Source of the DNA: Hericium rajendrae
Lineage: Eukaryota > Basidiomycota > Agaricomycetes > Russulales > Hericiaceae
Length of the DNA stretch: 64,000 nt
Direction of reading: 5' to 3'
NCBI GenBank assembly: GCA_033439255.1
Contig: CM065891.1
Location: 620,001-684,000, forward strand
The notes under the pieces were generated by a model that worked only from the letters and a program-made list of their open reading frames with translations, did no database searches and was not told where the DNA came from. The number at the start of each line of letters is the position of its first letter. The stretch's first letter is position 1. The position numbers were made by a program, and so were the translations under genes. Shown here piece by piece: positions 1 through 64,000 of this stretch.

Positions 1-46
1 TAATTCTGCATTGGCTGCAAATTTGGAGAATAGAAAGAATCTAAGA

Positions 47-424
47 TCAATGGTGCTCCTCATGATGCTCCTCGTGCCCATGTCCATGGCCATGGCCCTC
101 CCACGGATGCCTCCAGCCCTGCGCACCCAGTCAGTAACATCACAAAGGCAACATGCTTGGAAAGACGCACCAGGAGTTTCGGGCCGTCCTCTCTGTCGAT
201 AAAGGAGGGGGTTGAGCGAGCTGAGGACGCTGCTGAAAGAGAGAAACGCACCTCGCGCGGTAGAAGAGGAAGAACCACATCATCGAGCCGAGCGCTTTGG
301 CGAGGAACTGGTGGCGGAAACCGGGCAGGTGTGGGTGGAACCCTGATGAGCCTATATGCGCCGTCGCCGTCAGTCCTGGAAACCTGTATCCAGTCGAGTA
401 CAACATACCAGCGGGGCCGGCCAT
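47..424 (-). CDS. NDUFB2-like complex I accessory subunit
   Basis: Four small exons (424-409, 351-252, 192-171, 118-47) join through GT-AG introns in phase to give a 69-residue protein with an ATG start and TGA stop. The middle holds one hydrophobic segment, GSMMWFFLFYRAREDGPKLL, followed by GWRHPWEG and a His/Gly/Glu-rich tail (HGHGHGHEEHHEEHH). The order 'hydrophobic MWF segment, charged turn, LLG-x-HPW, acidic or His tail' matches the NDUFB2 (AGGG) family of mitochondrial NADH:ubiquinone oxidoreductase, a single-pass accessory subunit of the membrane arm. The protein is shorter than the human one, and I infer import without a long presequence. Its start lies 182 bp from the start of the divergent gene at 607. 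The exon structure is seen in the sequence; the family call is by motif and was not searched. Confidence 0.68.
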
Positions 425-606
425 GCTTGTTCGATGTGAGGATGTGCTACAGCGTGAGCGGCAGCCGTTGGAAGGAACTCGTCGTACGCGCCGGCACCTG
501 CCGAGCGGGCGCTTCCGCGGCGACCTGCTCGCGCGCCTACCCACTTCGCATGCACAATTCGCGCTCTCCCCCATACCACACCCTCTCTCGACACCGCACG
601 TCGCCC
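425..606. promoter_or_regulatory. Shared divergent promoter region
   Basis: These 182 bp separate the starts of the complex I subunit gene (minus, ATG at 424) and the nuclear-protein gene (plus, ATG at 607). They are GC-rich, and I see no clear TATA box in either direction. Both 5' UTRs and the core promoters must fit here, so the two genes are probably driven from one short bidirectional promoter. This is inferred from position only. Confidence 0.45.
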
Positions 607-3600
607 ATGGCCACCTTGGCCGCGCCCGACACCCCGCGCATCACCTACCACGCGCCCGGCCGCACCTTCGACCGGCTCTTCAAAGGTGCGTCGCGCCTTC
701 CGCCGTTTTGACGCTATGACTGATCGCGTGTGGATCGGCAGAGGCAAGCTTAGCGGAGACGAAGGACGTCGTGCGCGCGAAGCTGCGGCTTGCGCCTGGT
801 GCGCGCGTCGCGCTCACGCAGCTCCGGGACGGGCAGCGGATCGATCTGGAGGACGGTGCGTGCTCTGGTCTATGTGCGTTTGCGTGCGTTAATGTCGGGT
901 GTGTGTGTAGATGGCGATTTTGAGGCGTTGAAGGCGCTTGCGAGTGCGGTGGGGCATGTGGTTGTGCTTGTTTCTGTCGATGGGGAGACGTGGCCGGGCC
1001 TGGATGGTCCGCGCCCTGTGGAAGGGAGCACGGGTGGGCCTGATGCTTTGGTATGCTCGCATAAATTATTTCATGTGTATGAATTGTCTGAAGTGCGAAC
1101 AGGCCACATCAAAGAAAGCACGTCGGCGGGCGCGAAGTGTCGCGCTGCCTGCAGAACTGCCCGCCATGTCTGCCCCCGCCTTTGCCCCCGCATCGGATAC
1201 GGAGAACTCTGGTCCGAAGAGGAAAAAGCGCAGGGTCGTGTTCGACGAGCCTCTTTCAACCTCTGCTAAACCTCTAGTCTCTGATGCTCTGGAGAAAAGG
1301 AAACGGAAGGACAAGGTCAGGGCTGGATCTTCTTCCCAGCCCGACATTGCGCCCGACTCCACCTCGCATGAGATCACGATGCCCAAAACTACTGAAACCC
1401 AGCCTCCACAGCCAGGTCCATCCCGATCACGCTCCGCTACGCGAGAATCTGAAATTCCGCTGGAAAGCGACAAGAAGGTGAAGAAGCACAAAAAGAAAAA
1501 GTCACAGTCAGACGTGGAGGCAACATCGGCTTCATCTGCCATTACCACGACCGAGGAAGCGGTCGTCCCTCTCGCGTCCCGGCCCTCTCCAACCTTAATA
1601 CACCCTCGTGCAAGAGCGCCTTCGCCAGAACGCAAACGCAAACGCAAGCGCCGCACCAGTCCGTCGCCCAGCGAGACTCCGGCTCCTGCTGCTGAAGCCC
1701 GGTCGTTAGAGCCACCCAAGAAGAAGAAAAAGAAGAACAAGCACAAGGCAGCTGCGGATGTCACTTCTGCTTCTGTACCTCCGTCGCCGAAAGGTGAGCA
1801 GGTGGAACGCGAGGAGTCTGTGCAGGCGCCCGCGGCTTCGGAGTCGATCGAGACGCCAGCGAAGAAGAAAAAGAAGAGCAAGCAAACGGGAGATGTGGAT
1901 ATTCTGTCGCCGCAGAAGGATGTGCATGCGGAGGGCGAGGAGCCAGTGCAGGCTCTCGCAGCTTCAGAATCGATCGAGACACCGGCGAAGAAGAAAAGGA
2001 AGAACAAGCGTGCACAGGATGCCGGTGCTCCCTCGGCCTCCGCGTCTCCCTTGCCGACGGATGCGCACGCCAGGGGCAACGAAGCCTTGAAGGCTCTCGC
2101 AGCTCTTGTTGCAGCTCCGGAGTCGGTCGAACCAGCCGCGAAGAAGAAAAAGAAGAGCAGGCATACGGACGTGGATCCTGCTTCGATTCCTCTGCCTCCT
2201 TCCCCGAAGATAGATGCGCATACAGAGGTCGAAGATTTGTCTAAAGCCCCTGCAGATTCGGTGGTCTCTGAACCTCACGAGGGCTTGGAACCCAAGGTCA
2301 AGAGGAAGAAGTCGAAAGCTCGCCTGGACGCCTCTCCAGAACAGGATACAGAAGTCGAGGAGCCTTCGAAGGCTCCTGCAGATTCGGGGATCTCGGAACC
2401 TCAGGAGGACGCGGGAGGCAAAGTCAAACGGAACAAGTCGAAAGCCCGCCTGGACGCCTCTCCAGAACAGGATTTGGTCTCTTCCACAGCTCCTACAGAG
2501 CCTGAACGCAGCGCATCTGTCGGCAAGCTCAAGAACCGAAAATCGAAAGCCTTTTTGCCCGAGCCTGCTGCAGATGCCGACGCACAAATATCAGTGCCAG
2601 TCGCGGATACGGCAGAACCAAAACGCGGGAGACCAAAGTCGAGACCACGATGGGCCGAGGTGTCTGCTATGCACGTCGAGCAGCCGATGTCGATATCTGC
2701 GCCGCAGAACGCAAGCTCAGAATCAAAGCGTGAAAGGCGAAAATCGAAGCCGCCTGTGGCAGAGCAGTCGCTTTCTGCGTCTGCACCGCAAGGCCCCAAG
2801 GCTTCAAAACAGCATCCAACGGACAACTTCGAATCGTCATCAGGTAAATAACTACTCCATTCCCATTTCGTCCTACTCTCACCGCCCGCGTACGTAGCAG
2901 GACACCCGAAAGCGAAGAAAGGCAAAAAATCACAGGGCCCGGTCGATCCCTCACGCCTGCAGGCGCTCGAAGCCGACTTGCAGGCTGCCTTTGACCTCGT
3001 CGTGCATGGCAAGACTGCCACCGCATCCCTGCCCGCGCCGAAGCCTGCTGAAGCGCCGTCCCAGCCTAAACCTACCCAGTCGTCGGCCCAGCCTAAGCCC
3101 GCCGAGTCACCGTCCCAGCATCCGCCGCCGCCCGTCAGGAAGAGACTGAGCAAGTCGAGGCTGAACGTATCGTGGGGCCCTGCGGATCTTGCGAAGGGCG
3201 CGTCGCCTGAGCCGGAAGCGCCGGATTCTGAGGGTGAGGAGGCTGTGCCGATTGTGGACAAGTCTGTTGATGTGGTTGAGAAGCCGGTGGAGGAGGCTGA
3301 GGTGGAGGAATCTGAAGATGAGGAGGAAGTTGAGGCGGGTGAGGCGGACGAGAAGTCGATGGAGGATGCTGAGGAGGAGATGGAGGATGCTGAAGAGGAG
3401 GTTGAGGCAGGTGATACAGGCAAGGCCCAGATGTCAGCTTCTACGCCATCCGCTGTGATCATCTCGCCTTCAATCAGTCGGACTGGCACCTCTGCAATGG
3501 AGGGGATCCAACGGCTGTCCACACCGACGTTCCCGGCTGGGACAATGATATCGGAGGTGACGATCGAGAGCCGGGACGAAGGCAGCAGCAATGAGGGCTC

Positions 3601-6000
3601 AGACTCAGAGTCCGATGACGAGGAAAATGAAGTAGAACACGAAAACAGCGGAAAGGAGGACGAGGAGGAGCCTGCGCCCGCGCTGACGCAGGGCTCTGTG
3701 CAAAGTGAAGGACCATCCTCTGCACTACCGCCACCCTCATCTTACGACGACCAACTAGAAGCCCTCATTCGCGGCCCACAGCGATCCGGCCCGCGGCGCA
3801 GCGTGCTGGACGACTTACCTTCGGAGTCTACGACGGAGGATGAGTCGGACAAGGATGAGTCGCCGCTTCCGGTTATGGAGGAGGAAGAGGAAGAAGACGA
3901 GGCGAAGGAGCGGTCTAAGAGCTTCAAGAAGGCACGTTCGGCGTCTTCATCGGACACAGAGCCGGAGACTGAGGCTGAAGTTGATGAGCCACCAATCTTT
4001 ATGGATGGGTCGCAGGAAGTGCCGCCTGTCGAACCTGTGAGTGCTAGTCTTTTTCACTTGCAGACGTAGCTGACGGTGGTGCTAAGTCGCCGCCTGCCTT
4101 TATGGAGGATACCCTGCAGGAACCTGAAGAGGTGGATGAAAAGGAACCGTCATTTGAGGTGGAGGACAATGTTCCTGAGTCCCCGGCTGACAACGACGCA
4201 CCATCGGACAGGGCGTCTGAGCATTCTACGAGCAATGCGCAGACCGCTGTTGATGGGCACACGAGCGACAAGGCCGCGCTGCTTTCGCCTGTCCTTGCAC
4301 CTACAGCAGTCGGACCGGAGCCTGAACTCCAGGCAGAGACTCAGCGACGTTCGGTGTCCCCAGACTCCGAAACGACGGTTAAGGGAGGGGAGGATCGTGA
4401 GGCACAGGCGACGAAGGAACCGGAGACGTCAGAACAGTCTGCTTCCCGGGACGTTGACACAGCTGCGAACGATGCAGTGATATCCGAGCCGACTTCTCCA
4501 GTCGTTGACCACGAGCCGGAGGGCCAGCAACCTGTCGCCAAGCCCATTCAAGCAGAGGGCAACGCGTCGCAAGCGTCGTCTATTGCAGATGAAGAGAGTC
4601 AACAACCATCCTTTGCAGACGACACAGCAACTCAGGAGCCGTCGACTGCAGGGAATAACGACGAAATCGAGTCCATCGAGCCTGCAGACGACCTGGAAGA
4701 GCGTCGGCGCCGAGCCCCAGAACCGGACGACGATCCCATCGAATTCGATCTCACGCAGCGCGCTGGCGCCGCCATGCGCACGCCTTCGCCTGCGGCCGCG
4801 TCATCCCGCCCGGGCACCATCCAGCGCATGAAGGACCGCAACGGGAAGCGTGTCAGCCTAGGCATTGGCCTCCCGGTTCTTGCTTCACAAACGTCGGAAA
4901 CTGCAAACAATGCAACAAATGTGCCTGCGCGCAGGTCGGGCCGTCTCGCGAGCCGTCCGTCTGGATCCCAGGCTTCATCGCACGAGGCTGCACCTGCACC
5001 TGTATCTGCACCCGCGCCCGTGCCCGCGTCCAAACGTCGTGGCCGTCAGCCATTGTCAGAGAAAGAGAAGGCGAATAGGGCGGCTGCCAAAGAGGCGAAG
5101 GCAGCTGCCAGGCAGGCGGAGAAAGAGAAAAAGGCAAGGATCCGCGAGGAGAAAGAAAGGGAAAAGAAGGAGAAGAAAGAGGCTAAGGCAGCAAAGAAGC
5201 CGGCTAGCAAGGCATCGACGGCGCGTAAGGCACCTGCGTCGAAACGCGCTGCGACTCTTCCTCCTCCGCTTGAACCTGAACCTGAACAAACAGCTTCGGC
5301 TGCACCACCAGCTTCAGCTCCACAGCCAGCCTCGCCAACTCCTTCACAGGAAGCTACTCAACAGTCGGTCGTCGCGTGGGCGACTTTGCCCTCGGAATCG
5401 CCTGCACCAGGTCATGAGCCCTCCCAGGTTTCAGCTATCGATCAGCTCAGATCCAGCAGCCCTGCAGCCAATGGAACAATAATTGCAGCCAAAGCGCCCT
5501 CACCCATCCTTGTTCCGGATTCCAGCCAGCCCGTGCATGAATCCTCAGACGACTTCCCATATGAGAATACACCTCTTTTTCTCCCTGGAAGCAGCCAATA
5601 CCCGATCACGCAGTCCGCGGTGAAGCTCTCAAGCTCACCTCGCGCCCGCGCCGCGTCCGAGAACTCCGATTCCGACGACGAGACGCCCCTACCGCAGATG
5701 AAGCGTGCTCCTACGCAACAGCGAGGTCATCCCTTCCGGCGGCTAACGGACATCGCGAGCCAGAGCAGCTTGTTTTTGTCGCCGGGCGTTGTGACGTCCA
5801 CGCCGTACGCGCTAAGGCCGCCACCGGGTCAGAAGCGGATCGATCATAGGCTCGGAGTTGATGATGACGATGATGACGACGACGATAGTTCGGGGTCGGA
5901 CTCGGATGCACCGCCCAAGTCGCACATACCGAAGAATAGGCGGGCGGGGGCGGGTCGGAAGAGTGGGAGGCCGTCGGGTCTGCGGTCGCTGACGCAGTGA
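607..6000 (+). CDS. Long Lys/Ser/Glu-rich nuclear-type protein with N-terminal beta-grasp-like region
   Basis: Modelled exons: 607-685, 742-855, 911-1050, 1103-2843, 2901-4040 and 4064-6000, 1716 residues in one phase. Residues ~1-105 (RITYHAPGRTFDRLF ... GARVALTQLRDGQRIDLED ... DFEALKAL) look like a ubiquitin- or PB1-like fold. The rest is low complexity: repeated KKKKK/KRKRK blocks that resemble nuclear localisation signals, each followed by acidic Ser/Pro stretches; an acidic region (~3250-3990); and a Lys/Glu/Ala coiled-coil-like block near 5040-5210. It ends in a basic GRKSGRPSG tail. I do not recognise the family; a nuclear or nucleolar scaffold is an inference. Odd point: the best donor at 4037 (GTGAGT) would lead straight into TAG, so the in-frame model needs the weaker donor at 4041. 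Use of the first donor would give a protein of ~1070 residues. Confidence 0.6.
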
Positions 6001-6365
6001 GAACGTTCGTAGGACTGGATCTATGCTCAGGTGGGATATCTCTTGCGGAAGGAACGTATGCACTGATTATACTTCTTGAATACGTATGATTTCTTGATGT
6101 TACCCTCGTCAAGTCTACTGTCTTTGCGGCTCTTCTGCTCGTAATCATTTCTCTCATCGCTCCGTCATGCCGGCTTTTGATTTTTACTCGAAGTGCATCA
6201 CACTAGTTCCATATACTTCTTCTAATAATGCCGTGGGGCTTATACTTCGACTCATCGATATCATCGATATCATCCCGGTATGAGCGCTCTGCTCGACAAG
6301 AGACTTACGATAAGGTAACGCCACACTGCTCGGAAACGTTCTCTTCCACAGCATCCAACATTGTC

Positions 6366-6680
6366 TCAGTCTGCTCCATCGCTGCGCATATTGCCCTCCG
6401 CTGTATCAAGCAACTCTCGAATCACATCCTCAGCATCTTCGACTTTCCTGCGGTAGGCCAATTCGTCATTGCGGGCCACAAATACGACGCTAATTTCTCC
6501 TCATCCGTCCAGTATCGCGAAATGTCATACGATTCCTCCATCTTCTCCTTGCTGAACCTCGTCGAATCTGTCGACAAAATTGCGACCAGCGCTGTAGCGC
6601 AGCGTGTCGGAAGGTGCGAGATGAGCGCTTGGAACAGAGGGATTGTCAGTCCTTCATTTGTCGCCTTCCCTGAGCTGGAT
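6366..6680 (-). pseudogene. Possible C-terminal fragment of an unidentified gene
   Basis: On the minus strand an open stretch starts after an acceptor at about 6680 (reads SSSGKATNEGLTIPLFQALI and on through MEESYDISRYWTDEEKLA). It can be spliced over a short intron to an acidic helix-like tail (KVEDAEDVIRELLDTAEGNM) ending in TGA at 6366-6368. The reading looks protein-like, but the upstream exons would lie under the F-box gene, so this is at most a 3' remnant. The complementary plus-strand frame is also open for 164 codons and looks less like protein. I do not recognise the family. The rest of 6001-6708 holds only the 3' flank of the preceding gene. Confidence 0.25.
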
Positions 6681-6708
6681 CTGACCGGTAATCTTATTGT
6701 ATGGTTAG

Positions 6709-8286
6709 ATGATCCGAATTGAAGGGCTCCTAAAGCACGTCTCGTCCGAGTTTGCCAAACTCATGAATGACTGTCGGACGATCAACCGCATACCTCCCGA
6801 GATCTTGTTGCTCATATTCTCCTTCGCTCGCCGTGGCAAAACTATCTTCAGGGTTTCCCATGTATGCAAGTGGTGGAGACAGCTTTCTGTTTCATCGCCT
6901 GCTTTATGGACTCTGTACAATCCTGGACAATTTCCAGGTCTGAATTTGGTGCTTCAGAGATCCAGGAATGCACTTCTCGACATCCGCGCTCACTCCTTGG
7001 ATTATTCGGCCATAGAATACTTATCGCCCTTGCGTTTCCAACTCGACAGATTGCACATGTTTGATGTCGTCCTCCGATGTCGTCCAACTGACTTCAACAC
7101 CAAAGCCCTCGTGGAAATGTTCTCGTCTGCCGCTATGAATCTGGCACGGCTCTCATTGTCGACCACGAAGGATTATTATCATCATCATTGTTGGGGTGTT
7201 CCTTTTGACAGCCAGGGCGACTACTTCGCATCACTTTTTGGTGGCGACATGCCTCGTTTGAGGATCTTCCGCCTTAACGGCATAGCCATCTGGCCACAGA
7301 TCTCTGGACCTAGTTTGCAATGCCTCGTCCTCGCGAACAGCACCCTTTATATCCCCAGTCTCTTGTCTGCCCTACAAAATTTTCCTTGTCTTGAAGTCCT
7401 TGTGTTGGCTTCAGTATTCTTGCGGGGTCCGCCTAGTCCTCCAGAGTGTATCATTATGATGGAGTGCCTTCGTATACTCCATATGAATGTGGAGACAAGA
7501 ACAGATGATGAATCCATTCAGGCCCACAATTTTCTGTCTAGCCTGGTTCTGCACGCAGGGATTGCTGTGCATCTCACCATCACGAGTCACATCAGAGGCA
7601 TGGGAAGCGAACTCCCTTCGGCCGCAGAGAACTACCGGACGTACACTGTCGATGGCATGCACACGCTCTGTTTCCGCGGGGAAATTATCGCTTCCAATGA
7701 CAGATCGTTTGTCACGTACGATTCCCGGCATCCTGAGTATGTCGTCCCCGACAGGGGAATATTCTTTGGCTGTTTCTACTGCAGACTTGCACACGTCACT
7801 CATTTTATCTTGGAGCCGGGCACGACCCTAGCTCGTGAGTTCGATTGGTCCACTTTCTTTAGGTCGATGCCTTCATTGGGAGAGTTATCCGTGAGCTCTT
7901 TTTCGCAAAATGAATTAGGTCGGATCTGCGATATCCTTTTCGAGGCCGATCCCATCACTCATGCTCCCCGCTATGCGTTGCGGCTTGCGGATATGACTTT
8001 CACAATTCACTTTCGCTGGAGCAACACAACGTGTATAGACCAATTTGTGAAGCTCTTGAACATCCGCTGCGCTTGCGGGTACCCTATCAAGAAGGTGAAA
8101 CTTATCAGTCACGAGGACGAGGTTCCGAAAAGATATGTCAAGCTGATCAAAAAGTATGTACATGACGTGACTTTGAAGTTGCTACCGGACAATGTTTCCC
8201 TGGATGACAGGCAGGAGTCACCAATCCCTGGTCACTTTGTGGAGGTGGAGCCTGACAATATCTACTCAGAATACTTTGATTTCTGA
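6709..8286 (+). CDS. F-box protein
   Basis: A single exon of 525 residues. Residues 26-70 (INRIPPEILLLIFSFA ... FRVSHVCKWWRQLS, then SPALWTLY) are a clear F-box-like domain of the type massively expanded in Agaricomycetes. It would bind Skp1 in an SCF ubiquitin ligase. The remainder is a loose leucine-rich arrangement (RLRIFRLNGI, LQCLVLANSTLYIPSLLSAL, CLEVLVLASVFL) likely to bind the target; the target cannot be read from sequence. No intron is needed and no frame break is seen. An in-frame ATG further in (MNDCRTINRIPPE) could also serve as the start without losing the domain. Confidence 0.8.
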   Translation: MIRIEGLLKHVSSEFAKLMNDCRTINRIPPEILLLIFSFARRGKTIFRVSHVCKWWRQLSVSSPALWTLYNPGQFPGLNLVLQRSRNALLDIRAHSLDYSAIEYLSPLRFQLDRLHMFDVVLRCRPTDFNTKALVEMFSSAAMNLARLSLSTTKDYYHHHCWGVPFDSQGDYFASLFGGDMPRLRIFRLNGIAIWPQISGPSLQCLVLANSTLYIPSLLSALQNFPCLEVLVLASVFLRGPPSPPECIIMMECLRILHMNVETRTDDESIQAHNFLSSLVLHAGIAVHLTITSHIRGMGSELPSAAENYRTYTVDGMHTLCFRGEIIASNDRSFVTYDSRHPEYVVPDRGIFFGCFYCRLAHVTHFILEPGTTLAREFDWSTFFRSMPSLGELSVSSFSQNELGRICDILFEADPITHAPRYALRLADMTFTIHFRWSNTTCIDQFVKLLNIRCACGYPIKKVKLISHEDEVPKRYVKLIKKYVHDVTLKLLPDNVSLDDRQESPIPGHFVEVEPDNIYSEYFDF

Positions 8287-8751
8287 CCTCAGGCGCACAA
8301 CCTCGTTGTGTTCATACTTTTCCGGGTGTGATGAGACTAGAAATATCTCCGAATATCAGCCTATACGTCTGATACACATAGAAAATACTTAAGAGTCGTG
8401 CCCGTGATCCTGTACCTACTGATTTGATGAGGTACTCAAATACACTGTTGCAAGAAATCGTGTTTGGGTTGAATACACAGCAAGTGCGCCATTTGATCAG
8501 AACTTCAAAGTAGGAAAGACAAAGTAAGTCCTCTCGCCTGTGACAATATTGTGCTTTAGTTCTGTACATGCTATCGTGCAGTCAACACGTCACTCCGACG
8601 TTTGACCAGCTTCGCGTTCTGTCGATCGCGTTGCGACCTGCACATTCAACTCGGATACGTACGCGACATCGTGCCAAGTTGGAGCGAATCGGGTGGGGCT
8701 ATTGGATGACTATAAGTCTCCGACCAGGTCCTGCAAGCCTATTGCATCTAT
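8287..8751. other. Intergenic, no gene seen
   Basis: This is 465 bp between the F-box gene and the DIRS retrotransposon region. No open frame, RNA gene, repeat or clear promoter could be supported on either strand. Confidence 0.5.
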
Positions 8752-8757
8752 CTAGTC

Positions 8758-8812
8758 GCGTGTAACGGTTAGGGCAGGACCCCTGCTAATTCGGTCAGAG
8801 GTTCGATCCCAA
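8758..8812 (+). other. tRNA-like A box / B box (tRNA-derived relic)
   Basis: The sequence GTGTAACGGTTAGGG followed about 33 bp later by GGTTCGATCCC has the spacing and wording of a pol III A box and B box. Between them CTGCTAA resembles a Ser-GCT anticodon loop. The acceptor and T stems do not pair, so this is not a working tRNA. It is either a tRNA-derived SINE head or a chance match at the left edge of the DIRS element. Confidence 0.3.
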
Positions 8813-8878
8813 AATGCCAGTTTTCGGGGTCCAGCCGGGGGGCCGATTTCGGGGTTTGGCCTCAGACCTCGACCAAAA

Positions 8879-9271
8879 TTGGCGATTTTCGGGGCGGTTA
8901 GGCATGTCCAGCACTCCCGTTCCAGGGCCTCACGTCCCGAGCGCCGCATCATCGTTGACTCGCGCAATGGTTTTCTGCAGCGAACAGGCGATGGAAAACC
9001 CGTCTGCATGCGCTTCAACCTCGGTTTGCAGTGCACCCGAAGCGGACCGCGGCATCCTACTGTACTATTACGGTCGTAGGCTCAGGTCACAGGTCACAAG
9101 GACCTGTGAGCCTATTTTTTATGTGCTCAGAATATTCTTTCAGAATATTCGGATTTAAAAATCTGGTCACACTCAAAATCGATGAGCCTACGACCGTAAT
9201 AGTACAGTATACATGTCTGTTCGTTATGCAACGACGAGCATCACGGAGCACGGGCGTGCTCTCGCAATTGA
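8879..9271 (+). pseudogene. DIRS ORF1 (zinc-finger gag-like), interrupted by MITE
   Basis: The frame reads basic residues, then GKPVCMRFNLGLQCTRS and PRHP up to 9057, where a MITE with TA duplication starts. After the MITE the same frame resumes as CSLCNDEHHGARAC and ends at TGA 9269-9271. Together the Cys and His residues make the C-x(n)-C-x(n)-H, C-x2-C-x4-H-x4-C arrangement expected at the C-terminus of these nucleic-acid-binding ORF1 proteins. Dropping the MITE and one TA restores the frame exactly. The N-terminus was not located. The ORF overlaps the start of the RT frame. Confidence 0.6.
9060..9207. mobile_element. 148-bp MITE, Tc1/mariner type (TA duplication)
   Basis: It is bounded by TA at 9058-9059 and 9208-9209. 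Its ends are perfect inverted repeats of 25 bp, starting CTGTACTATTACGGTCGTAG at the left and mirrored at the right. The inside is non-coding and holds a smaller inverted repeat built on AGGTCACAGGTC / GACCTGTGAG. TA duplication and short length point to a Tc1/mariner-mobilised MITE. It lies in the zinc-finger codons of DIRS ORF1, so it inserted after the retrotransposon. Confidence 0.85.
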
Positions 9272-11229
9272 GCGAGAGCGCGTTGTCACTCCATACATAG
9301 CCTCCGCTTGGGAGCTCGCTCTCGAGCATGCCAGTCTTTCCTCAAAGTATCCGACACTCGTTCACGACATGGTTTATGGTTCTCCGATTGGCAATCCCCC
9401 TCCGCTGACTCGAACTTTCATCCCTCCTAACATGCCTAATGCTCTCGAGCATTCCGATTTCATTAATGAACACATAGCCGAAGAACTGGCCGCGAATCGT
9501 TTTTCTGGTCCCCTTTCTTTGTCAGATGCCTTTCTCTTCTTCGGCGGGCACTTTCGCACTGCTCCGTTAGGCGTAGTCGAAAAGGAGCCTGGCTCCGGAA
9601 AATGGCGCATGATTCGCAATCTGTCCGCCTGCGATTCCGAAGGCGAGTCGACTAATAGTTGGCTCGACGCGAAAGACATTGTCATTATGTGGCATACTGT
9701 TGCTTATTTCTCTGATCTGGTGAGCATCTCCTTCTGCATGTTCTGCCTGTGCGGGCCGATGTCTCAGCATATATGTCTTCGTTTCCGTCCTGTTGATGGA
9801 ATATGTCCAGCCGTCATGTTTGACCGTCCTGTTGACGTGTCCTGTAGTCCTGTTTGACGCGGCTCTGTGCGCTTTTGTCCTGTTGACACAGCATGGTCTT
9901 CTGTTGTAATACATGCTGGTCCTGTTGACATTGCGAGATGTCCTGTTGACATCGTGACTTGTCCTGTTGCCGACTATGGCCTTCACGGCAGATAATTGTC
10001 TATGATCAATCACGTCTTGCTTACAATGAAAACAGGTGGCTAATGCTCCGCCTGGTACTCAGGCGGCTAGTCTGGATGTTGCAAAGGCATATCGCTGCTC
10101 TCCTATCGCCTCGCGACACAAATGTTATATTGCCATTTAATGGCATGACCAGATTTATCCTGACCACTGCAACCCTTTCGGCATGACCACGGCCGGTAAT
10201 GTTCAGGGTCAAGTTGCAGATGCCACTGTTGACATATTAGATTATGAACAGATTGTGTCGGTCAAATGGGTGGACGATTTTGACTTTCTTCGCTATCCAT
10301 CTCTAACCATTTTCCTTTCCGACGGATCTCCATCTTACCAATATCCATATGCCTTGACCGACATTCTTCGCATCACCGAGCCTCTTGGAATTCCGTGGCA
10401 TGATGTTTCTGAAAAAGGACATGACTTCACTTTCACAACAGAATATGGTGGTTTCCATTGGGACCTGCAAACCAAACGTGTTTCCTTAACAGATAAAAAA
10501 CGTGCAAAATATCTCAGAAAAATTCAAGCTATCTTATCTGCATCTGGTTCCCGCGTCAATTTACGTACTGTACAATCCATTCACAGCACCCTCCAACACG
10601 CTGCCTTTGTCTATCGTGACGGCCGTGCTTTCCTTTCCTCTTTATCTTCTTTCAGCAGTTCCTTTCCTAACAAATTTGCCTTGTTTCATCTTCCTTCCCG
10701 CGTCTGCAATGATCTCATTTGGTGGCAACACACGCTTTCCGTTCCCAACAGTTCACATTCGCTATCATCTCGTGCTCTCCTCGATCCACACATTTATGTC
10801 GATGCTTCCACTGGCTATGGTATCGGCCTTCTCATTGGTAATTTTTGGGCTGCTTGGCAACTCCGTGAAGGTTGGCGTAGTAAGGAACGTGACATTGGTT
10901 GGGCTGAGTTTGTTGCCCTCGAAATAGCCACTCTTTGGATTTCTTCGCAGCAGTTCCAGGATGCCGAGATTCTTATTCATGGCGATAATCAAGCTGTCAT
11001 CGACTCTTATGCAAAAGGCCGTTCTCGCAACCCTTCTCGTAATTCTATCATCCGTCGTATCACCGAACACCTCCTTCCCGCCAATCTCACCCTTCGCGCT
11101 AACTACGTACCTTCTGCCCAAAACCCTGCTGACCCTTTCTCTCGCGGCGAGATTGGATCGCATGGGCTTCGCCTTAATATCACCTTTGAGCTCCCGCACG
11201 AGCTCCTACCATTTCTTTTGCATGTATAG
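9213..11229 (+). pseudogene. DIRS reverse transcriptase / RNase H, interrupted
   Basis: The first part (9213-9719) carries the conserved lead-in (FRTAPLGVVEKEPGSGKWRM, RNLSACD). After a 316-nt insert the frame resumes at 10036 with VANAPPGTQAASLDVAKAY and the palm domain, with WVDDF in place of YXDD. RNase H follows: YVDASTGYGIG, a Glu in EFVALEIA, HGDNQAVIDSYAKG, and NPADPFSRG at the end. One TAA (10138-10140) stands where a residue would fall between CYIAI and WHDQIYPDHCNPFG. Otherwise the frame is open to TGCATGTATAG at 11229. The protein would copy the element's RNA into DNA. Confidence 0.8.
9720..10035 (+). other. 316-nt intron-like insert in the RT, with GTCCTGTTGAC repeats
   Basis: It begins GTGAGC and ends AACAG, lies in phase 0 between ...YFSDL and VANAPPGT..., and removing it rejoins the RT exactly. 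About eight full or partial copies of GTCCTGTTGAC lie between 9785 and 9970. It could be a spliced intron or a repeat-bearing insertion that happens to carry splice sites. Confidence 0.65.
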
Positions 11230-12481
11230 GGTCCATTTTCAGTCCACGTCTGCATATGCAGGCATCTCACGTTCCGATCAGAGTCCTTCGGTCACGGCCT
11301 CTCTGCCGCAATCGGTTCGTGCTGCCCGACCACGTCATTCCCGTGATCCCAAAAATTTCTTACGACCCACTGCCCTTCGTCCTCTGGTCATTGCTCCAGA
11401 TCGTTTCACACATTGGCAGACGCCCTGGAGCCAAAAATGGCTCACCCAAGTTACTACATCTCTTCCTCGATCCTCCGTTGCCAAGTTTCAGCATGTTGTC
11501 ATGTCCTCTATCTCACCTAAAACACGATCCAATTATGCTGCGGGCCTCCTTCGTTTCTCCCAATTTTGTGATCGGCATGACATCTCCGAGCCCCTTCGCA
11601 TGCCCGCATCTGATGCCCTTCTCGCATTTTTCGTTGCCGAAGATGGCGCTGGTATTGTCGGTCTTAGTGCTATCGAAGCTTGGCTCCATGGCCTCCAACT
11701 CTAGCACACTATTCACAGTGCTCCTTGGAATGGTAGCCAACTTCTCCGCCATGTTAAACAGGGCGCTACAAATCTTTCCCCATCTTCGTCCATCCAGCCT
11801 CCTCGTCCGCCTGTCATGTCACATCACATGCATTCGTTGTATAATGCTCTCGATCTTACTAATACACGCGACACATGCATCTGGGCTGTCGCCACTGTGG
11901 CGTGGCAAGCTTGTTGCCGTCTGGGCGAGCTCGTTGTTGACTCCCCTACTTCATTTTGTTCCTCGCGTCATGTTATTCACGCATGCCCCATGAAACGAGG
12001 TACAGCACCAAACGATCATAAATTCCTCCAATTCCACATTCCATGGTCCAAGACAAAACACGCCGCCGGCGATTGGATCACCCTCACCAAATTGTTCGAT
12101 GAATTCGACTGCTTTTCGGCTTTCCTCCATCATCTCTCCATCAATTTCGATGTTCCCGACTCTGCACCATTATTTTCGTATCGTACAACCACTGCTTGGC
12201 AACCACTCACTCGTTCCGCCTTCATGCAACGCTGCAACTCGATTTGGGCTGCCGGCGATTATCCAACACATTTCACCGGCCACAGTTTTCGGATTGGTGG
12301 CACCACTAATTTGTTACTTCGCGGAGTTGATCCATGGGTCGTCATGTGCCAAGGATGGTGGAGTTCAAAAGCCTTTCTTTCGTATTGGAGAAAAATCAAG
12401 TTCATTTTGCCTCTCTTTCTCGGTGATGCTTATGATAAAACTTCTTCCATGCGTTCTGCCATCGAGAAACTTTGTCACTAA
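11160..12481 (+). pseudogene. DIRS tyrosine recombinase, one nonsense codon
   Basis: The core-binding half contains SISPKTRSNYAAGLLRFSQF and ends at TAG 11702-11704; the same frame goes on at once and carries the catalytic half. The catalytic residues of the family are visible: Arg in CCRLGEL, Lys in PWSKTKH, HSFR (the H-x-x-R pair),a Trp in GWW where other recombinases have His or Trp, and the Tyr nucleophile in AFLSYWRK. It would join circular element DNA to the target without a staggered cut. The stop lies in LQL*HTIHSAPW; relatives usually have Trp there (L-W-H), so TGG to TAG is the likely change. The 5' end overlaps the RNase H frame. Confidence 0.82.
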
Positions 12482-12704
12482 TTACTATATTCTATGTCTT
12501 CTGTGTACCTTGCCTTTATGGGGGAGTAGGTTCCGAGTCTCATAAGCGGATCCCTCCTGACCGCTCCCTAACGTTCGCGGGTTTGATGGGGTAGTAGGTA
12601 TCCGCCATCCTCGGAATCTCACACCCGAGGAACGCGCGACTTTGGATCAGAACGCCCTGTGGTCGCACCTCTTCCTTTCCCCATATCTTCTGTTCTACGA
12701 CGCA

Positions 12705-15407
12705 AGTTTAGGCAGCGAGTGCACTTGCGGGTGACCCAGATCCGAACCCGCGGGTATTTAGCCTTATCGCAGGGCAGACCTGGATCCGTGCGGGTTTGCG
12801 CCACCAGGTGATCCGGAGTCGCGGGTCGGGTACCTGCGAAACGACGGGTCACCCGCAGGTCTGCAGCATCTTAATTCAAGCCAGTGAATTCTTATGCATT
12901 AATACTAAAAATCAGATAATACATGATGCACGAGAAACTCGAGCTGGTGAAGACGTATCAGTTCGTATTCAATGAGCACCAGATGGTCGCTGGACGCGCG
13001 CGGACTGCCTTGTCGTTCGCCGATGAGAAGGCAGTGCTTCGTGACCAGCACCCGTTCATGGCGCCGTGCATAGTTGTATGTACTGGCGTGGCCGTTAGCG
13101 GGACGGTGGGCCCATGCGAGGCGGTTCGCCTGTGCGTGACACATGGGACCATGGGCAGGACGGCCGGGCACGCGCAACATCGCAATGCTGCCAGCCCATG
13201 CACGAGACGACACACCCGCACACGAAGCAGTTGGCTTGTGCAGGAGCACAGCACCATAAGCAGGATGGCCGGGCCATGCGCAATGCTGCCAGCTCATGCG
13301 CGAAACATCGCACTTGTGCGTGAGACAGTGTGCCCGCGTGCAAGACGGTGGTCCTGTACACGACGCACGGGGTCGTATGGCATGGACACGCATTCGCAGG
13401 ACCATGCGCGTCTGCACACATTGGGACGGCGGGCCCGTACGCGTGACAACTGGGCCTGTACGCGACAGGGCGGAGCCACGCACGAGACGAAGGGCGATGC
13501 CAGTGGAAGGGTGCGCGGGTGCAGGCATGAGAGAGTGCTGGAGTGGGGAAAGCGCAGACAGCGTGGTGAGAACAGCTGCGGTGGCAACATATGGTGATAG
13601 CGAAGGGTGGCAGAAGTGGAGGGAGTTGCAGGCTCCAGGGGTGGGGCGAAGAAAACGGGACATATCGCTCGAAAACGAGCGATACTCCCGAGTCAGCACG
13701 ATAAATAATAGGAAATCAAATTACTTTATGCACCTTTAGGTCCCATACTCCTTAGACACACTCTCCGGTCTTCAAATTAGCGAGTAAAAGACAAAACTGA
13801 AGGGGAGCAAGTCATTAGGTCACTGATGTGCTGATAGCCCGGGTAGTACCACGCATCGCGAGAGGACTGGGTATGTATTAGACTTCACTAATTTAACTTG
13901 CATGTCCACAAATGCACTGTATGCTCAGTATCTGTGTAGCTCATTGACCGTACTCTAAGCAGTTATTTATACCTGCCACTTGTTTTTTTGGATTTACCGC
14001 GATTTTATTCAATTTGTTGAGTCTCGAAAATCATACTCGTGCGATGGCTAAAGCCGAACGAGCGGGCTGCTCACTCCATCTCCCAGTCTCCAGCTCACTC
14101 CCTCTCTACCCTCCACTCATATTTCCGTTTCTTCCATCATTGTTTCTGATCGATCAGAGGTCGGAAGGGCTATGGTGAGTTAAGAAAATCTTCATCCTTA
14201 TCAAAATGTACTTATCTCCAGTCTCGCTCGAAAATGTCTCGCTCGTTATCCAGCGAGACTCGCTTTACACCCCACTCCGCCCGAGCGAGACCAGTCTGTG
14301 CGCATGGTAACCGTGCGCGACACTGCCTCCCCGCTGCAGGTATGGCCCTGCCCCACCCATGCATGCATCGCTCTGCTCTCCGCCTCCCTTCCCGCATCTG
14401 CGTACCACATCGCCCATTTATCCCTCTTCACGATTTCTGCTCAACTCGGTGGGTGGGAGGATTTGTAGATGCTAGAGAGGCTCAAGGTGAGTTTAATCAT
14501 TATACAGTACTAATTTTGGGAGTCTCGCTCGATAACGAGTGAGACTCAACTCACGTTTTTTGTTGTTCTTCGACAGTCTGCAACACGTCTCTCGTCTCTC
14601 GCGCATCATCCACGCATCTCACTGTCACCCTCATGTTCGACAATCCCCCCTGCACCTGCAAAATCTTTGTTGACATGTCAACTCTGCGCCCCAACCTCCG
14701 CATGTCTTGCACTCACGCGCATGCTCTCGCATGTCCGGCACACATGCGTCTGCTGCTCATGCTTTGTAATGCATGCGCATGTGCGACGCCCATCAACGCC
14801 CCGTCTTGTCTCCATCCACGCTCCCCTTGCGTTGATGAGCACATACTCGACGCTTTGATGCTCAGCATGCCCTACATATCCTCATGACGCGCGCTCCCAT
14901 GCATCGACACTCTCACCCCATGCTCAATACATTCTCTAGTGAATGCCCACCCCCGTGCTCTCTCGACTATGCTGGAGTGCATGTGTGTGCTCGCGTGTTG
15001 ATTAATATGGTCAGTGAGTCCTGCTGCGCACGCATAAGGACTATTGCTTGTGTAACATGGAGTATCACACTGATCGCAGAATCCTTGCGAGCGGCAGAGA
15101 GTGTTTGCATGCGAAATTTGTAAAAAGTGCGACGGGCAATGGTAAATTAGTAGTATCTGCATACAAAGGGTAGACAGTTCATGTATATGTATACATAATG
15201 AGCTAACATCAATATGCCTTCCATGAATAATAACTGCCTGCAGGTTACTTGCGAGTGACTCGCGGGTCTATGCACTTGAGGAAAACCTTGACCTGGATCT
15301 GCACAGGTCTCAGCCACCAGGTGATCCGGATTCGCAGGTCAGGAACCCGCAGGTAAATTTTGCGGGTATACCTGTATCGACCCGCAGGTGACTCTGACTC
15401 GTGTCGG
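12705..15407 (-). mobile_element. hAT-like non-autonomous element (degraded copy D)
   Basis: The right end (15240-15407: ...GGTGACTCTGACTCGTGTCGGTCCCTA) is the mirror of the left end of the hAT element at 59950. The left end (12710-12860) is the mirror of that element's right end, including the repeated CGCGGGT / GGTGATCCGG phrases. So this is a second, reversed and longer copy. The left terminus is damaged (TTTAGGCAGCGAGTG lacks about 8 bp), and no 8-bp target duplication can be matched. Inside are GC-rich CATGCG/GTGCGC segments (12950-13650, 14590-14950), three stem-loops (13663, 14222, 14520) and short GT-AG intron-like stretches, but no transposase. It cuts off the 5' end of the gag gene that follows. 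Confidence 0.6.
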
Positions 15408-18028
15408 TCCCTAAAAATTACAACCCATTAGATAAAGGCAAGAGAGTGGATCAGAGTGAACGCACCAGAATACCACCTCCTGACCCGAGCTCATCATCAG
15501 AGACTGATGACGAGTGCGATAAGCAAATCGCTCTTGATTACGAGACCGCGCTGAAACTTCAGAAATATCTTGAGGGTCTTGAAGGGAAAACCTCAGGGCT
15601 GACAAACTCCGAGAAAAATGCGCCTTTGGACACCGCTGGACTGTGCGATGACCTGGGCAAGGCACTCTCGGTGGGTGCTCGATCACGACTGCAAGAATTG
15701 AACAAAGGTCCTAAGCTGAGTAAGCGAAAGACCTCTCGGCGAAAGAGCAAGGGAAAGAGCAGGTCGGAGAGCCGCGACCGTGCGTCAAAGCGCTCTGACA
15801 AACCTACTGGTCATCACGACCAAGCGTCGTCACTGTTGCCTAAGACCAGCAACCTGCGAGCCACTCTGACAGGAAAGAAATCGAAAATGCCGGGCTCACC
15901 TTCGGGATCGAGCTCGAGCGATTCTGACTCATCCTTATCTAGTGGCTCTGGGGGATGGAAGCGGCATCAAAAGCGTGAATTCTCGGGGACGGACGACTCA
16001 TCAGACTTGTTCCCAAGCGAACTGGATAGCGTCGACTCGAGCGACTCTGAGGCGACAAAGCGCGAGAAGAAACGAGCGAAGCGGCGTTATAAACAGAAAA
16101 TAATGAGACTTCGTTATGCGCAGAGCTTTCTTAAATTAGACCCACCTTTCGTGTATAAAGGCGAGGTACGGGCGGACATTTTCCAGAAATGGGTCAGAGA
16201 GGTCCGGCTGTACCTTAAGTACTCAGGACTAAAGTCCTCGCAAGGCCTGCTGATCTTGGGGAAATATTTAGGGGGCAGTGCATACAAATGGTACAGCAGA
16301 GAAGTACTTACCGCACAGAAGGACTTCACACTGTCCGAGTTTTTCACTGAGCTTTTTGACTATATATTCCCTGCCGACTTTCGATCCGAGCAGCGCGACG
16401 CATTCGATAATTGCCATCAATGGGGGCGCACCGTCCGGGAGTTCTCGCAGAATCTCCTTGATATTGCGAATACTGTTGGGGACTATACTGACCGGGATGT
16501 CGTCGTTGGCTTTTGGTGCCATTGTGACTCGTACCTTCGGGTGGAGCTGACTCGCTATGGCTATAGTCAAGAAACAATGTCTTTAAAACGACTGAAGGAC
16601 ATTGCCTTGAGACTGGAGCGGACTCACAATCTCATGAGCAAGGAGTCCAAGCGAAGTGGGGATGGTGATTCGTTCTCGAAGCATAGGCAGTACAGCGAAC
16701 ATGATACGTCGACCGACAGATCATCGGGAGTGCCCGATTCGGAAAGCGAGGCCAAAGGCAGTGATGATACAAGGCCAAAATCTGGGCAAGATCGGGACAA
16801 GAGCAATGATCGCAAGCCCAAGGAACAGGACTGGGCAGCTGAGCATGTGCGTAGGCGGAAGCTGCGCGATGAGGGGAAGTGCTTCCATTGCGAGTCCTCA
16901 GGGCACTTGCTAAAAGACTGCCCCGAGCGCCAAGTTCCAGAACCGCCCGCCTCACTCCAGGCTGCCACGGTGGACCTCGGGAGGATGGAGATGCATCGCA
17001 CGATGAAGCAAGCAGCATTGTTGGGGCTGCTGGCAATGTCATTTGCCGTGAGAATGGAACCCACAGCAGAACGTCAGGGCAGGGATGTCAACGGTGGAAC
17101 TGGCCGCGCGGCATTATTGCTCAGGGCATCGGGCGCACCTCACCAGATTAATCGTAGGCAGCAGAGGACGCTGCCGAAGCCTACCCTCATGCCAGTCACC
17201 ACTGGGCTTCAGCCTTCTCGCATGCGGAGAGTGATCCTGCACAAGCACGCGCTGTCACCAACAGCTGTGATGACAGAATCCCTGGAGGGCGCGGGTGATG
17301 GTGAAATGAAGATGGAGGGTGAGAAGCCCGAAGCCTTGCTAAACGAGACGGGTACGACAGAGGCGACAGAACGAGAAAGGGAGGGCGAAAAGCCAGAAGT
17401 GCTATTGACCGATGTAGGCATGATGGCCGCAGTGCCTATCGCAGTGGGAGGGATTGGTGACGTGGGACAGCGCGCTGTCAATGTTCTACTCAAGCGGTTT
17501 GAGGCCTCTACGGAGATGCAGATCGCGAACGCGAAGCGCAAGGCTTCCCAAGTCTCACGACCTGGGATCCCCAACGCTCGTAACCGCGGGTCTCCTCGAG
17601 GCAGGGGAGCTCGCGGGCCTGGTCGCGGGCACGGCGCTCCACACGAGAATGGAGAACTGAGGTTCCCAAACCTCTCGAGGACCTTTAACGAAGATATGGC
17701 CACCCCGAACAGCTCTGGCGCATCTGCCGTGGGTGAGACGAACTCCCATGGCACTCCCTCGAGCGCAAGCCCGAACGGCGGACCTCCTCGAATGATGACC
17801 GGCACTGGCACTCCCGGTAATTCTGCGCAGACAAACGGGTTCACTGCTGGCGCTGGCACTTCTGTGAGCAACGCTGGCTCCAACGCCTCGTCAGACGGTA
17901 TACTGACGGCTGAGACTACGTCCGTCGCACCTGGTAGCAACGAGTCTCCCGAGGTTGATGGAAATGGTACGAACGAGGAATTGGGTAATGAGGACAATGA
18001 TCACGACATGGAGGAGGTTCTGTTTTGA
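15396..18028 (+). CDS. Gag of a non-autonomous (gag-only) LTR retrotransposon
   Basis: This is one long frame of about 875 codons. A Ser/Lys-rich N-terminal third is followed by the retrotransposon capsid domain (about residues 250-400: DPPFVYKGEVRADIFQKWVR, EFFTELFDYIFPADFR, VREFSQNLLDIA). Next come a zinc knuckle CFHCESSGHLLKDC (C-x2-C-x4-H-x4-C), an acidic segment, an RGRGARGPGRGHG stretch and a Gly/Asn-rich tail. No ATG lies near the start: the frame opens after a TGA inside the hAT copy that adjoins it, so the true N-terminus has been lost. No protease or pol follows; an LTR-like sequence starts 35 bp after the stop. The protein would have packaged element RNA using enzymes from a relative. 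Confidence 0.7.
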
Positions 18029-18062
18029 GAAGGCCCCTCTGCTCGAGGGTCCGGAGGGCGTA

Positions 18063-18404
18063 TGTAACGGTTAGGGCTGCGCGTCAAGGTTTGTTTCTTG
18101 CGCGCTGTCCTGTAAACGTCCGAAAGGGCCGATCTGTCAATCCAATGAAGGTTCCCTCGGCTTCTTCGGACTTCGGTAAAGTTCTCCCTCTAGTCATGAG
18201 GGAGAAGGAAAATTTTAGTGCAAACAAAGTATATAAGTAGATAAACAGTACAGTAGCTAGGGAGTCTTTTCTGAATCCACAGTTTACGACAGTTCTTTGC
18301 TCGACTCTTAAGATTCTAGAGGCTCGTGTGGCTTGTACGCTAACGCCGAATGCCACATCGCGCGACGCGCAGCGGCGGGTCGCCTGCGATAGAATTATAG
18401 CCAT
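18063..18404 (+). repeat. Putative 3' LTR of the gag-only element
   Basis: It starts TGTAACGGTTAGGG right after a purine-rich stretch (GGGTCCGGAGGGCGTA, a possible polypurine tract), contains a TATA box (GTATATAAGTAG, ~18228), and has a plausible CA end near 18404. The matching 5' LTR is not in the window, so the limits are provisional. Confidence 0.45.
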
Positions 18405-18960
18405 CAGCATGATGCTCAACATGTCGATAGAATAGTAAATATGTCAGCGGGTGGTGTGTGTTGAAAATGCTCATTATATGTCGCATTGACATCTAACAGT
18501 CTCATCTCACAGGAAGTGTATAAAACCGACCCGCTCACCTGCGGCCGGAGTCCAAGTTCCGCCAGTGCTATCAGCCGTCGTCCAAGACAAATTAGGCAGC
18601 CCCGATACCGATAGTACCACAGATCTGTGCCTCCGGACTTGCGGATTGACTAGGAAAGACATCGGACAAGCAGTAGTTCTCGGTCCAGAGGCGACGTGGC
18701 AACTTGAAGTTTAAGAGCAGATGATGGCAAGATGGTGGTCCGAAAGATTCGGCGCTAGACGCTCTATCGGAAAGCTCAGTCATGGCCGAAGAGGGAGCGC
18801 CCGCTTCTGCGAATATAGGACACGGACGCTTGTCTGGCTAGTAGGTGCCCTCGTCAAGGTCGTAGGAGCCACTTATTTGATGCTATCGTACATACAAATG
18901 CTTGAACATGTTCAGGAAAACGAAACGACTAGCCCCAGTAAGGCTCTGGACCAACTGGTA
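18405..18960. other. Unassigned spacer
   Basis: About 555 bp between the LTR-like sequence and the alpha/beta-hydrolase gene. A TATA-like GTGTATAAAACC (~18515) and a minus-strand frame of 63 codons (18592-18783) are present. Neither can be tied to a gene, and I see no conserved product. Confidence 0.35.
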
Positions 18961-20385
18961 CTAGGCATCGGGGGCACCCTCCAGCAACCAGCGAATTCCA
19001 TCCTTGAGGTTCTGCATGAATTGCTTGCTCTTCTCAATCTGAGAGTGCGTGAAGAAGAACCCATGCGGCACTCCAGCATAACTGAGTAAAGAAACGAAAT
19101 AAATAAGGAACAGAAATATAAGATCGCCCCCGTGCAGTCACGTACAAGTGAAGTCGCGTCTTGTTTCCTGCCTCCTTGAGCAGTTTCTCGTAAAGAAGGC
19201 CCTCGTCGCGCAGAGGGTCAAGGTCGCAGATCTGGACGACCGCTGGTGGGAGATTCGCGTGGTCGGGATGGAGCAATGGGAATGTGATGTCGTCGTTCGG
19301 GTCCGGCTTCCAGAGCTCTGAAACGGTTCGTTCGCAACCTTCTGATCTGCGCCGCAGGAAACCCGACATACCTAAAACCCATTGCACAGAAGACTTGTTC
19401 AGAAAAGCTGGATGGAGCGGCATATCCATGGAGCGCAGCTCTGCTTTGTATCTAGCAACGGACACGGGCGCAGGCAACTGTACCACATGTAGGGAGAGCT
19501 AGACATCATCGAACTCACCGATCGGGAATGTTCTCTGGATGGACGACACATGGGGCTTGCAAAATCTGGCCGGTCAAAGGCCGGGCATCGAAGAAGGGGT
19601 CATCTCGAGCACGAAGGGCAAGTCCAGCGACGATGTTGGCACCAGCGGAGGTTCTGGAAGCGATAAAGCCTTTTCTGGGCAACGCACGAAGGAGGGCTGT
19701 GTTTTCGACAGCCTTGAAAAAGCGTCACGTGAGGATCGAAGGGACGTAGGTCATTCACGAGGGACCATACCCATTTCAGTGCCGCATAGGAATCTTCCTG
19801 CTGTGTTGGATAAGGATATTCCGGTGCTAGCCTGAGAGATAGCTAGCGTCAAGGACAATTTGTAAAAGGTGTTGAGACAAATGCCGACCTGTATTCCACA
19901 TTGACGATGGAAATCTGTTGCTCGACGCAAACCTGCCTCAACCAAATATCATCCAATTCGAGATCGCCAGACATCCAACCTTTAAGTCAAAATGCATCGG
20001 CGAATTCAGCTTTATCAATAGTTGACCAAAATGAACCTCCGCCATGGTAATGGACGAGAAGAGGAAAAGAGTTACTCCTCCCTCTTCTGGGAGTGGGAAT
20101 CATACACCGAACGGTGATCTCGCCTCCGTTTACAGGCACTTTGTGCTCCTCGACATGATGGTCCGAATCTGAAATATTCAGCCATGTACCTCAAAGAACA
20201 GTTTGATGCTCACCTGGCGGGATGAGTGCCTTATCACGCGCATTGATCATGTTGACCATCTCGCTCAGCTGCCGTCTTCTGGTTGTGTGATCTGGTTGCT
20301 GCGGTCGAGGTGGCATCGGCGAATTCGTGACGGTCTGCACAAATTCGGGATCCATGGCTGAGAGATAGTCTTGCGAGTCCAACAT
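18961..20385 (-). CDS. Alpha/beta-hydrolase fold-3 (HSL-type) esterase
   Basis: About nine exons on the minus strand from ATG 20385 (MLDSQDYLSAMDPEF) to TAG 18961-18963. The marks of the hormone-sensitive-lipase/Abhydrolase_3 family appear in order: PVNGGEITVRC, the oxyanion-hole HGGGW split by an intron (HGG|GWMSGDLELDD), NVEYRLAPEYPYPT, the nucleophile region SRTSAGAN, DPLRDEGLLYE with the catalytic Asp, and AGVPHGFFF with the catalytic His. The product ends DGIRWLLEGAPDA, the usual length for fungal members of about 330 residues. One oddity is Arg-Thr-Ser-Ala-Gly at the nucleophile, where Gly-x-Ser-Ala-Gly is usual. It would hydrolyse small carboxyl esters or lactones; the substrate is unknown. 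It probably shares a divergent promoter with the Gal80-like gene. Confidence 0.8.
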
Positions 20386-20429
20386 CAAGGAATGCAGCTG
20401 GAACACGACGAGAAACCACAGGATGCAAA

Positions 20430-20822
20430 TACCTGGGGATTATCCGGGAGAACGAGGTCGACGGGCAGAAACCAAGACGTCGGCCTTCGTGAACATGGAC
20501 TTCTGGCTATATGGAATTTAGTTGAAAAATCGGCATAGTCTTTGACTAAGGAGGAGGCCGCAGCAGACTGCCGGCGGTCCGCGGAACCAGTTCTCTAGAT
20601 CTGAATTCAACGCCCGCAGCCATCAACCCATCAGATCGACAAACAACAAGTTTACCACCAGCACCGCCATGATCTGATTTTGCAATGACTGCGGCTTGCC
20701 TTGGGTTGCGGCGGCGATCCGTTCGTCCACATTGAATGGGACTCTATAAATGAATCGAAGGCATCATCCGCATATAGAACAGCAGCTCGATAGCTACTGT
20801 TTCATCGTCCATTACCATCCAG
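20430..20822 (+). promoter_or_regulatory. Promoter region with TATA box, now cut off from its gene
   Basis: TATAAA at 20745-20750 points to the right. About 75 bp downstream, at 20823, the Plavaka inverted repeat begins. The gene this promoter served is probably the Gal80-like one whose first exon now lies, reversed, at 27102-27444: its 42-nt leader would continue directly from 20822 if the spacer were turned round. The stretch also includes the 5' side of the hydrolase gene (ATG 20385). Confidence 0.5.
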
Positions 20823-21215
20823 GCATCAGTATTTTGTCGGACATCCTGACGACACTGAAAGATGCTATATAAGGCAGTTTCAGGACACTTCAGCGCGCTT
20901 CAGGACGCTTCAGCCTTCAGTCCTCAGGTATGTTCAAATCATGCTCAGGACGGTGGATATCGTGCAAGTTCAGGGCTTTCAGGGCTTTCAGGGCTTTCAG
21001 GGCCTTCCGGACTGCCGGCCATCAGAACGTAGAGCCAGAATCATCTGTATTTTAGAGATCGCGTACTTAGTATATAAGTAATGATAGCTTGCCGCCGAAA
21101 CAGGACAAGCGGCTATCTAACGAGATACTATGACTGGTCTATATGGTGTTAGAACGAATGAAAGATGCATAGAAATATATGATGAAAGTAGTACTTTCAA
21201 TCTGGGCTGGCAGCC

Positions 21216-23588
21216 TCATACGTCATCATAACGCGGAGGGCTGCTGTGGTCCATGATAATGTGAGCACCTTTGCCGAGGCCACTGTGATGGTTGTTTCCG
21301 GCATCATTGTTCACGGCCTCGGTGTCCAAATCTCCGGAGAGATGCTTATTGACCTTGAGAAGCAGCTCGTCCTGACGATGGGGCTTCGCAAGGAACATCT
21401 TGACGGACGGTGATTCTTGCCACTCCGTCGTGAGAGCACCAATGTTGTCCTTCGAGAATGGACCTGCGCTGATGAAAGCGCCCGTGGTGAACATACGGAA
21501 TGCGCGCATGACCTGTTTCCACGAACTTAGACTCGAAAGATATATGACGGACCAGATAAACTTACCGCAGTGATCGAAAGAATGAACGCTCCCACCGGAA
21601 AGTGCTCCTCTGCGAGTACGGAACCTTCTGTAGCCTTGACGTGTTCAGCGAGTGTCTTGACGATAAATTGGGATAGGAGTGCGCCTTCTGGACCGTTCTG
21701 ATGACAACATTGAGCTTTGACAGCAGTGACGAAAAGCAGAATGATACGCACCGAGCCATCAGGGTCAGCCCAGTACGCTGTGCCGTTTTCAGGTTTCAAC
21801 GCATCTTTCACGTATTTGATGATCGCCGCTTTGCCTTTCTGTTGACGACTCTTTACTTCCTTCCGGACAAGAGTGACTGCAGTGGATTGGAACTTGCGCC
21901 GTTGATCCAAAATGGCTTGTCGAGACTGCGTGTAAAAATACAGATTTAGTAAATAGTAACGAAGTGAAGAAGACCATACATACCACGGTATAAAGCGTGT
22001 CCGCACCCGAACGCACGGGCTCATAGTGCTGACCAGGGCACAACTCGCCTATGACCTTCTTGAGAACGGAAGAGAAGAGCTTGCCATCTTTTCCGCCGAG
22101 CTCCCATGGATCACTCTCGGCGCCAAAGTAGGTGATCAGAGTGGGAAGGAGCTCTTCCTTATAGGACGTTTGGATCCACGTTGGTAAGCTCTCCTGGGAG
22201 CGTGATTCTCCCACGTTCCCTTCGCTCTTGACACGAACAGCTCTGGCAGCATGAACGTCTGAGCGATGAGTAGCGCTACTAGCTGCTGGACTGCTGCAAC
22301 CCGGTGAGCTCTCGCTTTCGTGTGCATCATTGCTGGATTTCAACTGAACCCTGGCCATCTAAAGATAGAACCTGTGATCAGTACAAGCAACGCTGGCGTG
22401 GTAAGTTCACAAAATCTGTACTCACCTGCGTGAAACGCGAAGCACGAAACGGATCAGCAGGAGAAGGCCGGCGACTGGCGACATTGTCGTCAGTAAACCC
22501 GGGGCCGCCAGCTGGGTTTGGTTCGTCTCGACCTTCTGAGGTTGGTTTTTGATGATGCGATGACGCGCCTGCGACGCTGTCTTTTCTCTGCGGGCTTGGC
22601 GTAGAATCGCGGACAGAAAGTGAACCCATAGACTTGGTAAGGGCTCTCTTGTTCGTGCGGTTCCTGATGAAGTTCCACCACTCATGATCAATATCCTCGT
22701 TTCTGTCCTTAGATACCTTCGCACGTTTGACGGGCTTCATGTCAGTACTATGCCTGGGAGACAAGACATTACAAGACTGGTTCAGCAACAAAGCTCACGA
22801 AACAATCGCTCAGAACATCTGATTGATCCACTCACAGGTTTGTCGCAGCCGAGGTGTGCTTCGCGATAGCCGAGATCTTCCGCTCCTTCGCGATCCCGTC
22901 GCGGACTTCATCGACTTTTGCCTTGCGTCGCTGCCGAGCAGTAGGCTGGAATGGCATACAGTAAGTACTCACAAATTATACTTATCACTTAGCGTGACTT
23001 ACCTTTTTAGTTTTACCTCCGGAATCTACCTCCATGTGATCGTCGTCGATGTCGCTGTCACACTCAGCATCCGATTCAGAGAGCCCCTCTTCAGATTCCT
23101 CATCTGGGGTCTGCAAGCGAGCATCATAAGTCGCGTCCTCAAGGTCTTCTTGCAGGCGCTGATCCTCGAGGTCAGCAAGAGAGCGAATCGCCTCAGCTTC
23201 CATCTGCTTTGCCTGCGCAAGCCGTTCCTCGAGCTCGTTAATGCGTAGATCTTTTACTGCTTTTTTAGAAGCCACTCCAGCGTCGATCTCTGCCTTGGTT
23301 CGCTTGTAGATCCCTGCCGCATTGGCCGGATGGGGATTGTTTCCACTGCGCAGTCTGGTTTTGATGGACGCAGGAATTATGGGCTGTTTCGGTGGTCTAC
23401 GAGGTGGAGCCGGGATGGACTGCGGTCTATCCACGCGGGTTGAAGGTTAGTCGCCTTTGTAATTAGGCAGGCGAGACTTACCGATCCATCCCCTCGTCCT
23501 GAATAGTTTCAGGATCAGAGTCCGAGCCGAACGGATGATCGTCCTCGGGCTTTTTTCGCTTTTTCAAGACAGCCTTGCGAGGAGCCAT
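21216..23588 (-). CDS. Plavaka-linked partner protein (copy 1)
   Basis: Eight exons in one phase encode 648 residues, the mirror of the gene at 30955-33327. The N-terminal half is basic and acidic by turns (MAPRKAVLKKRKKPEDDHPF, coiled-coil-like ELEERLAQAKQMEAEAIRSL, then DAECDSDIDDD). The C-terminal half is a globular helical region (LPTWIQTSYKEELLPTLITY, RQAILDQRRKFQSTAVTL, EEHFPVGAFILSITAVICAF, FRMFTTGAFISAGPFSKDN). It resembles a fungal domain of unknown function (possibly the DUF6532 type) that is common beside transposases, but I cannot confirm this. It shares a 179-bp divergent promoter with the transposase, so a role in transposition or in regulating it is likely. No frame break. Confidence 0.7.
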
Positions 23589-23767
23589 ATGGATGAGAAA
23601 GAGATTTGAAGTGCAAAGGCAAGGCAAGAAAAAAATTGATGGTGCGTGTTGCGGTAGCGAGCCAAAATGGCTGAACACGGACTTATCCGATTTTCATTGG
23701 TCGGTTGCAGACTTTGACTCATGCTTCACCTCTCGCGCCTCGACAGCCCCCTACCATCTATTTCCTC
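23589..23767. promoter_or_regulatory. Divergent promoter of the Plavaka genes (copy 1)
   Basis: These 179 bp lie between the two ATGs. CCAATGAAAATCGG at about 23691 (read on minus) is a CCAAT-like element, and there is no clear TATA box. The same sequence separates the genes in copy 2 (30776-30954). Confidence 0.45.
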
Positions 23768-26700
23768 ATGGCTCCATATTGTAGACCATGCAAGAAATCT
23801 TTCAAAAGTGCCTCTGGCCTCACTCGTCATATAAACAGCACCCACAAGCATGCTCTTCCGACTGCTCCACCTAATGCTCCAGTCCCCAATTTTCGTTACC
23901 ATCCTTCCTTGACTGGTAAGTCGTGTTTAATTTCACCCAGTATGATATTGACTGCCTACCTAGCAACACCTTGTGATGTCGACGGCACCTTTTTACCCCC
24001 TGGCACGAAGCCGGAGCCTCAAGCCGTGGATATCGATGATGAATTTTCATGGGTGCCGTTCGAAGATCGTCCGTCATTTGAGTTTGCTGCGCACATGTTC
24101 TCGAAGATGGAGTCATCCCAGGGGGATGTCGATAAGCTCCTCCGCATCTTGGAAGCACGAGAGACGTTGAAGCACGGTGAACCTACTCATCCCATATTCG
24201 AAGATGCCGATCACCTCCACAACACGATTGACGCTATTGAGGCAGGCGAGATAACATGGGATTCATTTTCTGTGGGATATACAGGCCCCGTTGACGATCA
24301 GTCACCGCTATGGAAGTGCCAGCCGTATGTAGTCCATGCGAGGGACACCTTGGCTGCTGTTCGGAACATGGTCGCAAACCCCGAGTTCAATGGGTCCTTC
24401 CATTACAGGCCCTTCGAGGAGTACCCCAGTGCAGGCAAGAGACGATTTTCGGACCTGATGTCTGGCCGCTGGGCCTGGAAACAATCAGTATTTTTTCTAT
24501 GTGTTTGTTCTTGCATTACGAAGCTCATATTTCAATTTTGACAGGATCTCATCGCATGCGACCCAGATACGCATGGATCCATGGTGGTCCCGATCATTCT
24601 CGGCGCTGACAAAACTACAGTGTCCGTCGCAACTGGGAACACAGAGTTTCATCCAGTGTACATGTCGATAGGAAATGTTACGAACAGTGTCAGGCGTGCA
24701 CATGGAGAAGCGGTGATCCCGATCGCATTTTTGGCCATTCCAAAAGGTAACTATCTGTTCAATTCATCTAAGGCTTAACGATAACCATTATCTTCGTCAG
24801 TTGCACGCGAACATACTGATGACAATGCCTTTCGCTTGTTTCGTAAACAGCTGTATCATGCATCCCTCGCTCACATCCTTGAACCACTTCGAGAAGGAAT
24901 GACCAAACCGGTTGTCATGCGGTGTCCGGATGGTCACTGGCGACGGGTTATTTTCGAGATCGGCCCCTTCATAGCAGACTACCCGGAACAGGTATGTCTT
25001 GCTGGTATCGTCCAGGGATGGTGCCCTAAGTATGTACTAGTCTATTATGGTCTGTCGTGATAATTAATTTCACTTTGTAGATGTCTAGCACGTCCTGATG
25101 ATCTGGATGACCGGACTGCAGCACCTCGATTTCGTGACCACACAGATGTTCAAGTCCAGTCATTTGATGCAATCACGCTATGGGATACGTTCGGTACTGT
25201 GGCCGAGGTGGTGGTACGTCGCTTCCTGCCCCAGGAGAATGTCGCCAACTGTACTCACATTATCGCCGTTGCTGAATCTTGCCAGCCATTCACCCGTCAT
25301 TTCCCACGGGCCGATATTCACCAGCTTCTGTCGCCGGACTTACTCCACCAGCTCATCAAAGGTACATTCAAGGATCACCTTGTTACATGGGTCGAAGAGT
25401 ATCTACACAAGGTACATGGCAAGGCAGAGGCAGAGAGAATCATGGATGACATCGATCGGCGGTGAGTTTCAGTCTCATGTGGATTTTCGCACAGGCGCTG
25501 ATGCTAGCGTGGCAACATCTCAAAGGATTGCATCAGTGCCCACGTTTCCTGGACTGTGCCGGTTCCCTGAAGGGCGAAAGTTCAAACAATGGACAGGCGA
25601 TGATTCAAAGGCGTTGATGAAGGTGATTATCACTTCTGGTCTATGGCTCTGCGATTGCTGACATGCTCGTTGCAGGTCTTCCTTCCTGCGATAACAGGGC
25701 ATGTTCCGGACCGAATGGTCAAGTGCATTGCAGCTTTCCTTGACTTCTGTTACCTTGCGCGCAGGCCATCTCATGATACCGACTCACTGCGACTCATGGA
25801 CAAGGCGCTTGAACAATTCCACCTCTATCGAAAGGTGTTCATTGATGAGGGCTTGCGCCCAGATGGCATCTCCCTTCCACGCCAACACGCACTTCTTCAC
25901 TACGTATCTGCGATCCGACTATTTGCTTCACCCAACGGGCTTTGCTCATCAATCACCGAGTCAAAACATATTCGCGCGGTCAAGAAACCCTGGCGCCGTT
26001 CGAGCCGCAACAAACCACTCGGACAGATCATCCGCACGAACACGAGGCTCAGTAAATTAGCTGCCATTCGCGTGCAGTTTGCCAAGCAAGGTATGCTTGA
26101 CCGCGACGTTATCACTGCTGCTCGTGTCGAAGTGGGGTTGGACGAGGACGTGGCCGGCCATGATGCAGATGAGGGCGGAGATGTGATGGATGCCGATGGT
26201 CCCCCTGCAGACGCGATAGTGATGCTTGCGACTGTTCCTGGTGCGTGAATATGCTATGTTTCTATTGATATGTACTTAATTTGGGACAACAGCGTATACC
26301 CTCGATGTAGCGGCGCTCTCGACTTCCCTTCACGAGCCCGATGTTGGCTCCATGATCCAGCAATTCCTGTACAATCAGCTGTATGGAGATGAGCACCACT
26401 CCGCTGATGATGCGTTGCCGGAGACATGGCCACTTTTCGGAGGCCCCATTCGAGTCTATACCTCAGCGCTCTCAACATTCTATGCTCCAAGCGAGGTTTC
26501 CGGTTGCGGTGGAATGCACAGCGAGAGGATTCGGAGTACGTCACGTTGGTGGAACCAGGGTGAGCGCCGTGACACGGTTCTCATCCAGAATGGACCCGAT
26601 ACCGAAGCTATGGGAGGACTAGTCGTTGCGCGCATCCTGCGCTTTATCTCACTCAAGTTTGAAGATACTGTCTATCCCTGCGCCTTTGTCAATTGGTTTC

Positions 26701-26951
26701 TTCCTGATGGAAATCTGCCTGATCCTGTTACCGGTATGTGGGTTGTTCAACCCGAGGTCCGTGCTCACCGCCGAAGGACAATGGGCCTCATACACATGGA
26801 CTGTATTGTTCGAGCATGCCATATTGTTCCACGGTTTGGACGGGGTCGAATACCTTACGGTTTTTCATTTTCAGATTCCCTCGATGCCTTCCGGTCTTAT
26901 TATGTCAATCACTATATTGACTACCACTCGCATGAATGTATACCACGATAA
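23768..26951 (+). CDS. Plavaka transposase (copy 1)
   Basis: Nine exons (23768-23915, 23964-24487, 24545-24746, 24801-25029, 25081-25213, 25286-25461, 25526-25622, 25676-26240, 26293-26951) close in phase to 910 residues. The N-terminus has a C2H2 finger (CRPCKKSF...HINSTHKH). Then follow the family hallmarks: DPDTHGSMVVPIILGADKTT, IGNVTNSVRRAHGEAVIPI, FPRADIHQLLSPDLLHQLIK, RFPEGRKFKQWTGDDSKALM, and LCSSITESKHIRAVKKPWRR. The C-terminal part carries GCGGMHSERIRST and DTGMWVV-type wording (TGMWVVQPEV). Plavaka belongs to the KDZ/CACTA-like DDE transposases with an RNase H fold. The length is normal and there is no stop or frameshift, so the enzyme is probably functional and cuts the CATCAGTA ends of both arms. 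Confidence 0.9.
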
Positions 26952-27101
26952 TGCTTACATAGTACTTATGTGGTAATATGAGAGAATGGTGCTGAATACT
27001 GAAGTACTGAAGCGCACTGAAAGGCTCTGACCACCCTGAAGGCCCTGAAGTCATGGGTTTCAGGGTCGACAGTACCGCAGGGTGCCCCTAAATTACTGAT
27101 G

Positions 27102-27444
27102 TGGCAGGCAGCAGCGCCGCCTTGTGCTGCGGCGTCTTCACTGAGACTGCGACCAGGTTCACATCGGGATCGTTTGCGATCGCCTCGGTGCTGCCGTGGT
27201 ACGGGCCGTACGGCCTCATGGGGTGCGAGAGTAGATCGCCATACTTCTCGGCGGAGGTCTGTGCGGACTCTGGCGAGCTGGTGCAGATGGCTGTGATGGT
27301 GTACAGATCTGAGAGCGGAGATTTCAGCAGGGGCGGTGCGAGACTACTGGCCGCCCAGCCTCTACTGGAGAGCCCGACGAAACCAGTCTTGATGGGGGCC
27401 ATTGGTGTGCTAAAGCGAAGGTAAGGTGGATGAGCACACAAACC
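27102..27444 (-). pseudogene. 5' fragment of a Gal80-like GFO/IDH/MocA oxidoreductase
   Basis: This 343-bp spacer is the only single-copy DNA between the two Plavaka arms. Read on minus it has a 42-nt leader, ATG at 27402, and about 100 codons: MAPIKTGFVGLSSRGWAASS, LYTITAICTSSPESAQTSAE, AIANDPDVNLVAVSVKTPQH. The GFVGLSS-G dinucleotide-binding loop, NDPDV and VSVKTP are the hallmarks of the N-terminal Rossmann domain of Gal80-like / GFO_IDH_MocA proteins (in yeast, the NAD(P)-binding galactose repressor). The frame runs into the transposon at AALLPA and the other three quarters of the protein are not in the window, so the gene is dead. Confidence 0.75.
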
Positions 27445-27594
27445 CATCAGTAATTTAGGGGCACCCTGCGGTACTGTCGACCCTGAAACCCATGACTTCA
27501 GGGCCTTCAGGGTGGTCAGAGCCTTTCAGTGCGCTTCAGTACTTCAGTATTCAGCACCATTCTCTCATATTACCACATAAGTACTATGTAAGCA

Positions 27595-30500
27595 TTATCG
27601 TGGTATACATTCATGCGAGTGGTAGTCAATATAGTGATTGACATAATAAGACCGGAAGGCATCGAGGGAATCTGAAAATGAAAAACCGTAAGGTATTCGA
27701 CCCCGTCCAAACCGTGGAACAATATGGCATGCTCGAACAATACAGTCCATGTGTATGAGGCCCATTGTCCTTCGGCGGTGAGCACGGACCTCGGGTTGAA
27801 CAACCCACATACCGGTAACAGGATCAGGCAGATTTCCATCAGGAAGAAACCAATTGACAAAGGCGCAGGGATAGACAGTATCTTCAAACTTGAGTGAGAT
27901 AAAGCGCAGGATGCGCGCAACGACTAGTCCTCCCATAGCTTCGGTATCGGGTCCATTCTGGATGAGAACCGTGTCACGGCGCTCACCCTGGTTCCACCAA
28001 CGTGACGTACTCCGAATCCTCTCGCTGTGCATTCCACCGCAACCGGAAACCTCGCTTGGAGCATAGAATGTTGAGAGCGCTGAGGTATAGACTCGAATGG
28101 GGCCTCCGAAAAGTGGCCATGTCTCCGGCAACGCATCATCAGCGGAGTGGTGCTCATCTCCATACAGCTGATTGTACAGGAATTGCTGGATCATGGAGCC
28201 AACATCGGGCTCGTGAAGGGAAGTCGAGAGCGCCGCTACATCGAGGGTATACGCTGTTGTCCCAAATTAAGTACATATCAATAGAAACATAGCATATTCA
28301 CGCACCAGGAACAGTCGCAAGCATCACTATCGCGTCTGCAGGGGGACCATCGGCATCCATCACATCTCCGCCCTCATCTGCATCATGGCCGGCCACGTCC
28401 TCGTCCAACCCCACTTCGACACGAGCAGCAGTGATAACGTCGCGGTCAAGCATACCTTGCTTGGCAAACTGCACGCGAATGGCAGCTAATTTACTGAGCC
28501 TCATGTTCGTGCGGATGATCTGTCCGAGTGGTTTGTTGCGGCTCGAACGGCACCAGGGTTTCTTGACCGCGCGAATATGTTTTGACTCGGTGATTGATGA
28601 GCAAAGCCCGTTGGGTGAAGCAAATAGTCGGATCGCAGATACGTAGTGAAGAAGTGCGTGTTGGCGTGGAAGGGAGATGCCATCTGGGCGCAAGCCCTCA
28701 TCAATGAACACCTTTCGATAGAGGTGGAATTGTTCAAGCGCCTTGTCCATGAGTCACAGTGAGTCGGTATCATGAGATGGCCTGCGCGCAAGGTAACAGA
28801 AGTCAAGGAAAGCTGCAATGCACTTGACCATTCGGTCCGGAACATGCCCTGTTATCGCAGGAAGGAAGACCTGCAACGAGCATGTCAGCAATCGCAGAGC
28901 CATAGACCAGAAGTGATAATCACCTTCATCAACGCCTTTGAATCATCGCCTGTCCATTGTTTGAACTTTCGCCCTTCAGGGAACCGGCGCAGTCCAGGAA
29001 ACGTGGGCACTGATGCAATCCTTTGAGATGTTGCCACGCTAGCATCAGCGCCTGTGCGAAAATCCACATGAGACTGAAACTCACCGCCGATCGATGTCAT
29101 CCATGATTCTCTCTGCCTCTGCCTTGCCATGTACCTTGTGTAGATACTCTTCGACCCATGTAACAAGGTGATCCTTGAATGTACCTTTGATGAGCTGGTG
29201 GAGTAAGTCCGGCGACAGAAGCTGGTGAATATCGGCCCGTGGGAAATGACGGGTGAATGGCTGGCAAGATTCAGCAACGGCGATAATGTGAGTACAGTTG
29301 GCGACATTCTCCTGGGGCAGGAAGCGACGTACCACCACCTCGGCCACAGTACCGAACGTATCCCATAGCGTGATTGCATCAAATGACTGGACTTGAACAT
29401 CTGTGTGGTCACGAAATCGAGGTGCTGCAGTCCGGTCATCCAGATCATCAGGACGTGCTAGACATCTACAAAGTGAAATTAATTATCACGACAGACCATA
29501 ATAGACTAGTACATACTTAGGGCACCATCCCTGGACGATACCAGCAAGACATACCTGTTCCGGGTAGTCTGCTATGAAGGGGCCGATCTCGAAAATAACC
29601 CGTCGCCAGTGACCATCCGGACACCGCATGACAACCGGTTTGGTCATTCCTTCTCGAAGTGGTTCAAGGATGTGAGCGAGGGATGCATGATACAGCTGTT
29701 TACGAAACAAGCGAAAGGCATTGTCATCAGTATGTTCGCGTGCAACTGAAGATAATGGTTATCGTTAAGCCTTAGATGAATTGAACAGATAGTTACCTTT
29801 TGGAATGGCCAAAAATGCGATCGGGATCACCGCTTCTCCATGTGCACGCCTGACACTGTTCGTAACATTTCCTATCGACATGTACACTGGATGAAACTCT
29901 GTGTTCCCAGTTGCGACGGACACTGTAGTTTTGTCAGCGCCGAGAATGATCGGGACCACCATGGATCCATGCGTATCTGGGTCGCATGCGATGAGATCCT
30001 GTCAAAATTGAAATATGAGCTTCGTAATGCAAGAACAAACACATAGAAAAAATACTGATTGTTTCCAGGCCCAGCGGCCAGACATCAGGTCCGAAAATCG
30101 TCTCTTGCCTGCACTGGGGTACTCCTCGAAGGGCCTGTAATGGAAGGACCCATTGAACTCGGGGTTTGCGACCATGTTCCGAACAGCAGCCAAGGTGTCC
30201 CTCGCATGGACTACATACGGCTGGCACTTCCATAGCGGTGACTGATCGTCAACGGGGCCTGTATATCCCACAGAAAATGAATCCCATGTTATCTCGCCTG
30301 CCTCAATAGCGTCAATCGTGTTGTGGAGGTGATCGGCATCTTCGAATATGGGATGAGTAGGTTCACCGTGCTTCAACGTCTCTCGTGCTTCCAAGATGCG
30401 GAGGAGCTTATCGACATCCCCCTGGGATGACTCCATCTTCGAGAACATGTGCGCAGCAAACTCAAATGACGGACGATCTTCGAACGGCACCCATGAAAAT

Positions 30501-30775
30501 TCATCATCGATATCCACGGCTTGAGGCTCCGGCTTCGTGCCAGGGGGTAAAAAGGTGCCGTCGACATCACAAGGTGTTGCTAGGTAGGCAGTCAATATCA
30601 TACTGGGTGAAATTAAACACGACTTACCAGTCAAGGAAGGATGGTAACGAAAATTGGGGACTGGAGCATTAGGTGGAGCAGTCGGAAGAGCATGCTTGTG
30701 GGTGCTGTTTATATGACGAGTGAGGCCAGAGGCACTTTTGAAAGATTTCTTGCATGGTCTACAATATGGAGCCAT
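27595..30775 (-). CDS. Plavaka transposase (copy 2)
   Basis: The mirror of the gene at 23768-26951, with the same nine-exon structure and 910 residues. Changes seen by eye are Arg to Cys in KKPWCRSS, Thr to Met in IIRTNMRLS, and Cys to Arg in FPGLRRFPEG. The intron acceptor before VAREHTDDN lacks 3 bp (TTCAG instead of TTCGTCAG) but keeps AG. Both copies therefore appear able to make transposase; which residue is ancestral at the three sites is unknown, although related proteins usually read PFPGLRRFPEG, as here. Confidence 0.9.
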
Positions 30776-30954
30776 GAGGAAATAGATGGTAGGGGGCTGT
30801 CGAGGCGCGAGAGGTGAAGCATGAGTCAAAGTCTGCAACCGACCAATGAAAATCGGATAAGTCCGTGTTCAGCCATTTTGGCTCGCTACCGCAACACGCA
30901 CCATCAATTTTTTTCTTGCCTTGCCTTTGCACTTCAAATCTCTTTCTCATCCAT

Positions 30955-33327
30955 ATGGCTCCTCGCAAGGCTGTCTTGAAAAAGCGAAAAAAGCCCGAGG
31001 ACGATCATCCGTTCGGCTCGGACTCTGATCCTGAAACTATTCAGGACGAGGGGATGGATCGGTAAGTCTCGCCTGCCTAATTACAAAGGCGACTAACCTT
31101 CAACCCGCGTGGATAGACCGCAGTCCATCCCGGCTCCACCTCGTAGACCACCGAAACAGCCCATAATTTCTGCGTCCATCAAAACCAGACTGCGCAGTGG
31201 AAACAATCCCCATCCGGCCAATGCGGCAGGGATCTACAAGCGAACCAAGGCAGAGATCGACGCTGGAGTGGCTTCTAAAAAAGCAGTAAAAGATCTACAC
31301 ATTAACGAGCTCGAGGAACGGCTTGCGCAGGCAAAGCAGATGGAAGCTGAGGCGATTCGCTCTCTTGCTGACCTCGAGGATCAGCGCCTGCAAGAAGACC
31401 TTGAGGACGCGACTTATGATGCTCGCTTGCAGACCCCAGATGAGGAATCTGAAGAGGGGCTCTCTGAATCGGATGCTGAGTGTGACAGCGACATCGACGA
31501 CGATCACATGGAGGTAGATTCCGGAGGTAAAACTAAAAAGGTAAGTCACGCTAAGTGATAAGTATAATTTGTGAGTACTTACTGTATGCCATTCCAGCCT
31601 ACTGCTCGGCAGCGACGCAAGGCAAAAGTCGATGAAGTCCGCGACGGGATCGCGAAGGAGCGGAAGATCTCGGCTATCGCGAAGCACACCTCGGCTGCGA
31701 CAAACCTGTGAGTGGATCAATCAGATGTTCTGAGCGATTGTTTCGTGAGCTTTGTTGCTGAACCAGTCTTGTAATGTCTTGTCTCCCAGGCATAGTACTG
31801 ACATGAAGCCCGTCAAACGTGCGAAGGTATCTAAGGACAGAAACGAGGATATTGATCATGAGTGGTGGAACTTCATCAGGAACCGCACGAACAAGAGAGC
31901 CCTTACCAAGTCTATGGGTTCACTTTCTGTCCGCGATTCTACGCCAAGCCCGCAGAGAAAAGACAGCGTCGCAGGCGCGTCATCGCATCATCAAAAACCA
32001 ACCTCAGAAGGTCGAGACGAACCAAACCCAGCTGGCGGCCCCGGGTTTACTGACGACAATGTCGCCAGTCGCCGGCCTTCTCCTGCTGATCCGTTTCGTG
32101 CTTCGCGTTTCACGCAGGTGAGTACAGATTTTGTGAACTTACCACGCCAGCGTTGCTTGTACTGATCACAGGTTCTATCTTTAGATGGCCAGGGTTCAGT
32201 TGAAATCCAGCAATGATGCACACGAAAGCGAGAGCTCACCGGGTTGCAGCAGTCCAGCAGCTAGTAGCGCTACTCATCGCTCAGACGTTCATGCTGCCAG
32301 AGCTGTTCGTGTCAAGAGCGAAGGGAACGTGGGAGAATCACGCTCCCAGGAGAGCTTACCAACGTGGATCCAAACGTCCTATAAGGAAGAGCTCCTTCCC
32401 ACTCTGATCACCTACTTTGGCGCCGAGAGTGATCCATGGGAGCTCGGCGGAAAAGATGGCAAGCTCTTCTCTTCCGTTCTCAAGAAGGTCATAGGCGAGT
32501 TGTGCCCTGGTCAGCACTATGAGCCCGTGCGTTCGGGTGCGGACACGCTTTATACCGTGGTATGTATGGTCTTCTTCACTTCGTTACTATTTACTAAATC
32601 TGTATTTTTACACGCAGTCTCGACAAGCCATTTTGGATCAACGGCGCAAGTTCCAATCCACTGCAGTCACTCTTGTCCGGAAGGAAGTAAAGAGTCGTCA
32701 ACAGAAAGGCAAAGCGGCGATCATCAAATACGTGAAAGATGCGTTGAAACCTGAAAACGGCACAGCGTACTGGGCTGACCCTGATGGCTCGGTGCGTATC
32801 ATTCTGCTTTTCGTCACTGCTGTCAAAGCTCAATGTTGTCATCAGAACGGTCCAGAAGGCGCACTCCTATCCCAATTTATCGTCAAGACACTCGCTGAAC
32901 ACGTCAAGGCTACAGAAGGTTCCGTACTCGCAGAGGAGCACTTTCCGGTGGGAGCGTTCATTCTTTCGATCACTGCGGTAAGTTTATCTGGTCCGTCATA
33001 TATCTTTCGAGTCTAAGTTCGTGGAAACAGGTCATATGCGCATTCCGTATGTTCACCACGGGCGCTTTCATCAGCGCAGGTCCATTCTCGAAGGACAACA
33101 TTGGTGCTCTCACGACGGAGTGGCAAGAATCACCGTCCGTCAAGATGTTCCTTGCGAAGCCCCATCGTCAGGACGAGCTGCTTCTCAAGGTCAATAAGCA
33201 TCTCTCCGGAGATTTGGACACCGAGGCCGTGAACAATGATGCCGGAAACAACCATCACAGTGGCCTCGGCAAAGGTGCTCACATTATCATGGACCACAGC
33301 AGCCCTCCGCGTTATGATGACGTATGA
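30955..33327 (+). CDS. Plavaka-linked partner protein (copy 2)
   Basis: Exons 30955-31061, 31117-31540, 31598-31707, 31790-32117, 32185-32559, 32618-32791, 32846-32977 and 33031-33327 close in phase to 648 residues. It differs from copy 1 by Pro to Ser (QPIISASIK) and Arg to His (KDLHINEL). All splice sites are canonical GT-AG and there is no stop. Since both copies keep this frame with only missense changes, the gene is probably part of the functional element. The C-terminal tail is Asp/Asn/His-rich (NNDAGNNHHSG, HSSPPRYDDV). Confidence 0.7.
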
Positions 33328-34984
33328 GGCTGCCAGCCCAGATTGAAAGTACTACTTTCATCATATATTTCTATGCATCTTTCATTCGTTCTAACACCAT
33401 ATAGACCAGTCATAGTATCTCGTTAGATAGCCGCTTGTCCTGTTTCGGCGGCAAGCTATCATTACTTATATACTAAGTACGCGATCTCTAAAATACAGAT
33501 GATTCTGGCTCTACGTTCTGATGGCCGGCAGTCCGGAAGGCCCTGAAAGCCCTGAAAGCCCTGAAAGCCCTGAACTTGCACGATATCCACCGTCCTGAGC
33601 ATGATTTGAACATACCTGAGGACTGAAGGCTGAAGCGTCCTGAAGCGCGCTGAAGTGTCCTGAAACTGCCTTATATAGCATCTTTCAGTGTCATCAGGAT
33701 GTCCGACAAAATACTGATGCATGTTAGCCAAGCGTGTCCCGCGTACATCTTCCGACGAGATTAGCTTGTAAGTGTCAACCAGCTCACCTATGCAGTCCGC
33801 GACCTTTGGATCATGAAGGAGTAGAGCACGAAGATTTGCAGCCTGGGCAGATGTATACATATATGTGGATTCAAGTTCACCTGTGAGGATGAAAACATCA
33901 GAAAAATTAGAAATCTATATAGCTCAGGACTAAAGTATGTGTCCTAGCATAGTGCTATGAGATCTATATAGCCACTCTTGTATCTATGTAGAGCTATGCA
34001 CATTATGATAGCCTTCATAGCAGTAGGCAGAAGGTATATAGACCTATGTACCTGTAAGCCATTACTATCAGAGCTATGTACCACCATAGCCTTGCTATGA
34101 ACTCTATCAGCCCTATGTCAGATATGGTAGACTTCATAATCACAAGCCAAATTGATTGATTTCATTAAATGAGGGACTTCTGACTTCCAAAAAAAGTTTA
34201 CTGATATTTAGGAATACAATTACAAGAACTAGTCTACAGCTACAGAAACTAATTGTAATTATGAATATAATTCAGCAGCATTGTGTGCACGTAGATTACG
34301 GCCATGCGCGCATCATGTAGCAGTCGCGCGCGGCCTGCTGACGTGGCATGTGACAGCACTGTCACGCGCGGGCTGCTGCTTGCTGCACTGCCATAAAGTG
34401 GCTGCCGAGGTGCATGCGCGTGGCGTTATGGTCGCGCGCATGCGCTGACGATGCACGCGAGGTGCGGCAAAGGGCCGAGACACTGCGCGGACGGCGCGGA
34501 TATGGCGCAAATGGCGCGGACATGGCGCGGACACGGCGCGGATGGCGCAGACACGGCGCGGACACGGCGCAGAGCGCGCAGATGTAGCGCGGATGGCGTG
34601 AGGCGGCGCAGGAAATGTAGAGGCGGCGCAGAAGGCGTAGAGGCCGCGGGGACTGCGCGAAGGCCGCGTGGACTGCACGAAGACGGCAGGGAGTGCAGGA
34701 AGGCGGCGGGGAGTGCGGAAGGCAGCGGGGAGTGCGTGAAGGCGGCGCGGAGGGCGTGGAGACGGCGCGGAAGGCGTGGAGACGGCGCGGACGGCACGGA
34801 GGCGGTGCGGACGGCATGGAGGCGACGCGGATGGCGGGGAGGCGGCCTAGAAGGCGTGAAAGCGGCAGGGACTGCGCAGGCGCAGCGCAGAGGACAGTGG
34901 CGCGGCGGGGACTGCGCGAAGGCGGCCAGGACTGCGCGAAGGCGGCGGAGAGTGCGCGAAGGCGGCGGCGAGTGCGTTGAAGCG

Positions 34985-35117
34985 GTGGACAGGGCGCAGA
35001 CGCGGCGGACAGGGCGCAGACGCGGCGGACAGGGCGCAGACGCGGCGGACAGGGCGCAGACGCGGCGGACAGGGCGCAGACGCGGCGGACAGGGCGCAGA
35101 CGCGGCGGACAGGGCAC
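34985..35117. repeat. 20-bp minisatellite in element A
   Basis: The unit CGCGGCGGACAGGGCGCAGA is repeated about 6.8 times without gaps; the first and last units are variant. It sits in the GC-rich block (34440-35600). The long open frames across this block on both strands follow from its base composition and are not called as genes. Confidence 0.95.
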
Positions 35118-35621
35118 GCAGTGTCGGGGCCGTGCACATGAGAGCCGCGCGCTCAACGACGTGGCCAGCGCGGGCGGCCGACGTCGTACACGAGGTGCCC
35201 GCGCTGTGCATCTCGCGTCGCGGCTGCCCGCACGACGTCCCGCGACGGCCAGCGTTGTGCACGGGCGGGGCCATGCACCCACAGGCGGGCGCGGGCAAGC
35301 ACACGCAGATGGACGCAGGCGGGACCGTACGGCGTGCGTAAGCAAGCAAGACCATGCGCACGCTGTCGCCAGCACGCGAGGCTGGCTGTACGCAGTCGCC
35401 GGCGTGCGAGGACGTGCGCAGGTGCGTGCGCGCTGGCGGGCTCGTGCACAGGCGTGCGCGCTCGCGGTGGGGTGTACATGTTGGTGGACGTGTGCGCGTT
35501 GGCGAAACACGCCAGGGCGGCACGACGGAGATGCATGGCGTGGCGGCGGCGGTATGCGTACGGGGAGTGGAAGTCGTGGGGGGTGGGACATGGGGGCCGG
35601 GGGCGTGGAGTGACGAATAAC

Positions 35622-35655
35622 GGGAGTATCGCACCGTAAAACGGGCGATACTCCC
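35622..35655. other. Stem-loop in element A
   Basis: The arms GGGAGTATCGC and GCGATACTCCC flank a CCGTAAAACGG core that pairs as well. It marks the edge of the GC-rich block, about 45 nt from a minus-strand GTGAGT donor. Related stem-loops stand at 13663 and 55255. Confidence 0.85.
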
Positions 35656-35667
35656 TGTATTAGTGCA

Positions 35668-35880
35668 TTACAAAGAAAATAAAACCGATTTTAACTCACC
35701 TGGAGCCTTTAGCTCGCTCGCTACCCATCCGGCCGGTGTTGAATCGTCGAGAGAGGGACGAGGACGAGAGGAGGGACGAGGTTGGTTGAAGATGGAGCAA
35801 AAGTTGAAGACCTTCGTACTGGACTTGACGCGCATTCGCTGCTTCAGCCACCGAACGGGCGAGTCTACGGTTTCCGACAC
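35668..35880 (-). other. Possible first exon inside element A
   Basis: On minus an ATG opens MSETVDSPVRWLKQR and continues to a Ser/Pro/Arg-rich stretch ending at a strong donor (CTCCAG|GTGAGTT, ~35697). Element B has a homologous stretch in the same place (about 55500-55330, ending ATAAG|GTGAGTA), which supports a real, once-shared exon. No second exon can be found past the GC-rich block, so the gene is probably decayed. Confidence 0.4.
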
Positions 35881-38800
35881 TCAGCAAATCATATAAAATC
35901 GCATTAAATTCGGAAAAAACACAGCAAGCGTAGATAGTTTATAAAATAACAATCAATGAGCTACATAACTATCTACTGTACAGTGCATCTATGGATAGGC
36001 AAAGTAAGTCAGTAAAGTCTAGATTCGTAGCCTTTCTCGCGACACACGGCCGCGCGCGGCAGCCACATTTGTGGCTCCGACCGGGCACGTCCGCGCTCAG
36101 CTATATAAACCTCGCGCAATGCGCGTCGTCTTTCTCTCTTCAACCACTACCTTCTCCCTTCGTTTCGGGCTTGCTCTCAACTTGTACTTCTTTTTTCAAC
36201 GTTCGGTAAGTCTTTGTTCTTTATATTTGCTAACTCATGCTTATCTTATATCTTTGTTCTGTTATAGGTTATACTTTTGTTATATGGTCTTGGTGAGTCT
36301 CACTCTTTTACTGACTATTACTTAGATTTTTAGGTTTTATTTTCGCTTTTTGTAGTCTTTGTATATTGACTTGTTATTTTTCTAGTGTTAGTAATATATA
36401 TATGTTTGTAGTTAGTTATGAGATTTTGTAATAGATTAGAATGATAAATATAATTTAATTTGCTCAGTCCTCTTGATATTGTTATATGTGTGATTATTTA
36501 TTTTATTTAAAGTATATCTAGATATATTATTCAGTCAAGCTATAATTTGAATAGCTTTAATAGGCTCTATTGCTTGGATAGATATGTAAAGTCTACCTAT
36601 CCAATATAGTACATATAGATATAATAGCTCTGATAATTGTTATAGCTAGGCATTCTATTATAGCTTCATAGTTAGCTATGATAGCTATGATAGTAGTTCA
36701 TAGCACCCCCTTCAGCTCTATAGCATCTTATAGTACTCCATAGCTCTCCCCCTGAGCTATGAGAGCTATGTAGTAAAGGGAGGTGCTATGGACCTATGAC
36801 TTCTATATAAGATATGTAGAACTATGTAGGACCTGCATATTTTTCTGATGAAGTCAGTGGACAGGATATCGAGACAGGCACAAAAACAGACCGAACTTCA
36901 TGTTTGTGTTCTGACGTCAGCAGGAAATGGATGTATCGCTCGAAGAAAGGGGCGCTGTGAGCGTGGACAGGGCCAAAAAGCTCCAACATGTCGTCAATGT
37001 GAAGAGATACGTGATGGATTGGCTTGATCTTGGTGCCCTTATAGAGTATCTTGAGTTGACGAAGATACCGGTAGATGTATGTACGGTATGAGGCGATGTG
37101 ATTCATCGAGATGGCGTGCATGTTGGCTATCTTCACTGCACGAACCAAGTCCATGAAGTTTGACAGCATATCCTTTTCCCGTTGAGTTGCATCCACGCTA
37201 CCCCATAACCGAATGAGAGAAATAGGTAAATGTATGGTGCATATGACACGCCAATGATTTGCGCTTAATTTTCCCTGCTGCGAAGTGCCCCAGTCGTGGG
37301 GTGCGGGACTGACCCAGGACAGGATGATCGTGCGTTTCATGTCCTCGTGCACAATGGTCATGATCTCTTGTCCGAGGATGTGCTTATCTTTTTCTGTAGG
37401 GGACTCTGTTTCTAAGAGCGGCACATTTTCGTCCGTCTGAGAAACCTGATTAGAAGTATCTTAATACAGAGAGAGAAATGCTTACCCAGACTTTGAGGCG
37501 TGCATATAGTCCATCCTTAGTCCCATCCGTCGAGAGTCCCCAATCAAAGCATAGGAATCTCAAGCCCAACCTAGTCATCGCCTTCTTTACGGTCGACTCC
37601 ACAAGGCATCGAGCCAGTTGGTCCGTTCCGGTCATTACCATTGCCTTATCAGCCTCAGTTCGGTGCTCGATAGAAAGATCGTCTTGGTTAGCAGAAGTGC
37701 TATCTTCGGTGATCGCACCAATTGACGAAGAAGAGGCGGCGGTGGTGACTGAAAGGGCAGATAATGTCGATTCTTGTGATTCAGTAACCTCCATGTCAAC
37801 AGCAGAAACTCGAGCTTCTGTCTGCGGCAGATAAAGGTTGATATCTTTCTTTTCTTTGGTTTGTCTCTGTAGATCCATTAGATACCGTGATACGCAGTTA
37901 TCTGTACACTTACCCATTTTACAATATTTGCTGCGAGTTGTGCTTTTGCCCCGGCAAAACGTAAGTCATTGTAATAGCAGATATACCATAGAATGTCTCG
38001 AACATATCGGCGGCCACAGAGCTTCGCTTGAAGGTCAGACGGATTGTCCCGTATGAGCTTCATGCAGTGCTGTAGCGTGTCTTCGTCCGGTCTCTTTACA
38101 GTGACAGTTCCAATGGCCAGACCATCACTGCCTTCCAATTTAACGTTGATGCCCCATACTTGCCTGCAGTGGGTCTGGAACAGCCCCAAGTCGAGTGCGT
38201 GCATGGAGTCGATCGTGATGTATTTGACAGGGTTCCAATACGGCAGCCGGTAGAGAGGTGACCAACGAACACCATTGGTGTTGAATAGAATCCTCTGATC
38301 TGTGGTATTCTTGGCATCTCTCCATTGCTTTGCAAAATGCCGATCGTCTCTAGGATCGCGCTTCGGCCAGGTGTGTTTGTCGATATTCTCAATATCCTGG
38401 ATTTCTAGGCGGCAACATGTGCAGAAGTATTTGGATGTAGCAGAGCCATATCTGGCAACTTGTTGCACAGCAAGCATATCGGAGACAAGGGGAACAACCA
38501 TGATCTTGGCCAGCTGGCCCTTCTTATACTTGGCGATACGAGAGATCCAGACTCCAGGATTCCAAAACTGAAGTAGTTCATCAACCAAGAGCTCCAGAGT
38601 GTGATTGATCTGCTTGATTGACGGCTTATTTGGGCCCGGAATAACACCCGCCAGGAACATGTTCTCAGGTAGGTAGCGAAGATGTGGAGGAAGATTCATG
38701 AGAACCAGCCAGATTCCCGTCGATGAAACCGTCTGCTTCGCCTCCTTCATATGATATGGGTTGAAGCTATCGACGGCCAGGTTGAACATAAACCGACCTT

Positions 38801-39370
38801 CCCCGGGTGGTCCTGGCAAAAAGGGTCGGCGGTCTGGACCCAATACGCCGCGATAAATGGCCCCATCCCAGATATCGTGCATGGGTTCGCCAGTATGATG
38901 GCATGGATGATCTATGATATCCTCCAAACCAGGTCGAGAGAGCAAGCGACCCAACCAGTGCTTCATATCTTGGCAGACGTACTTGCGACGTGGAACTTTG
39001 TATGTGCGTGGGCCGATTGTGGTATCTCGCCACAACGGAACACCGCATGGGTTCGATTCCGATGTCGGTTTGTGCGTACACGTGTCCGGCATGGAGTCGG
39101 AGCCAGGTGAGTAGTCGTAAAGGCAATAGCATGTGGGACAGCAGAGGTATGTATGGGTAACGGGGTCAAGGCGATATCGATTGACAATGGTGCGAGGTTC
39201 CTTGGGAATGGATTCAGCTTCTTTCTGCATAGCCTTTGAGGAGCGAAGAACACAGCGCATCCCGGCAAGAAGGATCTGAGTGACACGTCGAGGGAGTTGA
39301 AATAGGATATGCATTGTGAGGACTGTGATGAGCACGGCAATACGTTGATGTGCCCTTTAGTGCGCCTTGC

Positions 39371-40332
39371 TACGGCATTGCCCACTCCCCGCTTCCTTGC
39401 CCGTCCTGCTCCACTTCACCTCAGCCGCACCAAGTCCGCCCACCGCGACGTTGCTCCCCGCACAGGACAAGCGCCCCCATGGGTTCGGGACCGACCGGGT
39501 CAGACTAAAGCCGGTGTCCCGTGGTCCGATACACCGAACGGGCCGGAGATCAACCGGCCGGATGAGTCAGCAGCACAGGAACAGAAGCACGCCCAGAGAA
39601 CCAGCCGGCTCAATCAACATGCCCTCGAACGCCCACACGCCCCCGGATCACGAGCGGCGCCCGCGACAGTGCGCTACTGACGTCATCCCAGCCATTCCAG
39701 CTCGACGCGCCCGCTGTTCCTGACGCATGCCCCGGGCGATGTTGTAAGGTGGCGCCTTTGATTCGCTCGTACCATGCGCATGCCCTCTGCCCTGCACGGG
39801 CTGAGCCGCAACAACTCCACTTGCCAAGGGACCCGGAGCAGGCAGGATCAGGAAGGAATTGGAGATTGGGTCAGTCAGCGGGAGGTTGTCGTAGAAAGTC
39901 ACGCCGGGCCGCCTGAGGCAGCCTTGCCCATTTGTACCGTAGCTACTGACTTGGAGAATCAGAACGGAGTTGGCCCTTTTCCCCTCAGAGCTCAGACCTC
40001 ACAAAGCCCGTCGTTTGACGTTCTCACCGCCAGCTTCTAAGCACATCTCAGACGTAGCCCTTCTCGCTTTCTCGTTTCGCTCATCGTATTCGTCGTACTC
40101 GTTGTCATGCCGTTATCTACAAGCCGTATCACCTAAGACCCATGAGTCTTGTCATACCATCATCGTCCCTAGCAGAACCGCGTCAGAAGTCACCCGCACG
40201 CAGCAAGCTCGCCCTCCGCAGTCTTGCTCCCCTACCCGTAGTACGGTCACCCGTCAGCTACACGTCCCGGCGCTCCCCTCTTGAGATACTTGGTCCCCTC
40301 GCACCCCCCGGTACTCTGTTGGTTTGGTTTTG
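39371..40332 (+). other. Left part of the Ty3/Gypsy element, probably including its 5' LTR
   Basis: If element B (40333-56625) and one TG are removed, this DNA joins the Gypsy leader at 56626. It has a CT-rich stretch with TCGTTTCGCTCATCG (~40060-40110), typical of transcription starts in fungal LTRs. With no second LTR in the window the limits cannot be set. The CACTA gene stops at its left edge. An open frame at 39400-39680 has no recognisable domain, and I do not call it. Confidence 0.5.
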
Positions 40333-41804
40333 CATCTGAAAAATCACAATTTCATATAGCCTAGTGTTGATTTATATGTCCTATCATAGTGCCATGAGGT
40401 CTATCACTATCTATGTAGCCATCTTTCTCACCTATGTAAGGCTATGAGGCCTATCATAGCTTATATAGCAGTAGTTAGACACTATACAGTGCTATATATT
40501 CCTAAGGGGCAGCTATAGCTGCTATATAAACTCACTGGCTTGCTATGGTCCCTATGACCCCTATAGTGAGGTATGGATACTAATATCATTATCTCAAGTC
40601 AACTAGGTACGAAAATTATAGAGTCAAAATCAATTATATTCAATACAATTACTTCCTACTACAATCAAGTACACTACAAAATAATACAGTGCATGCGTGC
40701 ACAGTGGCACGCGGCATGCACAGGTAGAGCCGTGTGCAGGCACGTGCGCGCTGGCAGGGCATGACAAGGGCGCGTATGCGCACGAGGCGCGGCGGGCGCG
40801 CGCGGCGCGATAGTCATGCACACGGCACAGCAGTCGCGCACGAGGCACAGCAGCCCTGTGCCGAAGCGCTGGGCCCGTGCGCGAGGTGCTGGAGGCGCTG
40901 TGGCCGTGTGCACTGGCGTCGGGCTGCGGCGGGCCCGTATGCGAGATGCGGGGTGTGCGCTGAAGACGCAGTGCACGGTGCATCCATGCGCGAAGTATTG
41001 AGGACGTGCGCAAGGCACGGCAGGCGAACGCAAGGCGCCCCATGCCCGCGAGGCGTGTGAGCCCGTGCGTGAAGTGCTGGCTGCCGCTGGCCCATGCGCG
41101 ACGTGCAGCGGGATGTGAGGGGCGGGCATGAGGCGCGGCGGGCATGCGCGGGGCATGAGGCGGCCGCTGGCTCGTGCCCAAGGTGAGGTGAAGGGCGATA
41201 TGGTGCAGTGGGGCGCCGCGGGGCGTGGCGAATGTGCGCTCGGCGTGGCGGGCATGCACAGGACGTGGCGGGCATGCGCGGGACGTGGCGGGTGTGCATG
41301 AGGCAGGCGTGAGTGTAGCCATTTAGCTAAACATATTGGTAGGTGCCACCTGCCACAATGAATAATGGTCGGTGATCCACCATTGGTGACTTGCCATGTA
41401 TTTAGTTAAATGTACATATGTACATTTAGCTAAATGTACATATGTACATTTAGCTAAATGTCCAAGTGCCATTTAACTATATGCATTAGTCTTATCTTGC
41501 CCAAAGACTCATAATCTAATCTGTTCATCACAGCCCTCTTCCGAAACAGAAGATCAAACAAATACTGAAAAGGACAAAAACATGATATTGCATTCAAAAA
41601 TGGAGGTATTCTATGATTTTGTCGGATAGTGCGATAAGATAACAGAGGCAAAATACTACGTCATAAGATGTTCGAGGAAGCATGCAAGATCCAGATAGAA
41701 ACGATCAGGGCAGGAGAGAAATGGAAAGCTCAACAAAATGAACACGAGAATGGCAGAGGCTGTGGAGCAATAGGGACTAAAGACAATAGAGGAATCTACA
41801 CACC

Positions 41805-44800
41805 TCAGCCAAGCCAGAAGTCATCCTCCTCTCGCACCTCAACCTCAACCTCGATCTGAGTTACTGGGGGTGCGTCTAGACCTTCATCCCCGTCATCCCA
41901 CTGGTACGCTGTCCCATCTAGCACAGGCCTTGCCTTGCTTCTCACCGCAGCCCAACGCTCACTGAACTGAGCAGCCAGACAACGATACATTGCCGCTTGC
42001 TCAGCAGCATAGGCATGGAGGCCTTCCTTCAGGGCTAGATTGCCTGGTTCGTCAATGTTGCCTTCTCCATCAAGAGCAGCATCACGCCTGGCTGACCGGT
42101 CTTCCCAAAGTGAGGCCTCCATGGCGAATGTCTCCAGCACACACCTCATCTCCTCTTCTACACGCTGAACTTCTTCATGCCATCGAGCAGCGCACACCTT
42201 CGACTTTGCCCATTCCACGCGAAGAGCTGGAACAAAAGCGTAAGACAATAATGCCACAAGGCAATAGCTGAGACGACTTACCCTCTTGGAGATCTGGATC
42301 TGTCTCATCTGACGTGGTAGGGACAAGCTGCCAGATCCACGACACTGTGGGTGGAGCCTTTTTGCGGCTCGCTCGATTTCCTCTCCCCTGGCTGGCCTGA
42401 CTCCTTTCCATCTGCCTCCCTCGTCGCCCCCTACCTTGGCTCCCCCCCTGCATGCCCTGCGAGTGAGCATCATCATCGCCTTCATCTCCTGGCAAGGCAA
42501 TAACGTCCAATAGATCTTCATTGAGTGACCGAACGTCTTTGTCGTGGAGCTCGCAGAGATCATTCATCCAGGCTCCTCCTCCAGTTAGGCGCATCAAGGC
42601 CCAGTGAGCATGCTGGTACCGAAGCTTGTAAAGCTTCACCTGGTCATCGACCCGGGTTTGCATCTGCCTAGCTCTGGTGTTGGGACGTTGCCCTACTACA
42701 TTCTTGACTTTGAAGGCGTTGAAGAAGGTCCGCATGCGTAGGTGCCGCCGTAGCACCTCCAATGCATCCTGCGCTTCTGCCATTCGCAGCCGAGCCTCGA
42801 CTGCAGCAAGAGCAGGTGGACATGCTGCCTGTCGCGTCTCTGCACTCTCAAAGTCTGATGGCATCTTCAGCTCTGCTTCCTCAGCCTGAGCCTGGTCCAC
42901 AGCCGTTGCCGCACCGTCTTCAGCTTCATTGACACCAGCAGCTTGGGTCCCAGGCATATGAGTGGCCTGCTGCCTGCGAAAACGTCTAATCTTTCTTCTC
43001 AAGGCACGGCGGCGAGCATCAATGTCCGAGAGCTGGAGGGTAGTCGGAGATTTTGTTGCTCGTACTTCACTAAGGAGCATTCTCCTGTAATAAACAATCA
43101 GCGAAAGCAAGGGACCTCATTATAAAAGAACTCACTGAGCATGCTGGATCTCGATGCCCAGCAAAAGGAAAGACGATGGGCTGGTGTCATCCTCTACTTC
43201 TCCAGCAGCGCCCAAGGCAGCCTGCTCCCCGTCCTTGAGCTCCCGCTTTATCTGCGCCAACGTCTTCTCTACGAAAAGGTCAGGACCTGAAATCAGCATA
43301 AAGGAGAGAAGGTGACGCACTGGTGCATGGGGTTGCAAAAGGACTGGGCTTTTTCTTCTTGTCCGCATCCCATGCCGCAAACATTGCCTCCCAGGCATCG
43401 AGATCCTCTGGACGCTTATCGTGGAAGCCGGCCACCATCTGGTTAAATGCGTAACGAAAATCGATTGCATTCGGGATGGCCTCTAGCATCTTGCGAAGAA
43501 GAGATGAGCCTAAAGATGAGTCTTAGACAGTGGGCCAGAAAGAAAAGTTTGTAAAGACATATCCATTCCAACCACACGCCTCCAATTGGAGAACCCACAG
43601 AAGTCATCCAGTGTATCATGCCTGGAGCCAGGTCCCATCTCCTTGGTGCTAGCCGCCGCCCCGTTGAGCCATGCCCAATTCCTCTCTGGGCCCTCCAGCT
43701 CTGAGCGGCCCATCCCAACAGTTCGTCGCGATGAGTACTTGCTATGGCAAGACTCCTCATGGGCCTGCAGGTGGAACTCGGGAACCAAGAAGATCACGTC
43801 GGCCTGAGCCAAGGACTGCTGCATGTCACTAGGGAAGTCACCAATATGAGGCCAGAATTTCTTCTCCCACTGGCAGGCGAGGTCGTAAGAGGAGACCAGC
43901 GTCTTGATGACGACCCCCATAAGCGTGGACAGGAAGATGTAATCCATGTTGATATAGCTGTAGCAAGTCAGCACTAGGTCTGCAGATAAACACAGTGCGA
44001 AGACTAACCGTTCACCTTTCTGCAGATCCCCGATGCCATTTGGCCTCCAGAACTGATGGCGGCCGCAGGTGACCGCGCCCACCCCTGTAGCGGCCAGCCC
44101 TGTTGACCTCTTCAAGTTTGCCGTCGCCAATGCAGCAAATGCAACGCAAGTGCTGATCTGCAGAAGCCACATTAATTCGTGGCTGATAGGGATGGCGTGG
44201 TGCACTCACGTCCTCCTCGCTGGTATGCTCCACCACGTACGTCCCATAACCCTTGCTCTCCACGAAATATGCGAAGCCGCTGCCCAGCGACGGGTCGCGC
44301 TCCTCACTTGTGCGAAGGCGGCTTTTGAGTCTGAAGTTTGCATCCATAGCTAGGACCAGCCAGTACAAAAAGCTACGAAGTTTGCTTCAGACAAAAAACA
44401 TTGATCATGGAGTAGAATCAACTTACACAGTTTCAGGGGGTGCGTCCTGCCAGTTAGACGGCAGGTTAACCCCGGGGCGAGGGCAGGCCAGACACTGAAC
44501 AACGAGCTCTCCTGGCTTTGTCCCCTCAATCCCGCTAGGCTCCAAGCCCCTACCGGCACGCTTCAGCATCTTGATGAACCTCCACTCATGCATCATGAGC
44601 ATGAGCATAGGAAGGCGATCCTACAAGGGCAAAGCCATCAGCATTCGGGCCAAGCGTACAGCAAAGGCCATGGCCCGACGCACCGGTATCTTCAAAAGCC
44701 CAGCAGCATTGGTCAGGAGCTCGAGTGACTTGTAGTAGTCGTACCCCGACATTTTTCCTTGTAGATTCAAGGCATGAAACTGGCGCAGACAGGCCATGGT

Positions 44801-45680
44801 TGCGCACGTTTGCAGCGAACGAGGTGTAGCGGGCCACCAGGCAGTGCGGAGGAGTTGGATTCGGGATGGCATGCTATCAGGGCACCTACAGAAGTCGACC
44901 TTGACGGGGTGGATCCCGTTGGTATGCAGAACGATGAAATCCTTATGAGCGGCCTCGCGAGCAGGACATGGGCCTGCAAAGGCATGCCCCACTTGAACTC
45001 GGAGGCCCAAGTCACAGAGCATAACTTGCTGGAAGCGGCCATGGAGCCATTGCTTAACAAGATAGGCGTGAGGCTGTGGAAGAGAAAAAAGGCAGGACAC
45101 AAGAGGCTCACCTCGGCCACATGCAGCGGGAGTGCATGGTGAACGTTCAGCAAGCAATCCTTGCAGAGAAGCTGCCCTCCGTGACAGTCCCTGCAGAGAA
45201 AGGCAGACCCAATGGCACCACACAGCCCACAAGCGCTCTCTACCCTGAAGTTGGCTTCACAGGCGGCCTCACCCCTCCCATCCAACCTCAGCACCTCATC
45301 CAAGTAATCCGACGCATACTCCCTCCACGTCAAGAGAGGGAGATCCTGTGGGGCCACAAGTCAGATGCCGTCAGGCTCAGCAATTGATGCTGGCTCACTG
45401 AGTTCCTATATCGCTTCGCTGGCACTAACTCGATCCCATCCAGCCCGGGCTCTGCCGATCCTGTGACCTCTGGCACTTCGAAGAACTGTTCCTCAGGCAA
45501 GTCGACGTCGGGGACGGCTTGGCCAGCGTCTGGCGGCGGGGGGATGATCGGTGTTGGTGCGATATGGTCTGTTCTCATGTGAACACGATGACGGCTGTCC
45601 AAGGAGAGGACCTCCGAGATAATAGCAGGCTGATCATGATCATGCATCTCTCGGATGCGTTTCTTGGACTTGTTCTTCAC
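41805..45680 (-). CDS. KDZ transposase
   Basis: Multi-exon; the first exon is 45680-45399 and the second starts at 45345. The N-terminal part has the CxC-type zinc region seen in KDZ proteins (CGLCGAIGSAFLCRDC, LLCKDCLLNVHHALPLH). Core blocks are DLGLRVQVGHAFAGPCP, FIVLHTNGIHPVKVDFC, MLKRAGRGLEPSGIEGTKPG, CPRPGVNLPSNW, AMDANFRLKSR, GSGFAYFVESKGY, INMDYIFLSTL, SYDLACQW and EMGPGSRHDTLDD. The helical C-terminal region (RRKIRRFRRQQATHMPG, TVSWIWQLV, LRVEWAKSKVCAARWHEEVQ) is complete and ends DDFWLG. This matches the RNase H-fold Kyakuja-Dileera-Zisupton transposase. Exons read through the whole family length and I found no stop inside an exon, so it may be active. It presumably acts on the AGTGTAGCC termini. 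Confidence 0.88.
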
Positions 45681-45967
45681 TATTGCAAAGAGCTGACGTG
45701 CGACGAGAAGTGGATAGGGGATGGAAAGCTGAAGACAAGCCTGTAGACTTTAGACAGGATGAGGGGGAGGGGAAGGTGATCGTGGTGTGAGGCGAAAGCG
45801 CTGGCAGTACGCGAGGCGCTGCCTTGACGAGGCGCGTGGGAACTTTTGATAAGCGCGCATCGTGTTCGAAGAGACTTGGTCTAGACCCCACTCTGCAGAG
45901 ACCAGAACATGCAGTTACGAGCCCATGGAGCGAACGTTTTAATACACAAGAAAGGACAGACTAAAAC

Positions 45968-47152
45968 CTAACCTCCAAAAACTTGAAGGCGATCGGAAAC
46001 GAGACTTGTAATAGTTGAGAATAGTGTTAAAGCCCATTGCCACCGTTCTTCGGGCAAGCCATCCATCTCCACCCTTTCCTGATAGGACAACGTGCCCGCC
46101 GGGCGAAACCCATGGCGCGTGTACCGCAGCAACCCTCCAGGACAATATTGAGTAAACGAGAACCGCGTCTCCCCTTCCGCAATGGCAGTATTGGCATGCC
46201 TTATCGAGGAGGACGGAATCTCCGCGCTCGACCCCGGAGGCAAGCTGATGATCAGCCCAAACTCCCAGAGCACGAGTTGGCCCCCCTTCTTATGGTCGAA
46301 GCGTCCAAACGGCGTGATAATGCACCATCCGTGCGGCACGTTGGTGCAGTCGATGTGATCGTGGCAAATGGTGGCGGGGCCAAGGTTAAAGGTCGACGTA
46401 GGGAAGATGCTATTCGGGAAAGGCCATTTAAGGTTGGGGAACTGGTAGCATAGCTTCTCGAAGTTCTCCGCATAGTACGCGTAAACCTTCGGAGCATACA
46501 TTGCAAATATGCCTACCATAACGTTAGCACAGAGGAATCTCTCTGGGATGGACACACTCACTGCTGCCAAAGCCAGCCACGTGCTGAATGGCCCAGTTGT
46601 CCAGAAGCCGGTCGAGTATCCTCTGCATGGGCCCAGTATTCGCGAGGTTTCGTGGCAGCTGAAGCGCGTGAGGGAGCAGGCCGACATGCAGAGAGTAAAC
46701 AGTAGAAGGCGTACCTCAGGACCTCCACCGTACGACGGCCCCGTGTTGAGAGCAAGAAAGTCACCCCGCTGTCAGTCTACAAGCCCTCTAGTAGACCACT
46801 TCCTGCTCTCCCGCTCTGCTCCCTCCAGTGCCACTGTAACCTCCTCCACCACCGCGTCCCAGTCAGCCCCACGTGGCCTGCCTGGAAGAAAAGCCACGAT
46901 GCGACCCTCCGGGTCGCAGAGAGCATGGGGCTGGCTAAGGAGCAGGCGATCGGATGAGTCAGCATGCGCGCACGAAAGACAGGCCTCGACTCACCATCCA
47001 TCCCAGTCCAAGTCCTCAAACCCGAGCGCAATGAGTTCATCATAGGTCCACGGCCTTGCCTTTAATGGCTTTGACCTCACCCCAATGTAGCTCCAGGTAT
47101 CCCTCCTCAAGCAAGCTGTGTTGAAGCTGGTTGGAACAATGACAGCCTTCAT
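45968..47152 (-). CDS. TET/JBP-family 5-methylcytosine dioxygenase
   Basis: Exons on minus: 47152-46995, 46934-~46820, 46768-46715, 46658-46562, 46512-45968. Family blocks appear in order: ELIALGFEDLDWDG, DPEGRIVAFLPGRPRG, RGDFLALNTGPSYGGG, then the double-stranded beta-helix core. Fe(II) ligands are His and Asp in CHDHIDCTN and the distal His in SIRHANTAI; the 2-oxoglutarate Arg is in GETRFSFTQY. Also seen are GWCIITPFGRFD and KKGGQLVLWEFGL. Fungal TET/JBP enzymes oxidise 5mC in DNA to hydroxymethyl-, formyl- and carboxyl-cytosine. The join between exons 2 and 3 is not resolved: either a GTTACA donor near 46820 or an in-frame TGA at about 46772. A Ser-rich open stretch upstream (47803-47242) may be an N-terminal exon. 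The gene starts 288 bp beyond the transposase. Confidence 0.83.
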
Positions 47153-47892
47153 GCTACGATGAGACAGAGAAGACCGGACTTTCGTGGCGCCGTGGCCTGG
47201 CTGCACGACTTTTGAGCGAAGGCGCGCTCATTTCTTGCACCTCCTCTTTGTCTTCGAGTTCGCGCGGTGTTGCTTTACAGGGTCGAATGCAACACTGGGT
47301 TCGATGTCGTCCTCTGATGACTCGGAGCCGCGTTCACGGGCAGTAGGGCTATGGCTGAAGGGTGGGTGGCATGACGGCAAGGGAACCGCTCCAGTCGACA
47401 GTGCCGATGGGGAGCAGTAAGCAGGCGAAGGGCTGCGCGAGGCCTCTGTTAAAGGCGAGGAGCTTCGCGAACCAGCGGTGGGCCACGTCAGTGGGTTGAG
47501 GGGCGAGGAAAACACGCGCTTTCGTGCCGATGAAGACGATGAGCCTGGAGAGAAGGATTGACCCTGTGCGCCGACCGCATCCTGCGGGCCAGCCCGCTGT
47601 TCCCTCTCCTGATCTCCCCCCGAAGCCTCGTCCTGCCTATCCTCCTCTTCAAAGGCTTTCAACAGCCCTACGCTGATGTCGCCCATCCTGTGAGCGACCC
47701 GGAATGGCACGGAGGCTAGGGAGTGATCGAAAGGATTGTAGGTGCGGCCGGAACGAGTGAGCCGCGTGAACACCGGGGCGGAGGCACCCTCCTCCTGCTG
47801 CATATAAAAGAAAATCAGCGTCCGTGGCACGACGAGGCTACGTGTCACATACCATGGGCGCACTCGACGTGTCAGAGTGGAGCTGTCCTGGC

Positions 47893-48290
47893 TACGGCTG
47901 CCCCTAGAGAGAAACGCATGCCTGAGGTCAGATGGTTTGTACAGGAAAAGCAGAAAGAAAAAAGATGTCCCGCGACTCCGCCTTCCAACTGCTGGGCCTT
48001 GGCGAGACCCAACTTGAAGGACGGACAGAGTCTCTGGGACGGGAGATGGAAAGTCGAACCACTCACTGGGAAGCGCTACGCGCGCACGACGTGTCAACCA
48101 GGTGGATTTGTCTTCGAAAGGGCCACCCCTAGATAGAAACGCGTGCGAACGAGGTCAGATCACGTCGAAAAGCAAAACAAAGGGCAGAAGCCGTCCGGCC
48201 GCTCCCCCCATCCAGCTGCTGGGCCTTGGCGAGACCCAACTGGAAGGATGGACGGAGCCACCAAGACAAGAGAAGAAAGGCAAGCTACTC
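47893..48290. repeat. Tandem duplication (~225-bp offset) upstream of the TET/JBP gene
   Basis: The segment from CCCCTAGAGAGAAACGC (47901) through CTGCTGGGCCTTGGCGAGAC (~47991) recurs from 48126 (CCCCTAGATAGAAACGC) through the same phrase at ~48217, and continues to GGACGGAG. Each copy ends close to a minus-strand splice donor (CCCAGTGAGTGG; CTTCGTGAGTAG). The copies could be duplicated 5' exons or promoter units of the TET/JBP gene. Confidence 0.7.
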
Positions 48291-48662
48291 ACGAAGACTA
48301 CTCAACCCAGAGGAAGAGAAAGGAGTGGATAGAACAAAAGACGAGGAAAACGAGAGGAGGAAGAGATGCGAGGTCAAGTTGGCTGCGTCCGAAAGCGGTA
48401 TGTAGGTGAGGCCTCACAATTCATGCCCCGACGAAGCGGAGTCTCAACTTGCACAAGTGGATGAGTAATGCTGATGACACCGCCAAAAAACTCTGGAACA
48501 TATCATTTGCATATTCAGAGTAAGCAACGACCGAGAACGTAAGAAAAGCGACAGAACACATGACAGTACAGATAACAGTGGGATTGTAACGAGACCGGAA
48601 AGTGAAGATAGCAAAGACTCATCCATGCAGTGAGCCGCAGGCTAAATATCATCATCGGTATG

Positions 48663-49884
48663 CTAATTCCGTACGCGCACACAGCCGGCCGCAAGGGCCT
48701 CTGCAAACACCTCTCTAGCAATATAAAGATTCTTGTATTTGCTAAAGTTGTTCAGCGACACGCCGCAAACCTGCTTCAACGTTGACCAATACGAAGAATA
48801 TAGCCCTGGCTTCTTTCCCTGGAAGACAGCATAGATGGGGCCTACATGGTCATCCGGCAAATCATGAAACTGCAAAGCAGGCCCTGCATCAGGACTGTGC
48901 TGAGGACTTAGCGCGACGCCGTCACCTTCGTCGTTGTCGACATCACTATGGGTCGAGCCAGGAGCGGCAGGGACCCACGGTGCGATAGCAGGACGGCATT
49001 CAAATGAACCTTCCTTGCAGAAGTGCGTCAGACCACGCTCCGAGTGAGCACGGTACGCCGCCCACGCGTCGCAGCAGTCATGGAAGCCACTGTAGAGCGG
49101 CTGTGCGCATCCACGAACCTGCTCCTCTGCGCGTGCCCTGTGTACAGGAATGAGCCCCTGGCCACTCGAGAAGGATAAAACTTACAAATTGTAGTATACC
49201 CCGGGGCAATAGCCCCTAAAGACAACCCAAGCGTTAATCCATGACCCGCCTTCGTAACCCATTCCATCGCCAGAATCTTCTGCATTATGGCGTAGCACGT
49301 GAAGGCACCATGCCCGCCCAGCCTTCTGACCCTTGCTACTCCTCGCACGGAAGGCATAGGCCAATCCTCGCGGGACGCCTTGGCTCACCACGCCAGCCTC
49401 CCACCTACAGGACAAAACTTCACGATAAAACTCTACTCCTAGACTACTACTGCTTACCACTGTGAAAAGAATCCTGTATGTTTGCCCGACACTACATGAT
49501 AATGATGGCCGTTCATAGCGATGTTGTCTGGAACGTTTTCAGTAGCACTCAATAGGCGAACGATGAGCATGCGCACCGTCCGACTCGACGTCGTTTGCAG
49601 ACCAACTGCTAGGGAAAGGGGCAGACAAACTAGCAGAGGTTGGTGATGAGGCGCGACCAGCGGGGATGTCTGCATGGCCAGCCTCACAGTAAGAACACGA
49701 CGCGCCAGCCATAGGCAGAACACTTACACGCCTTTCCTTCCGCGTCAATCTCAACCTCGCCCATAAGCCTGACCAGCTCCGGGTCCGTCGCATAAGACGA
49801 CGTTGGCGTCTGGCGCGACGACAAAGGTGTAGCATACGACGATGGGCTCTCAGACGGTGGAGGAACACACAGCGGCGAGAGCAT
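48663..49884 (-). CDS. Protein with RNase H1 hybrid-binding (viroplasmin-like) modules
   Basis: ATG at 49884 opens a Ser/Pro/Thr-rich start (MLSPLCVPPPSESPSSY). A first module reads HYHVVSGKHTGFFSQW, then after an intron WEAGVVSQGVPRGLAYAF. The last exon (48875-48663) has a second: PIYAVFQGKKPGLYSSYWST, GVSLNNFSKYKNLYIAREVF, AEALAAG. The pattern Y-x-V-x2-G-x2-x-G-hydrophobic-S-x-W ... V-x-G-V ... F-x-x-F is that of the RNase H1 N-terminal domain (Cauli_VI fold), which binds RNA:DNA hybrids. A TATATAAA box on minus (RC of 49960-49967) lies ~75 bp upstream. The middle exons (49580-48880) could not be joined with certainty, and one reading has a frame break after SPIEC. A role in transposition is only inferred from position. 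Confidence 0.55.
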
Positions 49885-50226
49885 CCCCGCCGAGCACGAG
49901 AGATAGAGGCGAGTAAAAGAGGGAAAAGGGGAGTGAGGATTACGGAGGAGCTGAGGGGGTTTATATAGGCTGGGGGGCGTCAGCCACAGCGAAGGAAGCG
50001 AAGGAAGTCGAACCGCAGAGCAGCGCACGCTGAACGTGCCAGAGGGCCTCTACACGCTCGAGAACGCGAGCCTGAACGCGGTTTGTTTTGATCACGTGCA
50101 TATAGTTGAAGTTCGGCTACGTCGGCTAAAGATCGGGACCAGCCGGAACTGGGTGTGAGTCGGTGTTTGTACTCCTTTGTTCACTCCCTATTCGTCTCCC
50201 ACCTGATTGACGCCGCAGATAGCCCG

Positions 50227-53200
50227 ATGGCTGGCAAGACGCTCGCAGGCAAATTGCGCGTTCGCAAGTCGCACCTTGCTGGTCTAGGGAAGCCTCGCGG
50301 CCGCAAGGCCTTCCTACGCGGCCACTGAGTCGAGTTCTGCCAGCGACACGTATCAGCCTGGCGAGACGCCACTGCCGCCGATCCTCCCACGACAGGCACA
50401 TTTTATGACAAGACCACAAATAGTTATCTGCAAGAAATCGGGTACGATTTTGACGTCAACGCAGAGGGCAGAATCATTCCTTTACCCGATGACGTGGACG
50501 AGGACGAGGGTGCCGAGGGCTTTGCAGGCGAGGATGGGCCAGTAGGGGACCAGACCGCGGCTCAGGCAGCTCACGCGGAGGCGGTCGCTCAGAAGAAGAG
50601 CGTCAAGCGGAAGGCTCTTCGAACGGTGCGCCTCTTTTTCGTTTATCTTCGCTTACTCTGACTTGCCTGCTTGATAGGCTCTTTCCCATTGGTTCCGCAA
50701 TAACAGCAATGGCTCCGGGAGCAAAAAACCTCGCGATGGAATGAGCAAGAAGTTCGACGCCATGGTCGACATGGCTCCTGAGAAGCCTCGCCGTGCCCAT
50801 GCCGATCAGTTTTTCTCCACGAAGCACTACGACATCATGGTCAAAGACTGCTTCGACGCCCATTTCCGCACTGTCGCTTCGGCATGGGCAGCTGCCCAGG
50901 CCATTCCTCAATAGCTGGGCATGGAAGGCTCGCCTTCAGAAGATCAGCTGGCCTTGCTTGCCGGCGTGACGTTCGAAGGCGACGATCTCTTCCAGGACGT
51001 CTATGACAACTGGCATCAGAGTTTTGCGAAGAAAGGTGGCAAGCTGGTTGAAGTCACGCTGCGGGCTGCTTTCACCCGCGCGGTGTACCATTTGCAGTCG
51101 GACGAGTTCAAGGAGAGCCTCAAGCAGGAGTTAGACAGCATTTATGACAAGGCCATGGACACGTATCGCCAACTCTTGGATGCTGCTGACACGGAGAAGA
51201 CGCCGGAGTACTACCATGAGTACGTACAGTTGCTCCTCATGGTGATTTGTAGGCTGATTCACGTCATGCAGGATGCAGTCTAAGGCCCCTCATTATCTGT
51301 ATCCATTTGCCGAGCACATGTCGAAGAGGCTCGGCATGAACGTTTCGATAATGGTGTACGGCCCAATCTCAGTGCGAGGGGGAGCGATCAGTGTGAAGAG
51401 GTGCGTCTTTCCCATTGTGCTGCCATGTATCAATCTAACGGTATACACAGTATTCACGTTGGAACCACAAACGACCCTGCAAGCTTGGAATGGATGGACG
51501 CCGAGCCGGAGGCCTGCGAGGCGATGGTGAAGTCCATGCGCGCATTCGGGGAGCGATGTTTTAGTGAGTAACATGTGCCTGTTCTGTGGCCTATGTACTG
51601 ATGGACCCGCCTACGTAGCCCCGGAGGAGCATGCAGCGCGCGCTCTTCCAAACGTCGCGACGAGCTCTAGCGTTGATCCGCCAACAGACGAGGGGCCGCC
51701 AAGGTCGACGGAGGCGATGGGCGAGCAGCAGGATGCTGCTTTTTTACGTGGCACTGCTCCGCCTGAAGTCTCACCTTGTGCTAGCCGGTCTCCATCTCTT
51801 ATCGGTGGGCCAACTCACATGCGAACGCTGGAGGCTGATGGGACACCATCAGTACTCTCCCCTCGTGAAGGCCGTTCTTATCCTTCACGTGGCTCAGAGT
51901 CGCCAGATCGCACGCTCGCCCCTCCTTTCATGCCGTCGAGTCCCACTCCACCGCGCACGCCTGCCGCTCCCTTGCAGGCAGCGCCCAAACAGTCCGCCGT
52001 CCTGTCGAAGCAAGCTCATGGTCCAGCCAAGACCCCGTTGTTCCTGCCTAGCTCCAGCCCCGCTTCTGCCCAACTGAGCCATCATCCTTCCCAGAACACT
52101 AGTCTGCATCGCGGTCCACCGCCGCCGCTGCCCTCCTCCATCCCACGTCCCTCTCGGACTGCTTCACAGCCTGCATCCCGCATGGCACGATCTGTCAACG
52201 TGCCGTCCAGGCGGTTTATATCTGCACCCACACCTGGTTTCATTACGCAAATTGATCACCCTGCAGCGAGCAGGAAAGTGTCCATTGACCCTCGCCTTGA
52301 GGCGCAGTCGGCATCTGGAGTGGAACATCGTGAACGCGAGGAATCAGATGGCCTACACACCCCACCCTTGTCACCCCTCATACCCGAGGACGAGCCGCTC
52401 ATCACGCCGAGTTTCTCAAATATGCCAGCGAATCGGATGCTGCAGCCATACTTGCGAAGGCCGTTCCCCTCGCAGCGCAGTGGGATGTCGAGGGAGCTCG
52501 ACGAACTCTCATTCAGCTTGCTGGAGGACAAGCGGGAGATGGAATGGAATGCAATGCGTAGCACCCATGTGCAGGATCGAGAGCGTAACAAATCCGACAG
52601 TCCATTCATGGCCGTCGACACTATCCCGAAGACGCCCGCTCGGCCTCCAAGACGTCAAGCACCCATTCGACACAAGCCCTCTCATCCATTGTCACCACTC
52701 TTTTCTCCTGGATTGCCTCCGTTTACTCAGCACTTTGCTGAAGCCTCTTCTTCTCCTGTGCCTTCGCAAAGAGCCAAACTGCCTTCCACAAGGCCTCCTC
52801 CCAGCTCATCTTGGCCACCAAGTCAGCCGCCTCCCAATGCGCTGCAAACCATGGAAGAGATGGCAAGGCGTCGTCGATCAGCTGCATCTGTCATGGGTCC
52901 TGCAAGAAGCTTGGTGGCTGCCACAACAACTTCCGTAGTGAGGGCTGAGAAGGACACCTCACGCTGGCCAGACAAGATGCATGAGTTGTACAAATTTTTG
53001 ACCAATGGCAAGGACTGGGGTGAGGGCTGGATTGCTTGTGTCACAGAGTGGGTCGAGGTCGAGGGTATGGATGGATTTCCGGTAAGTCGGCGTTACTTGA
53101 ATGGGAGGTAGCACTATAGCTAACCGTCCAACAGGTTGATGTTAAGTCCAATCCCAATGTTGGTGCGTTTTCTGCTACCACCCGCCCCGAGCCTGTTGGC

Positions 53201-53669
53201 AGGTGGATTGCGTACAAGAGAACTGCCAAGGATCGACCAATCGGAAGTCTCATGGCGTACTCGAGTGCATGGTGGGCTTGGTGGGGAGACTGCCAGCCTG
53301 AAGAGCATGGCGTTGACCAGAAGGGTAGGCCAGGTCCTCCAGCAGCGGACTTGGACTGGTCCTGCATGGATGTCACTACCAGTTGCGGCCTGGTGCTTAT
53401 TATCGTCAGCTTATCTTTCTGGGGTGCTGAGGTCTTCAAGGCTGGAGGTGTGAGTTCGCGACAGGCGCAGGAGTGGCACGATGCTGTTGCTCAGGCCACT
53501 CTGGCCTTCACCTCTATTCGTAGGTGGAAAATGGACAGTGAGGGTGACTCTGCAAAGCGAAAGAGGTTCATACCATGCTTTTCATTGGCTTGTCGGTGCA
53601 CTAAAGTGAACAATCAGCATCCCACTCCCCTCTGGCTCGACCAGACCCAAGAAGCGCCGCAGGAATTAA
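50227..53669 (+). pseudogene. KDZ-linked accessory gene with two in-frame stops
   Basis: Exons 50227-50625, 50678-51219, 51272-51400, 51451-51563, 51619-53081, 53135-53565 and 53618-53669 close in phase (1043 codons). The product starts MAGKTLAGKLRVRKSH. It contains YDKTTNSYLQEIGYDFDV, a basic ALSHWFRNNSNGSG region, SKRLGMNVSIMVYGP...GGAISVKSIHVGTTND, EEHAARALPN, a Pro/Ser-rich middle and an RWIAYKRTAKDRPIG...WWAWWGDCQP domain, and ends in an NLS-like RPKKRRRN. This architecture is common next to mushroom KDZ transposases; the function is unknown. TGA (50326-50328) and TAG (50912-50914) interrupt an otherwise clean frame. Either the gene is newly dead or translation restarts at ATG 50921. A short divergent promoter (49885-50226) is shared with the hybrid-binding gene. 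Confidence 0.72.
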
Positions 53670-54411
53670 TTCTCGTACGCAGCCCTCTGCGTCTTCGCGC
53701 GCCTCTCATGCAATTGTTCAAATGTCGACCATATTTATTTCCTTCCGCTTTCAACACATTCATTTCATGCCTCTTGTTTTCCCTTCACGATGCTCCCACC
53801 TGACACTTTACGACATTTTCTGTCTGACGACAATCCACAACGCTCCACAACGCTCGACGAAGGTCCTACAGCTCAAATCTCAACGCCTAATATCGCATCT
53901 ATATCATATGTATTCCATCTTACGTCGCATTGCATTGTCTTATACCCTCGCATCGTACAGCTTTCTGCCATACTGTCTTCATAACTCTCTTACTCTCCAG
54001 CATTATATGCTCACTGCATAGTCCATACTGTAGCATTATTCTCTATCTCATCGCCTCCCCTTGTTTATTTCTACTCATGCATACTAATCTCTGCTCTAGG
54101 TGTTTTCCTCTTTGAGGCCCTATGATCTCGCCTCAATCTGCGAAACAGTGCTTCTACTTGGTCCGATTCAACTCACAATGCCTGGTACATGCTTTATGCT
54201 TCCACAGCGTCACGAAGATATATCGACATATTCCCTGATTCACCACATCCTCACCTATTCTCCCTGCTTTTACACAGTCTTGCTTTTTAATGGACAGCTA
54301 TACTTGGTACCTTATGTTGAGATCTTGCATCATTATAATGTCAGTGACCTTTTGCTTCTCACTCTGCATGTCTTCGCTGGGGTTTGCAGGCAGGTTCAAA
54401 AGGTGTGTGTT

Positions 54412-54480
54412 ATGTTTTTTGTGCAACATATGTTTTTCGCACAACATATGTTTTTCACACGACGTATGTTTTTTGCACGA
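54412..54480. repeat. 18-bp tandem repeat near the right end of the KDZ element
   Basis: Four units of about 18 bp (CATATGTTTTTCGCACAA and variants). It lies just inside the right-end cluster of CATTTAGCTAAATG palindromes and has no counterpart at the left end. A binding-site array is possible. Confidence 0.85.
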
Positions 54481-55254
54481 TTAGATTTGATAAGATTAAG
54501 GCTTTCGAACCTGAGAGATAAGTTGAGTGCATTTAGCTAAATGTGTAGAGGCAGGCATTTAGCTAAATTTGTGAAGACTTGCCAATTGTAGGCTGCCGAT
54601 GATTTTTCATTGTGACAGGTGGTAGGTACTGTACCATTAGTTAAATGGCTACACTTAGTGGTGCATGAGGCGTGGCGGGCGTGCATGAGGCGTGACGGGC
54701 GGATGCGAGGCGTGATGGGCGCGAGCAGGGTGCTGGCTTGTGCACGAGGTGCGGCGGGGAGCAGCAGGATACGGCGAGGCAGCGGGCCCGCGCATGGCCA
54801 CGCACGATGTGTGCGCGTGCGTGTGCTGGCTGGCACGCCCGCGCGAGGCTGCAGCCGTCAGCCTGCTGTACGTACGCTGACGGGGCTGCACGCAGCACAG
54901 CCGGGTTGCGCGCAACCCGTGGGCTCGTGCACGAGACGGGCCACGCACAGCACGCCTGGCCCGTGCGCCACGCAGCAGCACCGTGCGCTGGATCACGAGG
55001 CCGTGCGCGAGGGATACAGCCCGTGCGCGAGGCAACGGGCAGGCGTGGGCATTATCCGGCGAGGTGCATGCGCTGGCGCACGCGGACGTGGGCGTTGGGA
55101 GACAGCACGCCAGCCACTGCGGGTGTGACGGCGATGTTGAGCGATGGGGAGGCGACGGCGAGGCGACGGGAGGAGACGGCGGGAGGAGACGGCGGGAGGC
55201 GACGGTGAGGCGACAGCGGGAGGGGGCAGGGAGAGGCGCGGGAGAGAGCAGGTC

Positions 55255-55284
55255 GAGAGTACCGCTCGTACGAGCGGTACTCTC
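55255..55284. other. 30-nt perfect stem-loop in element B
   Basis: GAGAGTACCGCTCG and its exact complement CGAGCGGTACTCTC are separated by TA, making a perfect palindrome. It closes the GC-rich block and stands ~45 nt from a minus-strand donor (ATAAG|GTGAGTA). It corresponds in position to the stem-loop of element A. Confidence 0.9.
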
Positions 55285-56973
55285 TACATTAGCACGAATA
55301 GACACAGATAGTTTTTTTTACTCACCTTATGGCCCCTCGTCACCCTACTACCCTCCTTCGGTGTTCGGTTTGAGACGGGAGAGGACGGAGGGAGGGAGAA
55401 GGGTTGAGTGGTGGTGGGAGAAGAGTCGAACGTGGAACATTCGAACTTTGACGCGTGTTCAGCCGTCGAACGCGCGTGAGTTCGAATGTTTCGAGCGTAG
55501 TAAATCAAGTTAAATAGAAAAAAAATCAAAGAAAAAGCGAGTACATACACTCATTGATAGAATGCAATTGAATGAGCTCATTATCTATCTACTGTACTAC
55601 AGGCTACCGGGCAGCGACACAAACTTAATGATGTCTGCTGCCTTAGCCTCTGATGCAGCGTCCGGCAGCGCCCGGGCCGAGTCGCGTCACCCACATTTGG
55701 CGCTCCGCTCGCCACGTCTATATAAGGCGTGCACGACTCGCTTTCTCTCTCTCTTCCTTACCACTACCATCTCTCGTCTTTCGTCATCCCTCTTCTTCTA
55801 CTTTAACTTTCTTATGTTTGATAAGTTGTCATATTGTTTTACTATCTCTAACCTTATATTATTTGTGGCCTTTGCATTTTCGCTTTTTTTTCTTCTTGAT
55901 ATGTTGTTATATTGTTTGATTGCTTCTAACCCTATTGTTCTTTGTAGACTTTGGAGCATTTTTGCTTTTTATTTTCTTAGGTAAGCCTTATGTTTCATTT
56001 TATTTTCTTGTCTATGTAATACTAATTTGTTGACTTCTTTTGTAGATCATTTTCGCTTTTTCTTATCTTTATAGTAAGTCTTATCTTTCTTATCTTTTAT
56101 CTTATCTTATCTTATCTTATAGTCTAATCATATTTTGTAGTTTATTATAGATAGTATATTATAGATTTGTTAGTAATGTTTGTAATAGTGTACAAGATGT
56201 ATTACTTGAAATTTAATGCTTTTAAATCTTTGATATTTTGAATATTTGAGATATGTTAGCATCCTATGAGCAAGATTGTTGGTAGAGATAATATAGAGTA
56301 GATAGCAGTCTTACTAGCTAGATATAATATGATACTAAGGATATATCATATAGATAATATAGCTACAATGTCCATCATATACTATGATAGCTATAATAAC
56401 TATTGTCCTATAGTAGATGACTATGATGGCTATAATAGTTATTGCTTCATCTTATGATAGCTATGATAGCTATGATAGTCCTAGATAGATTGCCTTGCTG
56501 CTATGAGAAGCTATGTAGAAAAGAAGACTGTTATGAGGAGCTATATAGAAAAGGAGACTGCTATGGCCCTATCAGAGCTATATAAGCTATATAGTGTTAT
56601 ATACCACTGTTATATTTTTCAGATGTGGCTGCCGCCTCCATTCCCAGGGTCCACACATCATTTTGGAGCCCACCGTGAGGGTTCCATACTCAAAATAGAG
56701 CCGCGTTGTACTAGGAGTAGCGCACGGTCGAATCCAGATCGTACCCTCGAACAAGAAGTCCGTGTTGCGACTCAGGACCCTCAGCAAGCTTCCCCTGACC
56801 TACCGTCACCTTTCCCACCGGTTCCAACTCCCACTAGTCCCCTTACTCCCATCGACGAAGAGTTCGAAATTCCTGAGCTCGAGCGTTCCTTCATCATTCC
56901 TACTCCGCCCGTATCACCAACCCCAGTGCCGCGACCCCTTGCTGGCCCCTCTGCTACCGCGGGTCCTAGGACA

Positions 56974-58518
56974 ATGCCGCACCAGGTGACTTTGCCTGCT
57001 ACCCCCCATCCCCCTTCTGCTACTCAACAACACAGCCCGCTAGCCCCTGCACATTTCCCCTTCCCCAGGCCACCAAGTATCCAACCAGTCATGCTGCCCC
57101 CCTCCATGCCTATGCGCGGCGAGAGCGGTGCTCCCAAGTTCGACACCAACTCCCCCCGCGAGCTGGGCCGTTACTTCCTCGATCTCGAATTTTGTTTTCA
57201 GCATTCCTCCGTGGCAGATGACGCGGAGAAAAAGAGTCATGCGGTCTGTCTCCTCTCAGACGTTGATGCACAAGAGCTGTGGCGGTCCGAGGCCAAGTAC
57301 GCCGCTGGCACTTGGGACGAATTCAAGAAAGCTATCCACGAACTCTACCCGGGCTCGGCTAAGGAGAACACCTTTTCGCGTCAAGATTTGGAGTCACTCG
57401 TGCACCGAACCGCCGAGTCCATCCTCAGTTCCGTCGGCGAACTTGGTGCGTTCTTGCGTGAGTTCACGGTCATCATGCACTACCTGAAAGGCAAGAACCG
57501 CATCTCCGATATCGAGGAACAACGCTGGTTTTTGGCGGCGCTCCCCAAACGTCTTCACCTGCGGGTAGAGGACTGCCTTGCTCTTACCAAGCCTGATCAC
57601 CATCCCGATGACCCGCACCCGATCAACGACGTCTATAGGGCCGCAGAGTGGTGCATGTATGGCACTGCCATCACCCCCGACCCGTACCTGCGTGGACCGT
57701 CTTCAACTCAAGCCACTGCGTCGTCATCAACCGCCGATGCAGGCTCAGGAACGACTATCCAGATTAAGAGTGAGCAGTTAGCGTCACTGGCCGATATCCT
57801 CTTGAGGAGCGTGCAGCAGCCATCGCGTCAACAGATGGTCTCCGGAGGTAATCAAGGCACGCCAATGTGTGGGCAAATGGGGTCGGATCAGTGCAACTTC
57901 TGTGGGAACGTGGGGCATTTCGTGCGCGAATGCATGACAGCCTGGGAATACATGGCCGCCGGCAAGTGCAAGAAGGACGTCCAAGGCAAGATGGTCTTAC
58001 CCTCTGGGGCTTGGCTCCCGCAAGGACCCCCAGGCGTGACTATGGCCGAACGGATTGACGAATACCACCGTATGAACCCCAATCAGCGAGCTACGGGTCA
58101 GCTTATGATGGGTGTAGCCGGTACCCACCAGGCAAGTTCGCCGCAGGCGGGGCTCACTCCCTACGGCTATCGCGTCGTGCCGGCATACGCTCAGACCACC
58201 GCGTCCCCCTATACCCAGGTCCAGGCAGGGTTGTACCAGCTCACCACAGATGCACAGATTGAGAGCCTGGAGGGCGAGCTACGGTGGTTATACCAGTTGA
58301 AGGACGCCTCAGTTGTGCCCCCACCCAATGCCGCGGCCAGCTGTGATAGAGCTAACCGGGCATTGGAACGAGCTTGCAGGATGGAAGAGCCCGCCTGCCA
58401 ACCAGCCCCTCCACGATTGCCCCATGCGCCACCGCACCTGACCATCGAGGACGAACCAGAGCCGCCGCGGGCGTCCCTGCCCCCTCCGCAAGCTTCACCG
58501 GCCCCAGGCCCGGAATGA
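56974..58518 (+). CDS. Gypsy Gag
   Basis: The frame is open from upstream; the first in-frame ATG after the primer-binding site is at 56974 (MPHQVTLPATP). A Pro-rich region is followed by the capsid-type helical domain (FDTNSPRELGRYFLDLEFCF, LYPGSAKENTFSRQDLESLV, ISDIEEQRWFLAALPKRLHL) and a zinc knuckle CNFCGNVGHFVREC (C-x2-C-x4-H-x4-C). It ends in a Pro-rich tail at TGA 58518. Gag packages the element RNA. The frame overlaps the protease frame by 145 nt in the -1 register, the usual arrangement for Gag-Pol made by a -1 frameshift. No disabling change is seen in Gag itself. Confidence 0.82.
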   Translation: MPHQVTLPATPHPPSATQQHSPLAPAHFPFPRPPSIQPVMLPPSMPMRGESGAPKFDTNSPRELGRYFLDLEFCFQHSSVADDAEKKSHAVCLLSDVDAQELWRSEAKYAAGTWDEFKKAIHELYPGSAKENTFSRQDLESLVHRTAESILSSVGELGAFLREFTVIMHYLKGKNRISDIEEQRWFLAALPKRLHLRVEDCLALTKPDHHPDDPHPINDVYRAAEWCMYGTAITPDPYLRGPSSTQATASSSTADAGSGTTIQIKSEQLASLADILLRSVQQPSRQQMVSGGNQGTPMCGQMGSDQCNFCGNVGHFVRECMTAWEYMAAGKCKKDVQGKMVLPSGAWLPQGPPGVTMAERIDEYHRMNPNQRATGQLMMGVAGTHQASSPQAGLTPYGYRVVPAYAQTTASPYTQVQAGLYQLTTDAQIESLEGELRWLYQLKDASVVPPPNAAASCDRANRALERACRMEEPACQPAPPRLPHAPPHLTIEDEPEPPRASLPPPQASPAPGPE

Positions 58519-59949
58519 GACGTCCCCCCCACCTTCTGTCTCAACCTGCAGCACGCGATGACCTCCGCGACCCTGATGGTCCCATCCACCCATTTGCCAG
58601 AGCCCGCGATGGTGCAAGGCCTGCGCAAGTCCCAGTGATCGAAGTAGTTGAAGAGACGGGCCCAACCCGCCGTGCGCAAGACTCAGTCGGGCAAGACGTG
58701 CTGGACCGCGTGTTTGCGCGCGCCATGTCCCTCCCTATCGAGGTCACCCAGGGCGAGCTCTGGTCCCTGGCACCTGCACTACGTGCGAAATACAAGGAGG
58801 CAGTCTCACGGCATCACACGCGTCCGGTGGCGGGACAGAACCTGTTGGAAGTCCTTAACGAGACTGACCTGCTCTCCGAGCTGCCAGGCGAAGATGCAGT
58901 CGAGGAGCTGGCCTCGCCAGCATGTCAAGTAGAGCTCGCTGCAGGTATCCAGTTCACGAGCGAGCCCGCCGAAGGTGACCGTGCGCAGCACCCGGCCTCG
59001 CCCCCTCATCCACGGGTATCTATCCTTTCGCACCAGTGCGCCGAGCCGCCGGAAGGTGCTGTCGTCCTCCCGGATCCCTACGAGCAGTACCTCAAGCAAC
59101 TCCACCCGGATGAAAAGCCTAAGCCCCTGATCATCTCGTGCGAGTCTGCGGCGTTGCGCTCTATTGCAGCACTCATAGATCATCAAGAGCCGGTCGAGTG
59201 CATCTTGGACCCAGGTTCACAGGTCATCTCCATGTCAGAGAGCATTTGCTATACCTTAGGCCTGTCGTATGACCCCACGATTATCCTCACTATGCAATCC
59301 GCCAACGGCAAACTTGATGACTCGCTGGGCCTGTGCCGAAACGTGCCTGCAGTCTTCGGCAACATTGTTCTCTACCTCCAAATACATGTCCTTCGGTCGC
59401 CCGCCTACGATATCCTACTCGGACGCCCCTTCGATGTGCTTACCGAGTCAGTCGTGCGCAGCTACCGCAATGAAACGCAGACCATCACCATCTTCGACCC
59501 AAACACCGGCGAAGCAGCCACGATCCCCACCCACCCGCGCACTGACATTCAGTATATGCTCGCGGCAAAGGAGGATTTTTGCGCTTCGATGATTTCATTG
59601 AAGATCAAGGAGAGGTCGCCTTCATCGTTGATTTCGACTCGGAGACGCCGCAAATCACGGCTTATGCCGCTATACCCCCAGAATGTTCCGAAAACCCAGA
59701 AAAATGCCAAGATCATCTTCAATCTCTTTATCTCTATGCCTGTGATGCCTTGCTTTTCGACTCTAGTCCGGGGGGTCCTTCGCTTTCGGATGCCCCCGAT
59801 AAATCTAATTTGTTGTCTGCCTTTCTCTCCGCTACAGCCTGCAAGTCCGCTTCCGCTTCCAAGCAAGGACGCCCAAGTCCGCCGCCTCCTGGTGCGACGG
59901 ATACCGGTCCTCCTGTTGCCTCTTATGCCGCAAAGAAATACAAGCCAGT
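58374..59949 (+). pseudogene. Gypsy protease and start of pol, frameshifted and cut by hAT
   Basis: An acidic/proline linker leads to a retropepsin-like domain: IAALIDHQEPVECILDPGSQ with DPGS at the active-site position, then LRSPAYDILLGRPFDVLTES as the flap and C-terminal part. DPGS replaces the usual DS/TGS and is frequent in this Gypsy lineage. Near 59570-59580 the frame must shift by -1 at a run of five T to enter the pol frame (RFDDFIEDQGEVAFIVDFDS). One lost T is the simplest cause, although a programmed slip cannot be ruled out. The pol frame then runs to AAKKYKPV, where the hAT element starts. Confidence 0.75.
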
Positions 59950-61526
59950 TAGGGATGGACACGAGTCAGAGTCACCTGCAGGTCAACACAGGTAAACCCG
60001 CGAAATTTACCTGCGGGTTCCCGATCCGCGGATCCGGATCACCCGGTGGCTGAGACCTGTCCGGATCCAGGTCAAGGTCTTGCAAAAATGCATCAACCTG
60101 CGAGTGACCCGCGGGTGACCCATAATTATAGTACTTAGTAGTAATCTGCACCCTCATTTTATTTTGGGAAGAGCTACATGAAATATAATCTACAAATGCA
60201 AGGACTCTACTGCTACTGAACAGTCAAATATATCTACCATAACCTGGCTGCAGGTGAGGCGTAGGGATCGAGTGCGAGATGGCAGGGCCATGTGTGACGC
60301 GCGGGGTGCAAACACATGCAGGTGGGGCCGTACATCGGTGCAAGGGTGCATGCAGGCATACACATGGCGGCATGGTCGTGTTTGAGTGTGTGCGCATGCA
60401 TTGGTGGACACGCAATGCGGGAGGCCATGCGCGAATGCTGGCTCACACAGCTGTGCACATGCGAGCAGCGTCGCTGGCAGCGGCGGGATCATACGGCGCA
60501 TGGGATGTGATCAAGTTGGGCACTGGTGTGCCCCACAGGTGGGTGTTGGTGTTGACGAATGCATGTCGACATGCAGGGGAAGTGAGCAGGGTGGGGGTCG
60601 GACTGCACGGCAACGTCGACGAGCAGCGGCGGGTGGAGTTGATGCGAAAGAAACGGGTCGTCCACTTGGACGCTAATCGATACGATGTAGCGTACTCACC
60701 TCGTTGTGTGCCACCTCGAATCTCTCGCCGAACGCCTCATCGCGTGACCGTCCTTGCTCCATCCTTCGAGCCATCCCAAATGCTAGCGGATGCCTGTCGG
60801 CGTCTGCATCCTAACTTCTCGCCTGCGGAGCCTTTGGCCGTCCTCGATGGCGTCCGCGAAGGTATCCAGATGAGGCATGGCCGTACCTACGCGCGCATGC
60901 AGGAATGTGCATTAGTGCGAACGTGTGCGTGTGCGCGCGTTGATGAGTCCGTATACGATGCGTGCTGGTATGCATATGTCGATGGGGATGGAGAGTGTGT
61001 ATGGGAGGTGTCGAGTCGGAGGTGTCGAGTGGGAGGTGGCAGTGTCGTTGTGAGGTTGTGCACTGCGTCATCGCCTATCGAGTCTTCGACACTAGAATAA
61101 ATAGCAAATTCAGTAAAAAGAATGAATACAAATGCAAAACAAATACGAACCAAAAAAACTTACCAGCTGCTGCTGCTGGGCACGAATGGGCCACGCGGGG
61201 TGGTCTTGTCACATATGATGGTGTAAGGAATATTTGGAACCGGGCAGTCTGGCGCAGCGTAACAATGGAAGCCAGTGTATTTTCGGCGGGTGGTCGTCGT
61301 GACCTGCTCCGACCCCCAGCTGGCATGGACGACTCGAGTACGAGGGGCAGCGATACATTGAGGAAAATGACCTGCGAGTGATCCGTGGCACCGCAGGTAC
61401 CTGACCCGTGGCTCCGGATCACCCGGTGGCTGAAACCCGCGCGGATCCAGGTCAGACCTCGTGCTGGGTCAAATACCCGCGGGTTCGGATCCGGATCACC
61501 CGCGAGTGCACTCGTGTCGGTCCCTA
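59950..61526 (+). mobile_element. 1577-bp hAT element, non-autonomous
   Basis: The 8-bp target duplication AAGCCAGT (59942-59949 and 61527-61534) and termini TAGGGATGGACACGAGT / ACTCGTGTCGGTCCCTA (15 of 17 inverted) are the marks of hAT elements. Both subterminal regions carry repeated CGCGGGT / GGATCACCCGGTGGCTGA phrases in mirrored order. The inside has a GC-rich block (60240-60560) and two minus-strand exon-like stretches but no transposase. Removing it with one duplication rejoins Gypsy pol codons exactly. Confidence 0.88.
61180..61362 (-). pseudogene. Captured exon inside the hAT element
   Basis: On minus an open stretch just inside the right terminus reads PQCIAAPRTRVVHASWGSEQ, then RRKYTGFHCYAAPDCPVPNI and YTIICDKTTPRGPFVPSSSS, ending at a strong donor (CTG|GTAAGT). 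It has regular Cys spacing and does not look like a hAT transposase. No stop or frame break occurs in about 60 codons. It looks like an exon of a host gene picked up by the element; the parent gene is not in the window and I do not recognise the family. Confidence 0.45.
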
Positions 61527-64000
61527 AAGCCAGTTGCCCAAAAAGTCCGCCCAGTATTTACGGACCTCCCCGAGCGTTTTCAGGTTCTCCGTAACATCAA
61601 GGGTGACCCTCTCCAAGACCTGCCGGAGTTATCTCCCAATCCGCCCCCGTTCGCTCCCACCGCCCGCTATACCGAAGAAAGAAAAGCGGTTATCGATCGC
61701 GCCCATCCAGAAGGTTTCCTCTGGCCCACCGAGCGCGACCTACTTCACCATTTCATGTGCCTCCACGATACCGCCTTCGCCTGGGACGATTCAGAGCGGG
61801 GACATTTCCGCGAAGACTTCTTCCCCTTAGTGGTTATGCCGGTGATACCGCACACCCCCTGGGCCTTGAAGAACCGTCCAATCCCACCAGGCATCCATGA
61901 CAAGGTCTGCGAGATCATCCGTACCAAGATCGCCGCCGGCATATATAAGCCTTCGTCGTCGTCATATCGCTCACGCTGGTTCTGCGTCACCAAAAAGGAT
62001 GGTACAAGCCTGCGCATTGTGCACAGTCTCGAACCGCTCAACAAAGTCACCATCGCTCACTCGGGCGTCCCGCCTTTTACCGACCAGCTCGCCGAGCAGT
62101 TCGCCGGGCATGCTTGTGGCGGCATCCTCGATCTCTACGTTGGTTATGACGAGCAACTCTTGGCGGAGGAGTCCCGTGACATGACCACGTTCCAAACCTC
62201 GTTCGGGCCCAAATGGCTCGTTACGCTGCCCATGGGGTGGACGAACTCCGTGCCTATCTTCCACAACAACGTTACCGAAATCCTCTGGCCAGAAATCCCC
62301 GCTGTCACCATGCCCTATATCGATGATGTCCCCATTAAAGGCCCAGCTACCCATTACGAGTTGCCCGGCGGAAATTTTGAAACTATACCCTGGAACCCCA
62401 GTATCCGTCACTTTGTCTGGGAACACTTCCAGGGCACGAACTGTGTCGTCCAATGCATGAAATATTGCAGTGGTACCTTCTCAGGGAAAAAGACTGTCCT
62501 TTGCGCACCAGAGATCATCGTCGTCGGCCATAGATGCACGCCGGCGGGCCGTTTGCCAGAACTCAGCAACCTCGCCAAGGTCAGCAACTGGCAACCTTGT
62601 ACCGACCTCTTGGATGTTCGCACTTTTCTCGGGACCATTGGCGTGGCCCGCATCTTCATCAAGAACTTTGCAAAACATGCTCATCATCTGGTACGGCTTA
62701 CGCGCAAGGACACCCCATTCGAGTTCGGCCCAGACCAGTTGGCTGTGCAGGAAGACCTTAAGCGAGTGCTACTCGCATCACCCGCCCTGCGCACAATAGA
62801 TTACGAGTCTCCCGCCTCAGTGATCCTGGGCGTCGACACCTCCTATATTGCCATCGGTTACCTACTCTGTCAACAAGATGTGGACGACCCCAAAGTTCGC
62901 CGGTATGCCCGCTTCGGCTCTATCGCCCTGAACGACCGTGAGGCGCGCTTCTCCCAACCAAAGCTGGAATTATATGGCCTATACCGGAGCCTTCGTGCAC
63001 TCAAACTCTGGCTCATTGGCATTTGCAACCTGATTATCGAAGTCGACGCCCGTTATATATCCGGCATGCTGAATAATCCCGATCTCGCCCCTAGTGCGTC
63101 CATGAACCGGTGGATCGTCGGCATCCTCATGTTTCAATTTACCCTGGTTCACGTCCCCGGCGAGAAGCATGGGTCAGATGGCCTCTCCCGGCGCCGTCCC
63201 CAGGACGATGATGCACCCGAACCCAACGACGACTTCGACGACTGGGTCGACCATGCTTATGGCTTTGTACACCTGATAAATGTGCCTCGGATCGGCCGCG
63301 ACCACCCTCAGCTGGCCCAACAGCTCATCTCGACCAATGTCGCCGCCGGCGATTTTGTCGCGCCTCCTCTGCAAGACCACTTGGCGTCCTACGCAGACGT
63401 TCCAAGGTCCGAAAAGGCCCTCCTCATGGATGCCCGGCTGCGCGCCGTCACTGACTTCCTGCTCCATCCGATCTGCCCTGATGGATTGACGGACCGGGAG
63501 TACGCTCGCTTCCTGCATTATTGCCGCTACTTCTTCATGAAAGGTGGCCGCCTCTGGAAGCATGACAAGACAAATGCGCACAAACTAGTGCTCCTGCCGA
63601 CCGGCCGCTGGGCTGCTCTCGTTGAGACTCACGAGTCCGCGGGACACCTTGGCGTCGCTGCAACTGCCCTCCTGCTCGCGGTCCATTTCTGGTGGCCTTT
63701 TATGGGCTCGGATGTCGCTTGGTTCGTCCGTTCGTGCCATATTTGCCAAGCGTTCCAGATCTGCAAAGTTCTTATCCCACCGACGGTTGCGGTGCCCGCG
63801 CCTTTATTTGCAAAAATGTACATGGATACCATGCACCTGCCGAAATCCAACAATATGCAATACCTGGTCCAAGGGTGCTGCTCTGTGTCTCACTTTCCCG
63901 AATGGCGCATGCTGCGCAAAGAACGCAGCGAGCACATTGCTGATTGGATTTACCAAGACATCTTGTGCCGCTGGGGTATGCTCACCGAAATTGTGTTCGA
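61527..64000 (+). CDS. Gypsy pol: reverse transcriptase, RNase H, integrase (partial)
   Basis: One frame is open from the hAT junction to the window edge, 824 codons with no stop. Reverse transcriptase: WFCVTKKDGTSLRIVHSLEP, GGILDLYVGYDE (first catalytic Asp), TLPMGWTNSVPIFHNNV, MPYIDDVPIKGP (YIDD). RNase H: ILGVDTSYIAIGYLLCQQ, KLELYGLYRSLRALK, IIEVDARYISGML, EKHGSDGLSRR. Integrase: HHCC finger (THESAGH ... CHIC) and the first catalytic Asp in MDTMHLP; the remaining DDE residues lie off the window. This is the enzyme part of Gag-Pol. The frame matches the 59579-59949 pol frame across the hAT insertion, so the hAT came after pol was intact. Confidence 0.9.

Follow-up and report, generated by a model that had tools for sequence, protein, structure and literature searches.

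A four-gene KDZ transposon with a divergent TET/JBP-like dioxygenase and an RNase H1 N-terminal-like protein in Hericium rajendrae

The closest described counterparts of the element analysed here are the TET+ Kyakuja transposons of Agaricomycetes, in which a KDZ transposase is linked to a TET/JBP gene (Kojima 2025, PMC12730594). In the sections of that report considered here, Kyakuja elements have 5'-CA..TG-3' ends, 7-bp target duplications and no terminal inverted repeats, and the mushroom TET transposons carry either CcTet-like (AG) or HxE (PE) enzymes, the PE type residing in DNA transposons of Agaricus bisporus and lying far from known TETs, as does the enzyme described below. CcTet of Coprinopsis cinerea (PDB ids: 7vpn, 7w5p) is an Fe(II)/2OG dioxygenase with an H-x-D motif, a distal His, an Arg and an aromatic residue (Phe391) at Arg+6. 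According to the parts of its structural description drawn on here (PMC11040006), 5mC is bonded by Asn1387 in hTet2 and by Asp234 in NgTet1 at a position occupied by Gly331 in CcTet. A further point of comparison is the RNase H1 N-terminal/caulimovirus viroplasmin module (PF01693); in the literature searched, which lay outside supplements, no paper links KDZ to proteins of the Cauli_VI/viroplasmin or RNase H1 N-terminal kind, so that an earlier mention is possible.

The locus lies in a 64,000-nucleotide stretch of the H. rajendrae genome (contig CM065891.1, positions 620,001 to 684,000), referred to as the window. It is a KDZ transposon of 13,360 bp (41304..54663) that reads 5'-CAGGCGTG ... 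TAGTGGTG-3', has CA..TG ends (termini also written CA..AGTGTAGCC) and is bordered as defined by comparison of the four full copies in the genome, which align end to end. The 7-bp target-site duplication CATGAGG, identified from the copy comparison and the flanks, is found on the plus strand at 41297..41303 on the left and 54664..54670 on the right. Ends and duplication resemble those of Kyakuja, as far as the sections consulted describe them (PMC12730594); unlike the elements described there, the window element has subterminal inverted repeats, which begin 9 bp inside the CA..TG ends and, in the repeat analysis, consist of a left arm (41312..41330, plus strand) of 19 nt that is 95% complementary to the right arm (54637..54655, minus strand). 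Four ATTTAGCTAAAT-type repeats of family D4 (41319..41463; starts 41319, 41398, 41422, 41446) are putative transposase-binding sites; two further ones lie at the right end (54529..54572; starts 54529, 54555).

The first-pass annotation had placed the element between inverted AGTGTAGCCATTT termini, which are exact at 41312-41324 (plus strand) and 54643-54655 (minus strand). Taken alone, this 13-mer is weak proof, because two window matches with 2 mismatches are reached in 35 of 100 shuffles and are thus not unusual. Genome-wide there are 12 exact matches, eight of which make four facing pairs with a spacing of 13.3 kb. The inverted termini are therefore confirmed, with the true ends shifted 8 bp outwards on either side (41304 and 54663) by the copy comparison. 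Termini arising by chance are rejected given the 95% match of the 19-nt arms, the four facing pairs, and the copies with their target duplications. The duplication is exact over 7 bp in six of the eight elements with both ends compared; one of the others matches at 6/7 positions and one has none. One copy, C14b, splits another KDZ gene, whose conserved KDZ motif is continuous across the empty site. A single duplicated block containing two copies is also rejected, as the flanks of the C14 copies (1,000 bp) and of the C6 copies (144-178 bp) are unmatched. The sole flank similarity between copies is a weak winL-winR repeat. Neither Rfam families nor tRNAs (ARAGORN with the bacterial code) were detected in the window.

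The copy comparison and gene models built from open frames, splice signals and aligned copies (the exons are predicted) place four genes between this one pair of ends, as the annotation had claimed. The KDZ transposase gene (41805..45665, minus strand) comprises 11 exon pieces within 41808-45665, followed by a stop at 41805-41807, and its CxC2 cluster (44684-45073) and KDZ domain (43510-44202), both on the minus strand, match Pfam at 6.3e-41 and 4.9e-46 (PF18758), respectively. No stop interrupts the 11 pieces in the window copy, and its description as complete-looking stands. The sequence contains MDANF.., YDLACQW and GPERNWAWLN, which we take to be the D, D and E catalytic motifs of KDZ transposases. 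In a tree restricted to KDZ sequences of this genome, nine of them AG-linked and named Kyakuja references not among them, the window-type transposase stands apart from the AG-linked ones sampled (AG clade 1.000; split 0.778), which may set it off from the Kyakuja pairing, as far as that is covered in PMC12730594.

The dioxygenase gene (45968..47803, minus strand; exons 46995-47803, 46715-46934, 46562-46658 and 45968-46512, the first exon and start being provisional) was delineated by copy comparison. Its H-x-D, distal His and Arg, all encoded by exon 45968-46512, are where the annotation had read them; the window gene itself is not intact and carries in-frame stops at 47228-47230 and 46772-46774. 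Both Fe-binding His residues are present in all 20 members of an alignment drawn from 58 window-type places in the genome, and the Asp and Arg in at least 90% of them (from 23 typed places, one spanning two loci, one with stops and C14b, nearly identical to the window copy, were left out). Homology to TET/JBP enzymes is seen through relatives. A Pfam search with the window protein gave nothing at E up to 1, Tet_JBP included, and the 46 Tet_JBP matches genome-wide all fall outside the four element copies, so the profile search proposed in the annotation turned out negative for the element's own protein. The relatives and the profile comparison do point to such homology: Tet_JBP is matched by nine of the 20 members at E up to 1, with 3.4e-5 as the best value, and the class scored 94.0% against this genome's CcTet-like family, where the best of 100 shuffles reached 9.5%. 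The CcTet-like profile was built from seven of eight fetched Tet_JBP places (L046, a weak match of a different family, was left out) and itself matches CcTet (7vpn) at 2.2e-26. Because homology emerges only through relatives and profile comparison, the enzyme belongs to a divergent class distinct from the TETs described in Kyakuja, and its sequence features make it a divergent TET/JBP relative rather than a CcTet/AG-type enzyme.

The residues in and around the active site bear on what this enzyme may act upon. It shares with CcTet, in the account of PMC11040006 used here, the Fe(II)/2OG dioxygenase motifs and an aromatic residue at Arg+6 (Tyr in the window class), and differs from it in having no direct sequence match. 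Where the genome's CcTet-like family has G or S, the window class has an invariant Asn (20/20), and at the CcTet Asp337 position an invariant Cys (20/20). The AG-type signature Gly(Ser)331 + Asp337 is therefore absent, which, along with the missing Tet_JBP match of the window protein, separates the class from the Kyakuja enzymes; the PE-type HxE is likewise absent, the window class being HxD (PE and Kyakuja features as given in the sections of PMC12730594 considered). An enzyme of TET/JBP descent acting on another substrate (6mA, thymine, RNA or protein), whose presence as cargo would have nothing to do with 5mC removal, is an unlikely if credible reading. The invariant Cys would suit it, as would the distance from proven TETs: the window protein lacks a Pfam match, a PDB search with the family profile gave none at E up to 10, and eight of the 20 members resemble the generic 2OG-FeII_Oxy_3 profile at E values of up to 1, the lowest being 0.0023. 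The Tet_JBP matches of the relatives argue against it, as do the pairing of H-x-D and distal His with the CcTet-like family in hhalign and the Asn at the 5mC-contact position, shared with hTet2 in the portion of PMC11040006 cited.

The third gene (48663..49884, minus strand; pieces 49729-49884, 49460-49606, 49188-49403 and 48666-49139, from Pfam and copy comparison) encodes an RNase H1 N-terminal (Cauli_VI/viroplasmin-like) protein, as the first-pass annotation had suggested, with a Cauli_VI match of 4e-8 in the window exon and of 2.9e-12, over two matched stretches, in the spliced protein of a sibling copy. A third, weaker Cauli_VI-like stretch is discernible by eye only. Unlike RNase H1, this transposon-borne protein shows no RNase H catalytic domain (sibling-copy protein searched at E up to 1), and its last module closes the gene. 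An NCBIfam search gave a weak RNase H match and two unrelated weak matches; a PDB search with a relative's hybrid-binding protein gave none at E up to 1. The fourth, accessory gene is transcribed divergently (50227..53803, plus strand; exons 50227-50625, 50678-51219, 51272-51400, 51451-51563, 51619-53081 and 53135-about 53803, from copy comparison with a provisional 3' end). Its N- and C-terminal parts have relatives elsewhere in the genome, and its protein has no Pfam domain above the cut-off. The divergent accessory gene is thus real and common to other elements, but the window copy is not intact, having two in-frame stops. With two stops in the dioxygenase gene and two in the accessory gene, the window copy would, by the predicted models, yield neither protein in intact form; it is a decayed relic.

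All comparison of elements was made within this one genome. Divergent elements encode dioxygenases 63-73% identical to that of the window and keep the gene order. Among 13 further places at dioxygenase identities of at least 60%, nine were analysed (C8:2469554, C7:2278308, C10:1974364 and C7:2740300 were left out): KDZ, dioxygenase and Cauli genes are present in all nine elements, and the accessory gene in addition in eight. The annotation would have been refuted had the four genes never co-occurred in other copies; within this one genome they do co-occur, in the four copies and in 8/9 divergent elements. At C7:2278308 and C7:2740300, which belong to the 17 closest places, a KDZ lies 6.3-6.6 kb away and no Cauli or accessory match is nearby. 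That the cargo genes are passengers, acquired by chance capture or as nested elements and of no use to the transposon, is highly improbable. Nested insertion does occur, as C14b within another KDZ element demonstrates, and at 32 of the 58 places with a window-type dioxygenase the matches listed include no KDZ within 9 kb, so the dioxygenase family is not confined to transposons. Passenger status is nevertheless strongly disfavoured by the order and orientation of the cassette, constant in the fetched divergent elements, by two divergent elements whose ends and exact target duplications lie outside the genes, and by dN/dS ratios below 1 in all four genes (KDZ 0.09, dioxygenase catalytic part 0.09, Cauli 0.31, accessory N-terminal part 0.16 and C-terminal part 0.14; calculated from fixed differences, without a significance test).

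The two genes beyond the KDZ–TET/JBP pair are part of the cassette here, a difference from Kyakuja as presented in the sections of PMC12730594 considered. They may be parts of the transposition machinery that bind DNA or the transpososome and are unrelated to silencing or R-loops, a possibility that falls short of even odds and still carries real weight. Cauli_VI also adjoins a KDZ of a different lineage that has no window-type dioxygenase (C14:744091, C2:2826247, C6:2340011 and C1:354802), and the accessory protein's lack of a Pfam domain fits such a role too. Against it, the 36 Tet_JBP places with KDZ within 9 kb include none with a Cauli match and one with an accessory match in that distance, and this single match belongs to the neighbouring element E8. 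Because these AG-type KDZ places lack matches of their own, linkage to the Cauli and accessory genes does not extend to all KDZ elements.

The mutation record of the copies bears on methylation. The four copies have 254 private changes, and C-to-T at CpG accounts for 188 of them. RIP at CpA (13 of 213 C-to-T changes) and TCG hypermutation of the Pucciniomycotina type (mutated/background: ACG 62/377, GCG 54/463, CCG 37/310, TCG 35/430) are both rejected. The record suggests a scar of CpG methylation, with the copies heavily methylated after insertion, and C5-methyltransferase matches are present in the genome (best 8.4e-10). If the copies were methylated in this way, any escape from silencing was incomplete. 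In a small sample of CcTet-type elements, 12 of 13 C-to-T changes are likewise at CpG; since deamination occurred despite the cargo, and in CcTet-type elements alike, protection is absent from the mutation record. Not every element is depleted of CpG: in sequence from three divergent ones, the observed/expected ratio is 0.96-1.03.

The sequence shows one copy of a four-gene class II KDZ transposon whose cassette recurs in divergent elements. In our main reading, to which we give a probability of about 0.6 as a whole, the cargo would act against silencing of the element. The host would place 5-methylcytosine on element CpGs, and the dioxygenase, with a 5mC pocket that is probably conventional (hTet2-like, with Asn) and not that of CcTet, would oxidise it there and delay silencing. 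More tentatively, the hybrid-binding protein might hold RNA:DNA hybrids formed during element transcription, and such holding could mark or protect active copies. Escape from silencing and hybrid sensing by the cassette proteins, both raised in the first-pass annotation, are thus what we infer. In a bolder version, which we think improbable, a separate KDZ lineage would have a conventional-pocket 5mC dioxygenase beyond the AG, PU and PE types, directed by the hybrid-binding partner to transcribed copies; such hybrid-guided demethylation would give the fungus two anti-silencing strategies, housed in two sets of KDZ elements.

Among natural examples of selfish DNA that possibly counteracts DNA methylation, transposons with a TET/JBP gene hold a leading place. 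The element described here shows a second KDZ–dioxygenase pairing beside the AG pairing in one genome, along with a partner gene that recurs with it and encodes RNA:DNA-hybrid-binding modules. The residue pattern predicts that the two pairings would differ in substrate range (5mC only versus 5mC and 6mA), and the CpG mutation record offers a direct measure of how far escape works.

Four full copies of the KDZ transposon are present in the 46.8-Mb genome (19 contigs) that holds the window at C14:620001–684000. The 13-mer AGTGTAGCCATTT has 12 exact occurrences genome-wide, eight of which form four facing pairs ~13.3 kb apart. The window copy starts with CAGGCGTG, finishes with TAGTGGTG and has CATGAGG on either side; its borders are placed at 41304–54663 because eight extra bases per side are common to all four copies. 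The other facing pairs mark C14b (C14:698742–712058), C6a (C6:2984953–2998314) and C6b (C6:3022114–3035474). Along the aligned length, the window copy is 98.5% identical to C14b and C6a is 99.4% identical to C6b, with ~91% identity from pair to pair. Both pairs of near-identical copies are local, their members being ~37 kb apart (C14:661312 and 698742; C6:2984953 and 3022114). Target sites differ within each pair, and the arrangement looks like transposition to linked sites.

Comparison of both ends of eight elements reveals an exact 7-bp target duplication in six. Besides the window copy, these are C14b (GATTTCT), the divergent elements E8 (GGTTAGT) and E12 (GCAAGAC), and two short elements with the same ends, L015 (C4:292013–296902, 4.9 kb, CAAGTAC) and L018 (C12:1521114–1525584, 4.5 kb, CATCCGG). 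C6b retains six of the seven bases, and C6a has no 7-bp duplication. Protein queries find no match in L015 or L018, which are likely non-autonomous derivatives. C14b interrupts the transposase gene of a different KDZ element, and its flanks, minus the insert and one duplication copy, read TLDDFCGFSNWRRVVGM, a conserved KDZ motif. TET-positive Kyakuja elements are described as having 7-bp duplications and CA..TG ends (PMC12730594, in excerpt).

The minus strand of the element carries, in order, the transposase, the dioxygenase and the Cauli_VI protein, while the accessory gene is on the plus strand. The transposase matches Pfam KDZ (4.9e-46) and CxC2 (6.3e-41); no domain in the accessory protein exceeds the Pfam cut-off. 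All four copies are damaged in at least one gene. The window copy has no stops in the transposase or the Cauli pieces and two each in the dioxygenase and the accessory gene. Stops interrupt the transposase and dioxygenase of C6b and the transposase, dioxygenase and accessory gene of C14b, and in C6a the frame is broken in the accessory gene and the transposase. For codons that do not vary inside either copy pair, raw dN/dS ratios between the pairs are 0.09 (transposase), 0.58 and 0.09 (dioxygenase N-terminal and catalytic parts), 0.31 (Cauli gene; 0.23–0.65 by piece) and, in the accessory gene, 0.16 (N-terminal part), 0.45 (linker) and 0.14 (C-terminal part). The simplest reading of these ratios is that all four genes were maintained before these copies inserted. 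Synonymous divergence between the pairs is uneven across the element (transposase 0.14, dioxygenase catalytic part 0.31), perhaps owing to recombination between element families.

The four-gene cassette proposed in the first-pass annotation recurs elsewhere in the genome. Thirteen further places have at least 60% dioxygenase identity, and nine divergent elements from these (dioxygenase 63–73% identical) were searched by tblastn with sibling-copy proteins. The KDZ, dioxygenase and Cauli genes are found in all nine, in the order and orientation of the window, and the accessory N-terminal part in eight, so that all four genes co-occur in 8/9. E14 has no accessory match in the 18 kb examined, and accessory C-terminal matches are missing from E7, E13 and E14. 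Full-element borders among the nine rest on E8 (C3:2494442–2510808) and E12 (C16:67550–81925), for which both ends and exact duplications are shown. Outside the nine, the matches near C10:1974364 are to KDZ, Cauli and accessory genes, those near C8:2469554 are to KDZ and Cauli genes, and C7:2278308 and C7:2740300 have KDZ matches only, 6.3–6.6 kb off. A more distant dioxygenase group (46% identity; C3:3257427, C4:955312) is likewise accompanied by KDZ, Cauli and accessory matches.

Counted against the KDZ matches listed, part of 172 in the genome, all 17 window-type dioxygenase places of at least 60% identity have one no more than 9 kb away, a zone that covers 4.7% of the genome. Among the other 41 places, 32 lack a listed match at that distance (e.g. 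C3:569417, C14:957364, C13:1762439); some of these could belong to the host or be carried by other elements. Cauli_VI genes also adjoin KDZ transposases of a different lineage, with no window-type dioxygenase nearby (C14:744091, C2:2826247, C1:354802, C6:2340011).

For the TET/JBP identity assigned to the dioxygenase at first pass, Pfam gives matches in part of the family and not in the window protein, which has no match at E up to 1; with the same limit, 9/20 aligned members match Tet_JBP (best 3.4e-5) and 8/20 match 2OG-FeII_Oxy_3 (best 0.0023). The family profile retrieves no PDB entry at E up to 10. Profile–profile comparison with A2, an alignment of seven CcTet-like Tet_JBP-type sequences of this genome that itself matches CcTet (7vpn, 2.2e-26), gives 94.0% over 110 columns with H-x-D and the distal His paired, versus at most 9.5% for 100 column-shuffled controls and 1.0% for a reversed profile. 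The Asp is at least 90% conserved, and all 20 members have Asn three residues and Cys nine residues after it. According to excerpts of PMC11040006, CcTet Gly331 corresponds to Asn1387 of hTet2, Asp234 of NgTet1 and Asp350 of CMD1, the residues that bond the N4 of 5mC and exclude 6mA; in CcTet, Asp337 compensates. Having Asn there, as in hTet2, the window-type class resembles conventional TETs at this place, and is predicted from sequence to have a conventional-TET-like 5mC-contact position. A Tyr with at least 90% conservation lies six residues beyond the Arg, the spacing of CcTet Arg385–Phe391.

Genome-wide, 46 places match Pfam Tet_JBP, and the four copies contain none of them; 36 have a listed KDZ match within 9 kb. 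At that distance, none of these 36 has a Cauli match, and one has an accessory match, which belongs to the neighbouring E8. In a tree of 30 core KDZ sequences (aligned region ~130 residues), the nine linked to CcTet-like (AG-type, Gly331/Asp337) dioxygenases form one clade (support 1.000), separate from ten close window-type sequences (split 0.778). Four KDZ sequences whose neighbouring window-type dioxygenases are more distant (L068–L071) all fall outside these ten, one grouping weakly with the AG clade (0.713); the dioxygenase class is therefore associated with more than one KDZ lineage. Some weak Tet_JBP matches (~30 bits) belong to a small repeated family (C2:33965, C2:3866436, C4:1122998, C9:549710, C4:348987) for which no KDZ match is listed at 9 kb or closer.

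When polarised by the other pair, the changes unique to each of the four copies amount to 100, 82, 36 and 36, of which 81, 73, 28 and 31 are C-to-T. Of these C-to-T changes, 70, 62, 26 and 30 fall at CpG, a context that accounts for 22% of cytosine sites. Mutated CpGs have no TCG preference. CpG observed/expected is 0.80 in the window element, 1.00 for window sequence outside it, 0.80 in C14b, 0.85 in C6a, and 0.85, 0.97, 0.96 and 1.03 in the divergent-element regions L032, L019, L021 and L025. Among 14 majority-polarised singletons in four CcTet-type copies (1.8 kb), 12 of the 13 C-to-T changes are at CpG. The genome contains C5-methyltransferase family matches (best 8.4e-10). Most simply read, both types of KDZ copy are methylated at CpG and deteriorate through deamination, whatever their cargo.

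KDZ elements carrying TET/JBP genes are already known. In the literature covered, which comprised the best-ranked matches for part of it and did not extend to Iyer 2014, no account was found of the window-type dioxygenase class or of an RNase H1 N-terminal-domain gene as KDZ–TET cargo. Related TET/JBP enzymes are known to oxidise 5mC, and the oxidised base is reported near transposons in Coprinopsis and Laccaria (PMC12730594; PMC8889193, both in excerpt). The dioxygenase would counter CpG methylation of the element and, more speculatively, hybrid-binding modules might recruit the dioxygenase or the transposase to copies under transcription. Escape from silencing through editing of cytosine methylation by the element, as proposed at first pass, is a hypothesis; judging from the mutation record, any such escape would probably be temporary.
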